NCBI RefSeq assembly: GCF_021353235.1
Contig: NZ_JAJTWT010000004.1
Location: forward strand, 1 to 64,000
Direction: 5' to 3'
Source: Pelomonas caseinilytica
GTDB lineage: Bacteria > Pseudomonadota > Gammaproteobacteria > Burkholderiales > Burkholderiaceae_C
DNA length: 64,000 nt
This document shows positions 1 through 64,000 of this stretch, piece by piece (the first letter of the stretch is position 1; each line of letters opens with the position of its first letter). Below the pieces are notes generated by a model. It saw nothing but the letters and a program-made list of their open reading frames with translations. It did no database searches and was not told the DNA's origin. The position numbers were made by a program, and so were the translations under genes.

Positions 1-462
1 CCCAGAATTTGCATTCATCGTCTGCGTCGCCGACTTATCGTCAGCAGCAAAGAAGCGAGATTCTAATCTGCTTTTTGCTTCGTCGTCAAGTATTTTTGAA
101 AATTTCTTTTCTCAATACTCGGCAACTTCGCTTTCTTCACCACCCCGGCCAGCGCTTTCGCAATCCAGTCGTCAGCAGCAAAGAGGCGAGATTTTGATCC
201 GCTTTCGCGACGCTGTCAAGTACTTTTTGAAGCTTCTCTTCAGATCCGCTTCCAGCACCCGACGAGCCTCAAAGCCTCGCCAGCAGGCTTTGATCACCTG
301 CCCTCCGCCTTTCACCCCATCGCGCCTTCCGTTTCCAGTCAGCGCTGCGTTGTGATCAGCGAAGCCCACGACTGTAGCACAGGATTTTCGGGTCGAGCAA
401 GAGCGCCACGCGAAATTCTTGTCTACGGAGCCGTCAATCGCCCTGCCTTGCCCCGAGCCCGC
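1..462. other. Gene-free AT-rich region downstream of tctA
   Basis: I see no credible gene in this stretch. Its base composition is clearly more AT-rich than the rest of the window, and short reading frames here have no recognisable domain. It holds a diverged direct repeat (listed separately). It lies beyond the 3' end of tctA, so it probably holds the transcript end and whatever follows it outside the window. Confidence 0.5.
39..242. repeat. Diverged direct repeat, two copies of about 73 bp
   Basis: Copy 1 (about 39-112) and copy 2 (about 168-242) both begin CGTCAGCAGCAAAGA, continue with a shared GCGAGATT core, and later share GTCAAGTA followed by a T-run. By eye they are roughly three-quarters identical. 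They are separated by about 55 bp. Function is unknown; they may be remnants of a duplicated 3' flank or a small mobile repeat. Confidence 0.6.
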
Positions 463-1974
463 TCAGGACTCCTCCTGGAACGCCTCTTCCCGCTTGCTCT
501 TGATGGAAGGCAGCATGACGACGACGACCATGAGCGCCGCCGCCGCCAGCAATCCCGCCGACAAGGGCCGCGTCAGGAAGGTACTCCAGTCCCCCCGGGC
601 CAGCAGCAACGCGCGGCGCAGGTTTTCTTCCATCATGGGCCCGAGGATGAAACCCAGCAGCAGCGGCGCGGGCTCACAGCTCAGCTTGTAGAACACATAA
701 CCCAGCAGTGCGAAGCCAGCCGTGAGGTAGACGTCGAAGCTGTTGTTGTTCAGCGAGTAGGTGCCGATGCAGCAGAACACCACGATGGCCGGGAAAAGGA
801 AGCGGTAGGGCACCGTCAGCAGCTTGATCCAGATGCCGATGAGCGGCAGGTTCAGCACGATGAGCATCAAGTTACCGACCCACATCGACGCGATCAGACC
901 CCAGAACAGCTCCGGGTTGCTCGTCATCACCTGAGGTCCGGGCTGTATGCCCTTGATGGTCATGGCGCCGACCATCAGCGCCATGACTGCGTTGGGCGGG
1001 ATGCCGAGCGTCAGCATGGGGATGAAGCTGGTCTGGGCTCCTGCGTTGTTCGCGCTCTCGGGCCCGGCGACGCCCTGGATGGCGCCCTTCCCGAAGGGCA
1101 CGCTGGGCTTGCGCACCACCTTCTTCTCGAGCGTGTAGGCCGCGAAAGAGGCGAGCAGCGCACCGCCGCCCGGCAACACCCCGAGCACCGAACCCAACGC
1201 CGTGCCTCGCAGCACTGCCGGCCAGGCCTCGCGGAAGTCCTCGCGTGTGGGCCACAACCCGGTCACTTCCTTGGTGAAGACCTCTCGATGCTCTTCCGGC
1301 TGACCCAGGTTGGCGATGATCTCGCCGAAACCAAACACGCCCATTGCGATGACCACGAAGCCGATGCCGTCCGTCAGCTCAGGGATGTCGAAAGAGAAAC
1401 GGGCTGTGCCTGTGATGACGTCGGTGTTGATCTGGCCCAGCAGCAGGCCGAGCACGATCATCGCGATCGCCTTGATGAGGGAGCCCGACGCCAGCACCAC
1501 CGCGCCGACGAGGCCGAGCACCATCAGAGAGAAGTACTCCGCCGACCCGAACTTGAAGGCCAGCTCGGTCAGCGGCGGCGCGAAGGCCGCGATGATGACC
1601 GTGCCCACGCAGCCGGCGAAAAAACTGCCCAGGCCGGCAGCTGCCAGGGCCGCGCCGGCCCGGCCGCGACGCGCCATCTGGTAGCCGTCGATGGCCGTCA
1701 CCACCGAGCTCGACTCACCGGGCACGTTGATGAGGATGGCCGTCGTCGAGCCGCCGTACTGCGCGCCGTAGTAGATGCCCGCCAGCATGATCAGGGCCGG
1801 CGTGGCGTCCAGTGTGTAGATGGACGGCAGCAGCATGGCGATGGTCGCCACCGGCCCGAGGCCCGGCAGCACGCCGATCAGCGTGCCCAGCACCGCGCCG
1901 AAAAAGGCGTAGGCCAGGTTCTGCAGGCTCAGCGCCGTGTGGAAGCCAAGGGCGAGGTTGTTCAGCAGATCCAT
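463..1974 (-). CDS. tctA: Tripartite tricarboxylate transporter, large permease subunit TctA
   Basis: TctA is the large inner-membrane subunit of a tripartite tricarboxylate transporter, which takes up citrate-like carboxylates using a periplasmic binding protein. The 503-aa product starts MDLLNNLALGFHTALS and is hydrophobic throughout. It carries the family's glycine-rich blocks GVLPGLGPVATIAMLLP near residue 50 and GVLPGGGALLASFAAYTLEK in the second half. The open frame extends upstream, but that part is out-of-frame tctB sequence; the chosen ATG lies 8 bp after the tctB stop. The binding protein TctC is not adjacent, so it must come from elsewhere. Length and motifs are typical. Confidence 0.93.
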   Translation of the reverse strand: MDLLNNLALGFHTALSLQNLAYAFFGAVLGTLIGVLPGLGPVATIAMLLPSIYTLDATPALIMLAGIYYGAQYGGSTTAILINVPGESSSVVTAIDGYQMARRGRAGAALAAAGLGSFFAGCVGTVIIAAFAPPLTELAFKFGSAEYFSLMVLGLVGAVVLASGSLIKAIAMIVLGLLLGQINTDVITGTARFSFDIPELTDGIGFVVIAMGVFGFGEIIANLGQPEEHREVFTKEVTGLWPTREDFREAWPAVLRGTALGSVLGVLPGGGALLASFAAYTLEKKVVRKPSVPFGKGAIQGVAGPESANNAGAQTSFIPMLTLGIPPNAVMALMVGAMTIKGIQPGPQVMTSNPELFWGLIASMWVGNLMLIVLNLPLIGIWIKLLTVPYRFLFPAIVVFCCIGTYSLNNNSFDVYLTAGFALLGYVFYKLSCEPAPLLLGFILGPMMEENLRRALLLARGDWSTFLTRPLSAGLLAAAALMVVVVMLPSIKSKREEAFQEES

Positions 1975-1982
1975 GGCACGCC

Positions 1983-2447
1983 TCAGCCGGTGATGAAGAC
2001 GGGCCAGAGCGGGATGGTCAGCTTCAGGCCCCAGATGAACAGGGCCCAACTGCCCACGGTCAGCACCACGCTGCTGACCAGCACGTCCCGCCAGTGGAAC
2101 TCGCTGCTCGCCAGGGCCGACAGGGTGATGATCAGAGGCAGCGTGCAGGCCAGGCCCAGCCGCGGCAAGGCGGCGCCGAACACCGCGATGGTCACGACGA
2201 TGACGAGCAGAGGTCGCCACGCGATGCGGCCGATGGGGTCGCCGTTCTCGGACTCAAGCGTCAGCGCCTTGAAGAGCACCAGGCCGCCAAGCGCGGCGAG
2301 CAGGATGCCCAGCCCGAAGGGGAAATAGCCGGGGCCAGGTCTTGCCGAGGCGCCGAAGGAATACTCCGTCGCGCCCCACGCGAACACCACGCCCACCACC
2401 AGGAACATCAGCCCGGACCAGAAGTCCCGCTGGCTCTTGATCTTCAT
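1983..2447 (-). CDS. tctB: Tripartite tricarboxylate transporter, small permease subunit TctB
   Basis: This 154-aa protein matches the small four-helix TctB subunit that partners TctA. It starts MKIKSQRDFWSGLMFLVVG and has the typical RPGPGYFPFGLG segment between the first two membrane helices. An ATG 14 codons upstream is possible, but the internal MKIK start fits the family. It is the first gene of the tctB-tctA pair (8-bp gap). A strong GC hairpin lies just upstream of its ATG and could affect initiation. Confidence 0.9.
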   Translation of the reverse strand: MKIKSQRDFWSGLMFLVVGVVFAWGATEYSFGASARPGPGYFPFGLGILLAALGGLVLFKALTLESENGDPIGRIAWRPLLVIVVTIAVFGAALPRLGLACTLPLIITLSALASSEFHWRDVLVSSVVLTVGSWALFIWGLKLTIPLWPVFITG

Positions 2448-2462
2448 CGTTTGTCGCCTCCG

Positions 2463-2523
2463 GCGCGCCCAGGTCCGGGCGCGCAACATCTGCCGGCGAT
2501 TCTGTCAGCGGGGGGAGCCCCCC
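2463..2523. terminator. Two GC-rich hairpins between the GspE-like gene and tctB
   Basis: A perfect 8-bp stem (GCGCGCCC at 2463-2470 with GGGCGCGC at 2477-2484) and a G6/C6 stem (2510-2523) follow the stop codon of the upstream ATPase gene. There is no clear T-tract, so intrinsic termination is only possible. The first hairpin ends 16 nt before the tctB start and could instead act on translation. Confidence 0.4.
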
Positions 2524-2568
2524 AGCCTGTGGATTACACGTAAGCCCGAGTTGCCGCGGCAGGTGACG

Positions 2569-4353
2569 TCAGGCGTCCCACGCCGGCGTGCTGCGCAGCA
2601 CTTCCTCGACCGTCGTCACGCCTTCTGCCACCTTCATCGCGCCGGCCAGGCGCAGGGGCCGCAGCCCTTCCTGCACGGCCTGGCGGCGCAGGGCGCCGAG
2701 GTCGTCGAGGCTGCCCTTGACGCCTTCGGAGACCGTCAGCAGCTCGTACAGCCCGGCGCGGCCGCGGAAGCCCGTGTTGCGGCACTCCAGGCAGCCCACC
2801 GGCTTGTACGGCCGCACGCCGCCGCCCAGCCGCCAATGGCGCACCAGCTCGTTCAGGCTCTCCCGCGTCACCGTCGGGTCGGGCTGCTTGCAGTGCGGGC
2901 ACAAGGTGCGCACCAGCCGCTGCGCGAGCACGCCGATGATGGTGGCGCTGATGAGGTAGCTCGGCACGCCGAGGTCCTGCAGCCGCGTGATGGCCGACAC
3001 CGAATCATTGGTGTGCAGGGTGCTGAACACCAGGTGGCCGGTTAGCGCCGCCTGGATGGCCATCTCGGCGGTTTCCAGGTCACGGATCTCGCCCACCATG
3101 ATGATGTCGGGGTCCTGGCGCATCAGGGCGCGCAGGCCGTCGGCGAAGCCGAAGTCCAGCTGGTTCTGCACCTGCGTCTGGTTGAAGGCCGGCTCGATCA
3201 TCTCGATGGGGTCTTCGATGGTGGTGACGTTGACCTCGTCCGTCGCCAGCCGCTTGAGCGTGGAATACAGCGTCGTCGTCTTGCCGCTGCCCGTCGGGCC
3301 GGTCACGAGGATGATGCCGTGCGGCTGCTTGACCAGGGCCTCCCAGCGCTCGGAATCGTGCTGGCCGAAGCCCAGCGACGCCAGGTCCTTGACCGCCGTC
3401 TCGGGGTCGAAGATGCGCATCACCATCTTCTCGCCGAAGGCCGTCGGCAGCGTCGACAGGCGCATCTCCACCTCGTCGCCGGCCGGGTTGCGCGTCTTGA
3501 TGCGGCCGTCCAGCGGGCGGCGCTTCTCGACCACGTCCATGCGGCCGAGCAGCTTGATGCGCGAGGTCATCGCGCTCATCACCGTGGGGGGCAGCTGGTA
3601 GACCGTGTGCAGCACGCCATCGATGCGGAAGCGGATGACGCCCATTTCGCGGCGCGGCTCCAGGTGGATGTCGCTGGCGCGCTGGTCGAAGGCGTACTGC
3701 CACAGCCAATCGACCACCTGCACCACGCCCTGGTCGTTGGCGTCGAGCTGCTTGTTGGTCTTGCCCAGCTCGACGAGCTGCTCGAAGCTCGCCACCTGGC
3801 TCTGCTCTCCCGCCTTGGCCGCGGCCCTCACCGAGCGGGCCAGCGTGAAGAACTCGGTCGTGTAGCGCGCGATGTCCAGCGGGTTGGCCACGACCAGCTT
3901 GATGGGCTTGCGCACATGCGACTCGATCTGCGCCACCCAGCCGGTGTCGAAAGGCTCCGAGGTCGCGATGGTCACGTCCATCAGCCCGAACTGCACCGGC
4001 AGGCAGCGCTTGGCCTCGGCATAGCCGATGGACATCACGTCGCCCACGCGGCCCACGTCCACCTTCAGCGGGTCGATGCGCAGATAGGGCAGCTTGGCCC
4101 GCACCGCCAGCCATTCGGTCAGCGCGTCCACGTCCAGCGGCTTGCCGGTCGCCAGGTGGACGAGATTGGCATGGCCCAGCCGCACGAGGGCGTGCAGCGA
4201 GCTGTCGCCCGCCCCCAACCTCTGCTCCGTGCGGATGGCCTGGGCCTCGTCGATCAGGCCATCCTTCAGCAGCCACTTCAGCAACTGGCGCCATTCCAGG
4301 CGGCCTTCCGGCTTGGAGGATGACGCGGACTCGGATTTCGGCTTGGAGGTCAT
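2569..4353 (-). CDS. GspE/PilB-type secretion or pilus assembly ATPase
   Basis: This is a hexameric traffic ATPase of the type II secretion/type IV pilus family (GspE/PulE/PilB). The 594-aa product has an N-terminal MshEN-like region and a Walker A GPTGSGKTTT near residue 351. A Walker B region DPDIIMVGEIRD lies near 414, and the zinc-binding tetracysteine (CPHC near 485, CLEC near 522) is present. I chose ATG (MTSKPKSES) 11 nt after the upstream stop; a longer start at 4416 would overlap that gene. No other gsp or pil gene is adjacent, so its partner machine cannot be named here. Such orphan copies beside a SpeE-like gene are common in Burkholderiales. Confidence 0.9.
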   Translation of the reverse strand: MTSKPKSESASSSKPEGRLEWRQLLKWLLKDGLIDEAQAIRTEQRLGAGDSSLHALVRLGHANLVHLATGKPLDVDALTEWLAVRAKLPYLRIDPLKVDVGRVGDVMSIGYAEAKRCLPVQFGLMDVTIATSEPFDTGWVAQIESHVRKPIKLVVANPLDIARYTTEFFTLARSVRAAAKAGEQSQVASFEQLVELGKTNKQLDANDQGVVQVVDWLWQYAFDQRASDIHLEPRREMGVIRFRIDGVLHTVYQLPPTVMSAMTSRIKLLGRMDVVEKRRPLDGRIKTRNPAGDEVEMRLSTLPTAFGEKMVMRIFDPETAVKDLASLGFGQHDSERWEALVKQPHGIILVTGPTGSGKTTTLYSTLKRLATDEVNVTTIEDPIEMIEPAFNQTQVQNQLDFGFADGLRALMRQDPDIIMVGEIRDLETAEMAIQAALTGHLVFSTLHTNDSVSAITRLQDLGVPSYLISATIIGVLAQRLVRTLCPHCKQPDPTVTRESLNELVRHWRLGGGVRPYKPVGCLECRNTGFRGRAGLYELLTVSEGVKGSLDDLGALRRQAVQEGLRPLRLAGAMKVAEGVTTVEEVLRSTPAWDA

Positions 4354-4364
4354 CGTGGTCGGGG

Positions 4365-5153
4365 TCAAAGCGCCTGCAGGATGCTCGTGGGCAGGGGCCG
4401 CACGAGCCGCAGCCATTTGCGGGCCGGCAGCTTGAAGCGCGTTTCGATGTTAGCTGCGCGCTGCTCCAGCACCTCGCGGTGAGGCACCTGCACCCCGCGG
4501 GCCGCCACGACGATGGTGTTGCCCTCCTTGGTCGGCGCCAGGCTCCAGACCTGGTCGGAACCGAAGGCCCGCGCGATGCGCAGGGCGCTGCGGGCGAAGC
4601 TGGCGCTGCGGCCGAAGAGGTTGACCGTCATCAGCCCCCCATCGGCCAGCACGCCGCGGCAGGCGGCGTAGAAGGCCTCGTCGTCCAGCACCGGCGAGGC
4701 GGCCTCGTGGTCGTAGAGGTCGACGTTGAGCACGTCCACCGTCTGCAGGTGGGCCTCGTCGGCCACCCAGCGGGCGGCGTCCTCGTTCACCACCTGCAGC
4801 CGCGCGTCGTCCGCCGGCAGCCGGAACCACTGCCGGCAGGCGGCGATGACCTCGGGGTTGATCTCGACGGCCGTCGTCCGCATCTTCAGGCGGCCATGGC
4901 AGAAGCGCGTCAGCGCCGCCGCCCCCAGGCCCAGCTGCACCGCATGGCCCTCGCCCAGCGCGGCCGGGTCGCGCCACAGCATCCAGGCACACATGCGCTG
5001 CACGTACTCCAGCTCGATCTCGTCGGGCTTGCGGATGCGCATCGCGCCCTGCACCCAGATGGAGTCCAGGTGCAGGAAGCGCACGCCGTCGAACTCGCTG
5101 AGCGTGGCGGGCGCCCAGGTGGCGCCCCGTGGGTTCTTCTTCATGGCCGGCAT
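4365..5153 (-). CDS. Spermidine synthase-like methyltransferase-fold protein
   Basis: The 262-aa protein has the Rossmann-type SAM/aminopropyltransferase fold of the SpeE family. It shows a glycine-rich LGLGAAALTRF loop followed by an acidic TAVEINPEVI strand, and a later NVDLYDHEA motif. It is shorter than classical polyamine synthases, and the full spermidine-synthase active site is not evident to me, so the substrate is uncertain. It precedes the GspE-like ATPase with an 11-bp gap, so the two are likely cotranscribed. An internal ATG three codons in is an alternative start. Confidence 0.75.
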   Translation of the reverse strand: MPAMKKNPRGATWAPATLSEFDGVRFLHLDSIWVQGAMRIRKPDEIELEYVQRMCAWMLWRDPAALGEGHAVQLGLGAAALTRFCHGRLKMRTTAVEINPEVIAACRQWFRLPADDARLQVVNEDAARWVADEAHLQTVDVLNVDLYDHEAASPVLDDEAFYAACRGVLADGGLMTVNLFGRSASFARSALRIARAFGSDQVWSLAPTKEGNTIVVAARGVQVPHREVLEQRAANIETRFKLPARKWLRLVRPLPTSILQAL

Positions 5154-5154
5154 C

Positions 5155-5423
5155 CTAGGGCCTGTTCACACTACGGCAGGGGTCGCGAAGGCCATCCCCC
5201 AGGGGCCAATCAAGGCGCAGCGCGCCGCCCGCATTGATATGCGGGCAAGCGGTGCAACGCCGAGTGGCCCCTGGGGGATGGCCTTCCCTTCGGGTTGTGA
5301 CCAAAAGGCCCGCGCGCGGCGTTGCGAAGCCTCGCTTGGGGCCTACCCAAGCTTCGTTTCGCGCCTTGCTCGCGGGCCTTTTGGTCGCAACGCGACCCCT
5401 GCCGTAGGGTGAACAGGCCCTAG
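5155..5423. repeat. 269-bp non-coding element with 33-bp terminal inverted repeats and two internal hairpins
   Basis: The ends (5155-5187 and 5391-5423) are inverted repeats of 33 bp with one mismatch. Inside are two more inverted repeats: an exact 21-bp pair (5188-5208 with 5265-5285) and a 20-bp pair with one mismatch (5295-5314 with 5371-5390). Each encloses a smaller stem, for example GCCCGCA/TGCGGGC at 5227-5246. The whole can fold as a three-way, cloverleaf-like cruciform. It exactly fills the gap between two gene 3'/5' ends and has no convincing ORF. It resembles a MITE or large palindromic repeat. Confidence 0.88.
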
Positions 5424-5424
5424 G

Positions 5425-6033
5425 TCAGCCGAGACAGGGCGCCAGCGCCTCGCGCCAGGCGGCGATCTTGGCGGCCAGGCTCAGGCCGGCATGCGCCGGG
5501 CTGGTGGACGGCAGCCGCAGCACCGGCAGCCCGGGCGCGCCCAGGGCCCGCAGCGCCTGCCCGTGGGCCAGGCCGCCGTTGCAGGCGATGGCCCGCAGCT
5601 GCGGCAGCCGGGCGACGAGCTCGGCCACGTCGCTCGGCTCGGCGTCCTCGATGGCCGTGTCGAGGCTGCCCTCGCGCCGGCAGGCCGCCACGGCGTCCCA
5701 CAGGGCCACGCGCCCGCGGCGCAGCGCTTGCAGCCGTTGCTCATAGGGCTGCTGCGGCAAGGCAGCCTCGCCGAGCAGGGCCGCCATCACCGGCCAGAAG
5801 GCATTGCGCGGATGCGCGTAGTACTGCGCCGCCTTCAACGAGGCCGCGCCCGGAAAGCTGCCCAGCACCAGCACGCGGGCCCTGGCGTCGAACACCGGCG
5901 CCAGGCCGACGAGGCGCGCAGACTCGGGATTGGGGGGATTGGCCGTGGGCGGCTGGGAGGATGCGGTCGTCTTCAAGGGGTCGGTCGGCAATTTTCGAAG
6001 GAACACGGAAGCCGTCTGGCAGTTTCTCAGCAC
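5425..6033 (-). CDS. DNA-deoxyinosine (hypoxanthine) glycosylase, UDG superfamily
   Basis: The protein belongs to the uracil-DNA glycosylase superfamily, hypoxanthine-DNA glycosylase branch, which excises deaminated bases during base excision repair. It shows the family signature LGSFPGAASLKAAQYY-AHPRNAFW around residues 56-80 and the C-terminal RLPSTSPAHA loop. The conserved body begins near SARLVGLAP, so the first 40 or so residues (low complexity) may not be translated and the true start may be downstream of 6033. Its stop lies only 2 bp from the end of the large inverted-repeat element, which therefore supplies its 3' flank. Confidence 0.85.
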   Translation of the reverse strand: MLRNCQTASVFLRKLPTDPLKTTASSQPPTANPPNPESARLVGLAPVFDARARVLVLGSFPGAASLKAAQYYAHPRNAFWPVMAALLGEAALPQQPYEQRLQALRRGRVALWDAVAACRREGSLDTAIEDAEPSDVAELVARLPQLRAIACNGGLAHGQALRALGAPGLPVLRLPSTSPAHAGLSLAAKIAAWREALAPCLG

Positions 6034-6050
6034 CCAGGGGGGTGGAATCC

Positions 6051-6284
6051 GGCCTGAAGGTGCCGGCCGCCGGCGTCTTCATGCAGGTGCTGCGGCCCTT
6101 CAAGGTGGGCGACTTCATCCAGGCCGGCGGCGCGCCCGAGAGCCTTCGGCCCTGCGTGAGACCCTACTGCCACACCGGCCATGCCTGGCAGGTCTACTTC
6201 GACACCCACAAGGCGATCAGCACCACCTTCCGAGCCGCGGGTTACCCCATGCCGGAGACGCGGATCGCGCCAAGCAACCGCTGA
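6051..6284 (+). pseudogene. Remnant of a mechanosensitive channel gene (mscS family)
   Basis: One plus-strand frame reads AGVFMQVLRPFKVGDFIQAGG, the MscS pore-to-beta-domain junction. It then jumps directly to VRPYCHTGHAWQVYFDTHKAI and TTFRAAGYPMPET, the C-terminal end of small MscS proteins. The N-terminal membrane helices and most of the beta domain between these blocks are missing. The frame ends normally at 6284. I read this as a deletion-decayed mscS copy; a functional small protein is unlikely. Confidence 0.75.
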
Positions 6285-6307
6285 CCGCCGACGAAAGACC
6301 CACCGCC

Positions 6308-7129
6308 ATGGCCGACCTCATCGCCCGCATCGCCGAACTCTGGCGATACCCCGTCAAGTCCTGCGCCGGCGAAGCCGTCGAGTCGCTGGCGCTGGATGCC
6401 GACGGCTGGCCGGTGGGCGACCGCGGCTGGGGTGTCGTCGACGTCTCGGGCGAGCTGACCTGGATGGGGGCCCATCCCCGGCTGGCCCTGGTGCAGGCGC
6501 ATCTCGCCGGGCCGGCCCTGCAGCTGCGCGCCGGGGGGCGGTCGCTGAGCGTGCCCGACGACGGCGGCGACGCCGTCGAAGTGCGCGGCTGGAACGGCGA
6601 ACGCCAGGACTTCGACGTCCTGCAGGCCTGGGACGCCGGCGAGGACGCCGCGGCCCTGCTGCACGCCGCCACCGGCGAGCGCCTGCGCCTCGTGCGCCTG
6701 AGCATCGAGGCCCAGCGCCGGCCCATACTCAACGCCCTGCACCTGCTGGGCGACGGTTCTCTGCAGTCCTGGCAGGAGGCGCTGGGCCGGCCGCTCAACG
6801 GCCCGGTCCAGCGTGCCCGGCCCAACGTGGTGCTGTGCAGCGAGAGCGGCGAGCCGCTGCCGCCCTTCATTGAGGACCTCCTCACCGAAGCTCGCCTCGG
6901 CGCCCTCACGCTGCGCCGCACCTCGCCCTGCGTGCGCTGCGTGATGCCGACGGTCGACCCGGCCACCGCCGAACCCCAGCCGCCCGTGCTGGACGCGCTG
7001 GCCCGCCTCAGCGCCGAACGTGCGCCGGGCGAGCCCGTGCAGTTTGGCGTCTATGCACGCGGCAACGCGGCGGGCCGGCTGCACGTCGGCGACCGCGTCG
7101 AGCTGGCGCTGGCCTTCGCCGGGGCCTGA
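6308..7129 (+). CDS. MOSC domain-containing protein
   Basis: The 273-aa protein has an N-terminal MOSC beta-barrel domain (WRYPVKSCAGE near residue 13) and a C-terminal MOSC domain. The latter has the conserved cysteine segment TSPCVRCVMPTVDP near 210-223 and ends GRLHVGDRVEL. MOSC proteins handle sulfur for molybdenum cofactor chemistry or act as molybdoenzymes such as YcbX/mARC-like N-oxide reductases. The exact substrate is unknown. The stop codon abuts the stop of the convergent TatD gene with no spacer. Confidence 0.88.
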   Translation: MADLIARIAELWRYPVKSCAGEAVESLALDADGWPVGDRGWGVVDVSGELTWMGAHPRLALVQAHLAGPALQLRAGGRSLSVPDDGGDAVEVRGWNGERQDFDVLQAWDAGEDAAALLHAATGERLRLVRLSIEAQRRPILNALHLLGDGSLQSWQEALGRPLNGPVQRARPNVVLCSESGEPLPPFIEDLLTEARLGALTLRRTSPCVRCVMPTVDPATAEPQPPVLDALARLSAERAPGEPVQFGVYARGNAAGRLHVGDRVELALAFAGA

Positions 7130-7939
7130 TCAGCGCAGCCGCGGCAGCACCGCCCGCGCGTTGGCGCTGGTGATGCGCGCCGTTTCCGCCACCGTCCAGC
7201 CGCGCAGTTCGGCCAGGCTCGCGGCAATGCGCGGCAGCTCGGCTGACTCGTTGCGCGCCTGCCCCGGTTCGGCCTCGCGCTGCGCGGCCGTTTTGTAGAG
7301 CCAGTGCGGCGGGATGTCCGGCGCGTCGGTCTCCAGCACCGGCACGTCGTCGGCCACGCTGGCGGCGATGCGGCGGATCTGCAGCGCGCGCTCGAAGGTC
7401 AGCGTGCCGCCGAAGCCGAGCTTGAAGCCCAGCTCGACGAAGGCCTGCGCCTGCTGCTCGCTGCCGTTGAAGGCGTGGGCGATGCCGCCGTGCGGGAAGT
7501 CCACCCGGCGCAACCCGGCCAGCAGCTTGTCCGCGCTGCGCCGCACGTGCAGCAGCACCGGCAGGCCGGCTCGCTTGGCGAGCTTGAGCTGCTCCACGTA
7601 GAAATGCTGCTGGACGCCCGGGTCCAGGCCGTCGACGAAGAAGTCCAGGCCGATCTCGCCGACTGCGACAAGCCGCGGGTCGGCATGGTGGGTCTCGAGC
7701 GCTTCGGCCAGCCTGGCGAGGTCGCCCTCGGCCGCACGCATCACGCACAGCGGATGGATGCCGAGCGCATAGCTGAAGCCATGCTCGATGGCCAGCAGCC
7801 GCACCGCGTCCAGGTTGTGCACGTCGACCGCCGGGATGACGATCCGCGTGACGCCCGCGGCCTTGGCGCGGGCGATGACGGCGTCGCGGTCAGCGTCGAA
7901 CTCGGCGGCGTCCAGGTGGCAGTGGGTGTCGATCCACAT
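7130..7939 (-). CDS. TatD family metal-dependent hydrolase (DNase)
   Basis: The 269-aa TIM-barrel amidohydrolase carries the family metal ligands: the N-terminal DTHCHLD motif, GEIGLDF near residue 95, HVRRS near 150, HAFNGS near 180 and the C-terminal ETDAPDIPP. TatD enzymes are Mg-dependent 3'-5' exonucleases or related hydrolases. Spacing to the next gene (purU, upstream on this strand) is 15 bp, so they may be cotranscribed. It is convergent with the MOSC gene, the two stop codons being directly adjacent. Confidence 0.9.
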   Translation of the reverse strand: MWIDTHCHLDAAEFDADRDAVIARAKAAGVTRIVIPAVDVHNLDAVRLLAIEHGFSYALGIHPLCVMRAAEGDLARLAEALETHHADPRLVAVGEIGLDFFVDGLDPGVQQHFYVEQLKLAKRAGLPVLLHVRRSADKLLAGLRRVDFPHGGIAHAFNGSEQQAQAFVELGFKLGFGGTLTFERALQIRRIAASVADDVPVLETDAPDIPPHWLYKTAAQREAEPGQARNESAELPRIAASLAELRGWTVAETARITSANARAVLPRLR

Positions 7940-7954
7940 GCCTGACCTTCTAAC

Positions 7955-8809
7955 TCAACGAAACACGACCGTGCGGTTCCCGTTCAGCAGCACCCTGTGC
8001 TCGGCATGCCATTGGATGGCCCGGGCCAGGGCCACGCACTCCATGTCGCGGCCGATGCCGACGAGCTGCTCCGGCGGCATGCTGTGGTCGATGCGGGCGA
8101 CCTCCTGCTCGATGATGGGGCCCTCGTCGAGGTCGCTGGTCACGTAGTGGGCCGTCGCGCCGATGAGCTTGACGCCGCGCTCGTAGGCCTGGTGGTAGGG
8201 CCGGGCGCCCTTGAAGCTCGGCAGGAAGCTGTGGTGGATGTTGATGGCCCGGCCCGCCAGGTCGCGGCACAGCTCGGGCGACAGGATCTGCATGTAGCGC
8301 GCCAGCACCACGAGGTCGATCTGGTTGTCCGCGATCACCTCCCGGATCTTGGCCTCCTGCGCCGCCTTCTGGGCGTCGGTGCCGCCCAGCAGCGGGAAGT
8401 GGTGGAAAGGGATGTTGTGCGAGGCCGCCAGCTGATAGAAGTCGCGATGGTTGGAGACGATGGCCGGGATCTCGATGGGCAGGTGGCCCGTCTGCACGCG
8501 GAACAGCAGGTCGTTCAGGCAGTGCCCGAGCTTGGACACCAGCAGCAGCACGCGCGTCTTGCGGCTGCGCGCCACCAGCTCCCAATCCATGCCGAACTCG
8601 GCCGCCAGCGGCGCGAAGGCTTGCTGCAGCGCGCCCTCCTCGGCCGCCGCCTCGAACTCGATGCGCATGAAGAAGCGCGCGTGGTCGGCGTCGCCGTGCT
8701 GGTGCGAGGTGAGGATGTTGGCGCCCTCGCGCAGCAGCACGCCGGTGACGGCATGGACGATGCCGGCGCGGTCGGGGCAGGAGAGCTTGAGGATGAAGCG
8801 GGGGGTCAT
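7955..8809 (-). CDS. purU: Formyltetrahydrofolate deformylase PurU
   Basis: PurU hydrolyses 10-formyltetrahydrofolate to formate and tetrahydrofolate, balancing one-carbon pools and supplying formate for purine synthesis. The 284-aa product has an N-terminal ACT regulatory domain ([15 protein letters not shown] at the start) and a C-terminal formyltransferase-fold domain. The latter contains [17 protein letters not shown] and [12 protein letters not shown], with the expected catalytic His and Asp. The length is typical. It lies 8 bp downstream of lolD. Confidence 0.95.
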
Positions 8810-8817
8810 GCGGCGGG

Positions 8818-9492
8818 TCAGGCGAATTGGCCGGCCACGAGGCGCAGCTGCCGGTCGCAGCGCGCCGCGAGGTCGCGGTCGTGGGTGACGAGGACGAAGG
8901 CGGTGCCCAGCTCGCGGGCGCGTTCCAGCATCAGCGCGAAGACGGCGTCGGCGGTGTCGCGGTCGAGGTTGCCCGTGGGTTCGTCGGCGAGCACGCAGGC
9001 CGGCCGCGTCACCAGGGCCCGCGCGATGGCCACGCGCTGGCGCTCGCCGCCCGAGAGCTCACCGGGCCGATGGTGCAGCCGCTCGCCCAGGCCCACGCGG
9101 GCCAGCATCTCGGCGGCCGTGGCGCGCGCCTCGGGCCGCGCCTGCCGGCGGATGCGCAGCGGCATGGCGACGTTGTCGACGGCGCTGAATTCCGGCAGCA
9201 GGTGATGGAACTGGTAGACGAAGCCCAGGTGCCGGTTGCGCCAGCCGCCGCGTGCGGCCTCGTTCATCGGCGCGAGCGGCCGGCCCATCAGCGTGACGAT
9301 GCCGGCCGTGGGCTGGTCCAGCCCGCCGAGCAGGTGCAGCAGCGTCGACTTGCCCGAGCCGGAGGCGCCGACGATGGCCAGGGTCTCGCCGCGCTTGACG
9401 GCCAGGTCCACGCCGCGCAGCACCGTCACGTCCAGCCCGCCTTCCTGGAAGCGGCGCGTCAGGCCCGTGGCCTGGATGACGAGTTCACTCAT
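8818..9492 (-). CDS. lolD: Lipoprotein-releasing system ATP-binding protein LolD
   Basis: LolD is the ATPase of the LolCDE complex, which extracts lipoproteins from the inner membrane and passes them to LolA. The 224-aa protein has Walker [12 protein letters not shown], signature [15 protein letters not shown] and Walker [13 protein letters not shown]. Its ATG overlaps the end of lolC by 8 nt, indicating translational coupling. Upstream in-frame codons run into lolC and were rejected. Confidence 0.94.
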
Positions 9493-10744
9493 AGCGCAGC
9501 GCCTCCGCCGGTTGCACGCGGCTGGCACGCCAACTGGGGTAGAGCGTGGCCAGGAAGGCGAGCACCAGCGACACGAGGGCGATGGGCACGATGTCGCCGC
9601 TCTGCGGATCGCTGGGCATCTGGCTAATGACGTAGACGCTGCCCGGCAGGAAGCTGACGTTCAGCAGGTGCTCGATGGCCGGCACGATGACGTCGATGTT
9701 GAAGGCGATCAGCAGGCCGAGCAGCACGCCGGCCAGGGTGCCGATGACGCCCGACACCGCGCCCTGCACCATGAAGATGCCCATCACCGAGCGCGGGCTC
9801 GCGCCCAGGGTGCGCAGGATGGCGATGTCGCTCTGCTTGTCGGTCACCGTCATCACCAGCGTCGAGACGAGGTTGAAGGCCGCCACCGCGACGATGAGCG
9901 CCAGCACGATGCTCATCATGCGTTTCTCGATCTGCACGGCGTCGAACCAGGTGGCGTTGGCGCGCGTCCAGTCGCGCACCAGGATGCCGGGCCCCATCGT
10001 TCGGGCCAGCTCGCCGGCCACGCGGCGCGCCTCGTGCACGTCGCGCAGGCGCAGCTGCACGCCGGTCGGCCCCTCGGTGCGGAAAAGCTTGGCCGCATCG
10101 TCGAGATGGACGAGGGCCAGGCCGGAGTCGTATTCGTAGTGGCCGGCACTGAAGGTGCCCACCACCGTGAAGCTGCGCAGCCGCGGCACCACGCCGGCCG
10201 GCGTCACCTGGCCGCCCGGCGCCACGAGCGTGACCTTGTCGCCCTCGCCCACGTTGAGCTGGCGCGCCAGCTCCGCGCCGAGCACGATGTTCCAGGACCC
10301 CGGCTGCAGCCGCGCGAAGGCGCCGTCCTTGAGCTGCGCGCCCAGGCCCGTGACCTGGGCCTCGTCCGCCGGCGAGATGCCGCGGATGATGGCGCCGCGC
10401 ATGTCGTCGCCGCCGTGGGCGATGAGGCTCTGCGTGGCGACGAAGGGCGCCGCACCCACGACCTCGGGGTTCTGCCGCGCCAGGGCCGCCGTGGCCCGCC
10501 AGTCGGGCAGGGCCTGGCCGCTGTAGTCCAGCAGCTCGACGTGGGCGATGACATTGAGCATGCGGTCGCGCACCTCGCGCTGGAAGCCGTTCATCACCGA
10601 CAGCACGACGATGAGGGCCATCACGCCCAGGGCGATGCCGATCATCGATACGCCGGAGATGAAGCTGATGAAGCGGTTGCGCCGCCCGCCCCGGCCGGCG
10701 CGGACGTAGCGCCAGCCGACCTGGAGTTCAAACGGCAGGGACAT
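9485..10744 (-). CDS. lolC: Lipoprotein-releasing system transmembrane protein LolC/LolE
   Basis: This is the FtsX-fold membrane subunit of the lipoprotein release complex. The 419-aa product begins [17 protein letters not shown], has one N-terminal transmembrane helix ([20 protein letters not shown]), a large periplasmic domain, and three C-terminal helices ending in [16 protein letters not shown]. Only one LolC/E-type gene is present next to lolD, consistent with a homodimeric arrangement (LolF-like), though a second paralogue could lie elsewhere. I placed the start at the internal ATG because the preceding 26 codons are not family-like. Confidence 0.92.
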
Positions 10745-10855
10745 GGGGCGGAGGTACGGCGTGAGGCATGGGGCCGGCATGGTAACTGGCAGGCCGCCGC
10801 CGCGCGCCGCCACGGTCACCACTGGAAACCCGCCGGCCCTGCGTCCGGCGGAGCC

Positions 10856-13753
10856 TCAGGGCGCCGCGCCCGCGCCTCGCTGCAGCTCCCAGCGCGCGAT
10901 GGTCACCTCGCGGTAGGGCACGGCCTGCGTGGCCACCGCGCGCTCGAACCACGGCAGGGCCTCGCCGCGCCGGCCCTGGGCCGCCAGTTGCTGGCCGATG
11001 AAGAAATAGGCCTCGGCCAGGCGCAGCCTCTCCTCCTCGGGCTTGGCGCGGGCGGCCTTGAGCAGGGCCTCGCGGTCCAGGGCTCCGCCCAGATAGCGCA
11101 GCAGCAGGCTGCCCCAGCCCTCGCGGCCGGTGTCCACGCTGGCCAGCTCGTCGGCGATCGCGGCCCGGCCGCGCCCGCCCTGGCGCTCGGCGGCGAGGTA
11201 AAGCCACAGCAGCGTGAACTGCCTCACCTCCCCGGTCGTGTTGGCGGCGTTGTCGCGCAGGGCCGCCTCGGCCTGCGCGTAGTCGCCCAGCAGATAGTGC
11301 GTCGTGCCCAGCCACGAGCCGGGCGGCTGGCTGCTGCCGAGCCGGGCCTGCTCGTTGAAGGCCGCCAGCGCCTGCGCCGGCTGGCCGAGGCCGACCAGGG
11401 CGACGCCCCGCGCCGCCAGCGCAGCGGCGGCCTCCTCGGCGGGCGGCTCGAGCTTGAGCACCGCCTCGGCATCGGCGAGGCCGGCGGCGAAGTCGCCGAG
11501 CAGGTTGTTCGCCTCGGCCCGTTCGGCCAGCACCCGGGCCGCCATCCGGCCGCGCGGGTCCACGCGGTCGAGCAGCGAGGTGTCCACCAGCCGCGCGATC
11601 TCGCCGGCCTGCAGCATCTGGTAGAGCAGATCGGGACGGCCGGCCCGGTACTTGTCCAGCCGCCTGTCGATGGCGGCGAACTGCGGCTCCAGCGCCTTGT
11701 CGCGCACGTCCACCAGGGCCACGCGGGCCTGGTTGTTCGGCAGCTGGCGGGCGCGGCCGATGCGCTCGCGGTAGGCCTCCATGTCGGCCGGCAGCACTTC
11801 GTCGCTGCGGCGCTCGAAGCGGTTCACCGACACCAGGGTGCGGTCCTTCACCTCCACCCGCGCCTGGAAGCTGAAGTGCTTGTCCGCCACCTGCTGCGGC
11901 GCCGGCGGCGTGCCGCTCAAGGCCTGGGGCCCCGTGATGGCGATGCGCAGCTCCAGGCTGCGCGGCCCGTCCAGCCAGAAGGGATAGCGGCGCCGCGCCT
12001 CGGGCGGCACGGACAGCGCGTCCCCCAGCTCCACGGTCGGGAACTCCAGCTCCAGTTGTCCGCGCCGGTAGCGGCCCGGCGCGGGATGCTCGAACTGCAG
12101 GGTCAGCTCGAACTCGTTGCTCTCGCGGTCGTCGCGCAGCGCCGGCGCGCCAACGCTCACGAGGCCCGGCACCGCCTTCACGTAGAAGCCGCCCAGGGTC
12201 TCGGCGATGCGGTCCACGCCGGCCTGGGCGGCAATGGCACGCCAGCGCTCGGCGGCCAGGCCCGTGGCCTTCATCGAGGTGCGCAACTGGGCCGGGCGGC
12301 GCAGGTCCGACAGGTCCCAGTCCTGGCGGAAATCGAGGCCGTCGACGGCGAAGGCCGGGGGCACGATGGCCACCGGCCCGGCCGCCTCGGCCCCCTCGCC
12401 GCCGATGACCAGGCCCGCGCCGTAGGGCAGGTAGCCGCGCTTGTCCAGGGACAGGCCCTGGCCGTTGAGCGTCGGGTCGAGGAAGTACACCGCCCCGCCC
12501 AGCCGCACCCGGCTGATGACATGGTCGAACACGTCGTGGGCCGGCAGGAAATTGCGCAGGCCGCGGTTGCGCAGGGTCGACACCAGCGTGGGCCGCGCGT
12601 CGATGCCCAGGCCCGCCAGCAGCGCGTTCAGCAGCATCACCTTGTCCTTGCAATCGCCCAGGCGGTCGGCCAGGGTCTGGGACGCCGGCTTGGGCCGGTG
12701 CGAGCTCTCGCCCAGGCTCACCGAGAAGTAGCGGATCTCGTCCTGCACGAAGCGCAGCGCCTCGGCGACCTGCTGCTCCGGCGTGGCGGCACGCGCACGG
12801 ATGGCGGCCACCTGCTCGGCGACCGCGGGCTGCAGCGGCTCGGGCGCGAACAGCTGCCGCGCCCAGCGGTCCACCTCGGGCCAGCCGGCGTACTCGCTCA
12901 CGTGCAGCGCCGGGAAGACCTTGAACCACGGCGGCGTGGAGGTCTCGTCGGGCACCGGGGCCACGCGCTCGCGCAGCACCCGCAACACCTGCAGGCCGCC
13001 TTCCGTGAAGCGCTCGGGCTGCAGGTCCGTCGCCACGCCCCGCACCTGCAGCGGGCGCTCCGGCGGGCCTTCGATGCGCAGGTGCAGCCGGTCGATGGGG
13101 TCGTCGCTGGCCACGTGCAGCAGCGAGGCGAAGCGGCCCTCGAAGATGGGGTTCTCGCCTTCGACCGTGTAGGCGATCTCGACCACGTCGCCCACCCGCA
13201 CGTCGCTGAGCACGACCAGGGCCGTGCGCACGCCGTCGATCATCTGGCGCTCGAGCTGCTGCTCGCGGCGCATCAGCTCCACGCGGGCCGCCTTGAGCCG
13301 GTCCTGGCGCTGGCCATCGCGCAGCACTGCCGCGGCATGGATGACGAGCTGCTGGTAGGCCGGGTTGAAGCTGATCTGCGGCTCGGACACGTCGCGCAGC
13401 GTGGAGCTGTCCAGCGCCACGCGCTGCAGGTGCACGTAGGTCGCCGTCGCCGACCTGGGCGCGAGGTGGATCTGCAAGTCCACGAGGGGCTCGCGCCGGG
13501 CCTTGGTGCCGGCCGCGGGCTCCACGCGGGCGGTGTCCGCGGCGGGCGGCAGGGCCTTGACCCAGCCGGGGGCCGGGCCGAAGCGATACCCGGCCCCGGC
13601 CGGCGCGGCGGGGTAGGCCGACGCAGCACGCGCCGGCTGACCCTTCGCCACCGGACGGGCCGGCTGAACCTGAGCCTGCGCCTGCGGCGCCATGGCCAAT
13701 GTCATCGCCAGCGCGACGGCCGGCATCCACGCCAGCCCCGGTTTCCTTGCCAT
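10856..13753 (-). CDS. Exported DUF3857 and transglutaminase-like protein with C-terminal TPR-like region
   Basis: The 965-aa product has a signal peptide (MARKPGLAWMPAVALAMTLA, cleavage after AQA), a DUF3857 beta domain near residues 75-250, and a transglutaminase-like core. The core includes LADRLGDCKDKVMLLNALL and AHDVFDHVI, giving the Cys and His of the fold. An Ala/Leu/Arg-rich C-terminal half looks like tetratricopeptide-type helices. It is predicted to be periplasmic or membrane associated. Family members occur in many Bacteroidetes and Proteobacteria without a fixed role; proteolytic or crosslinking activity is possible but unproven. Confidence 0.85.
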   Translation of the reverse strand: MARKPGLAWMPAVALAMTLAMAPQAQAQVQPARPVAKGQPARAASAYPAAPAGAGYRFGPAPGWVKALPPAADTARVEPAAGTKARREPLVDLQIHLAPRSATATYVHLQRVALDSSTLRDVSEPQISFNPAYQQLVIHAAAVLRDGQRQDRLKAARVELMRREQQLERQMIDGVRTALVVLSDVRVGDVVEIAYTVEGENPIFEGRFASLLHVASDDPIDRLHLRIEGPPERPLQVRGVATDLQPERFTEGGLQVLRVLRERVAPVPDETSTPPWFKVFPALHVSEYAGWPEVDRWARQLFAPEPLQPAVAEQVAAIRARAATPEQQVAEALRFVQDEIRYFSVSLGESSHRPKPASQTLADRLGDCKDKVMLLNALLAGLGIDARPTLVSTLRNRGLRNFLPAHDVFDHVISRVRLGGAVYFLDPTLNGQGLSLDKRGYLPYGAGLVIGGEGAEAAGPVAIVPPAFAVDGLDFRQDWDLSDLRRPAQLRTSMKATGLAAERWRAIAAQAGVDRIAETLGGFYVKAVPGLVSVGAPALRDDRESNEFELTLQFEHPAPGRYRRGQLELEFPTVELGDALSVPPEARRRYPFWLDGPRSLELRIAITGPQALSGTPPAPQQVADKHFSFQARVEVKDRTLVSVNRFERRSDEVLPADMEAYRERIGRARQLPNNQARVALVDVRDKALEPQFAAIDRRLDKYRAGRPDLLYQMLQAGEIARLVDTSLLDRVDPRGRMAARVLAERAEANNLLGDFAAGLADAEAVLKLEPPAEEAAAALAARGVALVGLGQPAQALAAFNEQARLGSSQPPGSWLGTTHYLLGDYAQAEAALRDNAANTTGEVRQFTLLWLYLAAERQGGRGRAAIADELASVDTGREGWGSLLLRYLGGALDREALLKAARAKPEEERLRLAEAYFFIGQQLAAQGRRGEALPWFERAVATQAVPYREVTIARWELQRGAGAAP

Positions 13754-13794
13754 CCCGATCTCTCCCTGCATGAAGGCCGGATTGTGCGGGGCCG

Positions 13795-15077
<1,283 letters not shown>

Positions 15078-15081
<4 letters not shown>

Positions 15082-16265
15082 GGGGCTTGCTGGCTCCAGC
15101 GGCCGATGAGGGCGCGCTCGTCGTCGGTGAGACCGGTGGCGTTGTTCAGCGGCATGGCGCGCTGCACGACCACCTGCTGGTAGATGCGGGCCTTGTAGAT
15201 GGCCAGGCCCTCAGCCGAGTCCAGGCGCACGCCCTTCTGGGCCGCCTCGCCGCTGTGGCACATCGCGCAGCGCTGGGCCACGACGGCCTGCATCTGCGCC
15301 AAGCCCACCGGCTCCGCCGTCGCCGCCATGGCCTGGGGCCGGGGCGCCAGCCAGGCGATCACGCCGGCCAGCAAGGCGACGCCGAGCGCCACCGCGCCCC
15401 AGCTGTTCACCCCCTTGTGGCGCTTCACGAAGAAGACCCGGATGGCCACACCGGCCGCCATCATCAGCGCCAGCACCGCCCAGTTGTGCAGGTGCTGGTA
15501 GAGCATGCCGTAGTGGTTGCTCAGCATGGCGACGAGCACCGGCAGGCCGAAATAGGTGTTGTGCACGCTGCGCTGCTTGCCGCGCTGGCCGTGGATCGGG
15601 TCGGGCTTGAGGCCGGAGCGCATCTGGGCGATGACCTTGCGCTGGCCCGGGATGATCCAGTGGGCGACGTTGGCCGTCATCATGGTCGCCAGCGTCGCGC
15701 CGACGATGAGGAAGGCCGCGCGGCCGGCGAAGAGATGGCAGGCCAGCCAGCTTGCGCCCACGACAAAGACGGCGACCGCCGCCAGCACCCGGCCATCGTG
15801 GCCGACGCCACCCTCGGCCGTCCGCCCGAGGGTATGGCAGGCCGCCTCGTAGACCACCGTGCCCATGAGCAGGAAGCCCAGCGCCGCCGCCACGGCCTGC
15901 CAGGGAGCGCCCCAGGCGAAGACACGCGGGTCGATGAGCATCTGGCTGGCGTTGGCGAGGTAGAGGACGACGAAGAGGCCGAAGCCGCTCATCCACGTCC
16001 AGTAGCTCTCCCAATAGAACCAGTGCAGATCCTGTGGGAGGTTGGCGGGCGCCACCATGTACTTCTGCGGGTTGTAGAAGCCGCCGCCGTGCACGGCCCA
16101 GAGCTCGCCGTCCACCCCCTTGGCCTTGAGGTCGTCGGCGGTCGGCTTGACGAGGTGGTTGTCCAGCCAGACGAAGTAGAACGAGGCGCCGATCCAGGCG
16201 ATGACGGTGATGACGTGCAGCCAGCGCAGCAGCAGGTTGGCCCAGTCGAGCAGGTAGATGTCCAT
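15078..16265 (-). CDS. puuD: Urate hydroxylase PuuD, membrane-bound with fused cytochrome c
   Basis: PuuD oxidises urate to 5-hydroxyisourate and passes electrons to cytochrome c instead of O2. The 395-aa product begins MDIYLLDWANLLLRWLHVI and has about eight hydrophobic helices (the Urate_ox_N/DUF989 region). It ends with a cytochrome c domain carrying CAMCH near residue 333. Neighbouring genes supply the following steps (HIU hydrolase, OHCU decarboxylase, allantoinase, allantoate amidohydrolase), which makes the assignment firm. It forms an operon with the downstream glycerate kinase gene. Confidence 0.94.
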
Positions 16266-16374
16266 GAGCAGTGGCGTTATCGGGCAGCCCCACCACGGCG
16301 GGTGCTGTGGGGCCCGGAGCGTCGCGTCCGCGGAAGCTGCGAGACCCCCGACACCGCTGCGACAGGGCGCGAGT

Positions 16375-17142
16375 TTATTCAGGCAGGCTCAGCAACTGGG
16401 CGAGCACGGCCACCGCGATGACGGCCGGTTGCTTGCCCGCCACGCCGGGCACCCCGATGGGGCAGGTGACATGGGCCAGGTCCGCCTCGCCGAAGCCCCG
16501 GCCCTGCAGCCGCTGGCGAAAGCTCGCCCACTTGGTCCGGCTGCCGATCATGCCGACGAAGGGCAGGTCGCCGCGCTCGCGCTGGCGCTTCAGGCAGGCG
16601 GCGACGATGTCGAAGTCCTCGGCATGGTTGTGGGTCATGACGAGCACGGCCGAGCCCGCGGCGAGGTCGGCGACGGCGTCGGCCGGCGGCTCGCAGGCCT
16701 CCTGCCTCCAGCCAGGCGCCGGTGGCTCGGCCGGAAAGGCCGCCGCCCGGCTGTCGATCCAGTGCAGGGCCAGGGGCAGGTCCCGCGCGATGCGGGCCAG
16801 GGCGTGGCCGACGTGCCCGGCGCCGAAGAGGGCTACCGGGCGCAGCGGCACCGCCGGCAGGCGCGCGGCCGGGTCTTCGCCCGACTCCAGGCGCTCGAAG
16901 CGCAGCCAGACGACGCCGCCGCAGCATTGGCCGAGGCTGGGGCCGAGGGGGTAGCGAACGATCTCGTCGAGCGGACCGCCCAGCAAGGCCGCCCGTGCCC
17001 GGGCAATCGCATCGAACTCCAGATGCCCGCCGCCGACGGTGCCGGTGGCGCCTTCCCGGGCGACGACCATCCAGGCCCCCGCCTCGCGCGGCACGCTGCC
17101 CGAGGTGCGGGCCACCACGACAAGAATTGCCTCTGTGCTCAT
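16375..17142 (-). CDS. xdhC: Xanthine dehydrogenase accessory protein XdhC
   Basis: XdhC binds molybdenum cofactor, promotes its sulfuration and inserts it into xanthine dehydrogenase. The 255-aa product shows the N-terminal TSGSVPREAGAWMVV and TVGGGHLEF motifs, GPSLGQCCGGVV, and a C-terminal Rossmann-type domain beginning ALFGAGHVGHALARI. The structural genes xdhA and xdhB are not in this window, which is unusual because xdhC usually follows them. It lies about 110 bp upstream of puuD in the same direction, linking xanthine oxidation to urate breakdown. Confidence 0.93.
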   Translation of the reverse strand: MSTEAILVVVARTSGSVPREAGAWMVVAREGATGTVGGGHLEFDAIARARAALLGGPLDEIVRYPLGPSLGQCCGGVVWLRFERLESGEDPAARLPAVPLRPVALFGAGHVGHALARIARDLPLALHWIDSRAAAFPAEPPAPGWRQEACEPPADAVADLAAGSAVLVMTHNHAEDFDIVAACLKRQRERGDLPFVGMIGSRTKWASFRQRLQGRGFGEADLAHVTCPIGVPGVAGKQPAVIAVAVLAQLLSLPE

Positions 17143-17206
17143 GACATTGCGGACCGAGCTTGCGGCTTTCCGCGTTCACAGCACTCGCGACCCATGAAAC
17201 GAATGC

Positions 17207-17301
17207 AGAAATGCAACCACAGAGGCACAGAGCCACAGAGAGAAAAGCTCTGTGTTTCCTCAGTGCCTCTGTGCCTCTGTGGTTGCCTTTGAGGTTTCAC
17301 T
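17207..17301. repeat. CACAGAG palindromic repeat, copy 1
   Basis: A long hairpin whose arms are tandem CACAGAG/CTCTGTG units: GCAACCACAGAGGCACAGAG (from 17213) pairs with CTCTGTGCCTCTGTGGTTGC (ending 17286). It is followed by TTTGAGGTTTCACTTCAG. A second copy is at 45325-45428. Similar CACAGAG intergenic palindromes recur in many bacterial genomes and are often mis-predicted as proteins. No gene is supported here. Confidence 0.9.
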
Positions 17302-17353
17302 TCAGTTGTCCATGGTGCTGCGCACCACCCGCAGCCGATGAAACGGGGTAATT

Positions 17354-17511
17354 GCGGGCCGAGCGCTGGGCCGCTCCCGAGCCGGCCCGCGCTGGCGATG
17401 TGCTTGCGGCTCAATGCCGCAAGCATCGCCGCCCCCTCGGGGGGCGGACCAGACCCGCGCCGCGTTCAGCGCGCGGGGTTGGGCCGGGGGCCGTTTCACT
17501 TCAGCTGCCAC
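17354..17511. repeat. GC-rich palindromic repeat family 2, long copy
   Basis: This block starts GGGCCGAGCGCTGGGCCGCT and contains hairpins such as GATGTGCTTGCGG-CTCAAT-CCGCAAGCATC (17397-17428), CCGCCCCCTCGGGGGGCGG, and GCGCG arms near 17456-17475. It ends GGCCGTTTCACTTCAG at the stop codon of the HIU hydrolase gene. A shorter copy at 41745-41838 has the same flanks but lacks about 55 bp of the central hairpin module. It probably also acts as the 3' hairpin of that transcript. Confidence 0.85.
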
Positions 17512-17854
17512 GGTAGGTCGAATAGGCCCACGGCGAGGCGAGCAGGGGCACGTGATAGTGCGAGCTTTCGTCCGCGATGCCGAAGTCCAGCGGCACCTCG
17601 TCCAGGAAGGCCGGTTCGGGCAGCTTCTCGCCACGGCCGCGGAAATAGGCCGCCACCTCGAAGACCAAGCGATAGCGGCCGGCCGTGAATGTCGGGCCCT
17701 CCAGCACCGGGCCGTCGGCGCGGCCGTCGGCGTTCAGGTGCAGGCTGCGCAGCCACTTCGGTCCCTCCGCGTCCAGTCGGTAGAGGCGCACGGCCATGCC
17801 CGCAGCGGGGCAGCCGTTGGCGGTATCCAGCACATGTGTTGTCAGTTTGCCCAT
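17501..17854 (-). CDS. uraH: 5-Hydroxyisourate hydrolase (transthyretin-like)
   Basis: The enzyme hydrolyses 5-hydroxyisourate to OHCU, the second step of urate breakdown. The 117-aa protein is typical in length, starts MGKLTTHVLDTANGCPA, contains the conserved TFTAGRYRLVF and SHYHVPLLASPWAYSTYRGS blocks, and ends with the diagnostic YRGS tetrapeptide. It is divergent from puuE, with 32 bp between starts, so the two promoters must overlap. Its stop codon is embedded in a palindromic repeat. Confidence 0.95.
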   Translation of the reverse strand: MGKLTTHVLDTANGCPAAGMAVRLYRLDAEGPKWLRSLHLNADGRADGPVLEGPTFTAGRYRLVFEVAAYFRGRGEKLPEPAFLDEVPLDFGIADESSHYHVPLLASPWAYSTYRGS

Positions 17855-17886
17855 GGCGATCCCATTCCTTGATGCACAGTGTAGGG

Positions 17887-18843
17887 ATGAGCACCACCCG
17901 CTACCCCCGTGACCTGATCGGTTATGGCGAGAACCCGCCCCATGCTCAGTGGCCGGGCCAGGCCCGCGTCGCCGTGCAGTTCGTGCTGAACTACGAGGAA
18001 GGCGGCGAGAACTCCGTGCTGCACGGCGACGGCGGCAGCGAGCAGTTCCTGTCGGAGATGTTCAACCCGGCCAGCTACCCGGCGCGCCATCTCAGCATGG
18101 AGGGCATCTACGAGTACGGTTCGAGGGTGGGTGTCTGGCGGCTGCTGAGGGAGTTCGAGCAGCGCGCCCTGCCCCTGACCGTCTTCGGCGTGGGCATGGC
18201 GCTGGAGCGCCACCCCGACCTGACCCAGGCGTTCGTCGAGCTCGACCACGAGATCGCCTCGCACGGCTGGCGCTGGATCCACTACCAGAACATCGACGAG
18301 GACACCGAGCGCGCCCACATGGCCCAGGCGATGGCCTCGCTGCAGCGCCTGACCCTGGGCCGCGAGCCGCACGGCCTGGGCTGGTACACCGGCCGCGACA
18401 GCCCCAGCACCCGCCGCCTCGTCGCCGACTTCGGCGGTTTCGAATACGACAGCGACTACTACGGCGACGACCTGCCCTTCTGGCTGCAGGTGCGCAAGAC
18501 CAATGGCGAGCTCGCGCCCCATCTCGTCGTGCCCTACACCCTCGACTGCAATGACATGCGCTTCGCCCTGCCCCAGGGCTTCAGCCATGGCGAGCCTTTC
18601 TTCGAGTACCTGCGCGACAGCTTCGACGTGCTCTACGCCGAGGGCGCCGAGCATCCCAAGATGATGAGCATCGGCATGCACTGCCGCCTGCTCGGCCGCC
18701 CCGGCCGCCTGCGCGCGCTGCAGAAATTCCTCGACCACATCGAGGCACACGACCGGGTCTGGGTCTGCCGGCGGCTGGACATCGCGCGGCATTGGAAGGC
18801 GATGCACCCCTTCGATGCCCGCAACGCCTTCGTTTGGGAATGA
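17887..18843 (+). CDS. puuE: Allantoinase PuuE (polysaccharide-deacetylase fold)
   Basis: PuuE hydrolyses allantoin to allantoate, and unlike classical allantoinase it belongs to the carbohydrate esterase 4 fold. The 318-aa product begins MSTTRYPRDLIGYGENPP and includes VQFVLNYEEGGEN, LDHEIASHGWRWI and GMHCRLLGRPGRL, all characteristic. The longer open frame upstream overlaps the divergent HIU hydrolase and was rejected. Its stop overlaps the next gene's ATG, so it is translationally coupled to the fused uraD-allC gene. Confidence 0.95.
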   Translation: MSTTRYPRDLIGYGENPPHAQWPGQARVAVQFVLNYEEGGENSVLHGDGGSEQFLSEMFNPASYPARHLSMEGIYEYGSRVGVWRLLREFEQRALPLTVFGVGMALERHPDLTQAFVELDHEIASHGWRWIHYQNIDEDTERAHMAQAMASLQRLTLGREPHGLGWYTGRDSPSTRRLVADFGGFEYDSDYYGDDLPFWLQVRKTNGELAPHLVVPYTLDCNDMRFALPQGFSHGEPFFEYLRDSFDVLYAEGAEHPKMMSIGMHCRLLGRPGRLRALQKFLDHIEAHDRVWVCRRLDIARHWKAMHPFDARNAFVWE

Positions 18844-20624
18844 ATATGGGGTCAGAGTCCAATTTCCTGACGCGCCTGAACGCCGCGTCGCCCGCCGAAT
18901 TCGTCGCCCTGCTCGATGGCACCTACGAGCACTCGCCGTGGATCGCCGAGCGCGCCGCCGCGGCCCGGCCCTTCGCGTCACCCGCCGCGCTCAAGGCCGC
19001 CCTGGCCCGCGTCGTGCGCGAGGCCGCCGTCGACGAGCAGCTCGGCCTCATCCGCGCCCACCCCGAGCTGGCCGGCAAGGCCGCCGTGGCCGGCGAGCTG
19101 ACGGCCGAGTCGACGAACGAGCAGCACAAGGCCGGCCTCACGGCCTGCACGCCCGAGGAGTTCGCCAGGCTCCAGCAGCTCAACGCCGACTACAACGCCC
19201 GCTTCGGCTGGCCTTTCATCCTGGCCGTGCGCGGCCCGCGCGGCACCGGCCTCACGCGCGCCGAGATCATCGCGACCTTCGAACGCCGGCTGCGCGCCCA
19301 CCCCGACCTGGAGCGCGCCGAGTGCCTGCGCCAGATCCACCGCATTGCCGAGATCCGCCTGAACGACAAGTTCGGCGCCGAGCCCGCCCTCGGCCGGCAG
19401 CTCTGGGACTGGGCGGCCGAGCTGGCCCGCCACAGCGAAGACCCCGACTGGCTGACCTGCACCTACGCCACGCCCGCGCACACCGCCGTCGCCGAGCAAC
19501 TGATGGCGTGGATGCGCGAATGCGGCTTCGACGAGGTGGGCCGCGATGCCGTCGGCAACGTCGTCGGCGTCTACCACGGCACGGGCGACCCCTCGACGGA
19601 AAAGCGCCTGCTGACCGGCAGCCACTATGACACCGTGCGCCGCGCCGGCCGCTTCGACGGGCGGCTGGGCATCTTCGTGCCCATGCTGGCCGTGCGCGAA
19701 CTGCACCGTGCCGGCCGTCGCCTGCCCTTCGGGCTGGAGGTCGTCGGCTTTTCCGAGGAAGAGGGCCAGCGCTACCCGGCCACCTTCCTGGCGTCCAGCG
19801 CCCTCACCGGCGCCTTCGAGCCCGCCTGGCTCGACCAGGCCGATGCCGAGGGCATCCCCTTGCGCGACGCCATGCGCGCGGCCGGCCTGCCGGGCCGCAT
19901 GGGGGCCATCACGGCCAGCAAGCGCGACCCGTCGCGCTACCTCGGCTTCGTCGAGGTGCACATCGAGCAAGGGCCGATGCTCGACAGCCTGGACCTGCCG
20001 CTGGGCATCGTCACCAGCATCAACGGCAGCCGGCGCTACACGGGCGAGATCACCGGCCTGGCCAGCCACGCCGGCACCACGCCCATGGGCCAGCGCCGCG
20101 ACGCCGCCGCGGGCGTGGCCGAGCTCATCCTCTTCTGCGAACAGCGTGCCGCCGCGGTGCCCGACGTGGTCGCCACGGTCGGCATGCTGGAGGTGCCCTC
20201 GGGCTCCATCAACGTCATCCCGGGCCGCTGCCGCTTCAGCCTGGACCTGCGCGCGACGACCGACACCGTCCGCGATGCACTCGACAGCGACGTTCGCGCC
20301 AAGCTCGACGAGATCTGCCGGCGCCGCGGCCTGAGCGTCACGCTGCAGCCGACCATGGCCGCCAACGCCGCCCCCAGCGACCCCGCCTGGCAGTCGCGGT
20401 GGGAGGCCGCCGTCGCCGCACTCGGCCTGCCCCTGCACCGCCTGCCCTCCGGGGCCGGCCACGACGCGATGAAGCTGCACGACCTGCTTCCGCAAGCCAT
20501 GCTCTTCGTGCGCGGCGGCAACGGCGGCATCAGCCATAACCCGCTGGAGACAGTGACCGCGGATGATGCGGAACTCGCAGTGCGGGCGTTCGAGTCGATG
20601 CTGTCATCATTACGCGCCGCGTAA
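18840..20624 (+). CDS. Fused OHCU decarboxylase-allantoate amidohydrolase
   Basis: A two-domain enzyme of 594 aa. The N-terminal part (about residues 10-170; HPELAGKAAVAGELTAEST and FGWPFILAVRG) is UraD-type OHCU decarboxylase, which produces S-allantoin. The rest is an M20-family allantoate amidohydrolase, with TGSHYDTVRRAGRFDG, EEEGQRYPATFLASSAL, EVHIEQGPML and a C-terminal PSGAGHDAM block providing metal ligands. The domains flank PuuE's reaction in the pathway. Start was set at the ATGA overlap with puuE; an ATG two codons later is equally possible. The start region contains a GGGGTCAGAGTCCAATTTC string that looks like a common short intergenic repeat. Confidence 0.93.
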   Translation: MNMGSESNFLTRLNAASPAEFVALLDGTYEHSPWIAERAAAARPFASPAALKAALARVVREAAVDEQLGLIRAHPELAGKAAVAGELTAESTNEQHKAGLTACTPEEFARLQQLNADYNARFGWPFILAVRGPRGTGLTRAEIIATFERRLRAHPDLERAECLRQIHRIAEIRLNDKFGAEPALGRQLWDWAAELARHSEDPDWLTCTYATPAHTAVAEQLMAWMRECGFDEVGRDAVGNVVGVYHGTGDPSTEKRLLTGSHYDTVRRAGRFDGRLGIFVPMLAVRELHRAGRRLPFGLEVVGFSEEEGQRYPATFLASSALTGAFEPAWLDQADAEGIPLRDAMRAAGLPGRMGAITASKRDPSRYLGFVEVHIEQGPMLDSLDLPLGIVTSINGSRRYTGEITGLASHAGTTPMGQRRDAAAGVAELILFCEQRAAAVPDVVATVGMLEVPSGSINVIPGRCRFSLDLRATTDTVRDALDSDVRAKLDEICRRRGLSVTLQPTMAANAAPSDPAWQSRWEAAVAALGLPLHRLPSGAGHDAMKLHDLLPQAMLFVRGGNGGISHNPLETVTADDAELAVRAFESMLSSLRAA

Positions 20625-20630
20625 TACAAT
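20609..20630 (+). promoter_or_regulatory. Palindromic operator and -10 box of higBA
   Basis: ATTACGCGCCGCGTAAT (20609-20625) is a perfect 8-bp inverted repeat around one base. It overlaps the stop codon of the preceding gene and runs into TACAAT (20625-20630), a good -10 element. Location directly before higB fits an autoregulatory HigA-binding site. If TACAAT is the -10 box, transcription would start at or near the higB ATG (20637), giving a leaderless or nearly leaderless mRNA. Confidence 0.65.
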
Positions 20631-20636
20631 CGAGGC

Positions 20637-20915
20637 ATGATCCAGTCCTTCAGGTGCCGCGACACGCAAGTCTTGTTCGAAGGCAAGCCACCGCGGCGCT
20701 TCAAGGCCTTCGCCGAAGTGGCTGAGCGCAAACTGACCCAGCTGGACGCGGCGCAGACGCTGGACTTCCTCAAGGCACCGCCCGGCAATCGCCTGGAGGC
20801 CCTGAAGGGGGACCGGCAGGGGCAGCACAGCATCCGCATCAACGATCAATGGCGCGTGTGCTTCCGCTGGACGACCGCCGGCCCCCAGGACGTCGAGATC
20901 GTGGACTACCACTGA
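20637..20915 (+). CDS. higB: HigB-type toxin (RelE/ParE superfamily)
   Basis: The 92-aa protein matches HigB host-inhibition toxins, ribosome-dependent mRNA interferases. It has the typical FRCRDTQVLFEGKPPRRF start, the NRLEALKGDRQGQHSIRIN core and the WRVCFRW motif, and ends VDYH. It precedes the antitoxin gene by 10 bp, the reverse order typical of hig loci. The module sits between the purine-degradation genes and an M20 peptidase gene. Confidence 0.93.
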   Translation: MIQSFRCRDTQVLFEGKPPRRFKAFAEVAERKLTQLDAAQTLDFLKAPPGNRLEALKGDRQGQHSIRINDQWRVCFRWTTAGPQDVEIVDYH

Positions 20916-20925
20916 AGGATCCCAG

Positions 20926-21234
20926 ATGAACCGTCCCGTCAACCGCATGCGCCCGGTGCACCCGGGCGAAGTCCTGCGCGAGGACTATCTCGCGCCGCTC
21001 GGCTTGAGCGTCAATGCGCTGGCCGTCGCCCTGGGCGTGCCCGCCACGCGCATCCACGAAATCGTCAAGGAGCGCCGTTCGGTGACGGCCGACACCGCCG
21101 CCCGGCTCGCCAGGTATTTCGGCGGCGACGCCGCGTCGTGGCTGGTGCTGCAGGCGAACTACGACCTCAAGACGCTGCCGACGCTGGGCGACATCCAGCG
21201 GGACGTGCCGCGGCGCGACGCCTTGGCGGCCTGA
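20926..21234 (+). CDS. higA: HigA-type antitoxin, XRE family
   Basis: The 102-aa protein has the HigA signature RPVHPGEVLREDYLAPLGLS followed by a helix-turn-helix (LAVALGVPATRIHEIVKERR) and a FGGDAASWLVLQANYDL tail. It neutralises HigB and should repress the higBA promoter through the palindrome upstream of higB. Length and gene order are typical. Confidence 0.94.
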   Translation: MNRPVNRMRPVHPGEVLREDYLAPLGLSVNALAVALGVPATRIHEIVKERRSVTADTAARLARYFGGDAASWLVLQANYDLKTLPTLGDIQRDVPRRDALAA

Positions 21235-21286
21235 GGCATGACCGAACCGGCCCTCCGCGCCTCCCAGCACCTCACCGGGACACTCA

Positions 21287-22510
21287 ATGTCTGAACGCCT
21301 CGACTCCTGGCTCGCCGATCATTTCGACGACGAAGTCCGCTTCCTGCAGGCCCTCGTCCGCGTGCCCACCGACACCCCGCCCGGCAACAACGCGCCGCAT
21401 GCCTATCGCACGGCCGAGCTGCTGGCGGAGCTGGGCCTGACGGTGGAGAAGCACACCGTCCCCGCGGCCGAGGTGCATGCCGCCGGGCTGCAGTCCATCA
21501 CCAACCTCATCGTCCGCCACCGCTTCAGCGACGACGGCCCGACCATCGCACTGAACGCCCATGGCGACGTGGTGCCGCCCGGCGAAGGTTGGACGCACGA
21601 TCCCTACGGCGCCGAGATCGCCGACGGCCGGCTCTACGGCCGCGCGGCGGCGGTGAGCAAGAGCGACTTCGCCACCTACACCTTCGCGCTGCTGGCCCTC
21701 AAGAACTCGGGCCTGCCGCTGAAGGGCGCGGTCGAGCTGCACTTCACCTACGACGAGGAGTTCGGCGGCGAACTCGGGCCCGGCTGGCTGCTGGCCCACG
21801 GCCTGACCAAGCCGGACTACCTCATCGCCGCCGGCTTCAGCTACCAGGTCGTCACCGCGCACAACGGCTGCCTGCAGATGGAAGTCACCCTGCACGGCCT
21901 GGCCTCGCACGCCGCCTACCCGGAGACGGGCGTCGACGCGCTGCAGGCGGCCAACCGGCTGCTGACGGCGCTGTACGCGCACAACGAGGTGCTCAAGGCA
22001 CGCCGCTCCGAGGTGCCAGGCATCACGCATCCCTACCTCAACGTCGGCCGCATCGACGGCGGCAGCAACACCAATGTCGTGCCTGGCAAGGTCGTGATCA
22101 AGCTCGACCGCCGCATGATCCCCGAGGAAGACCCCGCCGCCGTCGAAGCCGAGGTGCGCGACCTCATCGAGCGGACCGTGGCCGCCTGCCCGGGCATCCG
22201 GCTCGAGATCAAGCGCCTGCTGCTGGCCCGTTCGATGAAGCCCCTGCCCGAAGCCGCACCCCTGGTGGCCGCGCTGCAGCGCCATGCCCGCGAGGTCTTC
22301 GGCGAGCCCGTGCCCACGTCCGGCACGCCGCTCTATACCGACGTCAGGCTCTACACCGCCCGCGGCATCCCCGCCGCCATCTACGGCGCCGGGCCGCGCA
22401 CGGTGCTGGAGAGCAACGCCAAGCGGGCCGACGAGCACCTGGTGCTGGACGACCTGAAGCGCGCCACCCGGGTGGTCGCCGCGGCACTGGTTGATCTACT
22501 GCAAGCCTGA
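21287..22510 (+). CDS. M20 family metallopeptidase (ArgE/DapE-like)
   Basis: The 407-aa enzyme belongs to the zinc-dependent M20 amidohydrolase family. Ligand motifs are visible: NAHGDVVPPGEGW near residue 88, DEEFGGELGPGW near 157, and a lid domain with HGLASHAAYPETGVDA. The substrate is not identifiable from sequence. It is preceded by 52 bp after higA and follows the purine genes in the same orientation, so it could act on a ureido or N-carbamoyl compound from that pathway, but this is only inference from position. Confidence 0.85.
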   Translation: MSERLDSWLADHFDDEVRFLQALVRVPTDTPPGNNAPHAYRTAELLAELGLTVEKHTVPAAEVHAAGLQSITNLIVRHRFSDDGPTIALNAHGDVVPPGEGWTHDPYGAEIADGRLYGRAAAVSKSDFATYTFALLALKNSGLPLKGAVELHFTYDEEFGGELGPGWLLAHGLTKPDYLIAAGFSYQVVTAHNGCLQMEVTLHGLASHAAYPETGVDALQAANRLLTALYAHNEVLKARRSEVPGITHPYLNVGRIDGGSNTNVVPGKVVIKLDRRMIPEEDPAAVEAEVRDLIERTVAACPGIRLEIKRLLLARSMKPLPEAAPLVAALQRHAREVFGEPVPTSGTPLYTDVRLYTARGIPAAIYGAGPRTVLESNAKRADEHLVLDDLKRATRVVAAALVDLLQA

Positions 22511-22540
22511 AGCCGGCCGCGCCTGCCTAGAATCCGCGCC

Positions 22541-22927
22541 ATGCATCGCCTGCCGATCACGCACCGCACCGCCCGCCGCTCGGCGTGGTGGCTGGTGGCC
22601 GTGTTCCTGCTGGGCGTGCTGGCGCCGGGACTGAGCGCAGCCCTGGCCCATGCGCGCGGCGGCGATGCGGCCTGGCAGGACGTCTGCCGGGCGCCCTCGG
22701 CGACCCGGGCCGCCGAGCCCGCACCCATCGAGGCCGCGCTGGACCTGCTGGCCCACGGCCACTGCCCGGCCTGCCACATCCATCACGCCGACCTGGCTGG
22801 CCCGCCCGCGGCGCCCCAGGCTCTGCTGCGCAGCGACCTCGCCACCGAGGCGCCCGAGCGCTTCTGGACCGCCCCGGTCACCGCCCACGCCTGGCGTCCC
22901 GCCAGCGCGCGCGCCCCACCGCGCTGA
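22541..22927 (+). CDS. cruR: DUF2946 protein, CruR-type copper-sensing upstream ORF
   Basis: A 128-aa DUF2946 protein with one N-terminal hydrophobic helix (WWLVAVFLLGVLAPGL), a C75-P-A-C78 motif followed by histidines, and the sequence RAPPR at the very C-terminus. In Bordetella pertussis, the DUF2946 protein CruR heads a TonB-receptor operon. Nascent CruR senses copper through CXXC, and a C-terminal RAPP motif stalls the ribosome; copper relieves the stall and allows Rho termination before the receptor gene. Both hallmarks and the downstream TonB receptor are present here, so I infer the same regulation. The spacer to the receptor is 86 nt. Confidence 0.8.
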   Translation: MHRLPITHRTARRSAWWLVAVFLLGVLAPGLSAALAHARGGDAAWQDVCRAPSATRAAEPAPIEAALDLLAHGHCPACHIHHADLAGPPAAPQALLRSDLATEAPERFWTAPVTAHAWRPASARAPPR

Positions 22928-23013
22928 TCTGAGTCCCCGCCGAGCCGTGGCCTGCGGGCCCGGCACTTGCCGTCGCCCGTGCGCGCGACGGTGCGACTCC
23001 GATCACCGCTTCC

Positions 23014-25377
23014 ATGAACAAAACTGCCCTTGCACGCGCGGCCGTGACCTGCGCCGTGCTGCACCTGCTGGCGCCGCCCGCGCTGGCCTGCGACGACTGC
23101 GACTGCGACGACGCCCCGGCCGAAGCGCCCGCCGCCCCGCCCCACCACAAGCTGGCCCTGGTCCGCGTCCAGGCCGCCGCGCCGACCTCCCTGCCCACCA
23201 ACATCCCGACGACCCGCGAGACCGTCACGCGCGAGGACATCGAGCGCACCGTCAACGCCACCGATGCCGAGGATGCGCTCAAGTACCTGCCCAGCCTGCT
23301 GGTGCGCAAGCGCTACATCGGCGACTACAACCACGCCATCCTCTCCAGCCGCGCCTCCGGCACCGGCAACAGCGCGCGCTCGGCCGTCTACGCCGACGGC
23401 ATCCTGCTGTCCAACTATCTCGGCAACGGCGTGGGCGGCCTGAGCTTCCCGCCGCGCTGGGGGCTGGTCACGCCGGAGGAGATCGAGCGCGTCGACGTCA
23501 TGTACGGCCCCTTCTCCGCCGCCTACCCGGGCAATTCGGCGGGTGCGGTGGTGGACTACGTGACGCGCATGCCCACCCGCTTCGAGGCCCACGCCAAGCT
23601 CGGCTTCGTGACCCAGCCCTTCGAGCTCTACGGCACCAAGGCCACCTACCGCGCCTGGCAGGCCAGCGCCTCGCTGGGCGACCGGTCGGGCGCCTTCAGC
23701 TGGTGGCTCGGCCTCAACCGCACCGACAGCGACGGCCAGCCCCTCACCTACGCCAACCGCCTGGCCGCCACCGGCACGGCGCCCACCAACGGCCGGCCGG
23801 TGACCGGCGCCGTCCTGGTGCCCAACAGCAGCGGCCAGCCCTGGTACATGCTGGGCTCGGCCACGCAATACGCCACCCGGCAGGACCACCTCAAGCTCAA
23901 GCTCGCCTACGACCTGACGCCCACTCTGCGGGCCAGCTACGTGCTGGGCGCCTGGCGCAACGAGGCCGACGGCCACTCCGAGAGCTGGTTGCGCGACGCC
24001 GCCGGCAATGCCGTCTACTCGGGCACCGTCAGCATCGACGGCCGCCAGTTCGCCGCGCTCAACGGCGGCGACTTTCCGCTGACCCACGAGAAGCTGCTGC
24101 ACCTGATGCACGGCCTGTCGGTGAAGAGCCACGGCGGCGGTGAATGGGACTGGGAGCTGGCCGCCAGCCTCTACGACTACCGCAAGGACGACAAGCGCCA
24201 GAACGCGGCCGGCAACCCCCAGCCCGGTGCCCGCACGGGCGGCGCCGGCACCCTGGCCGACGGCAGCGGCACGGGCTGGCACACGCTGACGCTCAAGGGC
24301 GTCTGGCGCCCCGCCGGCAGCGGCCACGTCGTGGACCTCGGCCTGCAGCAGGACACCTACCAGCTGCGCTACCTGACCTCCAGCATCGGCGGCAACTACC
24401 TGGCCGACGGCCCCGGCGCGCTGGCCGGCAACGTGCGCGGCGACACGCGGCTGCAGGCCGCCTACGTACAGGACGCCTGGCTGCCCGCCGAGGACTGGAA
24501 GGCCGTGCTGGGCCTGCGCGCCGAGCACTGGCAGGCCCGCAACGGCCACACCGACTTCTCGGCCACGGCCGGGCAGGACTACGCCGCGCGCAGCGGCAAC
24601 TACCTGTCGCCCAAGGCGGCCCTCTCGTGGCAGGCCGCGCAGGACTGGGTGCTCAAGGCCTCGGTCGGCCGCGCGGTGCGCATGCCCACGGTGTCGGAGC
24701 TCTACGGCGCCACGTCGACGACGAACTCGCAGTACGTCAACGACCCCGGCCTCAGGCCCGAGAAGTCCTGGACCGGCGAGCTGAGCGCCCAGGGCGCCGC
24801 CGGCCCCTTCCAGTCGCGGCTGACGCTGTTCGCCGAAGACACGCACGACTCGCTGTACTCGCAGACCGTCTTCGACGCCGCCGCCAACAAGAACATCAGC
24901 CGCGTGCAGAACGTCGACCGCATCGCCACCCGCGGCCTCGAAGCCACGCTGGGCGCGGCCGACTGGCTGGCCCCCGGCCTGGACCTCTCGGCCAGCCTCA
25001 CCTACACCGACTCGCGGATCAAGGCCAACGCCGGCTTCGTCGCGACGCCGGGCGACACCCTCGACAAGTGGCAGCCCAACATCCCGCGCTGGCGCGCCAC
25101 CGCCACGGCCGCCTGGCGGCTGGACGAGCACTGGAGCGCCAGCCTCGCCGCGCGCTACAGCGGGCGCCAGTTCCGCACGCTCAACAACGCCGACGTGAAC
25201 GGCTTTGCCTACATGGGCGTGAGCCGTTATGCCACGGCCGACCTGCGCCTGCTCTGGAAGATCGACCGGCAGTGGAGCACCGCCTTTGGCATCGACAACC
25301 TGAACAACGACAAGTACTGGAACTTCCACCCCTACCCGCAGCGCAGCTACGCGGCGGAGCTGAAGTTCGACCTCTGA
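23014..25377 (+). CDS. TonB-dependent receptor with a Cys/Asp-rich N-terminus
   Basis: The 787-aa outer-membrane receptor has a signal peptide ending PPALA, then ACDDCDCDDAPAEA, a short acidic segment with three cysteines that could bind metal. Plug motifs follow (PSLLVRKRYIGDYNHAIL, SAVYADGILL, PEEIERVDVMYGPFSAAYPG). The beta-barrel ends in SYAAELKFDL, giving a C-terminal hydrophobic residue. It lies directly after the CruR-like uORF and before the YcnI and PCuAC-associated genes, so copper or a copper complex is the likely ligand. Specificity cannot be read from sequence. Confidence 0.9.
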   Translation: MNKTALARAAVTCAVLHLLAPPALACDDCDCDDAPAEAPAAPPHHKLALVRVQAAAPTSLPTNIPTTRETVTREDIERTVNATDAEDALKYLPSLLVRKRYIGDYNHAILSSRASGTGNSARSAVYADGILLSNYLGNGVGGLSFPPRWGLVTPEEIERVDVMYGPFSAAYPGNSAGAVVDYVTRMPTRFEAHAKLGFVTQPFELYGTKATYRAWQASASLGDRSGAFSWWLGLNRTDSDGQPLTYANRLAATGTAPTNGRPVTGAVLVPNSSGQPWYMLGSATQYATRQDHLKLKLAYDLTPTLRASYVLGAWRNEADGHSESWLRDAAGNAVYSGTVSIDGRQFAALNGGDFPLTHEKLLHLMHGLSVKSHGGGEWDWELAASLYDYRKDDKRQNAAGNPQPGARTGGAGTLADGSGTGWHTLTLKGVWRPAGSGHVVDLGLQQDTYQLRYLTSSIGGNYLADGPGALAGNVRGDTRLQAAYVQDAWLPAEDWKAVLGLRAEHWQARNGHTDFSATAGQDYAARSGNYLSPKAALSWQAAQDWVLKASVGRAVRMPTVSELYGATSTTNSQYVNDPGLRPEKSWTGELSAQGAAGPFQSRLTLFAEDTHDSLYSQTVFDAAANKNISRVQNVDRIATRGLEATLGAADWLAPGLDLSASLTYTDSRIKANAGFVATPGDTLDKWQPNIPRWRATATAAWRLDEHWSASLAARYSGRQFRTLNNADVNGFAYMGVSRYATADLRLLWKIDRQWSTAFGIDNLNNDKYWNFHPYPQRSYAAELKFDL

Positions 25378-25388
25378 GGAAACACGCC

Positions 25389-25937
25389 ATGAAGACCTCC
25401 CCGCTCCTCTCCGCGGCCCTTGCCTCCCTCACCGCCCTCCTCACCGCCGGCGCGGCCCGCGCCCACGTCGTGCTCGACCAGCCCGCCGCCCCCGCGGGCA
25501 GCAGCTACCGCGCGAGCTTTCGGATCGGCCACGGCTGCGACGGCGCCGCCACCCGTGTGGTCGTCGTCACCCTGCCCGAGGGACTTCGCGGCGCCAAGCC
25601 CATGCCCAAGCCGGGCTGGACGCTGACGACGACGCGCCGCCCGCTGGCCGTGCCCTACGACAGCCACGGCAAGACCATCGCCGACGAACTCGCCGAGGTG
25701 CGCTGGACGGCCAACACGCCGGCCGACCAGCTGCAGGACGACTGGTTCGACGAGTTCGTGCTGCGCGCCGTGCTGCCCGCCGAGCCGGGCGAACTCTGGT
25801 TCTCCGTGCGCCAACTCTGCACCCGCGGCGAATGGAACTGGGCCGAGCGCCCCAGCGCCGAGACCCCCAAGCCCCGTGCCCCCGCCGTCAAGCTGACCGT
25901 GCAACCGGCCGTCGCCGGCGACAAGCCCCACCACTGA
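25389..25937 (+). CDS. YcnI-like DUF1775 copper-binding protein
   Basis: A 182-aa exported protein with signal peptide MKTSPLLSAALASLTALLTA and cleavage expected before AHVVLDQP. That places a histidine at or next to the mature N-terminus. YcnI-family proteins use this N-terminal His with a conserved acidic residue and Trp to bind Cu(II), and here conserved Trp residues (PGWTLT, VRWTANTPA, DDWFDEF) are present. It lacks an obvious C-terminal membrane anchor, unlike Gram-positive YcnI. It follows the TonB receptor by 11 bp and precedes the next receptor by 1 bp. Confidence 0.88.
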   Translation: MKTSPLLSAALASLTALLTAGAARAHVVLDQPAAPAGSSYRASFRIGHGCDGAATRVVVVTLPEGLRGAKPMPKPGWTLTTTRRPLAVPYDSHGKTIADELAEVRWTANTPADQLQDDWFDEFVLRAVLPAEPGELWFSVRQLCTRGEWNWAERPSAETPKPRAPAVKLTVQPAVAGDKPHH

Positions 25938-25938
25938 C

Positions 25939-28122
25939 ATGCACGACCAGAACTTCCCCCGCGCGGGCCTGCGGGCCGCCGCGCCCATCAGCCTCGCCTG
26001 CCTCCTCGCCTGCCTCCCCGCCGTGCCCGCCTCGGCCCAGGTGCTTGCCGCCACGCTGGAGCGCGTCTCGGTCAGCGGCACGGCCGCCGGCCTGGCCGCG
26101 CCCGCCGGCAGCCCCTCGCGCCTCGGGCTGAGCCTGCAGCAGACGCCGGCCAGCGTCACCGTCATCGACCGCGAGGCCCTGGAGGCGCGCGGCGCCGCCA
26201 ACACCCAGGACCTGCTCAAGGGCGTGCCCGGCGTCGTCTTCGCCGACCCGCCGGGCTCGGCCGGCAGCGTCTACTACCGCGGCTTCGGCGCCAGCTCGCT
26301 GGCCCAGCTCTACAACGGCATCAGCGTGCAGTACGACGCCATCGCCGCGCGGCCGGTGGACAGCTGGATCATCGAGCGCCTGGAAGCCATCGGCGGGCCG
26401 TCCAGCTTCCTCAACGGCTCGGGCGCCGTCGGCGGCACGATCAACGTCGTCACCAAGGTGGCCGACACCAGCGGCGACCTGGCGCGCCTGGTCGTCGGCC
26501 TGGGCGACCGCGCCCAGCTCGCCGGCAGCTGGCAGCGCGGCCTGGGCGATGGCGGCCAGGTGCTGCGCGTGGAGCTCAACCGCACCGAGGGCGCGCTCTG
26601 GACGCAAGGCCGCGACCGCAGCGCCTGGCAGGCCAGCGCCTCCTGGCGCGCGCCGCTGGCGCCGGGCCTGGTGCACACGCTGGCCCTGGAGCGCCAGCAC
26701 GAGCGCGTGACCCAGCCCTACTGGGGCACGCCCATGCTGCGGTCCGCGGACGGCAGCGTCAGCGGCGCACTGCGCTTCGACCCCGGCACCTACGGCATCA
26801 ACTACAACGTCGTCGATGGCCGCTACGAGCAGGACGTGGACTGGGCTCGCTCCATCACCGAGTGGACGCCGTCGCCCGGCACGCGCGTGAGCCACACCCT
26901 CTACCACTACGGCGCGCTGCGCGACTACGACAACGTCGAGTCCTACGCCTTCAAGGCGGGCAACACCCGGGTCGAGCGCTCCAGCGCCCTGCTGCAGCGC
27001 CACGACCAGCGCGTCAGCGGCAGCCGGCTGGAGGTCAGCCAGGCCGCGAGCATCGCCGGCCGGCGCTCGGACTTCGCCTTCGGCTGGGACTGGAGCTTCA
27101 ACCAGCAGACGCGCTTCCCGCTGTCGGTGGCCGGCCCCTTCGACCTCACCGACCCCTACGCGCCGCGCGACACCTACTTCCTGCAGACGCCCGGCATCAC
27201 GCGCACCTACACGCCCGGCGCGACGAACCTGCTGCGCAGCTTCGCCCTCTTCGCCGAGAACCGCACCGAGCTGGGCGGCGGCTGGGCGGTGGTAAGCGCG
27301 CTGCGGGCCGACCGCATTGCGCTGGACGTGCGCAACCACCGCGCCGCCAGCGCCAGCAACCCGGCGCTGTTCAACACCCGCTTCTCGCCGCTGACCGGCC
27401 GGCTCGGGCTGGTGAAGGACCTGAGCGCCGACTGGCAGGTCTATGCCCAGGCCAGCACCGCGGCCGACCCGCCCGCCGGCGTGCTCGCCACCGCCGGCTT
27501 CTCGGCCCTGCGCGACTTCGACCTCACGCGCGGCCAGCAGGTCGAGCTCGGCAGCAAGCTCGGCTTCGACCGCGGTCGCGGCTGGGCGACGCTGGCCGTC
27601 TACGACATCAAGCGCCGCCATCTCGCCATCACCGATCCCAACGACCGCACCCAGGTCATCCCGGTCGGTGCCCAGAGCAGCCGCGGCGTGGAGCTGAACG
27701 CGCACTGGCGGGCGAGTGCGCAGTGGACGCTCGCGGCCCAGGCCAGCGCCACGCGGGCGCGCTACGACGACTTCGTCGAGGTCGTCGGCAGCGCCACCGT
27801 GTCGCGCGCCGGCAACCGGCCGGCCAACGTGCCGGTGGTGGTGGCCGGCGCCAGCGCCGACTGGCGGCCCAACGAGGCCCTGGTGCTCGGCGCCGACTGG
27901 CGCTACGTGGGCCAGCGCTATGCCAACACCGCCAACACGGTCTGGGACGGCGCCTACCAGCTGCTCGGCCTGAACGCCACGCTGCGCATCACGCCGCAGC
28001 TCAGCGCACGGCTGCGGGTGGACAACCTGACCGACCGGCGCTACGTCGCCAGCCTCAGCACCAGCCTGCCCTACCTCGGCGCGCCCCGCAGCTTCAGCGG
28101 GGCCCTGGACTGGCGGTTCTGA
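25939..28122 (+). CDS. TonB-dependent siderophore-type receptor
   Basis: The 727-aa outer-membrane receptor has a signal peptide ending PASAQ, a plug domain (SVTVIDREALEARGAANTQ, LKGVPGVV, SVYYRGFG, IERLEAIGGPSSFLNGSG, GGTINVVTK) and a barrel ending SFSGALDWRF. Plug wording resembles ferric-siderophore receptors. Its position between YcnI-like, PepSY and PCuAC genes suggests it may import a metal-chelate (possibly copper or iron) handled by that operon. The ATG lies 1 bp after the ycnI-like stop. Confidence 0.88.
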   Translation: MHDQNFPRAGLRAAAPISLACLLACLPAVPASAQVLAATLERVSVSGTAAGLAAPAGSPSRLGLSLQQTPASVTVIDREALEARGAANTQDLLKGVPGVVFADPPGSAGSVYYRGFGASSLAQLYNGISVQYDAIAARPVDSWIIERLEAIGGPSSFLNGSGAVGGTINVVTKVADTSGDLARLVVGLGDRAQLAGSWQRGLGDGGQVLRVELNRTEGALWTQGRDRSAWQASASWRAPLAPGLVHTLALERQHERVTQPYWGTPMLRSADGSVSGALRFDPGTYGINYNVVDGRYEQDVDWARSITEWTPSPGTRVSHTLYHYGALRDYDNVESYAFKAGNTRVERSSALLQRHDQRVSGSRLEVSQAASIAGRRSDFAFGWDWSFNQQTRFPLSVAGPFDLTDPYAPRDTYFLQTPGITRTYTPGATNLLRSFALFAENRTELGGGWAVVSALRADRIALDVRNHRAASASNPALFNTRFSPLTGRLGLVKDLSADWQVYAQASTAADPPAGVLATAGFSALRDFDLTRGQQVELGSKLGFDRGRGWATLAVYDIKRRHLAITDPNDRTQVIPVGAQSSRGVELNAHWRASAQWTLAAQASATRARYDDFVEVVGSATVSRAGNRPANVPVVVAGASADWRPNEALVLGADWRYVGQRYANTANTVWDGAYQLLGLNATLRITPQLSARLRVDNLTDRRYVASLSTSLPYLGAPRSFSGALDWRF

Positions 28123-28124
28123 GC

Positions 28125-29639
28125 ATGCGCCGCGCCCTCTACCTGCTGCACCGCTGGGCCGGCATCGCCCTCGGGCTGGTGATGGCCCTGTGGTTCCTGT
28201 CGGGCATGGTGATGCTCTACGTCGGCTACCCCAAGCTGACGCCGGCCGAGCAGATGCAGGGCCTGCCCGTGCTGCGTGCCGGGCCGGGTTGCTGCGTGCC
28301 GCTGGCCGACGCCCTTGCGGCCTCGGGCCTGCGCCAGCCCGCGCAGTGGCGGCTGCTGCAGGTCGCCGGGCAGCCGCGCTACGTCTTCGGCGACGGCCGC
28401 CGGCTCGCCGTCGCGGTGGATGCCGTGAGCGGCCGGCGCGTGACGGCCGTCGACCGCGACGCCGCCGTGGTCGAGGCCAGCGCCTTCGCCGGCGGCCTGC
28501 CGGCCCGCTGGCTGGGACTGGCGGACGAGGACGCTTGGACCCATTCGCGCGCCCTCGACCCGCACCGCCCGCTGCACCGCGTGGCCGTGGACGACGCGGC
28601 CGGCCGCTGGCTCTACGTCAGCAGCCGCACCGGCGAGGTGGTGCGCGACGCCACCGCCGCCGAGCGCCGCTGGGGCTGGCTCGGCGCCTGGCTGCACTGG
28701 CTCTATCCGCTGCGCGGCGGCGCCCTCGACGCCTGGTGGGCCGACATCGTCATCGGCCTGGCCGTGGCCGGCAGCGCGCTGGCCCTCAGCGGCCTGGTCG
28801 CCGGCCTGTGGCGCTGGCGCTTCCAGGGCCGCTACAAGAGCGGCTCGCGCTCGCCCTACCGCGGCGGCCTGATGCGCTGGCACCACCTCGTCGGCCTGGC
28901 CGGCGGCACGCTGGCGCTCACCTGGGTCGTCAGCGGCCTGTTCTCCATGAACCCCTGGAAGGTCTTCGAGGCCGCCGGGCCGCGCGCCGACCGCCAGGCC
29001 TTCGCCGGCGGGCCGCTGCGCGCCGACGACGCCCCCGAGGCCCGCCGCGTGCTGCAGCGCCTGGCGGCCGACGGCTGGCAGCCGCGGCTGCTGGAATGGC
29101 GCCGCGTGGCCGGCCGGCCCGTCGTGCTCGTGCAGGCCGTAGGCGACAGCTTCCTGGCCGACGCCGAGGGCCGACGCCTGCCACCGCTGGACGAATCCAC
29201 GCTGGCCGCCGCCGCCGCGCGCATGCTGCCGGGCGCGCGCATCGCCGAGCGCCAGTGGCTGCACGGGTATGACGCCCACTACTACGCCCGCGAACCCCAC
29301 ACCATGGGCGGCCAACGCGAGCGCCCCCTGCCGGCGCTGCGCCTGCGCTTCGACGACGCCGCCGCGCACGAGGCCGTCATCGACCCCGCCACGGGTACCC
29401 TCGTGCAGCTGAGCACACGGCCGCAGCGCGCGCAGCGCTGGCTGTTCGCCTTCCTGCACAGCTTCGACCTGCCCCGCTTCCTCGACGCCCGGCCCGCCTG
29501 GGATGCCTGGATGCTGGGCTTCAGCCTGGCCGGCCTGGCCCTGTCCGCCACCGGCGTGGTGATGGGCTGGCGCCGGCTGCGCGGCCGGCCGCGGCGCCGC
29601 GCCGTCCTTCCGTTCCAATCCCCACAGGAGACTTCATGA
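28125..29639 (+). CDS. PepSY-associated inner-membrane protein
   Basis: The 504-aa protein is of the PepSY-TM type often paired with siderophore receptors. It starts MRRALYLLHRWAGIALGLVM, has a large periplasmic domain, helices near residues 200-230, a second RWHHLVGLAGGTLALTWVVSG helix, and a C-terminal helix (LGFSLAGLALSATGVVMGW). Histidines at helix ends (LLHRW, MRWHH, FLHSFDLP) could ligate heme, so a metal or siderophore reductase role is plausible. It starts 2 nt after the receptor stop. Confidence 0.85.
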   Translation: MRRALYLLHRWAGIALGLVMALWFLSGMVMLYVGYPKLTPAEQMQGLPVLRAGPGCCVPLADALAASGLRQPAQWRLLQVAGQPRYVFGDGRRLAVAVDAVSGRRVTAVDRDAAVVEASAFAGGLPARWLGLADEDAWTHSRALDPHRPLHRVAVDDAAGRWLYVSSRTGEVVRDATAAERRWGWLGAWLHWLYPLRGGALDAWWADIVIGLAVAGSALALSGLVAGLWRWRFQGRYKSGSRSPYRGGLMRWHHLVGLAGGTLALTWVVSGLFSMNPWKVFEAAGPRADRQAFAGGPLRADDAPEARRVLQRLAADGWQPRLLEWRRVAGRPVVLVQAVGDSFLADAEGRRLPPLDESTLAAAAARMLPGARIAERQWLHGYDAHYYAREPHTMGGQRERPLPALRLRFDDAAAHEAVIDPATGTLVQLSTRPQRAQRWLFAFLHSFDLPRFLDARPAWDAWMLGFSLAGLALSATGVVMGWRRLRGRPRRRAVLPFQSPQETS

Positions 29640-30085
29640 AACACTCCCTCGCCCTCCTCCTCGCCAGCCTGGCCCTGGCCGCATCGGCCCAGGCACAAAC
29701 CGTCGCCACCGACGCCTGGGTGCGCGCCACCGTACCGGGCCAGACGGCCACGGGCCTGTTCGTGCAGCTGACCTCGCCCACCAAGGCCCGCCTGGTGGGC
29801 GGCCGTTCGCCCGTGGCCGCCTCGGTGGAAGTCCACGAGATGAGCATGCAGGACGGCGTCATGCGCATGCGTGCCGTGCCCACGCTGGAGCTGCCGGCCG
29901 GCCAGCCGGTGATGCTCAAGCCCGGCAGCTACCACGTCATGCTGATGGGCCTGAAGGGCACGGTGAAGGCCGGCGACACGGTGCCGGTGACGCTGACCGT
30001 CGAGCGCGACGGCGCAGCCCCCGAGACGCTGCAGCTGCAGGCCCCCGTCCGCACGCTGGCGCCGACTCCGGGCCATGCGCATTGA
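29636..30085 (+). CDS. PCuAC periplasmic copper chaperone
   Basis: A 149-aa exported protein (signal MKHSLALLLASLALAASAQA) of the PCuA(C)/DUF461 family that carries Cu(I) in the periplasm, classically to cytochrome oxidase. The Met/His motif is visible as HEMSMQDGVMRM in the middle and HVMLM later, matching the family H-x-M ligand arrangement, with a C-terminal GHAH tail. Its ATG overlaps the PepSY gene stop (ATGA), so it ends the first copper operon. Confidence 0.93.
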   Translation: MKHSLALLLASLALAASAQAQTVATDAWVRATVPGQTATGLFVQLTSPTKARLVGGRSPVAASVEVHEMSMQDGVMRMRAVPTLELPAGQPVMLKPGSYHVMLMGLKGTVKAGDTVPVTLTVERDGAAPETLQLQAPVRTLAPTPGHAH

Positions 30086-30093
30086 GCGGGAAA

Positions 30094-30113
30094 AAGCCGG
30101 GGCGACCCGGCTT
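30094..30113 (+). terminator. Hairpin after the PCuAC gene
   Basis: AAGCCGGG (30094-30101) pairs with CCCGGCTT (30106-30113) around a GCGA loop, 8 bp beyond the PCuAC stop codon. There is no downstream T-tract on the plus strand; the A-run precedes the stem. It is probably the end of copper operon 1, but efficiency is uncertain. Confidence 0.5.
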
Positions 30114-30355
30114 GATCGCGGCTTCGTTCACGCTCGCGAGCCCCGATGATTCAGCCCGTCACCAGTGCACGGCCCCCGGCAACGCTGCGGCCCCTGGCGA
30201 GGCGGAACGCGACCCGCCCGCGACCATGAAAGCATCAACTTTCGGCCAGCCCGCGTCACCCTCCCGTGTCGCACCGACGGCCGCCTGCGCTGTGATCCAC
30301 GCCGCAGCCCAACGCCCCTCGCGGGTGCGTCCCGGGCGGCGTGGAGCGCCCTTGC

Positions 30356-30390
30356 GCCCCGAACCGCTCCGCCGGTTCGGGGCCTTCCTT
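30356..30390 (+). terminator. Intrinsic terminator or attenuator upstream of the second DUF2946 gene
   Basis: GCCCCGAACC (30356-30365) pairs perfectly with GGTTCGGGGC (30374-30383), followed by CTTCCTTTG. It is the strongest terminator-like structure in the 331-bp gap 30086-30416 and lies only 27 bp before the DUF2946 start. It could end readthrough from operon 1 or attenuate operon 2. I see no protein gene in this gap; a short frame beginning near 30226 has no recognisable features. Confidence 0.55.
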
Positions 30391-30416
30391 TGCCCGCCTC
30401 CACCGGCCCGCTGACC

Positions 30417-30779
30417 ATGCACGCCGGCCGCCGCCCCTGGCGCTTCACGACCTGGCTGGCCATCGCCGCCTTCGTGGCGGCGGCGCTCGCGCCCGCCCTG
30501 TCCCACGCCGTCGCCCTCTACCGCGGCGCGAGCTGGGCCGACATCTGCAGCGCCTCGGCGCAGCGCCCGGCCCCGGGCGACGACACCATCCCGCTGACCC
30601 AGGCCTTCGAGCATTGCGGCTACTGCACGCTACACCTGCCCTCGCTCGACCTCCCGCCGCCCCCGGCCCTGGCCGCCGCCCCGGCGCACGGCGTGGCCGC
30701 GCCTCGCCCGCCCCGGCCACACGCCCCGCCGTCGCCGCCCTGGCTCCGCGCCCTCCCCCGCGGGCCACCGCGCGGCTGA
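30417..30779 (+). CDS. DUF2946 protein, second CruR-like upstream ORF
   Basis: A 120-aa DUF2946 protein with an N-terminal hydrophobic helix (TTWLAIAAFVAAALAPALSH), C67-G-Y-C70, and a proline-rich tail ending RGPPRG. It has the CruR architecture, but the terminal motif is RGPP instead of RAPP and lies two residues from the end. It heads operon 2 (PEP-CTERM Met-rich protein, OprC-like receptor, Ig-repeat lipoprotein), so copper-dependent control of those genes is inferred. The spacer to the next gene is 105 nt. Confidence 0.72.
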   Translation: MHAGRRPWRFTTWLAIAAFVAAALAPALSHAVALYRGASWADICSASAQRPAPGDDTIPLTQAFEHCGYCTLHLPSLDLPPPPALAAAPAHGVAAPRPPRPHAPPSPPWLRALPRGPPRG

Positions 30780-30884
30780 TGCCGGCGGCCGGTGGCCGCC
30801 TTCGACTCCCCATGTTCCGTCCGCGCCCGGCGCACCGAATGGTGCCCCGGCGTGGCACCCCATTTCGACTCCACGAGAACCCAC

Positions 30885-31625
30885 ATGAAGCACTTCGCAT
30901 TTGCCGCCGCGCTGCTCGCGGCCTTCGGTACCGCCCCGGCCCACGCCACCACCTACACCGTCACCACGACGTGGCTCGAGCCCCAGACGCAGCCCAAGAA
31001 CACCGTCTTCCAGGGCAGCTTCCTCTACGACGAGGCCACGCACACCGTCTCCGGGCTGCAGGGCCTGCTGAGCGAGTCCATGACCGGCATGAACGCCGCC
31101 TCGATGGTGTGGCTGCCGCTGAACTACCAGCTGCAGAGCTGGCATGACGCGTCGCTCGGCGGCACCTTCGCGGCCGTCTTCAAGAACGGCACCACGGCCA
31201 CGTTCTGCTCGACCGCGATGTGCGGCAGCCCGACGGACGACTGGTCGCCCCAGACGGGCTTGGCCGTCGGCGGCATCTACGCCGGCTTCCCGGTCGCCCG
31301 CAACAACGCCGGCAATGCCTACGCGCTGATCTTCGTGCCCGACAACCCGACCGCCGCCCTCACGCAGGCGCAGGTCGACAAGCTGGCCTATGCCGACTGC
31401 ACGCCCACGGCACCGGGCGGAATGATGATGGGCGGCGGCATGATGGGCGCGGTGTGCATGACCGGCACCAGCCTCGCGGGCTACGGCGCGGTCGGCACCA
31501 TGGACGGCTACCCGGTGTCGCAGACCATCGCGGCCGCCGTGCCCGAGCCCGACAGCTACGCCCTGCTCCTGGCCGGCCTGGGCCTGATGGGGGCCCTGGT
31601 GCGGCGCCGCCAACGCGAGGCCTGA
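30885..31625 (+). CDS. Met-rich secreted protein with PEP-CTERM anchor
   Basis: A 246-aa exported protein: signal peptide ending PAHA, a domain that I do not recognise, and a C-terminal sorting signal VPEPDSYALLLAGLGLMGAL followed by RRRQR, typical for exosortase. The domain contains QTQPKNTVFQGSF, LNYQLQSWHDASLGG, DDWSPQTGLAVGGIYAGFP, and the metal-ligand-like PGGMMMGGGMMGAVCMTGT. The same domain recurs at the C-terminus of the lipoprotein at 33847-36318. Position between a CruR-like uORF and an OprC-like receptor supports copper capture at the surface (inference). Confidence 0.8.
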   Translation: MKHFAFAAALLAAFGTAPAHATTYTVTTTWLEPQTQPKNTVFQGSFLYDEATHTVSGLQGLLSESMTGMNAASMVWLPLNYQLQSWHDASLGGTFAAVFKNGTTATFCSTAMCGSPTDDWSPQTGLAVGGIYAGFPVARNNAGNAYALIFVPDNPTAALTQAQVDKLAYADCTPTAPGGMMMGGGMMGAVCMTGTSLAGYGAVGTMDGYPVSQTIAAAVPEPDSYALLLAGLGLMGALVRRRQREA

Positions 31626-31630
31626 GCGCC

Positions 31631-33856
31631 ATGCGCCGTCCTCTTCGCTTGCTGGCGGCGGCCGGCCTGGCGCTGGCCGCCCTGCGCGTGCTGGCGCAGG
31701 CCACGCCCGAGGCTCCGCCGGCCGCGGCCAGCGCGCCGCAGCCGCTGCCCCGCCAGGTCGTCACCGGCACGGCGCGGGAGGACGGCCTCTTCGCCGCGCG
31801 CGCCAGCGCGGCCCAGCTCGCCCGCAGCCGCTCGGCCACGGGCGACAGCGCCCGGCTGCTGCAGGACCTGCCGGGCGTGAGCCTGTACGGGGCCGGCGGG
31901 GTCTCGAGCCTGCCGGCCGTGCACGGCCTGGCCGACGACCGGCTGCGCACCCAGGTCGACGGTATGGACCTCGTCGCCGCCTGTCCCAACCACATGAACC
32001 CGGCCCTGTCCTACATCGACCCCGCCGCCGTGGGCAGCGTGAAGGTCTATGCCGGCATCAGCCCGGTCAGCGTCGGCGGCGACAGCATCGGCGGCACCGT
32101 CCAGATCGAAGCGGCCGTGCCCGAGTTCGCCGCCGAAGGCGAGGGCCCGCTCGTGCACGGCCGGTGGTCCGGCTTCTGGCGCAGCAACGGCCGCGCGCAC
32201 GGCAGCAACGCCTCGGCCACCTTCGCCACCGAGCAGCTGAGCGTGAGCCTCGCGGCGGCCACGTCGCGGCAGCGGAACTTCCATGCCGGCGGCGCGTTCA
32301 AGCCCGCCGCGCCGGGTTCGGAGACGGGGCCGGTCATCCCCGGCGACGAGGTGGCCTCCAGCGCCTACCAGGCCCGCAACGAGGAAGTGCGCCTGGCCTG
32401 GCGCGAGGCCCGGCATCTCGTGCAGCTCTCGTTCGGCCACCAGCGCATCGGCTTCGAGGGCTTCCCGAACCAGCGCATGGACATGACGGACAACCTCGGC
32501 CGTCAGGCCCACCTGCGCTACACGGGCCGCTTCGACTGGGGCCGCCTGCAGGGCCGGCTCTGGCAGCAGAAGGTCCACCACGCGATGGACATGGGCCCGG
32601 ACCGCTACTTCTACGGCTTCGGCATGCCCATGCTGACCGAGGCGACGACGCGCGGCATGCAGGCCCAGGCGGACATCGACGTGGGCGAAAGCGACACGCT
32701 GCGCCTGGGCGCCGAAAGGCAGACCTACGTGCTCTACGACTGGTGGCCGCCCGTGGGTGGCTCCATGGGGCCCAACGCCTTCTGGAACGTCGACGACGGC
32801 CGGCGGCTGCGCTCCGGCGCCTTCGCCGAGTGGGAGGCGCACTGGGGCGGCGCGTGGACGACGCTGGCCGGCGTGCGGGGCGACCGCGTCGTGACCGATG
32901 CCGCCACGGTGCAGGGTTATGACAACGGCCTGGGCGCCATCTGGGGCAACGAGGCGGCGGCCTTCAACGCGCTGCACCACCGCCGCGGCGACAACCTGCT
33001 GGACCTCGCGCTGACCGCGCGCTACCAGCCCGACGCCCGCCAGTCCTACGAGCTCGGCATCGCGCGCAAGGGCCACGCGCCCAACCTCTACCAGCGCTAC
33101 CCGTGGTCCACGCAGCCGATGGCGGCACTGATGAACAACTTCGTCGGCGACGGCAACGGCTACGTCGGCAACGGCACGCTGCGTCCCGAGACGGCCCACA
33201 CCCTCGGCCTGAACGCCGCGTGGCGGGACGCCGCGGGCGAGGACTGGGAACTCAAGGCCGCAGCCTACCTGACGCGGGTGCGCGACTTCATGGACGCTCG
33301 GCGTTGCGACTTCGGCCAGTGCGGCGCCGCCAATGCCACGGCGGCCACGGGCTTCCTGCTGCTCCAGTACGCCAACGCGCCGGCTCGGCTGTACGGCCTG
33401 GACCTCTCCGGCCACCGGCGGCTGGCCCACGGCGAGGGCGGCGAGTGGAGCGCCGCCTTCGTGCTGGCCGTCGTGCGCGGGCGCAACCGCGCGACCGGCG
33501 ACGGCCTCTACAACCTCATGCCCGACAACCTCAAGCTCGCCCTCACGCACAAGCTCGGCGGCTGGACCGGCTCGCTGGAGCTGCAGGGCGTGGCGGCCAA
33601 GCAGCGCATCTCGCGGGTGCGCAACGAGATGGCCACACCCGGCTACGCCCTCGCCCACCTGCGCGCCAGCTACGAGTGGCGCCAGGCCCGCATCGATCTC
33701 GCCATCGAGAACCTGCTGGACCGGCTGCACGCCTCGCCGCTGGGCGGGGCCTACCTGGGCCAGGGCCGCTCGATGACCTCCGCCGGCATCCCCTGGGGCA
33801 CCGTCGTGCCGGGCGCCGGCCGCTCCTTCAACACCTCGGTGAGCCTATGGTTCTGA
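31631..33856 (+). CDS. oprC: OprC/NosA-like TonB-dependent copper receptor
   Basis: A 741-aa outer-membrane receptor resembling OprC/NosA. The plug contains PGVSLYGAGGVSSLPAVHGL and C118-P-N-H-M122, matching the CxxxM copper motif of OprC. H317-A-M319 (within VHHAMDMG) matches the partner HxM motif. The barrel ends RSFNTSVSLWF with a terminal Phe. OprC binds Cu in these Cys/Met/His ligands for uptake. I chose ATG 31631, five bases after the preceding stop. The stop overlaps the start of the downstream lipoprotein gene. Confidence 0.87.
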   Translation: MRRPLRLLAAAGLALAALRVLAQATPEAPPAAASAPQPLPRQVVTGTAREDGLFAARASAAQLARSRSATGDSARLLQDLPGVSLYGAGGVSSLPAVHGLADDRLRTQVDGMDLVAACPNHMNPALSYIDPAAVGSVKVYAGISPVSVGGDSIGGTVQIEAAVPEFAAEGEGPLVHGRWSGFWRSNGRAHGSNASATFATEQLSVSLAAATSRQRNFHAGGAFKPAAPGSETGPVIPGDEVASSAYQARNEEVRLAWREARHLVQLSFGHQRIGFEGFPNQRMDMTDNLGRQAHLRYTGRFDWGRLQGRLWQQKVHHAMDMGPDRYFYGFGMPMLTEATTRGMQAQADIDVGESDTLRLGAERQTYVLYDWWPPVGGSMGPNAFWNVDDGRRLRSGAFAEWEAHWGGAWTTLAGVRGDRVVTDAATVQGYDNGLGAIWGNEAAAFNALHHRRGDNLLDLALTARYQPDARQSYELGIARKGHAPNLYQRYPWSTQPMAALMNNFVGDGNGYVGNGTLRPETAHTLGLNAAWRDAAGEDWELKAAAYLTRVRDFMDARRCDFGQCGAANATAATGFLLLQYANAPARLYGLDLSGHRRLAHGEGGEWSAAFVLAVVRGRNRATGDGLYNLMPDNLKLALTHKLGGWTGSLELQGVAAKQRISRVRNEMATPGYALAHLRASYEWRQARIDLAIENLLDRLHASPLGGAYLGQGRSMTSAGIPWGTVVPGAGRSFNTSVSLWF

Positions 33857-36318
33857 CCCCACCTTCACGCGCAGCCTGGGCGACCCTGTCCTGCGCGGCC
33901 CTGGTCGCGGCCTGCGGCGGCGCGGCCGGCGACGGCGGCCCGCGCGTGCAGGACGGCCCGCAATCGATCCGCTTCGACCCCGCACCCGCCCTGCGGGCCG
34001 GTGCCACCGCCACCGTCTCGGCCCAGGCCAGCTCCGGCCTGCCGGTGAGCTACGGCAGCCAGACCCCCACCGTCTGCAGCGTCGACGCCGCGTCCGGCGC
34101 CCTCACCGGCCTGGCCATCGGCACCTGCACCCTCGCCGCCAACCAGGGCGGCAACGACCACTTCGCGCCCGCGCCGCAGGCCGTGCTCACGCTGAGCGTG
34201 GAGGGTCGCCCACAGGCAGTGACCCTCACCGCGCTGCCCGCACTGCTGGTGGGGGCCAGCGCGCAGGCCGAGGCGGTCGCGAGCTCGGGCCTGGCCGTGG
34301 CCTGGAGCAGCCAGACCCCCGAGGTGTGCAGCGTGTCGGCCGCGGGCCTGGTGCACGCGCTGGCCGCCGGCACCTGCACGATCGCGGCGGACCAGGCTGG
34401 CGACGCCACCTGGCAGGCCGCGGCGCAGGCGCTGCAGTCCGCACTCGTCAGCCGCGCCGGGCAGACGCTGGCCTTCTCGGCGGCGCCCGCCGGCCTCACG
34501 GTCGGCAGCGCGATCACGCTGGGCGCCGGGGCGAGTTCCGGCCTGGCTCCGGCCTACGCCAGCGAGACCGGCACGGTCTGCCGAATCGACGCCGTGACCG
34601 GCCTGCTCACGCCCCTGGCCATCGGCAACTGCATCGTCACCGCCAGCCAGCCCGGCGACGTGGCCTGGGCGCCCGCCACGCCGGTGAGCCTCACGCTGCC
34701 CGTGGCGGGCAAGGCCCAGAGCATCAGCTTCGACGGCGCGCCGGACATCGCCGTCGGCGGCTCGGCGGCGCTGCACGCCACGGCCAGCTCGGGCCTGGCC
34801 GTGAGCTACCGCTCGCTGACCGGCAGCGTCTGCACGGTCGACGCCGGCACCGGCCTCGTGAACCGGCGGGCTGTGGGCCGCTGCACCATCGCCGCCGACC
34901 AGGCCGGCAACGGCGTCTGGGCACCCGCACCCCAGGCCAGCCTCAGCTTCACGGCGGCCAATGCGGCGCAATCGATCAACTTCTCGGCGGCCCCGGCGCT
35001 GGTCGTGGGCGGCACGGCCACGGTACGCGCCGTCGCCACCTCGGGCCTGCCGGTGAGCTACGCCAGCCTGACGCCGCAGACCTGCGGCGTGAACGCCACC
35101 ACCGGCCTGGCGACGGGCCTGGCGACCGGCAGCTGCACCATCGCTGCCCGCCAGGACGGCGACGCCACCTGGGCCGCGGCGGCGCAGGCGACACAGACAT
35201 TGGCCGTCGCCCCCGACCCCGTGCAGACGATCAGCTTCGGCGCCGCGCCCAGCCTCACGCTGGGCGGCACGGCCACGGTGCGCGCGACGGCGAGCTCTGG
35301 CCTGGCCGTCGCCTACGCAAGCCTGAGCGCAGGCATCTGCAGCGTGAACGCGGCCAGCGGCCTCGTGAGCGCCTTCTCGATGGGCGACTGCGTCATCGCC
35401 GCCAACCAGGCCGGCAACGCCAGCTACAACCCCGCCCCGCAGGCCACGCAGACGCTGCCCGTGCAGGCGCCCGCCGGCGTGACCGTGCCCGGCGTGCCGC
35501 AAGGCGTCACGGCCACGCTGGGCACCGGCCTCGGCAACGTCGTCGTCGCCATCGGCTCGGTCGCCAGCGGGGGCAGCGGCATCACCGGCTACACCGTCGT
35601 CTCGCGGCCCGCCGGCATCACGGTGCACTCGGCCAGCGCGCCGGTCACGGTCAACTGCCCGTCCAGCTGCGCGGGCTATGCCTTCGCGGTCTACGCGAGC
35701 AATGCACTCGGCGCGGGCAGCGCCTCGGCCGCGGTGGAGGTGTTGACGACCTTCGACGTGCTGACCCGCTTCCACGAGCCTGACACCCAGCCGCGCGACT
35801 CCCTCTTCACCGGCTCGTTCACGCTGAACTCCACGACCGGCGCGATCAGCGGCCTGGCCGGCCGGCTCACGGAGTCGATGACGGGCAACGCCATCGGCAG
35901 CCCGCCCTACTACGACATGACGCAGGTGCCGCTGAGCTACCAGCTCCAGTCGTGGCGCGACGCGGCCCTGGGCGGCAGCTTCGTCGCCAGCTTCGCCAAG
36001 AACACGACGAGCACCTTCTCGACGGCGGCGGGCGGCGACGGCTGGTCGCCCCAGGCCGGCATCGCGGTGGGCGGGGTCTACGCGGGCTTCCCGGCGCGCT
36101 ACGCGACGACGATCCAGAACTCGTCCATCCTGGTGTTCGTGCCCGACGACCCATTCGCGCCCCTCACGGCCGCCCAGCTCGCCAGGCTGGCCTACGCCGA
36201 CTGCGCACCCGGCGGCATGATGGGCGCGGTGTGCATGACGGCCACCAGCTCCAGCGGCTACGGCGCCGTGGGCACCATGAGCGGCTATCCGGTGTCGCAG
36301 CAGATCACCCGGCGATAG
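33847..36318 (+). CDS. Lipoprotein with six Ig-like repeats, FN3-like domain and Met-rich domain shared with the PEP-CTERM protein
   Basis: An 823-aa exported lipoprotein with lipobox ALVAAC at residues 18-23. Residues about 39-540 form six tandem repeats of about 83 aa, each with a (S/T)xxxVCxV and (G)xCxxAAxQ cysteine pair, so each unit is probably a disulfide-stabilised Ig-like domain. An FN3-like segment follows (GYTVVSRPAGI). The last 190 residues are homologous to the PEP-CTERM protein, keeping QLQSWRDAALGGSF, GWSPQAGIAVGGVYAGFP and PGGMMGAVCMTATS. The start overlaps the OprC-like stop by 10 nt. I infer a surface rod that displays a copper-binding head near the receptor. Confidence 0.82.
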   Translation: MVLTPPSRAAWATLSCAALVAACGGAAGDGGPRVQDGPQSIRFDPAPALRAGATATVSAQASSGLPVSYGSQTPTVCSVDAASGALTGLAIGTCTLAANQGGNDHFAPAPQAVLTLSVEGRPQAVTLTALPALLVGASAQAEAVASSGLAVAWSSQTPEVCSVSAAGLVHALAAGTCTIAADQAGDATWQAAAQALQSALVSRAGQTLAFSAAPAGLTVGSAITLGAGASSGLAPAYASETGTVCRIDAVTGLLTPLAIGNCIVTASQPGDVAWAPATPVSLTLPVAGKAQSISFDGAPDIAVGGSAALHATASSGLAVSYRSLTGSVCTVDAGTGLVNRRAVGRCTIAADQAGNGVWAPAPQASLSFTAANAAQSINFSAAPALVVGGTATVRAVATSGLPVSYASLTPQTCGVNATTGLATGLATGSCTIAARQDGDATWAAAAQATQTLAVAPDPVQTISFGAAPSLTLGGTATVRATASSGLAVAYASLSAGICSVNAASGLVSAFSMGDCVIAANQAGNASYNPAPQATQTLPVQAPAGVTVPGVPQGVTATLGTGLGNVVVAIGSVASGGSGITGYTVVSRPAGITVHSASAPVTVNCPSSCAGYAFAVYASNALGAGSASAAVEVLTTFDVLTRFHEPDTQPRDSLFTGSFTLNSTTGAISGLAGRLTESMTGNAIGSPPYYDMTQVPLSYQLQSWRDAALGGSFVASFAKNTTSTFSTAAGGDGWSPQAGIAVGGVYAGFPARYATTIQNSSILVFVPDDPFAPLTAAQLARLAYADCAPGGMMGAVCMTATSSSGYGAVGTMSGYPVSQQITRR
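33961..35475 (+). repeat. Six tandem about 250-bp coding repeats (Ig-like units)
   Basis: Within the lipoprotein gene, units start at the (Q)SIxFxxxP-type strand and each contains ASSGL(A/P)V, VCSVxAxxGL and CTIAAxQxG. Six copies are visible; they are diverged enough to be old but share spacing. Such arrays change length by recombination. Confidence 0.85.
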
Positions 36319-36336
36319 GGTCAGCGCACCGGGCGG

Positions 36337-36768
36337 TCAGCGCATCGCGACGATGCCGCCGCCCTCGCGCGCCTGCGCCAGCAGGAAGAGGCCCGCTTCG
36401 CTGCGCTCGCCGCTCCTGACCTGCACGTCCACCAGGCAGGCCTGGCCGACCGGGGTGGCGCGCAGCAGCCGCGTCTGCCGGGGCTGCGGCGAACGGCCCA
36501 GCCGCTCGACGAGTTCGCGGTAGACGGCCTGGCGGCCCGGCTCGCCGGCCGCGCCCAGGCTGCCGTCGTCCGCGAACTGCGCCGTCAGGCCCCAGGCGTC
36601 GCTGGCGTTCCAGCGGGCGTCGAAGGCATCGAGCCGGCGCTGCAGGGTGGCGCCGTCCTCGCAGGGGCCGGGCGCGGCGGCGGCCTCTTCGGAATAGGCC
36701 AGCACGACGACGGCGATGAGCCAGGCGGCGGCCAGCAGGCCCAGGCGGGCGGGGGTGATGAGGTTCAT
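36337..36768 (-). CDS. Exported NTF2/SnoaL-like hypothetical protein
   Basis: A 143-aa protein with an N-terminal signal or membrane segment (LGLLAAAWLIAVVVLAYSEE). Its body resembles the SnoaL/DUF4440 cone fold: LDAFDARWNASDAWGLTAQF, then GRQAVYRELVERLG. No catalytic residues can be assigned. It is convergent with the copper lipoprotein gene (18 bp apart) and lies 21 bp downstream of the cytochrome gene, so it may belong to the cytochrome operon. Confidence 0.65.
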   Translation of the reverse strand: MNLITPARLGLLAAAWLIAVVVLAYSEEAAAAPGPCEDGATLQRRLDAFDARWNASDAWGLTAQFADDGSLGAAGEPGRQAVYRELVERLGRSPQPRQTRLLRATPVGQACLVDVQVRSGERSEAGLFLLAQAREGGGIVAMR

Positions 36769-36789
36769 GTCGGTCTCCGGAACTTGGGG

Positions 36790-37328
36790 TCAGTGCTGGG
36801 CGGGCGGCAGCGGCTCGGGCACCTTGTTGCGCACCGGCGGCAGGGTCTGCAGGTAGGCGAAGACGGCCTTGAGGTCGTCGTCCGTCATGTGGCGGTAGAC
36901 GGCGATGGGCATGGGCGGCAGCACCGGCCGGCCGCGGCCGAAGTGGCGGCCGGTGCGGATGGTCTGCACGAAGTCGTTCTCGCTCCAGCGGCCCAGGCCC
37001 GTCTCGGGGTCGGGCGTCAGGTTGGCGGTGAAGCTCACGCCCCAGGGGCCGGCCCAGGCCGTGTTCGTGGCCGACGACACCACCAGCCACGGCCCCGCGG
37101 GCAGGGCCGGCACCGGCGGCATGACGAGCTCCTGCGGATGGCCGGCGAAGAGGCGGGCCATGTCGGGCTCGGGGCCGTTGGCGCCCATCTTCAGCGGCGT
37201 GTGGCAGTCCATGCAGCCGCTGGTGTTGACGAGGTAGCGGCCGTGCTCGATACGGTCGCGGGGGGCCGGTTCGGCGGCCTGGGCGACCGCGGTGGCGGCC
37301 AGCAGCGTGAGCAGGGGAAGCAGGGTCT

Positions 37329-37332
<4 letters not shown>
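36790..37332 (-). CDS. Exported monoheme cytochrome c
   Basis: A 180-aa protein with signal peptide MKTLLPLLTLLAATAVAQAA and one heme motif CMDCH, a distal methionine region (RPVLPPMPIAVYRHM), and the helix LKAVFAYLQTLPP typical of cytochrome c subunits of dehydrogenases. It overlaps the upstream diheme cytochrome gene by 4 nt, so the two likely form an electron-transfer pair. The redox partner is not apparent. Confidence 0.87.
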
Positions 37333-38189
<857 letters not shown>

Positions 38190-38262
38190 GGGAGGGCACT
38201 GTGCCGGCCGGCGGGCGTGCTGCCATCGCCCCGACGGGCCAGCATCCCGGGCGCCAGGGAGC

Positions 38263-38278
38263 CATGACCCAGGTCATG
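38263..38278. promoter_or_regulatory. CRP/FNR-type palindrome between cytochrome and hemerythrin genes
   Basis: CATGACCCAGGTCATG is a perfect inverted repeat and contains TGAC-N4-GTCA, the half-site spacing used by FNR, DNR and NnrR-type regulators. It lies in a divergent intergenic region, 74 bp from the diheme cytochrome start and 118 bp from the hemerythrin start. Control by oxygen or nitric oxide is inferred from the motif and from the oxygen-binding hemerythrin. Confidence 0.5.
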
Positions 38279-38395
38279 CCATGGCCCGCCAGGTGCAAAT
38301 TCACTGGCCCATCGCGGGCGATGGCGGCGCCGCGGCAGCCCGCAACACTGGCGGCCATCCGGCACCCCTTCGCCGGCCCCGACACGGAGCCCCAC

Positions 38396-39076
38396 ATGAC
38401 CGCCAACGCCCCTCGCCTCGACCTCTACGCCCATATCCACAAGGCGCTGCGCCTCTTCATGAGCGACACGCTGCAGCACCTCGGCCGCATGGACGTGGAC
38501 GACCCCCTCGACCTGGCCGCCGCCCTGGCCCAGCTGGACGCGCTGCTGGACGCCGCCGAGCACCATGTGGAGAAGGAGAACACCTTCGTCCATCCGGCCA
38601 TCGAGGCTCGCCGCGCCGGTGCCAGCGCCGCCATCGAGGCCGAGCACGACGAGCACCTCGACGCCATCGCCGGCCTGCGCGCCGAAGCCGCAGGCCTGCG
38701 CGCCCTGCCCTCGGCTGCCGCCGCCCAGCGCCTGTACCGCCGCTTCGCCGCCTTCGTGGCCCACAACTTCGAGCACATGGGCGTGGAGGAAAGCCGCCAC
38801 AACCAGGCCCTCTGGGCGGCCTACACCGACGCCGAGCTGGCCGAGATCCACGGCCGCATCATGGCCACCCTCGGCCCGCGCGAAATGAGCGAGACGCTGC
38901 GCTGGATGATCCCGGCCCTGACGCCGGCCGAGCGCGCCCAGCTCGTCGGCGGCCTGCCGCCGGCCGTGCAGACGCCCGTGCTGGCCGCCGCCCGGCCCCT
39001 GCTCAACGACACCGACTGGGCCAAGCTGTGCCGGGCCGTCGCTCAGGCGCCTGCGCCCGGCCTGGTGGAGGCCTGA
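38396..39076 (+). CDS. Hemerythrin domain-containing protein
   Basis: The 226-aa protein has hemerythrin HHE-type iron ligands: YAHIHKALR, AEHHVEKENTFVHPAIE, AEHDEHLDAI and VAHNFEHMGVEE. These form a di-iron four-helix bundle that binds oxygen or senses NO or redox state. The C-terminal 80 residues carry no recognised domain. The start codon follows an upstream open stretch that lacks family sequence. Its 3' end overlaps the convergent MalT-like gene by 34 bp. Confidence 0.87.
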   Translation: MTANAPRLDLYAHIHKALRLFMSDTLQHLGRMDVDDPLDLAAALAQLDALLDAAEHHVEKENTFVHPAIEARRAGASAAIEAEHDEHLDAIAGLRAEAAGLRALPSAAAAQRLYRRFAAFVAHNFEHMGVEESRHNQALWAAYTDAELAEIHGRIMATLGPREMSETLRWMIPALTPAERAQLVGGLPPAVQTPVLAAARPLLNDTDWAKLCRAVAQAPAPGLVEA

Positions 39077-41673
39077 CGCTCGCGCCACCAGGCCGCCGCC
39101 TCGCCGCGCGAGTTCAGGCCCAGCTTGTCGAGGATGTTGGCCACATGCCGCTTGACGGTGTGGGGGCTGAGGTCCAGCGCGCGGGCGATGTGCTTGTTGC
39201 TGGCGCCGGCGGCGATCTGGGCGATGACCTCGGATTCGCGCTGCGACAGCCGGTCGTCGGCCGGCGTGGGCGGCGCGGGCACCAACGGCGCCAGCGCCTC
39301 GACCCAGGCGCGCAGCCGGGCCACGGCCGCCGGGTCGATGAGGCCGCCCCAGTCCTCGGCGGCCATGCGGCGCATCAGCGGCACCGCCCAGAGCAGGCCG
39401 CCGGGGTCGTGGCCCGCCAGCGCCGGGGCCAGGGCCTCGGCCGCCGCGGCACGCTCGCCGTCGGCCAGCAGCGCCGCGGCAAGCCGCAGCCGCGCTTCCG
39501 CGAGCTGGGCGAGCAGGTCGCCGCCCTCTCCTTCGGCCAGCAGTTCGCGCCACAGCGCGATCGCCTCGGCGCCCCGTCCCGCCAGCCAGGCCTGCTGGGC
39601 CCGCAGCCCGAGCAGGGGCCGGCGGCGGTGCGGCGGCGTCAGGTCGGGCAGCTCGGCGCCTTCGCGCTCGAGCCGGGCCAGGCTCTCGTCCAGCAGCGGC
39701 CGGTCGCCGCAGGCCGCGGCCATGCGGCTGCAGAAGAAGAGGCCATGCCACAGGCCCCAGCGGCCGTAGCCGGGCACGTGCTCGGCCAGGCGCAACCGCA
39801 TCAGCGCCAGCGCCGACTCGTGCCGGCCCTGCACCAGGTCCAGCATGGCGTGCAGGGCCTGGCCGTGGTTGCGGGCGATGACGAGGCGGCCGAACCAGGC
39901 CGCGTCGGCCTCGGCGCGGGCCAGGTGCTGTTCGCTCTCGGCGACCTGCCCCTGCCAGAACAGGCTCCAGGCCCGCGCCATGTAGGCCATGACGCCCAGC
40001 GGCAGCGGCCGCTCGCCCACCACCTGCACGGCGCCGCGGAACCAGCGCTCCATGGGCGCGGCCATGCCGCGGCAGCTGATCTGGCGCGGCGCCGGCACGC
40101 CGGTGTACCAGGCGTCGACGGTGGGCTCCTTCAGCAGCGCGGCCAGCTGCGCCTCGAACAGCGGCGCCACGCTGTCGAAGTGGCAGCTCTCCAGCGCATG
40201 CCAGCAGCGCGCCAGCAGCACCACGCGCCGCGCCTCGCCACTGAGCTCGCGCTGGGTGCCGAAGGGGTCGAGGTCCTGCAGCAGGCCGGCCGCCTCGGTC
40301 AGGCGGCCCTGGGCGATGAGCAGGATGCTGCGGTGGGCGCGCGCGATGCGCAGACCCGCCTCGTCGCCGCGCGCCTCGAACAGCGCCTCGGCCCGGCCGA
40401 GGTGGAACTCGGCCCGCTCGGCCTCCCATTGCACCCACAGGGCCAGGGCCTTGACGCGATGCAGCTCGGGGCTGGCCTCGGCGAAGGCGGGGTCGAAGCG
40501 CGCGGCCAGGTCGAGCAGGCCCTGGGCGCCGAGCTGGTTCATCAGCAGCGGCCCGTCGGCCAGCAGCAGGTCGGCCGCGCGCTCGGGCCGGCCGGCCGCC
40601 ATCAGCAGGCCGTGGCGGCGCAGGGCGTCGGTCTCGAAGGCGGCGGCGCGCTCCAGCAGCTGCAGCTGCAGCTCGGGCTGCTCCAGGCGCAGGCGCTGCT
40701 GCAGCATGTCGCGGAAGAGCTGGTGCAGGCGCAGGGTCAGCGGCGCCAGGTCCACGACGGTGGCGAAGAGGGCCAGCCGCTCGATCTCGGCCAGGAAGGC
40801 CGCCGCCTGGGCGCCCTCGCCCAGCGCCTGGCAGCGCGCCACGTCCAGCTCGTGGAGCACGCTGGTGCGCAGCAGGAAGCCGCGCAGCCCCGGCTCCAGG
40901 CGGTCCAGCACCTCGGCGGCAAGGTAGTCGAAGGTGGCACGGTCGATGGCCGCTGGCAGGGCGGCCCGCTGGGCCAGGCCCAGGGCCAGGCGCAGCCCGG
41001 CCGGCCACCCCTGGCTGCGGCGGTAGAGCTCGGCGCCGGCCTGCTCGTCCAGGCCCGCGGCCTGCGCGAGCTGCGCCACCTCGGCCTCCGCCAGGGCGAG
41101 GTCGGCAGGGCCGAGGTCGGCCAGTTCGCCCGCGGCCCGCAGGCGCGACAGGCGCAGCGGCGGCTCGTGGCGCGTGCTCAGCACCAGGCGCCAGCGCTCG
41201 CCCATGCGGGCCAGCCAGCGGTCCAGGAACTGCAGGGCGGCGCCGTCGGCGAGGTGGTGCACGTCGTCCAGCACGATGAGGCCTCGCGCCACCTCGCAGG
41301 CCTCCAACGCGTTGAGCATGGCGTCGGCCGCCGCGGTGAGGTCGGGCCCGCCACGCAGGGCCGCGTCGCGCAGGCCCTCGGGTGCCGTCCGCCACGGCAG
41401 GTCATAGGCCTCCAGCGCGGTGAACAGGCAGTCCAGCAGCCGGCCGAGGTCGTCGCCTTCATCCAGCGCCACCCAGGCCACGGCCGTGTCGGGCGGGGCC
41501 TCGGCCAGCACCTGGGTCAGCAGGGCCGTCTTGCCATAACCGGCCGGTGCGCTGATCAACAGCACGCGCTGCTCGTCCAGCGCACGGCCCACCGCGGCCA
41601 GCAGCGCCGGCCGGTGCAACAGCAGGCCCTCGCGGGGTCGCGGGGCGCGGGTCTTGGTCAGGGCGAGTGCCAT
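39043..41673 (-). CDS. MalT-like LuxR-family transcriptional regulator
   Basis: A large (876-aa) signal-transduction ATPase regulator. Walker A SAPAGYGKTALL is near residue 45, with a Walker B-like LIVLDDVHHL later. A long helical TPR-like middle follows, and a C-terminal LuxR helix-turn-helix (LSQRESEVIAQIAAGASNKH and SPHTVKRHVANILDKLGL) binds DNA. The ligand is unknown. The true start is the ATG at MALALTKTRAP; an open frame upstream belongs to no family. It is convergent with the hemerythrin gene. Confidence 0.9.
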   Translation of the reverse strand: MALALTKTRAPRPREGLLLHRPALLAAVGRALDEQRVLLISAPAGYGKTALLTQVLAEAPPDTAVAWVALDEGDDLGRLLDCLFTALEAYDLPWRTAPEGLRDAALRGGPDLTAAADAMLNALEACEVARGLIVLDDVHHLADGAALQFLDRWLARMGERWRLVLSTRHEPPLRLSRLRAAGELADLGPADLALAEAEVAQLAQAAGLDEQAGAELYRRSQGWPAGLRLALGLAQRAALPAAIDRATFDYLAAEVLDRLEPGLRGFLLRTSVLHELDVARCQALGEGAQAAAFLAEIERLALFATVVDLAPLTLRLHQLFRDMLQQRLRLEQPELQLQLLERAAAFETDALRRHGLLMAAGRPERAADLLLADGPLLMNQLGAQGLLDLAARFDPAFAEASPELHRVKALALWVQWEAERAEFHLGRAEALFEARGDEAGLRIARAHRSILLIAQGRLTEAAGLLQDLDPFGTQRELSGEARRVVLLARCWHALESCHFDSVAPLFEAQLAALLKEPTVDAWYTGVPAPRQISCRGMAAPMERWFRGAVQVVGERPLPLGVMAYMARAWSLFWQGQVAESEQHLARAEADAAWFGRLVIARNHGQALHAMLDLVQGRHESALALMRLRLAEHVPGYGRWGLWHGLFFCSRMAAACGDRPLLDESLARLEREGAELPDLTPPHRRRPLLGLRAQQAWLAGRGAEAIALWRELLAEGEGGDLLAQLAEARLRLAAALLADGERAAAAEALAPALAGHDPGGLLWAVPLMRRMAAEDWGGLIDPAAVARLRAWVEALAPLVPAPPTPADDRLSQRESEVIAQIAAGASNKHIARALDLSPHTVKRHVANILDKLGLNSRGEAAAWWRERQASTRPGAGA

Positions 41674-41744
41674 GGGCGCGAATGCTAGGGCCGTTGTGCC
41701 GCGCAAGGCCAGAGCCGGGCGCGGCGGATAAATCCGGGATGCCA

Positions 41745-41838
41745 CGGGCCGAGCGCTGGGCCGCTCCCGAGCCGGGGCGGACCAGACATGCGCCGCGCTC
41801 GGCGCGCGGGGCTGGGCCGGCTGCAGTGTCACTTCAGC
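41745..41838. repeat. GC-rich palindromic repeat family 2, short copy
   Basis: It starts GGGCCGAGCGCTGGGCCGCT and ends GGGCTGGGCCGGCTGCAGTG then TCACTTCAG, which is the 3' end and stop codon of the adjacent DUF5694 gene. Compared with 17354-17511 it lacks the internal hairpin module (GATGTGCTTGCGG... and the CCCCC/GGGGG stem). The shared flanks are nearly identical. Confidence 0.83.
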
Positions 41839-42887
41839 ACCACTGCGGCGTCGATGAGGTCCACCCCCTGCAACTGCCCCAGCCAGGCGTCGAACCAGGG
41901 CTTGTGGGAGGCGCCGACGATGGACAGCACGCGAGCCCCCGGGCGCTCTCGGAAGGTCTCGCGGATGTTGGCCACCATGCGCAGGTTGCGCGTCTCCCAG
42001 CCGCCCACCCAGATCTGCGGATAGCCGTGGGGTGCGGGTGCGCGCAGGGCCGCCGCGACGTTGATCTCGGCGAGCGCCTGCAGGTAGCCTGGCTCGTTGA
42101 CGTAGCGGTACAGCGGCAGCAGGTCGGCCGCGGCGGACAGGGCCTTGACCTGTTTCTGCCGCTCCTCCATGGCCGGCTTGCCGGCCGCCCAGGCGCCGCT
42201 GACCTCGCGTTCGAAGGCCTGCTCGTCGGCGATGACGATGTGGTCGCCGGTGTGGTTGTCCACGGCATGCACGCGTTGCAGGCCCAGGCGGGCGGCCAGG
42301 CGCGAGCCGATCATGAAGCTCTCGTTGTTGCGCGTGCCGAGCTGGCCCAGCATCTGCACCAGGGCTTCGTCCAGGCCGTCGCCCGGCCGGCGCTCGGCCT
42401 CGGGCAGCTGCAGCCACTGCACCAGGGCCGAGGCGCGGTCGTTGGCGGCCAGGAAGAGCGCCGCCAGGTGCCGCCGCTGCGCCGGCGTGGGCGACGCCGG
42501 CCAGGCGGCGAGCGCGCGGTCGACCTCGGCCAGCGCGGCCGGCACGGCCAGGCCCGTGGCGGCCTGGGCGACGTCGGTGCTGCCGCAATAGTCCATGCCG
42601 TGGCGCGTGGGATGGCGGGCGGCGAGGTCGCACTCTTCGCCGGTGAGCGCCTCGATGGTGACGATGTCGGGCCGGAAGGCGGCCAGCCGGTCCAGCACGC
42701 CCTGCAGCGCCTCGGGCGGCAGGCCCGCGGGCAGGCCGCTGAGGTGCACGGTGCCCAGCACCAGCACCTGGGCCCGCGGCCCCGTCATGCCGCGGTCCAG
42801 GCCCTTCAGCATGCCCTGGGCCGACGCCAGCAGCGGCAGCAGGGCGGCCAGGGCCGCGCCGGCCTTCATCCACATGCGCTTGTTCAT
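41829..42887 (-). CDS. Exported DUF5694/TraB-like protein
   Basis: A 352-aa protein with signal peptide MNKRMWMKAGAALAALLPLLASA and an EreA/ChaN/TraB-like fold. It has VLVLGTVHLSGLP near residue 40, a TIEALTGEE segment near 75, LGTRNNESFMI near 190, and a C-terminal RVLSIVGASHKPWFD. These conserved His/Glu residues are typical of that superfamily. The substrate is unknown. Its stop codon lies within a palindromic repeat. Confidence 0.78.
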   Translation of the reverse strand: MNKRMWMKAGAALAALLPLLASAQGMLKGLDRGMTGPRAQVLVLGTVHLSGLPAGLPPEALQGVLDRLAAFRPDIVTIEALTGEECDLAARHPTRHGMDYCGSTDVAQAATGLAVPAALAEVDRALAAWPASPTPAQRRHLAALFLAANDRASALVQWLQLPEAERRPGDGLDEALVQMLGQLGTRNNESFMIGSRLAARLGLQRVHAVDNHTGDHIVIADEQAFEREVSGAWAAGKPAMEERQKQVKALSAAADLLPLYRYVNEPGYLQALAEINVAAALRAPAPHGYPQIWVGGWETRNLRMVANIRETFRERPGARVLSIVGASHKPWFDAWLGQLQGVDLIDAAVVLK

Positions 42888-42925
42888 CCGTGATCTCCCA
42901 GGGGTGGTGGCGCGTCAGGCGCCGC

Positions 42926-42954
42926 AAAAAGGCAAGGCCCGCCGGCGGCGGGCC
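42926..42954 (-). terminator. Intrinsic terminator of the small exported protein gene
   Basis: On the minus strand, GGCCCGCC/GGCGGGCC (42936-42954) forms a stem followed by TTGCCTTTTT. It lies about 25 bp past the stop of the gene at 42978 and before the next gene's start at 42887. Confidence 0.75.
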
Positions 42955-42977
42955 GTGGGCCGTTGGCCGGGCCGTCT

Positions 42978-43244
42978 TCAGAGGGCCGGCGCTGCGGGCA
43001 GGGCCTGCGCGAGCCGGAAGTCGTCAGCCGGCGCGGCACGGCGCCGCTCGACGACGACGCGCGGCAGGCGCGCCACGACGGCGGGAGCGGCGGTAGCCAT
43101 GTGCGAGCCCGTGACCACGACGCGCTCCAGCCTCACCACCTCGGTGGCCGGCGTCGCCGTCCGCTCGGCCAGCGACACGCCGATGGCAGCGGCCGAGGCC
43201 ACGGAGGCGGCAGCGATGAGCAGGGTCTGGAGGGCGGCGTTCAT
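42978..43244 (-). CDS. Small exported hypothetical protein
   Basis: An 88-aa product with an N-terminal hydrophobic segment (LQTLLIAAASVASAAAIGVSL) and a body rich in Val, Arg and Ala (VVRLERVVVTGSHM, RLPRVVVERRR). I do not recognise it. It is followed by a good terminator, which supports a real gene. It may be anchored in the inner membrane and face the periplasm. Confidence 0.6.
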   Translation of the reverse strand: MNAALQTLLIAAASVASAAAIGVSLAERTATPATEVVRLERVVVTGSHMATAAPAVVARLPRVVVERRRAAPADDFRLAQALPAAPAL

Positions 43245-43368
43245 GGCGGGCTCCGGTCGATGGCTGGGTCAGTGCAGGCAGTGTCTGCAAGCGCGCCGGG
43301 CGCCGCGAGGGCCGCGCGATGGAATGCCGGCGCGGCGGGACGAAATGCAGCGGCGCCGGACCGGCCGC

Positions 43369-44016
43369 TCACCGCTCCAGCGTCATCACCACATGCAGCG
43401 CCTGCGGCGAAGTCTCGGTCTGCGTGACGCGCCAGCCCATGGCGGGCAGGTCCAGCCCGGCGAACAGGGCCTCGCCGGTGCCCAGCAGCGTGGGCGACAC
43501 GGCCAGGTGCATCTCGTCGATGAGGCCGGCGAGCAGGTACTGGCGGATGGTGGCCACGCCGCCGCCGATGCGCACGTCGCGGCCGGCCGCCGCGGCCTTG
43601 GCCTGGGCCAGGGCGGCCTCGATGCCCTCGGTGACGAAATGGAAGCTGGTGCCGCCTTCCATCTGCAGGGGTGCGCGCGGATGGTGGGTCAGCACGAAGA
43701 CGGGCACGTGGTAGGGCGGATTGTCGCCCCACCAGCCCCGCCAGCTCTCGTCCGGCCAGGGGCCGCGCACGGGGCCGAACATGTTGCGCCCGAGGATCCA
43801 GGCGCCGACCTTCTCGAAGCTGCGCGCCGCGTACCGGTCGTCGACGCCGGTGCTGCCGCCTTCGGCGCCGAACATGCGCGTGAAGGTGCGCGTCGGGAAG
43901 GCCCACTCGTGCAGGCGCTTGCCGCCGACGCCCAGGGGCTCGTCCAGGCTCTGGCTCGGGCCGGCGCCGAAGCCGTCGACGGAGATGCTGAAGGCGGCGA
44001 CCTTGACTCGTGACAT
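43369..44016 (-). CDS. Dihydrofolate reductase-family (RibD C-terminal-like) protein
   Basis: The 215-aa protein has the DHFR/RibD-C fold: FSISVDGFGAGPSQSL at the N-terminus, WILGRNMFGPVRGPWP, HVPVFVLTHHPR, IGGGVATIRQYLLAGLIDEM and SPTLLGTGEALF. Such proteins are NADPH-dependent reductases of unknown substrate. It lies 30 bp downstream of the methyltransferase gene in the same direction. Confidence 0.88.
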   Translation of the reverse strand: MSRVKVAAFSISVDGFGAGPSQSLDEPLGVGGKRLHEWAFPTRTFTRMFGAEGGSTGVDDRYAARSFEKVGAWILGRNMFGPVRGPWPDESWRGWWGDNPPYHVPVFVLTHHPRAPLQMEGGTSFHFVTEGIEAALAQAKAAAAGRDVRIGGGVATIRQYLLAGLIDEMHLAVSPTLLGTGEALFAGLDLPAMGWRVTQTETSPQALHVVMTLER

Positions 44017-44046
44017 GGAGTTCTCCAGGAAAGCCGGCCCGGCCGT

Positions 44047-45279
44047 TCAGGCCGCCGCCAGCAGTTGCTCCAACCGCTGCTCGCGCAGGCCGTAGAAGCG
44101 CTTGATCTCGGCCACCTGGGCCAGCAGCTCGGGCCGGCGCGCGGCCAGGGCCTCGGCGGCGGGGCCTTGCGCCTTCACGGCCAGGATCATCTTGTTCTTG
44201 CTGGTGTGCTCCAGGGCGATGAACTCGAAGACCTGGGTGCGGTAGCCCTGGCTTTCCAGCAGGAGAGCGCGCAGGGAGTCGGTCACCATCTCGGCCTCCT
44301 GGCCGAGGTGGATGCCGTGCTGGAGCATGGGCCGCAGCACCGGGGGCAGCGTCATCTGCGGGCGCAGCTCCTTGTGGCAGCAGGGCGAACTCATGATGAT
44401 GCGCGCGCCCGACTGCAGGCCGACGTGCAGGGCGTGGTCGGTGGCGATGTCGCAGGCGTGCAGGGCGATCATCACGTCCAGCGGCTGCACGGCCTGGCTG
44501 CGCACGTCGCCCTGGTCGAAGCGGATGCCGGCCAGGCCCTCGTTGGCGATGATGGCGTTGCACAGGCCGACCATGTCGTCGCGCAGCTCGATGCCGGTCA
44601 CGCGCGGCGCAAGGCCCTGGGACTGCAGCCAGTCGTGCACGGCAAAGGTCAGGTAACCCTTGCCGGAGCCGAAGTCGGCCACGCGCACCGGCGCCTGCAG
44701 GCCGGCTTCGTGAACCGCGGCGGCGAGGATCTCGACGAAGCGGTTGATTTGCTTCCACTTGCGCGCCATGGCCGGCACCAGCGCGGGTTCGCCCTTGACG
44801 AGATGCGTCAGCCCCAGGGCCGACCACACCGGATGGGCCATGTCGAGCGGGCGGTGCTTGGCCTTGTCGTGAGCGGCTGGCGGCGGCGCGGACTCGGGCG
44901 CGTCGAGCCGGGTCACGCGCAGCGTCTCGCGGCCCTTGCGGCTGACGGCGAACTGCACCTCCTCGGTGGCCGTGTGCAGGTGGGCATTGCGAAAGCGCGT
45001 GCCGAGCAGGGCGGCGATCTCGGCCAGTCCGGCATCGGGCGCGTGGTTCTTGGTGACGTCGCGGGTGCGGTGGCGCCAGAGGAAGCTCAGCGCCGGCTCG
45101 CCGCGCAGCTCGATGGCGCGTACGGTCAGGCGCTCGACGTCGTCATCGTCTCCCACGGGGCCGGACAGCAGCAGCTTGCCGAACTGGCCGCCGGCCAGCG
45201 CCAGGCGGACGAGATGCAGGAAGCGCTCGTGGGCGGGCGCGGAGGCAGCGGGCGGCGGGGTGACGAGGCGGGTGAACAT
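44047..45279 (-). CDS. SAM-dependent methyltransferase-like protein
   Basis: A 410-aa protein with a methyltransferase domain: VADFGSGKGYLTFAVHDWL near residue 215, VTGIELRDDMVGLC, VMIALHACDIATDHAL and SSPCCHKELRPQM. The HACDIATD and CCHKEL combination is typical of a widespread family related to RNA or glutathione-type methyltransferases. The substrate is not known. The reading frame extends upstream through a palindromic repeat, but the ATG at MFTRLVTPPP is the sensible start. Confidence 0.82.
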   Translation of the reverse strand: MFTRLVTPPPAASAPAHERFLHLVRLALAGGQFGKLLLSGPVGDDDDVERLTVRAIELRGEPALSFLWRHRTRDVTKNHAPDAGLAEIAALLGTRFRNAHLHTATEEVQFAVSRKGRETLRVTRLDAPESAPPPAAHDKAKHRPLDMAHPVWSALGLTHLVKGEPALVPAMARKWKQINRFVEILAAAVHEAGLQAPVRVADFGSGKGYLTFAVHDWLQSQGLAPRVTGIELRDDMVGLCNAIIANEGLAGIRFDQGDVRSQAVQPLDVMIALHACDIATDHALHVGLQSGARIIMSSPCCHKELRPQMTLPPVLRPMLQHGIHLGQEAEMVTDSLRALLLESQGYRTQVFEFIALEHTSKNKMILAVKAQGPAAEALAARRPELLAQVAEIKRFYGLREQRLEQLLAAA

Positions 45280-45324
45280 CGGCCGCGATTGTCGGCCCGG
45301 ACCTGCCCCCCGTGGACGGCTCCC

Positions 45325-45428
45325 AATGCGGAAATGCAACCACAGAGCCACAGAGCCACAGAGAGGAAAGCGCTGTGTTTCCTCTGTGCCTCTGTGCCTC
45401 CGTGGTTGGCTTTGAGGCTTCACTTCAA
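45325..45428. repeat. CACAGAG palindromic repeat, copy 2
   Basis: The arms GCAACCACAGAGCCACAGAG (from 45336) and CCTCTGTGCCTCTGTGCCTC form a long hairpin. The right flank GGTTGGCTTTGAGGCTTCACTTCAA runs into the stop codon of the PEP-CTERM gene at 45425. The same flank (TTTGAGG-TTCACTTCA) follows copy 1 at 17207-17301. Some bases differ between arms, as in copy 1. Confidence 0.9.
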
Positions 45429-45952
45429 CCGGCGCGTCGGCGCTGGCTCCAGCAGCCGATGAGGCCGAGGCCCGCCAGCAGCAGCGCCGTGCTGCCCGGC
45501 TCGGGCACGGCGGCCGTCACCTTCAAAGCCTCCCAGCTCATCGAGGCCAGGCCGAGGCGCTCGTCGGTGACGACGCCCGGAATGCCGTAGCTGGGCCAGC
45601 CCATGCTGTCGTAGCGGAACAGGGGCGCGCTGTCGCCCTCCATGCTGACGCTGGCCATGTGGTCGATGCGGCGCTCGGCGACGTTGAACTCCAGGCCGGC
45701 GCGGTCGTCGAAGCCGTGGCTGAAGGCGGCCACCGCGCGGTTGCCCGACCAGTGCAGCTCGAACTCGGTCAGTTCGTAGCCGTAGAGCCAGCCGTCGCCG
45801 TCGAGGTCGGTGCCGGCGAAGTGGCCGGTCAGCACGGCGCCGTCGGCATAGCCGCCCTGGCTGAAGGAGAAGCTCTGGGCCTGGGCGGGCTGGGCGAGGG
45901 CCGCGACGGCGGCGACGAGGGCGGTCAGGGAGGCGAGACGCAGGGCGGACAT
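45425..45952 (-). CDS. PEP-CTERM sorting-domain protein
   Basis: A 175-aa exported protein: signal peptide ending PAQAQ, a short beta-rich domain of unknown function (SFSQGGYADGAVLTGHFAG, DGDGWLYGYELTEFEL), and the C-terminal anchor VPEPGSTALLLAGLGLIGCW followed by RRR. PEP-CTERM proteins are processed by exosortase and usually reach the cell surface or matrix. No exosortase gene is in this window. Its 3' end is embedded in a CACAGAG palindrome. Confidence 0.87.
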   Translation of the reverse strand: MSALRLASLTALVAAVAALAQPAQAQSFSFSQGGYADGAVLTGHFAGTDLDGDGWLYGYELTEFELHWSGNRAVAAFSHGFDDRAGLEFNVAERRIDHMASVSMEGDSAPLFRYDSMGWPSYGIPGVVTDERLGLASMSWEALKVTAAVPEPGSTALLLAGLGLIGCWSQRRRAG

Positions 45953-46077
45953 GACGGACCATTCGATGGTGGTTGGGAAGCCGCCATCGTGCCGGCCGAG
46001 CCGGCGCCGCACATCGCCCGTGGGAGCCAGCTTGCGCCCCGGAGCCATGGCCCGATCGGGCCAGTTGCGCCGCCGGC

Positions 46078-46749
46078 TCAGGCGTGAGTGATATGGACCC
46101 GGGTCTCGGCCGTGTCGAGGTGAGGCAAGGTGTTGAATGTCACCAGATGGTGGCGTTTGGGATTGAAGGCGAACTCGGTCACGGCCGAGTTGCGGATGCG
46201 CAGGTTCAGCTCGACGAAGGTCTCCGGCGGCGCGGCCAGCACCTGGGCCACCGCCGTGGCGATGGGGCCGCCGCTGGAGACGATGAGGGCCTGCTGGCCC
46301 ACGCCGAGGGCCAGCACGCGGGCCAGGGCGTCGGCGACGCCGGCGGCGAAGTCGGCGTGCGTGGGCATGCCCTCGGGCCGCACCTCGCCGCGCATCCAGG
46401 CCAGCAGGCCCTGGCGCAGCAGCCGGAAATGCTGCTTGACGGTCTCGGGGTCGGTCGGCGGCGCCAGCGGCCCGGGGTGGATGGCGCGCACGACGGCCTC
46501 GCTGTCGTACTCGTTCAGCCCCGGCAGGGCGGTGGCGGGCAGGTCCTCGCCGTAGCCCTCGACGATGCCGGCCAGCGACTGCGCGTGGCGGCGCAGCGTG
46601 CCGGTGAAGACGGCGTCGAAGCGCAGGCCGCGCTCGCGCCAGTAGGCGCCCAGCAGGCGGCACTGCTCGCGGCCACGCGGGCTGAGCTGGTCGTAGTCGG
46701 CGGCGCCGAAGCTGGCCTGGCCGTGGCGGACGAGGTAGAGGCTTCCCAT
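46078..46749 (-). CDS. Histidine phosphatase family protein
   Basis: The 223-aa enzyme has the phosphoglycerate-mutase/phosphatase signature LYLVRHGQASFG at the N-terminus, LSPRGREQCRLLGAY, and a later IVSSGGPIATAV block in the place of the second catalytic motif. The substrate is unknown. It diverges from the esterase gene at 46801 with a 51-bp intergenic region. Confidence 0.9.
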   Translation of the reverse strand: MGSLYLVRHGQASFGAADYDQLSPRGREQCRLLGAYWRERGLRFDAVFTGTLRRHAQSLAGIVEGYGEDLPATALPGLNEYDSEAVVRAIHPGPLAPPTDPETVKQHFRLLRQGLLAWMRGEVRPEGMPTHADFAAGVADALARVLALGVGQQALIVSSGGPIATAVAQVLAAPPETFVELNLRIRNSAVTEFAFNPKRHHLVTFNTLPHLDTAETRVHITHA

Positions 46750-46800
46750 GCCCGCATCATGAAGGCGGTGGGGCGGCGCAGCTGTCGCGACAATGACGCC

Positions 46801-47460
46801 ATGCTTGAAACCTACGAGATCGAAACCGGCCCCGAGCCGCGCACCTCGCTGATCGTGCTGCACGGCCTGGGCGCCGATGGCCATGACTTCGTCCCGATCT
46901 GCGGCGAGCTCGACCTCTCGGCGATCGGGCCGGTGCGCTATGTCTTCCCGCATGCGCCCGAACGCGCCGTCACGATCAACGGCGGCTACGTGATGCGGGC
47001 CTGGTACGACATCCTCGGCACCGACCTCGTCCGGCGCGAGGACGAGGCCGGCCTGCGCGAGTCGCAGCGGCAGATCGCCGGGCTGATCGACCGCGAGCGC
47101 CAGCGCGGCGTGGCGGCCGGGCGAATCGTCGTCGCCGGCTTCTCCCAGGGCTGCGCGATGGCACTGATGACGGCCCTGCGCTACCCCGAGCGGCTGGGCG
47201 GCGCCGTCGGGCTGTCGGGCTATCTGCCGCTGGCCGACACCACGGCCGCAGAGCGCTCGGCGGCCAATGCCGACCTGCCCATCTTCATGGCCCACGGCAG
47301 CCAGGACCCCGTCGTCGCGCCCGTGCGCGGCACGGCCAGCCGCGACACGCTGCGCGCCCTGGGCCACCCGGTCGAGTGGCACGAGTACCCGATGCCGCAT
47401 TCGGTCTGCATCGAGGAGATCGACGACCTGAACGCCTGGCTGCTCGAGCAACTGGGCTGA
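46801..47460 (+). CDS. Carboxylesterase/phospholipase (alpha/beta hydrolase, family 2)
   Basis: The 219-aa hydrolase shows the oxyanion loop LIVLHGLGADGHDF, the nucleophile GFSQGCAMAL near residue 120, a DPVVAP acid region and PMPHSVCIEE histidine segment, giving a complete Ser-Asp-His triad. This is the pattern of bacterial carboxylesterase II/lysophospholipase-like enzymes. The longer frame upstream crosses the divergent gene and was rejected. Confidence 0.93.
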   Translation: MLETYEIETGPEPRTSLIVLHGLGADGHDFVPICGELDLSAIGPVRYVFPHAPERAVTINGGYVMRAWYDILGTDLVRREDEAGLRESQRQIAGLIDRERQRGVAAGRIVVAGFSQGCAMALMTALRYPERLGGAVGLSGYLPLADTTAAERSAANADLPIFMAHGSQDPVVAPVRGTASRDTLRALGHPVEWHEYPMPHSVCIEEIDDLNAWLLEQLG

Positions 47461-47518
47461 GTTCCAGGCCTTGTTCGCGCGGACGCCTGCTGCGCGGCTC
47501 GGCGAAGATCGATGAGTC

Positions 47519-48826
47519 ATGGAGCGCCTGGCCGAACAGATCGTTGACTGGCACAACCGCCACCCGCTTGCGCGGCGCATCGCCGTGGGCGATGTCCACA
47601 CCATCGGGGTGGTCGCCCTGCCCTTCGTGCGCGCGTCGGCGCAGACGGAGGGCGTCGTCGAGCCGGTGCTGACCGATGTCGTCAGCGCCTTCGACGAACT
47701 GCACGGCTCGCCGCCGCTGTCGCGCTGGGCGGTCTGGATGCAGCGCCTGAAGCAGTTGCCCGGCCGCGTCGCCCGGCGCCCGCGCACCCAGTGGCGCGCC
47801 TTCAACGAGAAATTCCTGCCGGGACTGAGCCCGGCCCAGGTGGAACGCTTCGCCCTCGCCCACGGCTTTGCGGAGCCGCCGGCCACGCCCGAGACGCGGC
47901 CCTGGCGGGTCATCGTGATCGACGAGGCCCTGGCCAGCAGCCATGCCGGCTGGCCCTTCGAGCTCTATCTGATGACGGCCGGCATCGACGTCGGCAGCAG
48001 CCGCACCCGCGTGCTCACCGGCCGCGGCATCCCGTCGGAAATCATCGGCCGCCGACTCTGGGACCCCATCCGCCTTGGCGCCGCCGCTGCCGTGCTGGCC
48101 CTGATGGCCGGCGCAGGCACGTGGGCCCTGTGGCCGCGCCGTGCAGCCGAGCCGGTGCCGGCACCGGCCCCGGCGGCTTCCGCGCCGGCCTCGGCACCGG
48201 CCGCCCTGCCGGCCCGGCCGGTGGTGGCGCCCTCCGCACCGGCGTCTGCCGCGCAGGCGGCTTCTGCGCCGCCAGCCGCGTCGGCACCGACCGATGCCGC
48301 CAGCGAACCGGCGGGCGAAGCGCCGCCGCCCGACATCCGTCCCCATCTCGTGGAGCGGTCCGACGGCATCAAGCGGCCACCGCTGCTGCGGAGTGAGAAG
48401 TCGGCAGCGACGGCCGGCGAAAAGCTTGGCGAAAAGGCCGCGGACAAGCCGGTGGGCACGGCCGCCGACGAGGCCCCGGCCAAGGCCGCCAAGCCCACCG
48501 ACGAACTCGCCGCTTCCGCGCGGGCCGCCAGCAGGCCCGAGCCCGCCGACCCGCGGCTGAGCCGCCTCGCACAGTCGCCGAACCAGGTCGTCGTCGCCCT
48601 GGTCGGCCCACCGGGCAGCAAGGCCGAGGCCGAGGCCCTGCTGGCCAAGATGAAGGCCGGTCTCGTCGGCGTGCACAGCCACCCGGAAGCCCTGCAGGCC
48701 GACGTCATCCAGACCCCCGAAGGCTGGCGCGCGACGATCTGGCCCTTCCCGAGCCGTGAACAGGCGCAGCTCATCAACGCGACGCTGGTGGCGCGCGGCC
48801 TCAAGACCAAGGCGGTGAATTTCTGA
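47519..48826 (+). CDS. Membrane protein with Ala/Pro-rich linker and SPOR-like C-terminus
   Basis: A 435-aa protein. The first 180 residues contain an unfamiliar cytoplasmic domain (PLARRIAVGDVHTIGVVALP, PWRVIVIDEALASSH). One transmembrane helix (LGAAAAVLALMAGAGTWALW) follows near residue 187, then an Ala/Pro-rich stretch. The last 75 residues resemble SPOR (QVVVALVGPPGSKAEAEALL, WRATIWPFPSREQAQLINATL). SPOR domains bind denuded peptidoglycan, so the protein probably spans from cytoplasm to septal wall. Function is unknown. Confidence 0.7.
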   Translation: MERLAEQIVDWHNRHPLARRIAVGDVHTIGVVALPFVRASAQTEGVVEPVLTDVVSAFDELHGSPPLSRWAVWMQRLKQLPGRVARRPRTQWRAFNEKFLPGLSPAQVERFALAHGFAEPPATPETRPWRVIVIDEALASSHAGWPFELYLMTAGIDVGSSRTRVLTGRGIPSEIIGRRLWDPIRLGAAAAVLALMAGAGTWALWPRRAAEPVPAPAPAASAPASAPAALPARPVVAPSAPASAAQAASAPPAASAPTDAASEPAGEAPPPDIRPHLVERSDGIKRPPLLRSEKSAATAGEKLGEKAADKPVGTAADEAPAKAAKPTDELAASARAASRPEPADPRLSRLAQSPNQVVVALVGPPGSKAEAEALLAKMKAGLVGVHSHPEALQADVIQTPEGWRATIWPFPSREQAQLINATLVARGLKTKAVNF

Positions 48827-48833
48827 ACGGGCC

Positions 48834-48857
48834 GGGCAGCCGCAAGGCCGGCTGCCC
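48834..48857 (+). terminator. Hairpin after the SPOR-like gene
   Basis: GGGCAGCC (48834-48841) pairs with GGCTGCCC (48850-48857), 8 bp after the stop codon. There is only a short TT after the stem, so it may be a weak terminator. It abuts the palindromic repeat that follows. Confidence 0.5.
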
Positions 48858-48860
48858 TTC

Positions 48861-48955
48861 CAGCAGCAGCCATGGAACCGGCTTTGCCGGGCCATGGGCT
48901 GCGCCCCCTTGAGGGGGAGGCGCGTCAAGCGCCTCGGGGGTGGTCTATTTCACTT
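48861..48955. repeat. Compound palindromic repeat family 3
   Basis: Three consecutive stems: CCGGC-TTT-GCCGG inside a larger CAGCCATGG/CCATGGGCTG hairpin (48867-48901); CCCCC-TTGA-GGGGG (about 48904-48917); and GAGGCGC-GTCAA-GCGCCTC (about 48917-48935). It ends GGGGGTGGTCTATTTCACTTCA, running into the 3' end of the prolyl oligopeptidase gene. The layout of short nested stems and the TTTCACTTCA end match the other repeat families in this window. Confidence 0.8.
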
Positions 48956-51071
48956 CAAGCCCCATGGTGTGGGCGATGAAGGCCAGGATGTCGCTGCGCT
49001 CCTCGATGATCTTGGAGGTGGGCTTGCCGGCGCCGTGGCCCGCATTGGTCTCGATGCGGATGAGCTTGGGGGCGGGGCCGGTGTCGGCGGCCTGCAGCGT
49101 GGCGGCGTACTTGAAGCTGTGCGCCGGCACGACGCGGTCGTCGTGGTCGCCGGTGGTGACGAGCACGGCCGGGTAGCGGGTGCCGCTCTTGATGTTGTGC
49201 AGCGGCGAGTAGGCGTAGAGGGCCTTGAACATCGCCGGGTCGTCGCTGGTGCCGTAGTCGGTGGCCCAGGCCCAGCCGATGGTGAAGCGCTGGTAGCGCA
49301 GCATGTCCATCACGCCGACCTGGGGCACGGCGGCGGCGAACAGGTCGGGCCGCTGGTTGGTGACCGCGCCGACGAGCAGGCCGCCATTGGAGCCGCCGTT
49401 GATGGCCAGGGTCGCAGGGCTGGCGACCTTGTTCTTGACCAGCCACTCGCCTGCGGCGATGAAGTCGTCGAAGACGTTCTGCTTGCGGAGCTTGGTGCCG
49501 GCCTCATGCCAGGCCGAGCCGTATTCGCCGCCGCCGCGGATGGACGCCAGCACGTAGACGCCGCCCATCTTCAGCCAGGTGGCGGCGGTGACGTTGTAGG
49601 CCGGCGTGATGGCGATGTCGAAGCCGCCGTAGCCGTAGAGCAGCGTAGGGTTGCTGCCGTCGAGCTTGAGGCCCTTCTTCGCGGCGATGAAGATGGGGAA
49701 GCGGGTGCCGTCCTTGCTGGTGACGAACTCGCGGCGGGTCTCGTAGTCGTCGGGGTTGAAGGCGGTCTTGGGCTGCTTGAAGGACGAGGCCTCGCCGGTC
49801 TTGACGTCGTAACGGTAGATCTCGGCGGGGTTGGTGAGGCTGGTGTAGCTGAAGAAGGTTTCCTTGTCGCTCCAGCGCCCGCCGAAGCCGCTGGCGGTGC
49901 CCACGCCGGGCAGCTTGACCTCGGACAGGGCCTTGCCGTCGGGGGCGTGCACGCGCACCAGCGTCGCGGCGTCGTGCAGGTAGCTGAGCAGGAAGCGGCC
50001 GCCAACGGCGGAGGCGCCCGTCATCGCGTCCGGCCCTTCGGCCACCAGCGTCTTCCAGCCTGCAGGCGCCGGGTGCTTGAGGTCGATGGCGACGAGCTTG
50101 CCGCGCGGCGCGCCCTTGTCGGTCTTGACGATGAGCTTGCCGCCCACGGCGGCCACCGGCGTGTATTGGGCATCGAAGTCCAGCGTGACGGGCTGGGGCT
50201 TGCCGCCGGCGAAGGCACCCTTGGGCAAGGGCAGGACCAGCAGGCCGTTCTTGCTGCCGGCGCTCTTCCAGACGTTGATGAGCAGCAGCCGGCCGTCGTC
50301 GGACACCTCCGCGCCGAAGCCCCACTCCTTGTCGTCGCGGTTCTCCACGACCAGGACGTCCTCGGCCTGCGCTGTGCCCAGGCGGTGGTAGTAGAGCTTC
50401 TGGAAGTAGTTGGCGCCGGTCAGCTTCTCGCCTTCCTTGGGAGCGTCGTAGCGGGCGTAGAAAAAGCCCTTGCCGTCGGCCGTCCAGGCGGCGTTGCTGA
50501 ACTTGACCCACTCGAGGCGGTCGGCGAGGTCCTGGCCGGTGGCGAGGTCGCGCACCTTCCAGGTCTGCCAGTCGGAGCCGGCGCCGGCCGTGCCGTAGGC
50601 CAGCAGCTTGCCGTCGCGCGAGGGCACGAGGCCCGAGAGGGCGACGGTGCCGTCCTTGGACAGCAGGTTGGGGTCGAGGGCGACGACCGGCTTGTCCTGC
50701 AGGGACTTGGCGGTGTAGATGACGTTCTGCTGCTGCAGGCCGTCGTTGCGCGACCAGAAGTAGCGACCACCTTCGGAGAAGGGAATGCCGAAGCGCTCGA
50801 AGTTGTAGAGCTCGGTGTAGATGCGCCGGGTCGGCAGCCGCTGCGGCATGGCGGCGAGGTATTTGTCGGTGACCTCGTTCTGCGCGGCGACCCAGGCCTT
50901 GGTCTCGGCGCTGTTGTCGTCTTCGAGCCAGCGGTAGGGGTCGGCGACGGCGGTGCCGTGGTAGGTGTCGGTCTGGTCGACCTTGCGGGTGGCGGGGTAG
51001 GCGAGGCCTTGGGCCTGGGCGCTTGTGGCGAACACGGCGGCAAGGGTCAGGGCGGACAGGGTGAGCTTCAT
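48945..51071 (-). CDS. Exported prolyl oligopeptidase family serine peptidase
   Basis: A 708-aa periplasmic or secreted enzyme with signal peptide MKLTLSALTLAAVFATSAQA. The N-terminal beta-propeller begins TYHGTAVADPYRWLEDDNS. The C-terminal alpha/beta hydrolase domain contains YGYGGFDIAITP, VLASIRGGGEYGSAWHEAG, the nucleophile GGSNGGLLV, DHDDRVVPAHSFK and NAGHGAGKPTSK, giving a full Ser-Asp-His triad. It cleaves short peptides after proline. The last codons and stop fall in the TTTCACTTCA end of a palindromic repeat. Confidence 0.95.
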   Translation of the reverse strand: MKLTLSALTLAAVFATSAQAQGLAYPATRKVDQTDTYHGTAVADPYRWLEDDNSAETKAWVAAQNEVTDKYLAAMPQRLPTRRIYTELYNFERFGIPFSEGGRYFWSRNDGLQQQNVIYTAKSLQDKPVVALDPNLLSKDGTVALSGLVPSRDGKLLAYGTAGAGSDWQTWKVRDLATGQDLADRLEWVKFSNAAWTADGKGFFYARYDAPKEGEKLTGANYFQKLYYHRLGTAQAEDVLVVENRDDKEWGFGAEVSDDGRLLLINVWKSAGSKNGLLVLPLPKGAFAGGKPQPVTLDFDAQYTPVAAVGGKLIVKTDKGAPRGKLVAIDLKHPAPAGWKTLVAEGPDAMTGASAVGGRFLLSYLHDAATLVRVHAPDGKALSEVKLPGVGTASGFGGRWSDKETFFSYTSLTNPAEIYRYDVKTGEASSFKQPKTAFNPDDYETRREFVTSKDGTRFPIFIAAKKGLKLDGSNPTLLYGYGGFDIAITPAYNVTAATWLKMGGVYVLASIRGGGEYGSAWHEAGTKLRKQNVFDDFIAAGEWLVKNKVASPATLAINGGSNGGLLVGAVTNQRPDLFAAAVPQVGVMDMLRYQRFTIGWAWATDYGTSDDPAMFKALYAYSPLHNIKSGTRYPAVLVTTGDHDDRVVPAHSFKYAATLQAADTGPAPKLIRIETNAGHGAGKPTSKIIEERSDILAFIAHTMGLEVK

Positions 51072-51181
51072 CAGGCGGAGTCCTGGATTCGACAAGGCGC
51101 CGATTCTCGGGGCCGCCCGCGGCGGCCACCGATGGTCATGCGATGAAGCCCTGACAGCAATAACCCGGAGCCTGGACGGGA

Positions 51182-52411
51182 TCAGCTGCGATAGTCGGCG
51201 TTGATGCTGACGTAGTCGTGGCTGAGGTCGCAGGTCCACACCGTCGCGCTGGCGGCGCCCCGGTTGAGGCCGACCCGGATGCCGATCTCGGCCTGCTTCA
51301 TGACGCGCTGGCCGTCCTCCTCGCGGTACTCGGGGCGACGCCCCCCCCGGGTGACGACGTGGACGTCGTCCAGGTGCAGGTCGATGAGGCCCTGGTCGAG
51401 GTCGGCGATGCCGGCGTAGCCGACGGCGGCGAGGATGCGGCCGAGGTTGGGATCGCTGGCGAAGAAGGCGGTCTTGACCAGGGGCGAGTGGGCGATGGCA
51501 TAGGCCGCGAGCTTGCACTCGGCTTCGTCTCGCCCGCCCTCGACGGTGATGGTGATGAACTTGGTGGCGCCTTCGCCGTCGCGCACGATGGCCTGGGCCA
51601 GCTCCTGGGCCAGGGACACCAGGGCGTCGGTCAGCGCGCGGGCGTCGGCACTGTCGAGCGAGGTGATCTCGGCATGCCGGGACTTGCGGCTGGCGACCAG
51701 CATGAAGCAGTCGTTGGTGGAGGTGTCGCCGTCGATGGTGATGCGGTTGAACGACGCGTCAGCAGCGGCCTTGACCAGGGGCTGCAGCAGGGCCGGGGCG
51801 ATGTTGGCGTCGGTCGCGACGAAGCCGAGCATGGTGGCCATGTTGGGGCGGATCATGCCGGCGCCCTTGGAGATGCCGGTGAGCGTGACGGGCAGGCCGC
51901 CCAGGCTGATGCGTCGCGATGCGGCCTTGGGCAGGGTGTCCGTCGTCATGATGCCGGCGGCGGCCTCGGCCCAGCCGTCTTCGCGCAGGGCGGCCAGCGC
52001 CGCGGGCAGGCCGGCGGTGATGCGGTCGACGGGCAGGGTCTCCATGATCACGCCGGTCGAGAAAGGCAGCACCTGCTCGGGCGCGCAGCCGATGAGGCCG
52101 GCCAGGGCCTGGCAGGTCTGGCGGGCGCGGGCCAGGCCGTCCGCCCCGGTGCCGGCATTGGCGTTGCCGGTGTTGACGACGAGGGCGCGGACGGCGGAGC
52201 CGGCGGCCAGGTGCTCGCGGCAGACCTGCACCGGCGCGGCGCAGAAGCGGTTGCTGGTGAACACGCCGGCCACGGCGGCACCTTCGTCCAGGGCGATGAC
52301 GGTCAGGTCGCGGCGGTTGGCCTTGCGCACCCCCGCCATGGTCACGCCGAGGCGCACGCCCGGCACGGGCAACAGGTTGGCGGGATCGGGGGCGGAGAGG
52401 TTGACGGGCAT
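51182..52411 (-). CDS. argJ: Bifunctional glutamate N-acetyltransferase/amino-acid acetyltransferase ArgJ
   Basis: ArgJ recycles acetyl groups in arginine biosynthesis, transferring acetyl from N-acetylornithine to glutamate. The 409-aa proenzyme is self-cleaved at the Ala-Thr bond in the conserved PNMATMLGF segment; GISKGAGMI precedes it. Other family blocks include [23 protein letters not shown] and [11 protein letters not shown], and it ends SINADYRS. In related Burkholderiales argJ usually lies next to secA; here about 6.3 kb separates them. Confidence 0.95.
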
Positions 52412-52682
52412 GGCGCGCTCAGGAGGTGGAAGGACTGCGCGCGGATTGTAGGAACCACCCCGACGAGCGCACCGAAGGCTCCGCATGGACGTCTCGCCGG
52501 GCATGCGCCCCGCCCTGTCGCGCAGCGCATCGGCAATCGCGGCGGGCATCGCTGCAAGCCGCGGCCGGCCACGCCCGTGTGGGGGGCCACTGACACAGGG
52601 GGGCTCGCCCGAAGGGGCAGATGCGTACCGCCGCGCCGTTAGGCATCCTGCCGGTCATGCTGAACTCTCTATTGGAGCAACC

Positions 52683-53267
52683 ATGACCCGCCGCTCGCGC
52701 TGGGCCGCCTGTGCCCTGTTCTGCCTGAGCCTTTCCGCCGCGGCACAGACGCGCCATGTCGTCACGTTCGAGGACATCGCTCCCAACGATCTGGCCGACG
52801 GCTATGGGGAGCTGGCCGGATGGTCAGCGCTCGGTGGCCCTGGCATCTCTGACGCCGACCTGGGTGGCAACGGGCTGAAATCCTTCTATGGCCATGGTGG
52901 CATGTTGACCTTCCTGGGCGGGCCGGTGCGCTTCGAAGGCGTCTACTACAAGTCCTACGCGGCCCCGCAGGACGATCCGCCGTCCCCGGCCCTTGATCTC
53001 TGGTACCACGGCGCGCCCGTGGCCAGCATCGCGGACCCGTATGCGCCGCTGGCAATGGCGTGGCTGGCGTCGAGCTATCACGGTCCGGTGGACGCCATCC
53101 AGATCCACGGCGGGCTGGAAGGCTTCTCGATCGACGACTTGACGTACGAGCGCATGCCCGTCAGCAGTGTCCCCGACCCGGCCACCTGGACGCTGATGGT
53201 TGGCGGCCTGGGCCTGCTGGGCTTGCGGCGCCTGCAGGGGAAAGGGGCTGCGCGCGACGGCGATTGA
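52683..53267 (+). CDS. PEP-CTERM protein with VPDP variant sorting motif
   Basis: A 194-aa exported protein with signal MTRRSRWAACALFCLSLSAA, a beta-rich body (HVVTFEDIAPNDLADGYGEL, GPVRFEGVYYKSYA) and the C-terminal anchor VPDPATWTLMVGGLGLLGLR. The motif is VPDP instead of VPEP, a common variant. It diverges from argJ across 271 bp, in which I see no gene and no clear promoter. Confidence 0.82.
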   Translation: MTRRSRWAACALFCLSLSAAAQTRHVVTFEDIAPNDLADGYGELAGWSALGGPGISDADLGGNGLKSFYGHGGMLTFLGGPVRFEGVYYKSYAAPQDDPPSPALDLWYHGAPVASIADPYAPLAMAWLASSYHGPVDAIQIHGGLEGFSIDDLTYERMPVSSVPDPATWTLMVGGLGLLGLRRLQGKGAARDGD

Positions 53268-53452
53268 CCCTCCCTTGCCCTCGTCGCAGGGGCCGCCTTG
53301 GCGCTGCCGGCCCGAACCGCCCGGCCGTCATGCCCTTTGGTGCTATTGAAGCTGGCCGGGCGCCCTCCTAACGTCGACATCTTCTGATCGACCTGCCTGA
53401 TCGAGCAGGCTGCCGAATTCAACCTCTCCACACCATGCCGACGCGACCTTCC

Positions 53453-53803
53453 ATGAAAACTGCCCTCTCGTGTCTCGCCTTCGCTGCAATCTCCGTCGGC
53501 TGTGCCGCCGTCATCACCCCAGGCGGCATCGAGCAACGGGCCTCTCAAGCAACCGGCCTGCCGCTTGGCTCCTTCACCGTTGCTGATCGGGTGGAGGGCG
53601 ATGCGGGACGCATCGATTTCACCGTGAACGGAAAGTCCGGTGCAACCTACCGCTGCTACATGTATTCGGCCACCGCCTTCCAGCGTGCCATGTCGTTTGG
53701 CCAGACACCCCACTCGGACGCGATCTGCACGGCCATGAAGGGAGGTGCGGCGCCCGCCAAGCCGGTCTGCGATGCCTTGAGCAAGGCTGCCGGCAAGTGC
53801 TGA
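53453..53803 (+). CDS. Small putative lipoprotein
   Basis: A 116-aa protein with lipobox ISVGC after MKTALSCLAFAA. It has no recognised domain; the body includes LPLGSFTVADRVEG, IDFTVNGKSGATYRCYMY and a C-terminal KPVCDALSKAAGKC, with cysteines that may form disulfides. An ATG six codons upstream is an alternative start. It precedes the two-component system but has its own short intergenic space. Confidence 0.7.
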   Translation: MKTALSCLAFAAISVGCAAVITPGGIEQRASQATGLPLGSFTVADRVEGDAGRIDFTVNGKSGATYRCYMYSATAFQRAMSFGQTPHSDAICTAMKGGAAPAKPVCDALSKAAGKC

Positions 53804-53848
53804 TGCGACGCGGGGCGACGGCTCGAGGCCTGCGACATACTGGGTGGC

Positions 53849-54454
53849 ATGCACCTCCTGCTCATCGATGACCATCCCCTTTTCGGGGCCGGATTCGCCC
53901 ATGCCCTGGAGGTGGTGCGTCCCACGGTGCGCGTGCGCACCGCCCCGACGCTGGATGCCGGGTTGAAGCTGGCCGCGGCTGACGACCGTCTCGATATCGC
54001 ACTGATCGACTACCGCCTGGCTGGCGAGAATGGCCTGGCCGCCCTGGCCAGCTTTGGCCGGCGGTTCCCGCTGGTCGCCCGCGTGCTGATCACGGGGGAG
54101 GACGTGCGACACCTCGTGTGCCAGGCGCGCGCGGCAGGTGCAGTGGGCTGTCTGGGCAAGCAGCACTCGGCCGAGGCCATCCTGGCCGCGCTGGAGCGGG
54201 TGCTCGATGGCGGCGAATGTTTCGACGAGCCGGACGGCGCGCGCGCACCGGCCGCACCGGTCGCAAGCGCGACGGCGCGGCAGATGGAGGTGCTCGCCCT
54301 GATTGCCAAGGGGCGGCTGAACAAGCAGATCGCCGACCAACTCGGCATCGCCGAACGAACCGTGAAGCTGCACATCACCGCACTGCTGCAGGCCTTTGAC
54401 GCCCGCAACCGGACGCACCTGCTGGTGAAGGCCCGCGAACACGGGCTGCTGTGA
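53849..54454 (+). CDS. Response regulator, receiver plus LuxR-type HTH
   Basis: The 201-aa NarL/FixJ-type regulator has an N-terminal receiver domain (MHLLLIDDHPLFGAGF; phosphoacceptor in ALIDYRLAGENG near residue 55) and a C-terminal HTH (ATARQMEVLALIAKGRLNKQ; ERTVKLHITALLQAF). It overlaps the hybrid kinase gene by 4 nt (GTGA), so the two form a pair. The target genes are unknown; the nearby PEP-CTERM genes are candidates. Confidence 0.93.
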   Translation: MHLLLIDDHPLFGAGFAHALEVVRPTVRVRTAPTLDAGLKLAAADDRLDIALIDYRLAGENGLAALASFGRRFPLVARVLITGEDVRHLVCQARAAGAVGCLGKQHSAEAILAALERVLDGGECFDEPDGARAPAAPVASATARQMEVLALIAKGRLNKQIADQLGIAERTVKLHITALLQAFDARNRTHLLVKAREHGLL

Positions 54455-56247
54455 AGATCGGCGAAAGCGACCGATTCAGCGCCCCGTCCTGGGCGCGAGC
54501 CCTGATTGGCGGAGAAGTCGAACGGGAGCAACTCGTCTCGATGTTCAGGGCCACACCCTGGGGCTGGAGCCTGGGGCTGCTCGGGGTCGCCATCCTGTAT
54601 GCGGAATACGGCCGTGGGCCCGAAGCTCCGGAGACGGCGTTGTGGCTGTGCTGGATCGGCGCGGTCGTGCTGGTGAGGTTGGCAGGGTGGACGCTGTGGC
54701 TGCTGCGCGGTGGCCACATGACTCTGAGCGTGGCCTGGGCCGTCTTCATCCTCGGCTCCAATCTCGCCTTCGCTGCCTGCTGGGGCAGCCTGCCCCTGCT
54801 GCTGGGCGAGTCGGTGTCGCCGTCGTCCGAGGGCATCCTTCACGTCACGCTGGCCGCCGTGGCGATCGGTGGGGCGACAAGGCTGGCGGGTTTCGATCGC
54901 GTGACGTTCGCCTTCGTGGCGCTGGTGCTCGCCCCGCTGGTGCTGCGCGACTTCTGGATCGGGACCGGCTTCGGGCTGCTCATGATCATCATCGGCCTGT
55001 ATGCAGGCGTGAGCGGCCTGTCGCTGTCCCGGGCGCTGCGTGACGCGCAACTTGAGCGCGCCCGCAATGCCGACCTCGCGGCCCGGCTGAGGGAGGAACT
55101 CCAGCGAGGGGAGATCGCACGTGCGCGGCTCGAAGAAGTCGGACGGGCACGCACCCGCATCTTCGCCGCAGCCAACCACGATCTGCGCCAGCCCTTGCAC
55201 GCGATGGGGCTGCTGATCCAGGCCCTGAGGTCACTGCCCGGCTCCGAGGAGATGCAGTCGCTTGCCGAGCGCCTGGAGGGCTGCACGGAGGGCATGGGCG
55301 ACGTGGTCGACGACCTCATCGAACTCACCCGGGACAACACCGAGCCCAGGACGCCCCGTCTGGCACCGCTTGCCCTTCGGCCGCTGATCGAGGACTGCTG
55401 CCGTCCATTCGTCGCGCTGTCGTCGGCCAAGGGCCTGCAACTCGACATCGAAGTGCAGGACGTCGGCGTGTTCAGCGACGGCGGCATGTTCTCCCGCATC
55501 GTCGCCAACCTGGTGTCGAATGCCGTGCGCTACACGCCGAGCGGACACGTGCGCGTCAGCACGGCCCGTGAACGCACGGGCGCCGTCTACCTGCACGTGG
55601 AAGACACGGGCATCGGCATCGCTGCCGACGAGCTGCCGCGCATCTTCGAGCCCTTCTACCAAGTGGACAACCCGGGTCGCGACCGCCGCCGAGGGCTGGG
55701 GCTGGGGCTCGGGCTGGCGACGGTGCAGCGGTTCGCGGCGCAGTTGCACATCGAAGTCACCGTGCATTCCGTCCCGGGTGAGGGCAGCCGGTTCACATTG
55801 CGCCTGCCCCGCTGCGAGCTTCCCCAGCGGATCGCGCGAGCCGGCCAGGATGCCCAGCCAGCCGCCTTTGCCGGCCGCCGCGTGCTGGCGGTCGAGGACG
55901 ATCCGGCCATCGCCGACGCCCTGCAGCGGCTGTTGCAGGCCTGGGGCTGCGAAGTCGTGCTCGCGAGCAGCGGTGCCGACGCCCTGTCTGCCGCCGAGGC
56001 CATGGGGTCGCCGGATGCCGTGATTGCCGATCTGGCGTTGCCCGGGGAGACCTCGGGCGCGGAGGTGGTGCAGCGTCTGCGCGAGCGTTGGGGCGACGCC
56101 GTGCCCGTCACGTTCCTGACCGGGTCGACCGGCGGGCCGGCCGTCGAGGCCGCGCGAGCGACCGGACTGCCGCTGCTCCTCAAACCCGTCGCACCGGCTC
56201 GCTTGCGCGCGTTCCTGGCGCAGGCCTTCGCGACGCCCCGTCCCTGA
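54451..56247 (+). CDS. Hybrid sensor histidine kinase
   Basis: A 598-aa membrane kinase starting with GTG that overlaps the regulator stop. About six hydrophobic segments lie in residues 30-195. A HisKA domain follows with AANHDLRQPLHAMG (phosphorylated His near 242), then an HATPase domain (IVANLVSNAVRYTPSG, VEDTGIGIAADELP, GLGLGLGLATVQRF). A C-terminal receiver holds VLAVEDDPAIADAL and the phosphoacceptor DLALPGETSG. The signal is likely sensed within the membrane, as no periplasmic domain is evident. Confidence 0.92.
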   Translation: MKIGESDRFSAPSWARALIGGEVEREQLVSMFRATPWGWSLGLLGVAILYAEYGRGPEAPETALWLCWIGAVVLVRLAGWTLWLLRGGHMTLSVAWAVFILGSNLAFAACWGSLPLLLGESVSPSSEGILHVTLAAVAIGGATRLAGFDRVTFAFVALVLAPLVLRDFWIGTGFGLLMIIIGLYAGVSGLSLSRALRDAQLERARNADLAARLREELQRGEIARARLEEVGRARTRIFAAANHDLRQPLHAMGLLIQALRSLPGSEEMQSLAERLEGCTEGMGDVVDDLIELTRDNTEPRTPRLAPLALRPLIEDCCRPFVALSSAKGLQLDIEVQDVGVFSDGGMFSRIVANLVSNAVRYTPSGHVRVSTARERTGAVYLHVEDTGIGIAADELPRIFEPFYQVDNPGRDRRRGLGLGLGLATVQRFAAQLHIEVTVHSVPGEGSRFTLRLPRCELPQRIARAGQDAQPAAFAGRRVLAVEDDPAIADALQRLLQAWGCEVVLASSGADALSAAEAMGSPDAVIADLALPGETSGAEVVQRLRERWGDAVPVTFLTGSTGGPAVEAARATGLPLLLKPVAPARLRAFLAQAFATPRP

Positions 56248-56366
56248 CCCGAGGGGCGATGGCTCGGCATCAGTCGCCGCGACGCCCTCTGCGGCGCAGG
56301 CGCCCCCTCGGCGCGGCGGCACGCCAGCAGGACAAGGCGTCGTCTGCAAGGTCAACGTCCTTGGAT

Positions 56367-57086
56367 TCAATCAAGCACCGGCAGGGCCGGCCCAACGGCG
56401 CGTGGCTCGGCCACCGGCCGATTTGGCTGCCGGCGGCCTCTCGCCTCAGCGTCGCGACGCCGTGCGATGAGCTCGCCTTCGGCTGGATTCGCCGCGCTGT
56501 GCATCGACTCGCTGCGGACGCGGGCGTCGGCGGCGCCCGACAGACTGCTCTGCGCCGCGACCGCTTCACGACTGATCGCCCAGTCGGCCGCCGAATAGCG
56601 CCCCTGGCCCTTCTGACATTGCCGGGCACGACGGATCTCGTCCTGCACGAAACGCTTCGCGTCCGCTGGCAGCGTGGTCGAATTTGCGGTGGTCTCCATC
56701 GACGCGATGTCCCGATCCGAGGGGCACACGTTCGCAGGAAGCACGGGTGCCGCCCCGAACTCGGCGCGCACCAGCGGAGAACTCTGCAGGACGCTCGCGT
56801 GCAAGGACGCGGCCGGACGGCCCACGTCGATCACATTGCCCTGGAGCGAGCGCTGAGGGAGTTGGCTGCCCTTCGCCCCCTCTTGGCAAGGTTGGTCCGC
56901 ATACTGCGTTCGGCCGTCGCGGCTGCACTTCCAGACGTCGGCGCGGGTCGATGGCACCACGGCGGTGGCGACGCAGAACGCGAGGGCGACCCAGCATCCG
57001 TCGAACCTCGGACTGACGCCTCCCCGCCAGATCTTGCGTGCCGCTGAGCCGAAAGCCATGACTGGTGTCCAACCGATCCCGTTCAT
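56367..57086 (-). CDS. DUF4124 domain-containing exported protein
   Basis: A 239-aa protein with a signal or anchor helix (GCWVALAFCVATAVVPS) preceding DVWKCSRDGRTQYADQPC, the DUF4124 hallmark. The remaining 170 residues are low-complexity and unfamiliar (CPSDRDIASMETTANSTTLP, RRARQCQKGQGRYSAADWAI). The start may be a later ATG (MAFGSAARK). DUF4124 proteins are exported and of unknown role. It is convergent with the histidine kinase gene. Confidence 0.75.
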   Translation of the reverse strand: MNGIGWTPVMAFGSAARKIWRGGVSPRFDGCWVALAFCVATAVVPSTRADVWKCSRDGRTQYADQPCQEGAKGSQLPQRSLQGNVIDVGRPAASLHASVLQSSPLVRAEFGAAPVLPANVCPSDRDIASMETTANSTTLPADAKRFVQDEIRRARQCQKGQGRYSAADWAISREAVAAQSSLSGAADARVRSESMHSAANPAEGELIARRRDAEARGRRQPNRPVAEPRAVGPALPVLD

Positions 57087-57265
57087 CTGCGATGGCGAGC
57101 ACGCCCGGCCTCACCTGCGGCAGCACCTCTGCGTGCCCGTCCCTGCAATCTAGCGTCGAAACCCTCGTCTGCGCCCGCCCCTGCCCTTAGGGGCAGCTCA
57201 GCCGGAATTGGCACCGGAGGGGCAATGGGTCGAGTGCAACTGCGCCGTTATGGCGCCCAGGAACG

Positions 57266-57290
57266 CGAAAGGCCCCCGCAGGGGCCTTCC
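57266..57290 (-). terminator. Terminator hairpin after the PEP-CTERM gene at 57308
   Basis: AAGGCCCC (57269-57276) pairs with GGGGCCTT (57281-57288) with loop CGCA, directly beyond the stop codon on the minus strand. The T-run after the stem is weak. Confidence 0.6.
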
Positions 57291-57307
57291 GAGGCGATGC
57301 CGTTCGA

Positions 57308-57970
57308 TCAGCGCGGCAGGCGGCGGCGGGCCAGCAGGCCGACGAAGCCCAGGCCGCTCAGGAACAGGGCGTAGGTCTCGGGCTCGGGAACGGCGGCGGT
57401 GACGGTCGTGGCGACCACGAGGTCCTGGTAGCTGGCGTTGCTGAGCTTGGTCAGGCTGTACAGCGACGGGCCGCTGTAGCTCTGCGCGGCGCTCAGGTAG
57501 TGGGTGGCCAGGGCCTGGACGGCGTTGGCCGCGCCATCGGTGCTGGCCAGGTAGAAGCTGCCCTGGTCGGCGCCGGTGGCGATCTTCAGCGGGGTGCCGC
57601 TCGTCTCGCTGACGATCTCCCAGACCGCGAGCTGGAAGGCGGCCTGCTGGTTGCCGGTGTGGACCGAGCCGAAGCTGCTGGAATACAGGCCCTGCAGCAG
57701 GCTGGCCTGCGTGCCGGTGAAGCTGCCGACCGAGTAGGTCTTGAAACCCTTGGCGGAGATGGCGAAGGGCTGGGCGGGCTCGATGCAGTACGCCTGGAAG
57801 CTGCCGGTGGCGGCGTTCAGGTAGTTGAGCGCACCCGTGGCGTAGTCGGTCGTCACCGAGGTGGTGAGCACGGGGTCGGCGGCGTCCTTGCTGACGAACT
57901 TGATGCTCACGTCGGCGAAGGAGGGCGTGGCGGCCAGCACGGCGGCGGCGAAGGCGAGGGGCTTGAACAT
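57308..57970 (-). CDS. PEP-CTERM sorting-domain protein
   Basis: A 220-aa exported protein: signal MFKPLAFAAAVLAATPSFA, a beta-rich body resembling a thioester-like/ice-binding-type fold (YCIEPAQPFAISAKGF, FQLAVWEIVSETSG), and the anchor VPEPETYALFLSGLGFVGLL followed by ARRRLPR. The ...YCIEPAQ...AAFQLAVWEI pattern is seen in many PEP-CTERM proteins with potential Cys-Gln thioester crosslinks; whether this one forms such a bond is unknown. Confidence 0.87.
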   Translation of the reverse strand: MFKPLAFAAAVLAATPSFADVSIKFVSKDAADPVLTTSVTTDYATGALNYLNAATGSFQAYCIEPAQPFAISAKGFKTYSVGSFTGTQASLLQGLYSSSFGSVHTGNQQAAFQLAVWEIVSETSGTPLKIATGADQGSFYLASTDGAANAVQALATHYLSAAQSYSGPSLYSLTKLSNASYQDLVVATTVTAAVPEPETYALFLSGLGFVGLLARRRLPR

Positions 57971-57997
57971 GAGGTACGGCTCCTTTGATTCGGTGGT

Positions 57998-58519
57998 TCA
58001 GCGGCTGCGGCGGCGGGCCATGCTGAGACCGGCCAGTGCGACGGCCACGAGCGACAGGGCGGCCGGCTCGGGCAGTTCGTTGCCGCGGCCGTTCAGGGCG
58101 GCCGTGAACCCTTCGGGCGCCTTGACGCCGTAGCCCTCGCCGATGACGTGCAGTTCCCAGCTTCCGGCCGACAGCCACATGGGATTGAACGTCCAGGTCT
58201 CGACGCCGAACTCGTCCGCATCCCAGTTGACGCCATGGGTCTCAACCAATTGGTAGGTCTGGCCGCCGGCGGCCTCCAGGTAGGCCGAGGTGATGTTGAC
58301 CCAGGGGCCGCTGGCCTCGGGCGTGTGGGTGGTGATGGTGCCGCCGAGCAGGGTCTGCGCGTTCAGCAGGAAGCTGAAGCTGTCGTTGAAGGCAGCGATG
58401 TCGTTGCCGTCGGACTTGATACCGTTGTCGCTGAAGCTCAGCGACACGGGCGCGGCGGCGGCGGTGCCGGCGGCCAGGGCCAGGCTCAGGGCGGCGAGGG
58501 CTGCGGTCAACGGTTTCAT
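57998..58519 (-). CDS. PEP-CTERM protein, LPEP variant
   Basis: A 173-aa exported protein: signal MKPLTAALAALSLALAAGTA, a beta-rich domain (VSLSFSDNGIKSDGND, WTFNPMWLSAGSWELHVIGE) and the C-terminal LPEPAALSLVAVALAGLSMA then RRRSR. It lies 27 bp upstream of the gene at 57308 in the same direction, so the two may be cotranscribed. The long intergenic region on its 5' side (58520-58695) holds no gene that I can support. Confidence 0.83.
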   Translation of the reverse strand: MKPLTAALAALSLALAAGTAAAAPVSLSFSDNGIKSDGNDIAAFNDSFSFLLNAQTLLGGTITTHTPEASGPWVNITSAYLEAAGGQTYQLVETHGVNWDADEFGVETWTFNPMWLSAGSWELHVIGEGYGVKAPEGFTAALNGRGNELPEPAALSLVAVALAGLSMARRRSR

Positions 58520-58694
58520 GGTGGGCTTTCGGGTTCTCTATCCAGGTCTACCCGGGGTTTCACCGGGGAATGGACTGCACTCTAGGGGGGTGAACGCGCG
58601 GCGAGCACCCCTCATGCGCGTGGCGCGGGGCCTGCGATGTGCTCAAACGCACGCTTTTCCCCCTGGATGAGTGGGGTGGCAGGACCCGCCGCAC

Positions 58695-58725
58695 CAAGAA
58701 AAACGGGCCGGCGAAGGCCGGCCCG
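58695..58725 (-). terminator. Intrinsic terminator of secA
   Basis: On the minus strand, a 10-bp stem (58703-58712 paired with 58716-58725, ACGGGCCGGC/GCCGGCCCGT) is followed by TTTTTCTT. It lies about 24 bp beyond the secA stop codon and is a classical Rho-independent terminator. Confidence 0.9.
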
Positions 58726-58748
58726 TAACGCATCGGTCGACTGCAGGC

Positions 58749-61493
<2,745 letters not shown>

Positions 61494-61668
61494 GCTGCGG
61501 TGGTGAAGGCTGCGGGCGCCGGCGGGGCAGGCCCGGCGTGGAAGGCGCGAATCTGGGGGCGCGGCGAGCCAATGCAACACGGGTTTGCCTGGTCGCGCAA
61601 AACGGCGCAGTTTAGCAGCGGGCCCCCACGCATCGCCGCGGCCGGGCGGCGCTCACTACACTGCGGCC

Positions 61669-62007
61669 ATGTCCTCCGCCCCGCGATATCTCGGCCCCAA
61701 GGTCCATCGGGCCAGTGTGCCCTCGCCGACGCCGGTGGCCGAGGCCATGCGGGCCCACGAGGGCCTGAGCCAGCTGGGCGCGCGGCTGGAGGCCTCGCGC
61801 CGGCGCCTGCGCATCATCGCGCCCGCCCTGCCCGGCCCGCTGGCGGCCAGCGTGCAGCCGGGGCCGCTGGACGAGGACGGCTGGAGCCTGCTGGCCGCCA
61901 ACGCCGCCGTGGCGGCCAAGCTGCGCCACCTGCTGCCGCGGCTGGAAGCCCTGCTGGCCCAGGCCGGCCTGCCGGGGCGCATCCGCGTCAAGCTGGTCCA
62001 GAAATAG
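61669..62007 (+). CDS. DUF721 (DciA-like) protein
   Basis: A 112-aa protein of the DUF721/DciA family, which contains helicase-loading DnaB interactors. The conserved part (LRIIAPALPGPLAASVQ, WSLLAANAAVAAKLRHLLPR, RIRVKLVQ) resembles the family's KH-like end. The divergent location beside secA is the standard place for this gene in betaproteobacteria. The start is chosen at MSSAPRYLGPK. The shared intergenic region (61494-61668) must hold both promoters. Confidence 0.8.
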   Translation: MSSAPRYLGPKVHRASVPSPTPVAEAMRAHEGLSQLGARLEASRRRLRIIAPALPGPLAASVQPGPLDEDGWSLLAANAAVAAKLRHLLPRLEALLAQAGLPGRIRVKLVQK

Positions 62008-62008
62008 A

Positions 62009-62030
62009 AAACCCACGGCGAGCCGTGGGT
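62009..62030 (-). terminator. Terminator hairpin after tRNA-Thr
   Basis: ACCCACGG (62011-62018) pairs with CCGTGGGT (62023-62030). On the minus strand, the stem is followed by TTTTCTATTT, just beyond the tRNA gene's 3' end. It also overlaps the 3' end of the convergent DUF721 transcript. Confidence 0.8.
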
Positions 62031-62038
62031 TGGGGTGT

Positions 62039-62114
62039 TGGTGCCGGCTATCGGATTCGAACTGATGACCTACCGCTTACAAGGCGGTTGCTCTACCAAC
62101 TGAGCTAAGCCGGC
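62039..62114 (-). tRNA. trnT: tRNA-Thr (anticodon TGT)
   Basis: Reading the minus strand gives GCCGGCTTAGCTCAGTTGGT and a T-loop GGTCATCAGTTCGAATCC, with acceptor GCCGGC/GCCGGC-type pairing. The anticodon loop CTTGTAA has anticodon TGT, decoding ACA threonine. The encoded CCA end is present (62039-62041). Total length is 76 nt including CCA. Confidence 0.96.
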
Positions 62115-62140
62115 TGAAGGCTGGCGATTCTAGGCCGACC

Positions 62141-62653
62141 TCACTTCACTCGCTTGAGAGTCGGGCGCGGGCCGGCGCCAGGGCCGTCGGGCGGCGGCGT
62201 GTCGTCACCCTCGTCATCGCTGGTGTCGGTGGCCAGGCGCAGCCCGCTGCGGCGAGGCTCGGCCGGACCCGCGGCGGCCGGCACGGGCGGGTTGGCGCCT
62301 TCGGCCAGGGGCTCGGGCGCCGGGAAGGCCATGCCCTGGCCGTTCTCGCGGGCGTAGATGGCCACGACGTGATCCACCGGCACGATGATCTCGCGGGCCA
62401 CGCCGCCGAAGCGAGCCTTGAACTGGATGAAGTCGTTGCCGAGGTCCAGCCCGCTGGTCGCGTCGAAGCCGATGTTCAGCACGATCTCGTGGTTGGACAC
62501 GTACTCCATCGGCACCTGCACCGAGCGGTCGACGTGGACCGCGATGTAGGGCGTGAAGCCGTTGTCCGTGCACCAGTCGTGCAGGGCACGGATCAGGTAG
62601 GGGCGGGTGGACGTGCCGCCGCCGGAGCCGGTCGAAGCGGGCGTCTGGTCCAT
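62141..62653 (-). CDS. sspB: ClpXP protease specificity-enhancing factor SspB
   Basis: SspB delivers ssrA-tagged proteins to ClpXP. The 170-aa protein has the conserved substrate-binding domain (RPYLIRALHDWCTDNGFTPY, VSNHEIVLNIGFDAT, FGGVAREIIVPVDHVVAIYA) and an acidic flexible linker. It ends with the ClpX-binding tail RPTLKRVK. The ATG overlaps the sspA stop codon by one base (TGATG), so it is coupled to sspA. Confidence 0.94.
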   Translation of the reverse strand: MDQTPASTGSGGGTSTRPYLIRALHDWCTDNGFTPYIAVHVDRSVQVPMEYVSNHEIVLNIGFDATSGLDLGNDFIQFKARFGGVAREIIVPVDHVVAIYARENGQGMAFPAPEPLAEGANPPVPAAAGPAEPRRSGLRLATDTSDDEGDDTPPPDGPGAGPRPTLKRVK

Positions 62654-63270
62654 CAGCGTCGCATGACCTTCTCGGAGGGCGTGAGCGCCTCGATGTAGGC
62701 GGGGCGCGAGAAGATGCGCTCGGCGTACTTGAGCAGCGGCAGCGCGTTCTTGGACATGTCGATGCCGTAGTAGTCCAGGCGCCACAGCAGCGGGGCGATG
62801 GCCACGTCGAGCATGGAGAAGTCGTCGCCCAGCATGTACTTGTTCTTCAGGAAGATGGGCGCGAGCTGGGTCAGGCGGTCGCGGATCTGCGAACGGGCCT
62901 TCTCGAGCTGCTTGTCGGTCGCCTTGGCGGTGGCGCCTCGGCCCTCCAGGACGTTCACGTGGGCGAACAGCTCCTTCTCGAAGTTCAGCAGGAACAGGCG
63001 CACGCGGGCGCGGGCGACCGGGTCGCCGGGCATCAGCTGCGGGTGCGGGAAACGCTCGTCGATGTACTCGTTGATGATGTGCGATTCGTACAGGATGAGG
63101 TCGCGCTCGACGAGGATGGGCACCTCGTTGTACGGGTTCATCAGGGCGATGTCTTCAGGCTTCGCGAACAGGTCGACGTCGCGGATCTCGAAGTCCATGC
63201 CTTTCTCGAACAGCACGAAACGGCAGCGGTGCGAGTAGGGGTCGGTGGTGCCGGAGTAGAGGACCATCAT
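62653..63270 (-). CDS. sspA: Stringent starvation protein A
   Basis: SspA is a glutathione-S-transferase-fold RNA-polymerase-associated protein for stress and stationary phase. The 205-aa product starts MMVLYSGTTDPYSHRCRFVL, includes EVPILVERDLILYESHIINEYIDERFPHP, and a C-terminal helical domain (MLDVAIAPLLWRLDYYGID). Start could be the second Met. It lies downstream of petC with the usual betaproteobacterial order petC-sspA-sspB. A terminator separates it from petC, so it may have its own promoter. Confidence 0.94.
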   Translation of the reverse strand: MMVLYSGTTDPYSHRCRFVLFEKGMDFEIRDVDLFAKPEDIALMNPYNEVPILVERDLILYESHIINEYIDERFPHPQLMPGDPVARARVRLFLLNFEKELFAHVNVLEGRGATAKATDKQLEKARSQIRDRLTQLAPIFLKNKYMLGDDFSMLDVAIAPLLWRLDYYGIDMSKNALPLLKYAERIFSRPAYIEALTPSEKVMRR

Positions 63271-63330
63271 GGCTTGGGCTCCCGAGGGGTCAATCAATCG
63301 AAACGCGCGGCGGGTGCCGCGCTGAAAAAG

Positions 63331-63368
63331 CAAACGCAGTGGGTGGCCGGTAGCGCGCCCCACTGCGT
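63331..63368 (-). terminator. Intrinsic terminator of petC
   Basis: CGCAGTGGG (about 63333-63341) pairs with CCCACTGCG (about 63358-63367) on the minus strand, followed by TTTGCTTTTT. It lies about 40 bp after the petC stop codon and before sspA. Confidence 0.88.
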
Positions 63369-63408
63369 GGTTCGGCGCCGCCGTGAAGCGGCACCGGGAC
63401 TGGCAGGC

Positions 63409-64000
63409 TTACTTCACGTCCTTCCAGTACGCGGCGTTCAGGCGCCAGGCGAACACGGTCAGGAAGCCCAGGAAGATCAGCACGATGACGCCGAGCTGGA
63501 AGCGCTTGGCCTGCGCCGGCTCGCCCATCCACTGAAGATAGGCGACCAGGTCGGCCACCGCATCGTCGTATTGGCGCTCGGTCAGCTTGCCGGGGGTCAG
63601 CTGCTCGTAGCCGGCAAAGACGTGGACCTTCTTCTCGTGGTCGTGCGGGTCGGCCACTTCCTCGAACTTGGCGGCCCGCTGGCCCTGCAGCTCCCACAGC
63701 ACGTGCGGCATGGCGACGCTGGGGAAGAGCAGGTTGTTCCAGCCCGTGGCCTTGGTGTCGTCGCGGTAGAAGCTCCGCATATAGGTGTAGAGGTAGTCGG
63801 CGCCCGAGCCCTTGGCCCCGTCGGCCCGCGAGCGGGCGATGACGGAGAGGTCGGGCGGCTGGGCGCCGAACCAGGCCTTGGCTTCCTTGGGGTCGATGCT
63901 GACCTTCATGGTCTCACCGACCTTCTCGGCCGCGAACAGCAGGTTGTCCTTGATCTCGACTTCCGACAGGCCGATGTCGCGCATGCGGTTGTAGCGCATG
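63409..64000 (-). CDS. petC: Cytochrome c1 of the bc1 complex, 3' part (runs off the window)
   Basis: The C-terminal part of cytochrome c1. The fragment reads MRYNRMRDIGLSEVEIKDNL at the window edge and continues with PPDLSVIARSRADGAKGSGAD, YLYTYMRSFYRDDTKATGWNN and MPHVLWELQGQ. It ends in the membrane anchor FQLGVIVLIFLGFLTVFAW followed by RLNAAYWKDVK. The heme CXXCH motif and signal peptide lie outside the window. The visible sequence is typical for betaproteobacterial PetC. Confidence 0.95.
   Translation of the reverse strand, partial: MRYNRMRDIGLSEVEIKDNLLFAAEKVGETMKVSIDPKEAKAWFGAQPPDLSVIARSRADGAKGSGADYLYTYMRSFYRDDTKATGWNNLLFPSVAMPHVLWELQGQRAAKFEEVADPHDHEKKVHVFAGYEQLTPGKLTERQYDDAVADLVAYLQWMGEPAQAKRFQLGVIVLIFLGFLTVFAWRLNAAYWKDVK

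Follow-up and report, generated by a model that had tools for sequence, protein, structure and literature searches.

A locus of Pelomonas caseinilytica raises the question why one and the same domain is encoded on both sides of the gene for an OprC-related TonB-dependent receptor, once in a protein with a PEP-CTERM tail and once in a lipoprotein. Our analysis of the window (the whole stretch of DNA analysed, 64,000 nucleotides) and of related loci in other genomes suggests that the domain probably binds copper at the cell surface, as the partner of one clade of such receptors, and feeds that receptor. The first-pass annotation of this DNA is thereby partly supported: its idea of surface copper capture for an OprC-like receptor survives. 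The features concerned are the following.

22541-22927, plus strand: first DUF2946 gene (Pfam), in a block spanning 22541..25937
23014-25377, plus strand: TonB-receptor-like gene, weak TIGR01778 match (E 2.6e-5)
about 25464-25901, plus strand: DUF1775/YcnI domain, in the 22541..25937 block
25939-28122, plus strand: second TonB receptor (Pfam), upstream copper genes
28119-29639, plus strand: PepSY_TM (Pfam), upstream copper genes
29636-30085, plus strand: PCu(A)C chaperone (Pfam), upstream copper genes
30417..30779, plus strand: DUF2946 gene (CruR-type leader), PF11162; CGYC at residues 67-70, RGPP at 115-118
30885..31625, plus strand: PEP-CTERM protein; signal peptide (by eye), capture domain, PEP-CTERM tail
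30948..31535, plus strand: capture domain copy 1, a row of the 115-copy alignment
31631..33856, plus strand: OprC-related TonB-dependent receptor; Pfam plug and barrel, C121/M125 and H320/M322, enlarged conserved Met set
33847..36318, plus strand: lipoprotein; VAAC, six Big-type repeats, fn3-like segment, C-terminal capture domain
35746..36315, plus strand: capture domain copy 2; AlphaFold2 model, mainly strands
35878..35880, plus strand: codon of invariant M45
36202..36237, plus strand: stretch with C153, M159, C163 and M164
36277..36279, plus strand: codon of invariant M178

The ATG of the lipoprotein gene (33847) precedes the receptor stop (33854-33856), so that these two genes overlap as had been claimed, but the claim does not extend to the PEP-CTERM gene, which ends at 31625, before the first receptor ATG at 31631.

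The two copies of the domain, each about 190 amino acids long, are identical at 111 of 183 aligned residues (61%). No Pfam or NCBIfam model scored above its cut-off over the domain, where NCBIfam was compared with the two domain proteins of the window and one relative, and the earlier description of a shared, unrecognised domain is thus borne out. One model below its cut-off, NF033554 (26 bits, cut-off 80), extends over part of the domain and the PEP tail. The whole genome (5.98 Mb, 40 contigs) contains these two copies and no others at E values up to 1. An AlphaFold2 model of copy 2 consists mainly of strands (mean pLDDT 97.1, pTM 0.92), and searches of solved structures with sequence profiles of the domain returned matches at chance level only (a cholinesterase at E 0.07; best E 0.42 in a second search). 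In the openly licensed literature we found no description of the domain. The capture domain and its receptor clade are new, and the principle of protein-assisted metal uptake is already known. The domain occurs in genomes of Pseudomonadota, Myxococcota, Thermodesulfobacteriota and Nitrospirota. We also asked whether the two window copies arose by a recent tandem duplication, which is not favoured: in a quick tree the copy from the window's lipoprotein clusters with those from the lipoproteins of loci L030-L034, and its PEP counterpart with PEP copies from L030-L032. Each copy thus groups with same-type copies of other loci, and the pair is older than the species.

Coupling of the domain to one receptor clade

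The receptor matches both PF07715 (plug) and PF00593 (barrel) above cut-off, as expected of a TonB-dependent receptor. Its closest solved relative, by family profile, is OprC (E 2.8e-29), with which the plug part was aligned. Against TIGR01778 it scored 87.1 bits (84.4 in the genome search) and thus below the cut-off of 472.45 for OprC/NosA proteins, but the CxxxM-HxM ligands are present: C121, M125, H320 and M322 (numbered with residue 4 at the ATG at 31631) align with positions that are invariant in 12 TIGR01778 proteins. These four copper ligands of OprC are invariant in 22/22 new receptors as well as in the 12/12 TIGR01778 proteins, at a median identity of 23%. By sequence the receptor is therefore a distant OprC relative with a candidate copper site, in agreement with the first-pass annotation. 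The retained ligands for ionic copper also bear on an alternative reading, which we consider unlikely, namely that what the domain recognises is complexed copper (a chalkophore or some other chelate), not the bare metal, and that it serves the receptor as a surface co-receptor or lid, like the surface lipoproteins of other TonB receptors. In favour of such a role, chelated copper is imported by CrtA, a further receptor that responds to copper (excerpt of PMC12914433), and genes for MbnP and MbnH were found near 16/77 and 14/77 domain loci, respectively; the receptor's OprC-type ligands argue against it, and the four invariant methionines of the domain, described below, favour direct metal binding.

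A profile search for the domain and its neighbours found it beside a receptor ortholog, adjoining and on the same strand, in 74/77 named loci, and hence not mainly away from copper receptors; neighbour counts are approximate, since the neighbouring genes are open reading frames picked by similarity across loci and not by a gene finder, and include some long false ones. The loci without a receptor are the related pair L036/L058, in which a PCu(A)C gene adjoins the domain, and L105. The L105 locus is cut near a contig end. PEP copies lie upstream of the receptor in 64/66 cases and C-terminal-type copies downstream in 38/44. Among 299 genomes of the family, 8 gave a strong domain match (the weak matches in G262, E 4.9e-4, and G029, E 6.0e-4, which are loci L028 and L029, are excluded from this count), and 8/8 encode the receptor, as against only 34 of all 299. 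The remaining 26/34 receptor-bearing genomes showed no domain match, and a deeper domain profile found no domain in the 17 of them that were searched with it; in these relatives the receptor can evidently do without its partner. No capture domain was present within 1.5 kb of the 12 TIGR01778 receptors.

In an OprC-rooted tree a clade with a support of only 0.85 unites the 56 distinct receptors that accompany the domain and sets them apart from 17 that do not. Seven further methionines (288, 337, 382, 500, 504, 633 and 718) are present in 22/22 new receptors and are not conserved as Met in the 12 TIGR01778 proteins. We considered them as a possible mark of domain-bearing receptors and rejected this, because 16 or 17 of the 17 domain-free receptors keep them; the enlarged Met set is accordingly not tied to the domain. 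What differs between the two groups is position 324 (Met in 54/56 of those that accompany a domain, Phe in 17/17 of the others), together with a few non-Met columns.

Conserved methionine and cysteine positions

Four methionines of the domain, M45, M159, M164 and M178 (numbering of the lipoprotein's domain), are invariant in 115/115 copies, in an alignment of the 2 window rows and 113 of 115 reference copies from which the partial matches L067:12531-12680 and L067:12864-13325 were left out. Methionine accounts for 4 of 13 fully invariant columns, compared with 0.5 predicted from composition (binomial 0.001, a value that ignores relatedness), and none of the 28 columns that reach at least 90% conservation across the 115 copies is a histidine column. 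This conservation might have been an artefact of the search patterns (GMMG, C), which can be rejected as the four methionines are present in 24/24 copies that fit neither pattern. C153 and C163 are kept in 113/115 copies and look like a disulfide, since both are lost from the same two copies. A Met/Cys-rich loop had earlier been likened to a Cu(I) ligand set, and this loop coincides only in part with the conserved set (the four methionines with C153/C163); the MMM-GGGMM stretch, an insertion that only some copies carry, does not belong to it.

Some of the conserved methionines could be structural. A more general form of this idea, that the methionines and cysteines are structural throughout and that the domain serves at the surface or in the matrix without any relation to metal, its tie to the receptor lying in some other function, would fit the joint loss of the two cysteines, the independence of the receptor's Met set from the domain, and our impression that the strand-rich fold resembles PEP-CTERM proteins generally. 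We regard it as quite improbable, given that the four methionines persist even in divergent paralogues while neighbouring Met positions vary (position 158 is Met in 95 copies, Leu in 19 and Ile in 1; position 58 is Met in 90/114), and given the coupling to the receptor.

Two anchors for one domain

The protein encoded at 30885-31625 carries a C-terminal PEP-CTERM signal (PF07589, 35.5 bits against a Pfam cut-off of 20.7), and the genome encodes two exosortases (PF09721 matches, E 1.1e-71 and 1.9e-69), as is typical of exosortase substrates. The lipoprotein has a lipobox-like VAAC at residues 20-23, judged by eye, and matches the Big-like PF22359 and Big_2 above cut-off; six evenly spaced cysteine pairs indicate six repeats. 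Both the sorting signal on the one copy and the Ig-type repeats on the other are thus as first annotated. A segment containing CPSSC precedes the capture domain in the lipoprotein; we call it fn3-like on the basis of fn3 matches at the same place in 6/10 relatives (E up to 0.01), the fn3 model giving no match to the window lipoprotein itself. Relatives of the window protein show a similar layout.

A general two-tier hand-off between the anchored forms, as originally proposed, does not hold across loci: of the 74 receptor-bearing loci, 35 have PEP-CTERM copies only, 31 C-terminal (lipoprotein-type) copies only and 8 both, where C-terminal type denotes a domain without a PEP tail after it, whether or not a lipobox was established for the individual protein. 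The type of anchor tracks the presence of a full exosortase in the genome, and mostly one anchor serves. At E values up to 1e-20 an exosortase was present in 42/43 genomes with PEP-type copies and in 8/31 without (Fisher 2e-11), and at E values up to 1e-5 in 42/43 and 14/31 (Fisher 2e-7). This comparison covers 74/77 loci, L040, L052 and L091 being omitted as they share genomes with other loci. The list of exosortase-positive genomes at the stricter threshold was compiled by hand from the search results, and the lipoprotein-only loci L072, L079, L084, L086, L090 and L097, which have short weak matches (E 1e-10 to 7e-7), were counted as negative.

PEP-CTERM proteins are linked to the extracellular matrix. 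This link, together with copper binding as such, would also suit a protective copper sponge that retains excess metal at the surface, limits uptake or toxicity, and stands beside the receptor only through a shared copper response. We consider such a sponge very unlikely, as the domain follows one receptor clade and the operon appears to serve under copper scarcity, the latter being argued from its leader gene. The window operon is headed by a DUF2946 gene, with other copper genes nearby, and DUF2946 is the CruR family of copper-sensing leaders, a Bordetella relative of which shuts its operon off when copper is plentiful (excerpt of PMC9426467). CruR proteins are recognised by a CXXC and a C-terminal RAPP motif with 45 residues between them (within one or two), a position at the operon head and a long gap. 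The product of the window gene matches PF11162 (48.6 bits, cut-off 23.7), its CGYC and its RGPP, a variant of RAPP, have 44 residues between them, and 105 bases separate it from the PEP-CTERM gene. Across genomes a DUF2946 gene lies upstream of the domain in 19/77 loci, and copper marker genes besides the receptor (PCu(A)C, MbnP, MbnH, NosL or DUF2946) were recognised near only 35/77, several of the contigs being short, which counts somewhat against the proposed role.

Proposed mechanism and related systems

For the reading that we prefer, a surface partner feeding its receptor, we envisage the following chain of events. The operon of this species would be switched on when copper is scarce, via the CruR (DUF2946) leader. 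The domain may be kept outside the cell by exosortase processing of the PEP-CTERM tail or, alternatively, carried on the end of a lipid-anchored stalk built from Ig-like and fn3-like repeats. A C153-C163 disulfide would pin its strand-rich fold, and Cu(I) would be bound mainly by the four invariant methionines. Copper might then pass to external methionines of the receptor and on to the CxxxM-HxM site for TonB-driven import, and PCu(A)C and related chaperones would take it over in the periplasm. A bolder version, on which we are evenly divided, is that of a protein-only, genetically encoded "chalkophore": a four-Met Cu(I) domain joined one OprC-like clade, is anchored through an exosortase or a lipid, depending on the host, and delivers copper straight to the receptor's Met track.

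A close likeness, judged by description, is ZepA, a small secreted zinc-handling PEP-CTERM exoprotein that has likewise been proposed to catch metal outside the cell and pass it to an outer-membrane receptor, and that is also patchily distributed (excerpt of PMC10957091). According to the same excerpt ZepA concerns zinc, histidines, Zur control and a hypothetical receptor, whereas the present system has conserved methionines, one specific receptor clade encoded next to the domain and, in addition to the PEP-CTERM form, a lipid-anchored one. OprC and NosA are TonB receptors with the CxxxM-HxM site and a Met track for Cu(I) (excerpt of PMC8610252), from which the receptors described here differ by their low identity, their additional methionines and the companion domain that the TIGR01778 flanks lack. 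In Pseudomonas the secreted azurin has been proposed to bring copper to an OprC-type receptor, but the metal that it scavenges is Cu(II), and its release occurs through a type VI system (excerpts of PMC8610252 and PMC10957091), and the azurin-OprC contact is disputed in the former source, again as excerpted. By sequence, the capture domain matches no solved chain beyond chance. Systems of CruR/DUF2946 and CrtA-PepSY share with our locus the leader family and genes for TonB receptors, PepSY_TM, PCu(A)C and YcnI (excerpts of PMC9426467 and PMC12914433). The excerpt of the CruR paper PMC9426467 does not mention the capture domain, the words "lipoprotein" and "PEP-CTERM" have 0 occurrences in PMC12914433 by term search, and the PEP-CTERM operon of PMC5744179 is not described as copper-related in the part of that text at hand.

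Little is known of how bacteria capture ionic copper from their surroundings when it is scarce, and OprC, CrtA and the methanobactin receptors are among the few named copper routes (excerpt of PMC12914433). A dedicated capture protein beside its receptor would make copper hand-off from protein to receptor directly testable, because the operon supplies both partners together with candidate ligands in the four methionines and a candidate receptor position, 324. If the proposed role is true, it would give a function to an unnamed domain of Pseudomonadota, Myxococcota, Thermodesulfobacteriota and Nitrospirota, and a concrete task to some PEP-CTERM proteins.

The module and its copper region

A PEP-CTERM protein, an OprC-like receptor and a lipoprotein had been placed side by side by the first-pass annotation, and this arrangement was borne out. 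The genes of the region are as follows.

22583-22921, DUF2946 gene with an HCPACH motif and a C-terminal RAPP
23014-25377, TonB-receptor-like gene among the copper genes upstream of the module (stretch 22541-30085)
30417-30779, DUF2946 gene heading the operon
30885-31625, PEP-CTERM protein (PF07589 above cut-off)
31631-33856, TonB-dependent receptor with plug and barrel domains, middle gene of the module
33847-36318, lipoprotein with Big-type repeats, third gene (first ATG 33847)
within 36790-38189, minus strand, downstream and opposite in orientation to the module: a gene for cytochrome c, with PF00034 above cut-off, and one with weak similarity, below cut-off, to the SO2930 diheme family TIGR03806

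Of the overlapping stops described earlier, the one between the receptor stop and the lipoprotein ATG is present, whereas the PEP-CTERM gene and the first ATG of the receptor do not overlap. The C-terminal part of the lipoprotein and the mature part of the PEP-CTERM protein do share a domain of about 190 residues (111 of 183 aligned residues identical), here called the capture domain, and no further copy was found in the P. caseinilytica genome. It was rightly called unrecognised, in that no Pfam or NCBIfam family above cut-off covered it in the window proteins; a Pfam scan of all 115 copies gave a single match, in one member (DUF255, E 0.0025).

Both DUF2946 genes of the genome lie in the window, and between them are further TonB-receptor genes, a PepSY_TM protein, PCu(A)C and a DUF1775/YcnI domain. 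Since copper genes and two DUF2946 genes occur together here, we regard 22.5-36.3 kb as a copper region. The stretch 22541-30085 also contains a siderophore-type TonB receptor, and with the module counted, 14 kb contain both DUF2946 genes and as many as three TonB receptors. The DUF2946 gene heading the operon encodes CGYC, followed 44 residues on by a C-terminal RGPP. In Bordetella, the DUF2946 leader protein CruR detects copper through CXXC while still nascent and stalls on RAPP, 45 residues away from CXXC; in the presence of copper it turns off its own operon (PMC9426467).

Coupling of the capture domain to one receptor clade

When genomes collected at species level were scanned with a domain profile, 89 stretches were confirmed, the best 80 of which gave 77 loci. 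As the capture domain alone served as query, loci were not chosen for having the receptor. At 74 of these 77 loci the domain is adjoined on the same strand by a gene orthologous to the window receptor (>400 bits, with a few truncated at contig ends), and the domain is thus found mainly beside OprC-related receptors rather than away from them. Two of the three receptor-less loci (L036 and L058) cluster with each other in the tree, and in both PCu(A)C adjoins the domain; at the third (L105) the domain gene begins 135 bases from the contig end. In a second genome set the domain is rare, with 3 of 20 genomes in the genus, 8 of 299 in the family (two weak matches dropped) and 4 of 369 in the class sample, P. 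caseinilytica being included each time. A MAG labelled Acidimicrobiia (L083) has a TonB receptor at its locus and domain copies that group with those of Myxococcota in a quick tree; this contig may be mis-binned. At one Rhodocyclaceae locus (L067:9101-13889) several consecutive frames carry the domain, and one of them has two partial copies.

The best solved relative of the receptor family profile was OprC (E 2.8e-29), but the window receptor, at 87.1 bits, fell far short of the 472.45-bit cut-off of TIGR01778. For OprC, PMC8610252 gives C143, M147, H323 and M325 as copper ligands and a methionine track for Cu(I). These four positions are C, M, H and M in all 12 TIGR01778 proteins and all 22 new receptors, at a median identity of 23% between the two sets. 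Among 83 receptor ORFs, C121 was kept in 80/81, M125 in 81/81, and H320 and M322 in 82/82 each (numbering of the window receptor). Seven methionines (M288, M337, M382, M500, M504, M633 and M718) occur in 22/22 new receptors and in 78-81 of 79-82 ORFs, and are not conserved as Met in the 12 TIGR01778 proteins.

Receptor profile matches (E up to 1e-60) were obtained in 34 of 299 family genomes, among them all eight with the domain. In 17 fetched of the 26 receptor-only genomes the domain was absent even at E 1 with the 115-copy profile, and it was not found in the 1.5-kb flanks of the 12 TIGR01778 receptors. Rooted on OprC, 56 distinct domain-associated receptors form a clade (support 0.85) with the 17 domain-less ones outside; under midpoint rooting the latter form their own clade (support 1.0). 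Receptors with and without the domain differ at position 324, which follows the HxM methionine by two residues: 54/56 of the former have Met there and 17/17 of the latter Phe. The other additional methionines are shared by the two sets and are therefore a property of the receptor family as such, which slightly lowers our confidence in the domain as a capture partner. Given these domain-less relatives, the implication runs from domain to receptor and not the reverse: the domain implies this receptor, and the wider receptor family also exists without it.

Within 6.5 kb of the module at the 77 loci (from the best 80 of 89 stretches), and with counts approximate as several contigs are short and gene calls approximate, we found DUF2946 upstream at 19, PCu(A)C at 14, MbnP at 16, MbnH at 14 and NosL at 4, any one of these at 35, and TonB-, ExbB- and ExbD-like genes at 5, 8 and 5. 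At L071, L072 and L076 the last three are immediately upstream of the receptor and might form an energy module dedicated to it. A further PEP-CTERM family (cluster 4; L052:9125-9874, L030:3251-4111 and others), in which H-[IVL]-SY follows the signal peptide, occurs within the same distance at 13/77 loci, directly upstream of the module in 9 of the 13. PEP-CTERM-type cluster 22 (L073:4416-5261, L099:8993-9835, L057:8941-9792 and others), near 6/77 loci, has an MDHN motif as well as a conserved segment WM-x-M, and is a possible second surface protein for metal binding.

Candidate metal site and anchors

Thirteen columns are invariant in the 115 domain copies (F21, G23, G39, M45, G77, F83, N125, Y150, D152, M159, M164, G176 and M178; numbering of the lipoprotein copy). 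Four are Met, which makes up 3.8% of residues, an outcome unlikely by composition (0.001, relatedness ignored), and all four were kept in the 24 copies matching neither of two search patterns. Position 158 is Met in 95 copies and Leu in 19, and position 58 is Met in 90/114. The Met-rich loop proposed as a ligand set coincides only in part with the invariant set, and its extra Met run is limited to some copies. C153 and C163 are lost jointly in the same two copies with identical replacements, as would be expected for a disulfide, though the loss may go back to one event. An AlphaFold2 model of the domain (pLDDT 97.1, pTM 0.92) consists mostly of strands.

The 74 receptor-bearing loci (best 80 of 89 stretches) comprise 35 with PEP-type copies alone, 31 with C-terminal-type copies (no PEP tail) alone and 8 with both. 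Relative to the receptor, 64/66 PEP copies are upstream and 38/44 C-terminal copies downstream. Nine of ten C-terminal-type proteins scanned match a Big-type family; six of ten match fn3 (E up to 0.01), two of these above the Pfam cut-off. Exosortase (E up to 1e-20; 74 genomes) was detected in 42/43 genomes with a PEP-type copy versus 8/31 without, or 42/43 versus 14/31 when short weak matches are counted, a contrast partly confounded by lineage; the sole exception is a MAG (L035), and P. caseinilytica has two exosortases. A quick tree requires seven anchor changes, three forced by well-supported branches. Both forms are kept in the lineage of the window (L030-L032) and at L033, L035, L050, L067 and L068. 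The two tiers claimed by the first-pass annotation are present in the window, but as both forms occur at only 8/74 loci a fixed two-step relay is not required, and we read them as alternative display routes for one capture domain.

Proposed route of copper

Gene coupling, conserved ligands and the logic of the anchors are established by the results above; from these patterns we infer a route in which, when copper is scarce, the DUF2946 leader would permit expression of the operon. The capture domain, located on the cell surface or within the outer matrix, would bind Cu(I) through thioethers and dock, once loaded, on the receptor. Copper would then travel along the receptor methionines to CxxxM-HxM and inward with TonB, with PCu(A)C and relatives as putative periplasmic recipients. 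The nearest precedents are ZepA (zinc) and the azurin-OprC pair, itself disputed (PMC8610252), and a description of the capture domain was not found in the openly licensed literature searched. The principle of a TonB receptor fed by a surface or secreted protein is already known; the capture domain, its four-Met set and the receptor clade appear to be new. On balance, the domain is probably, with about two chances in three, a surface Cu(I)-binding partner that feeds one clade of OprC-related receptors.
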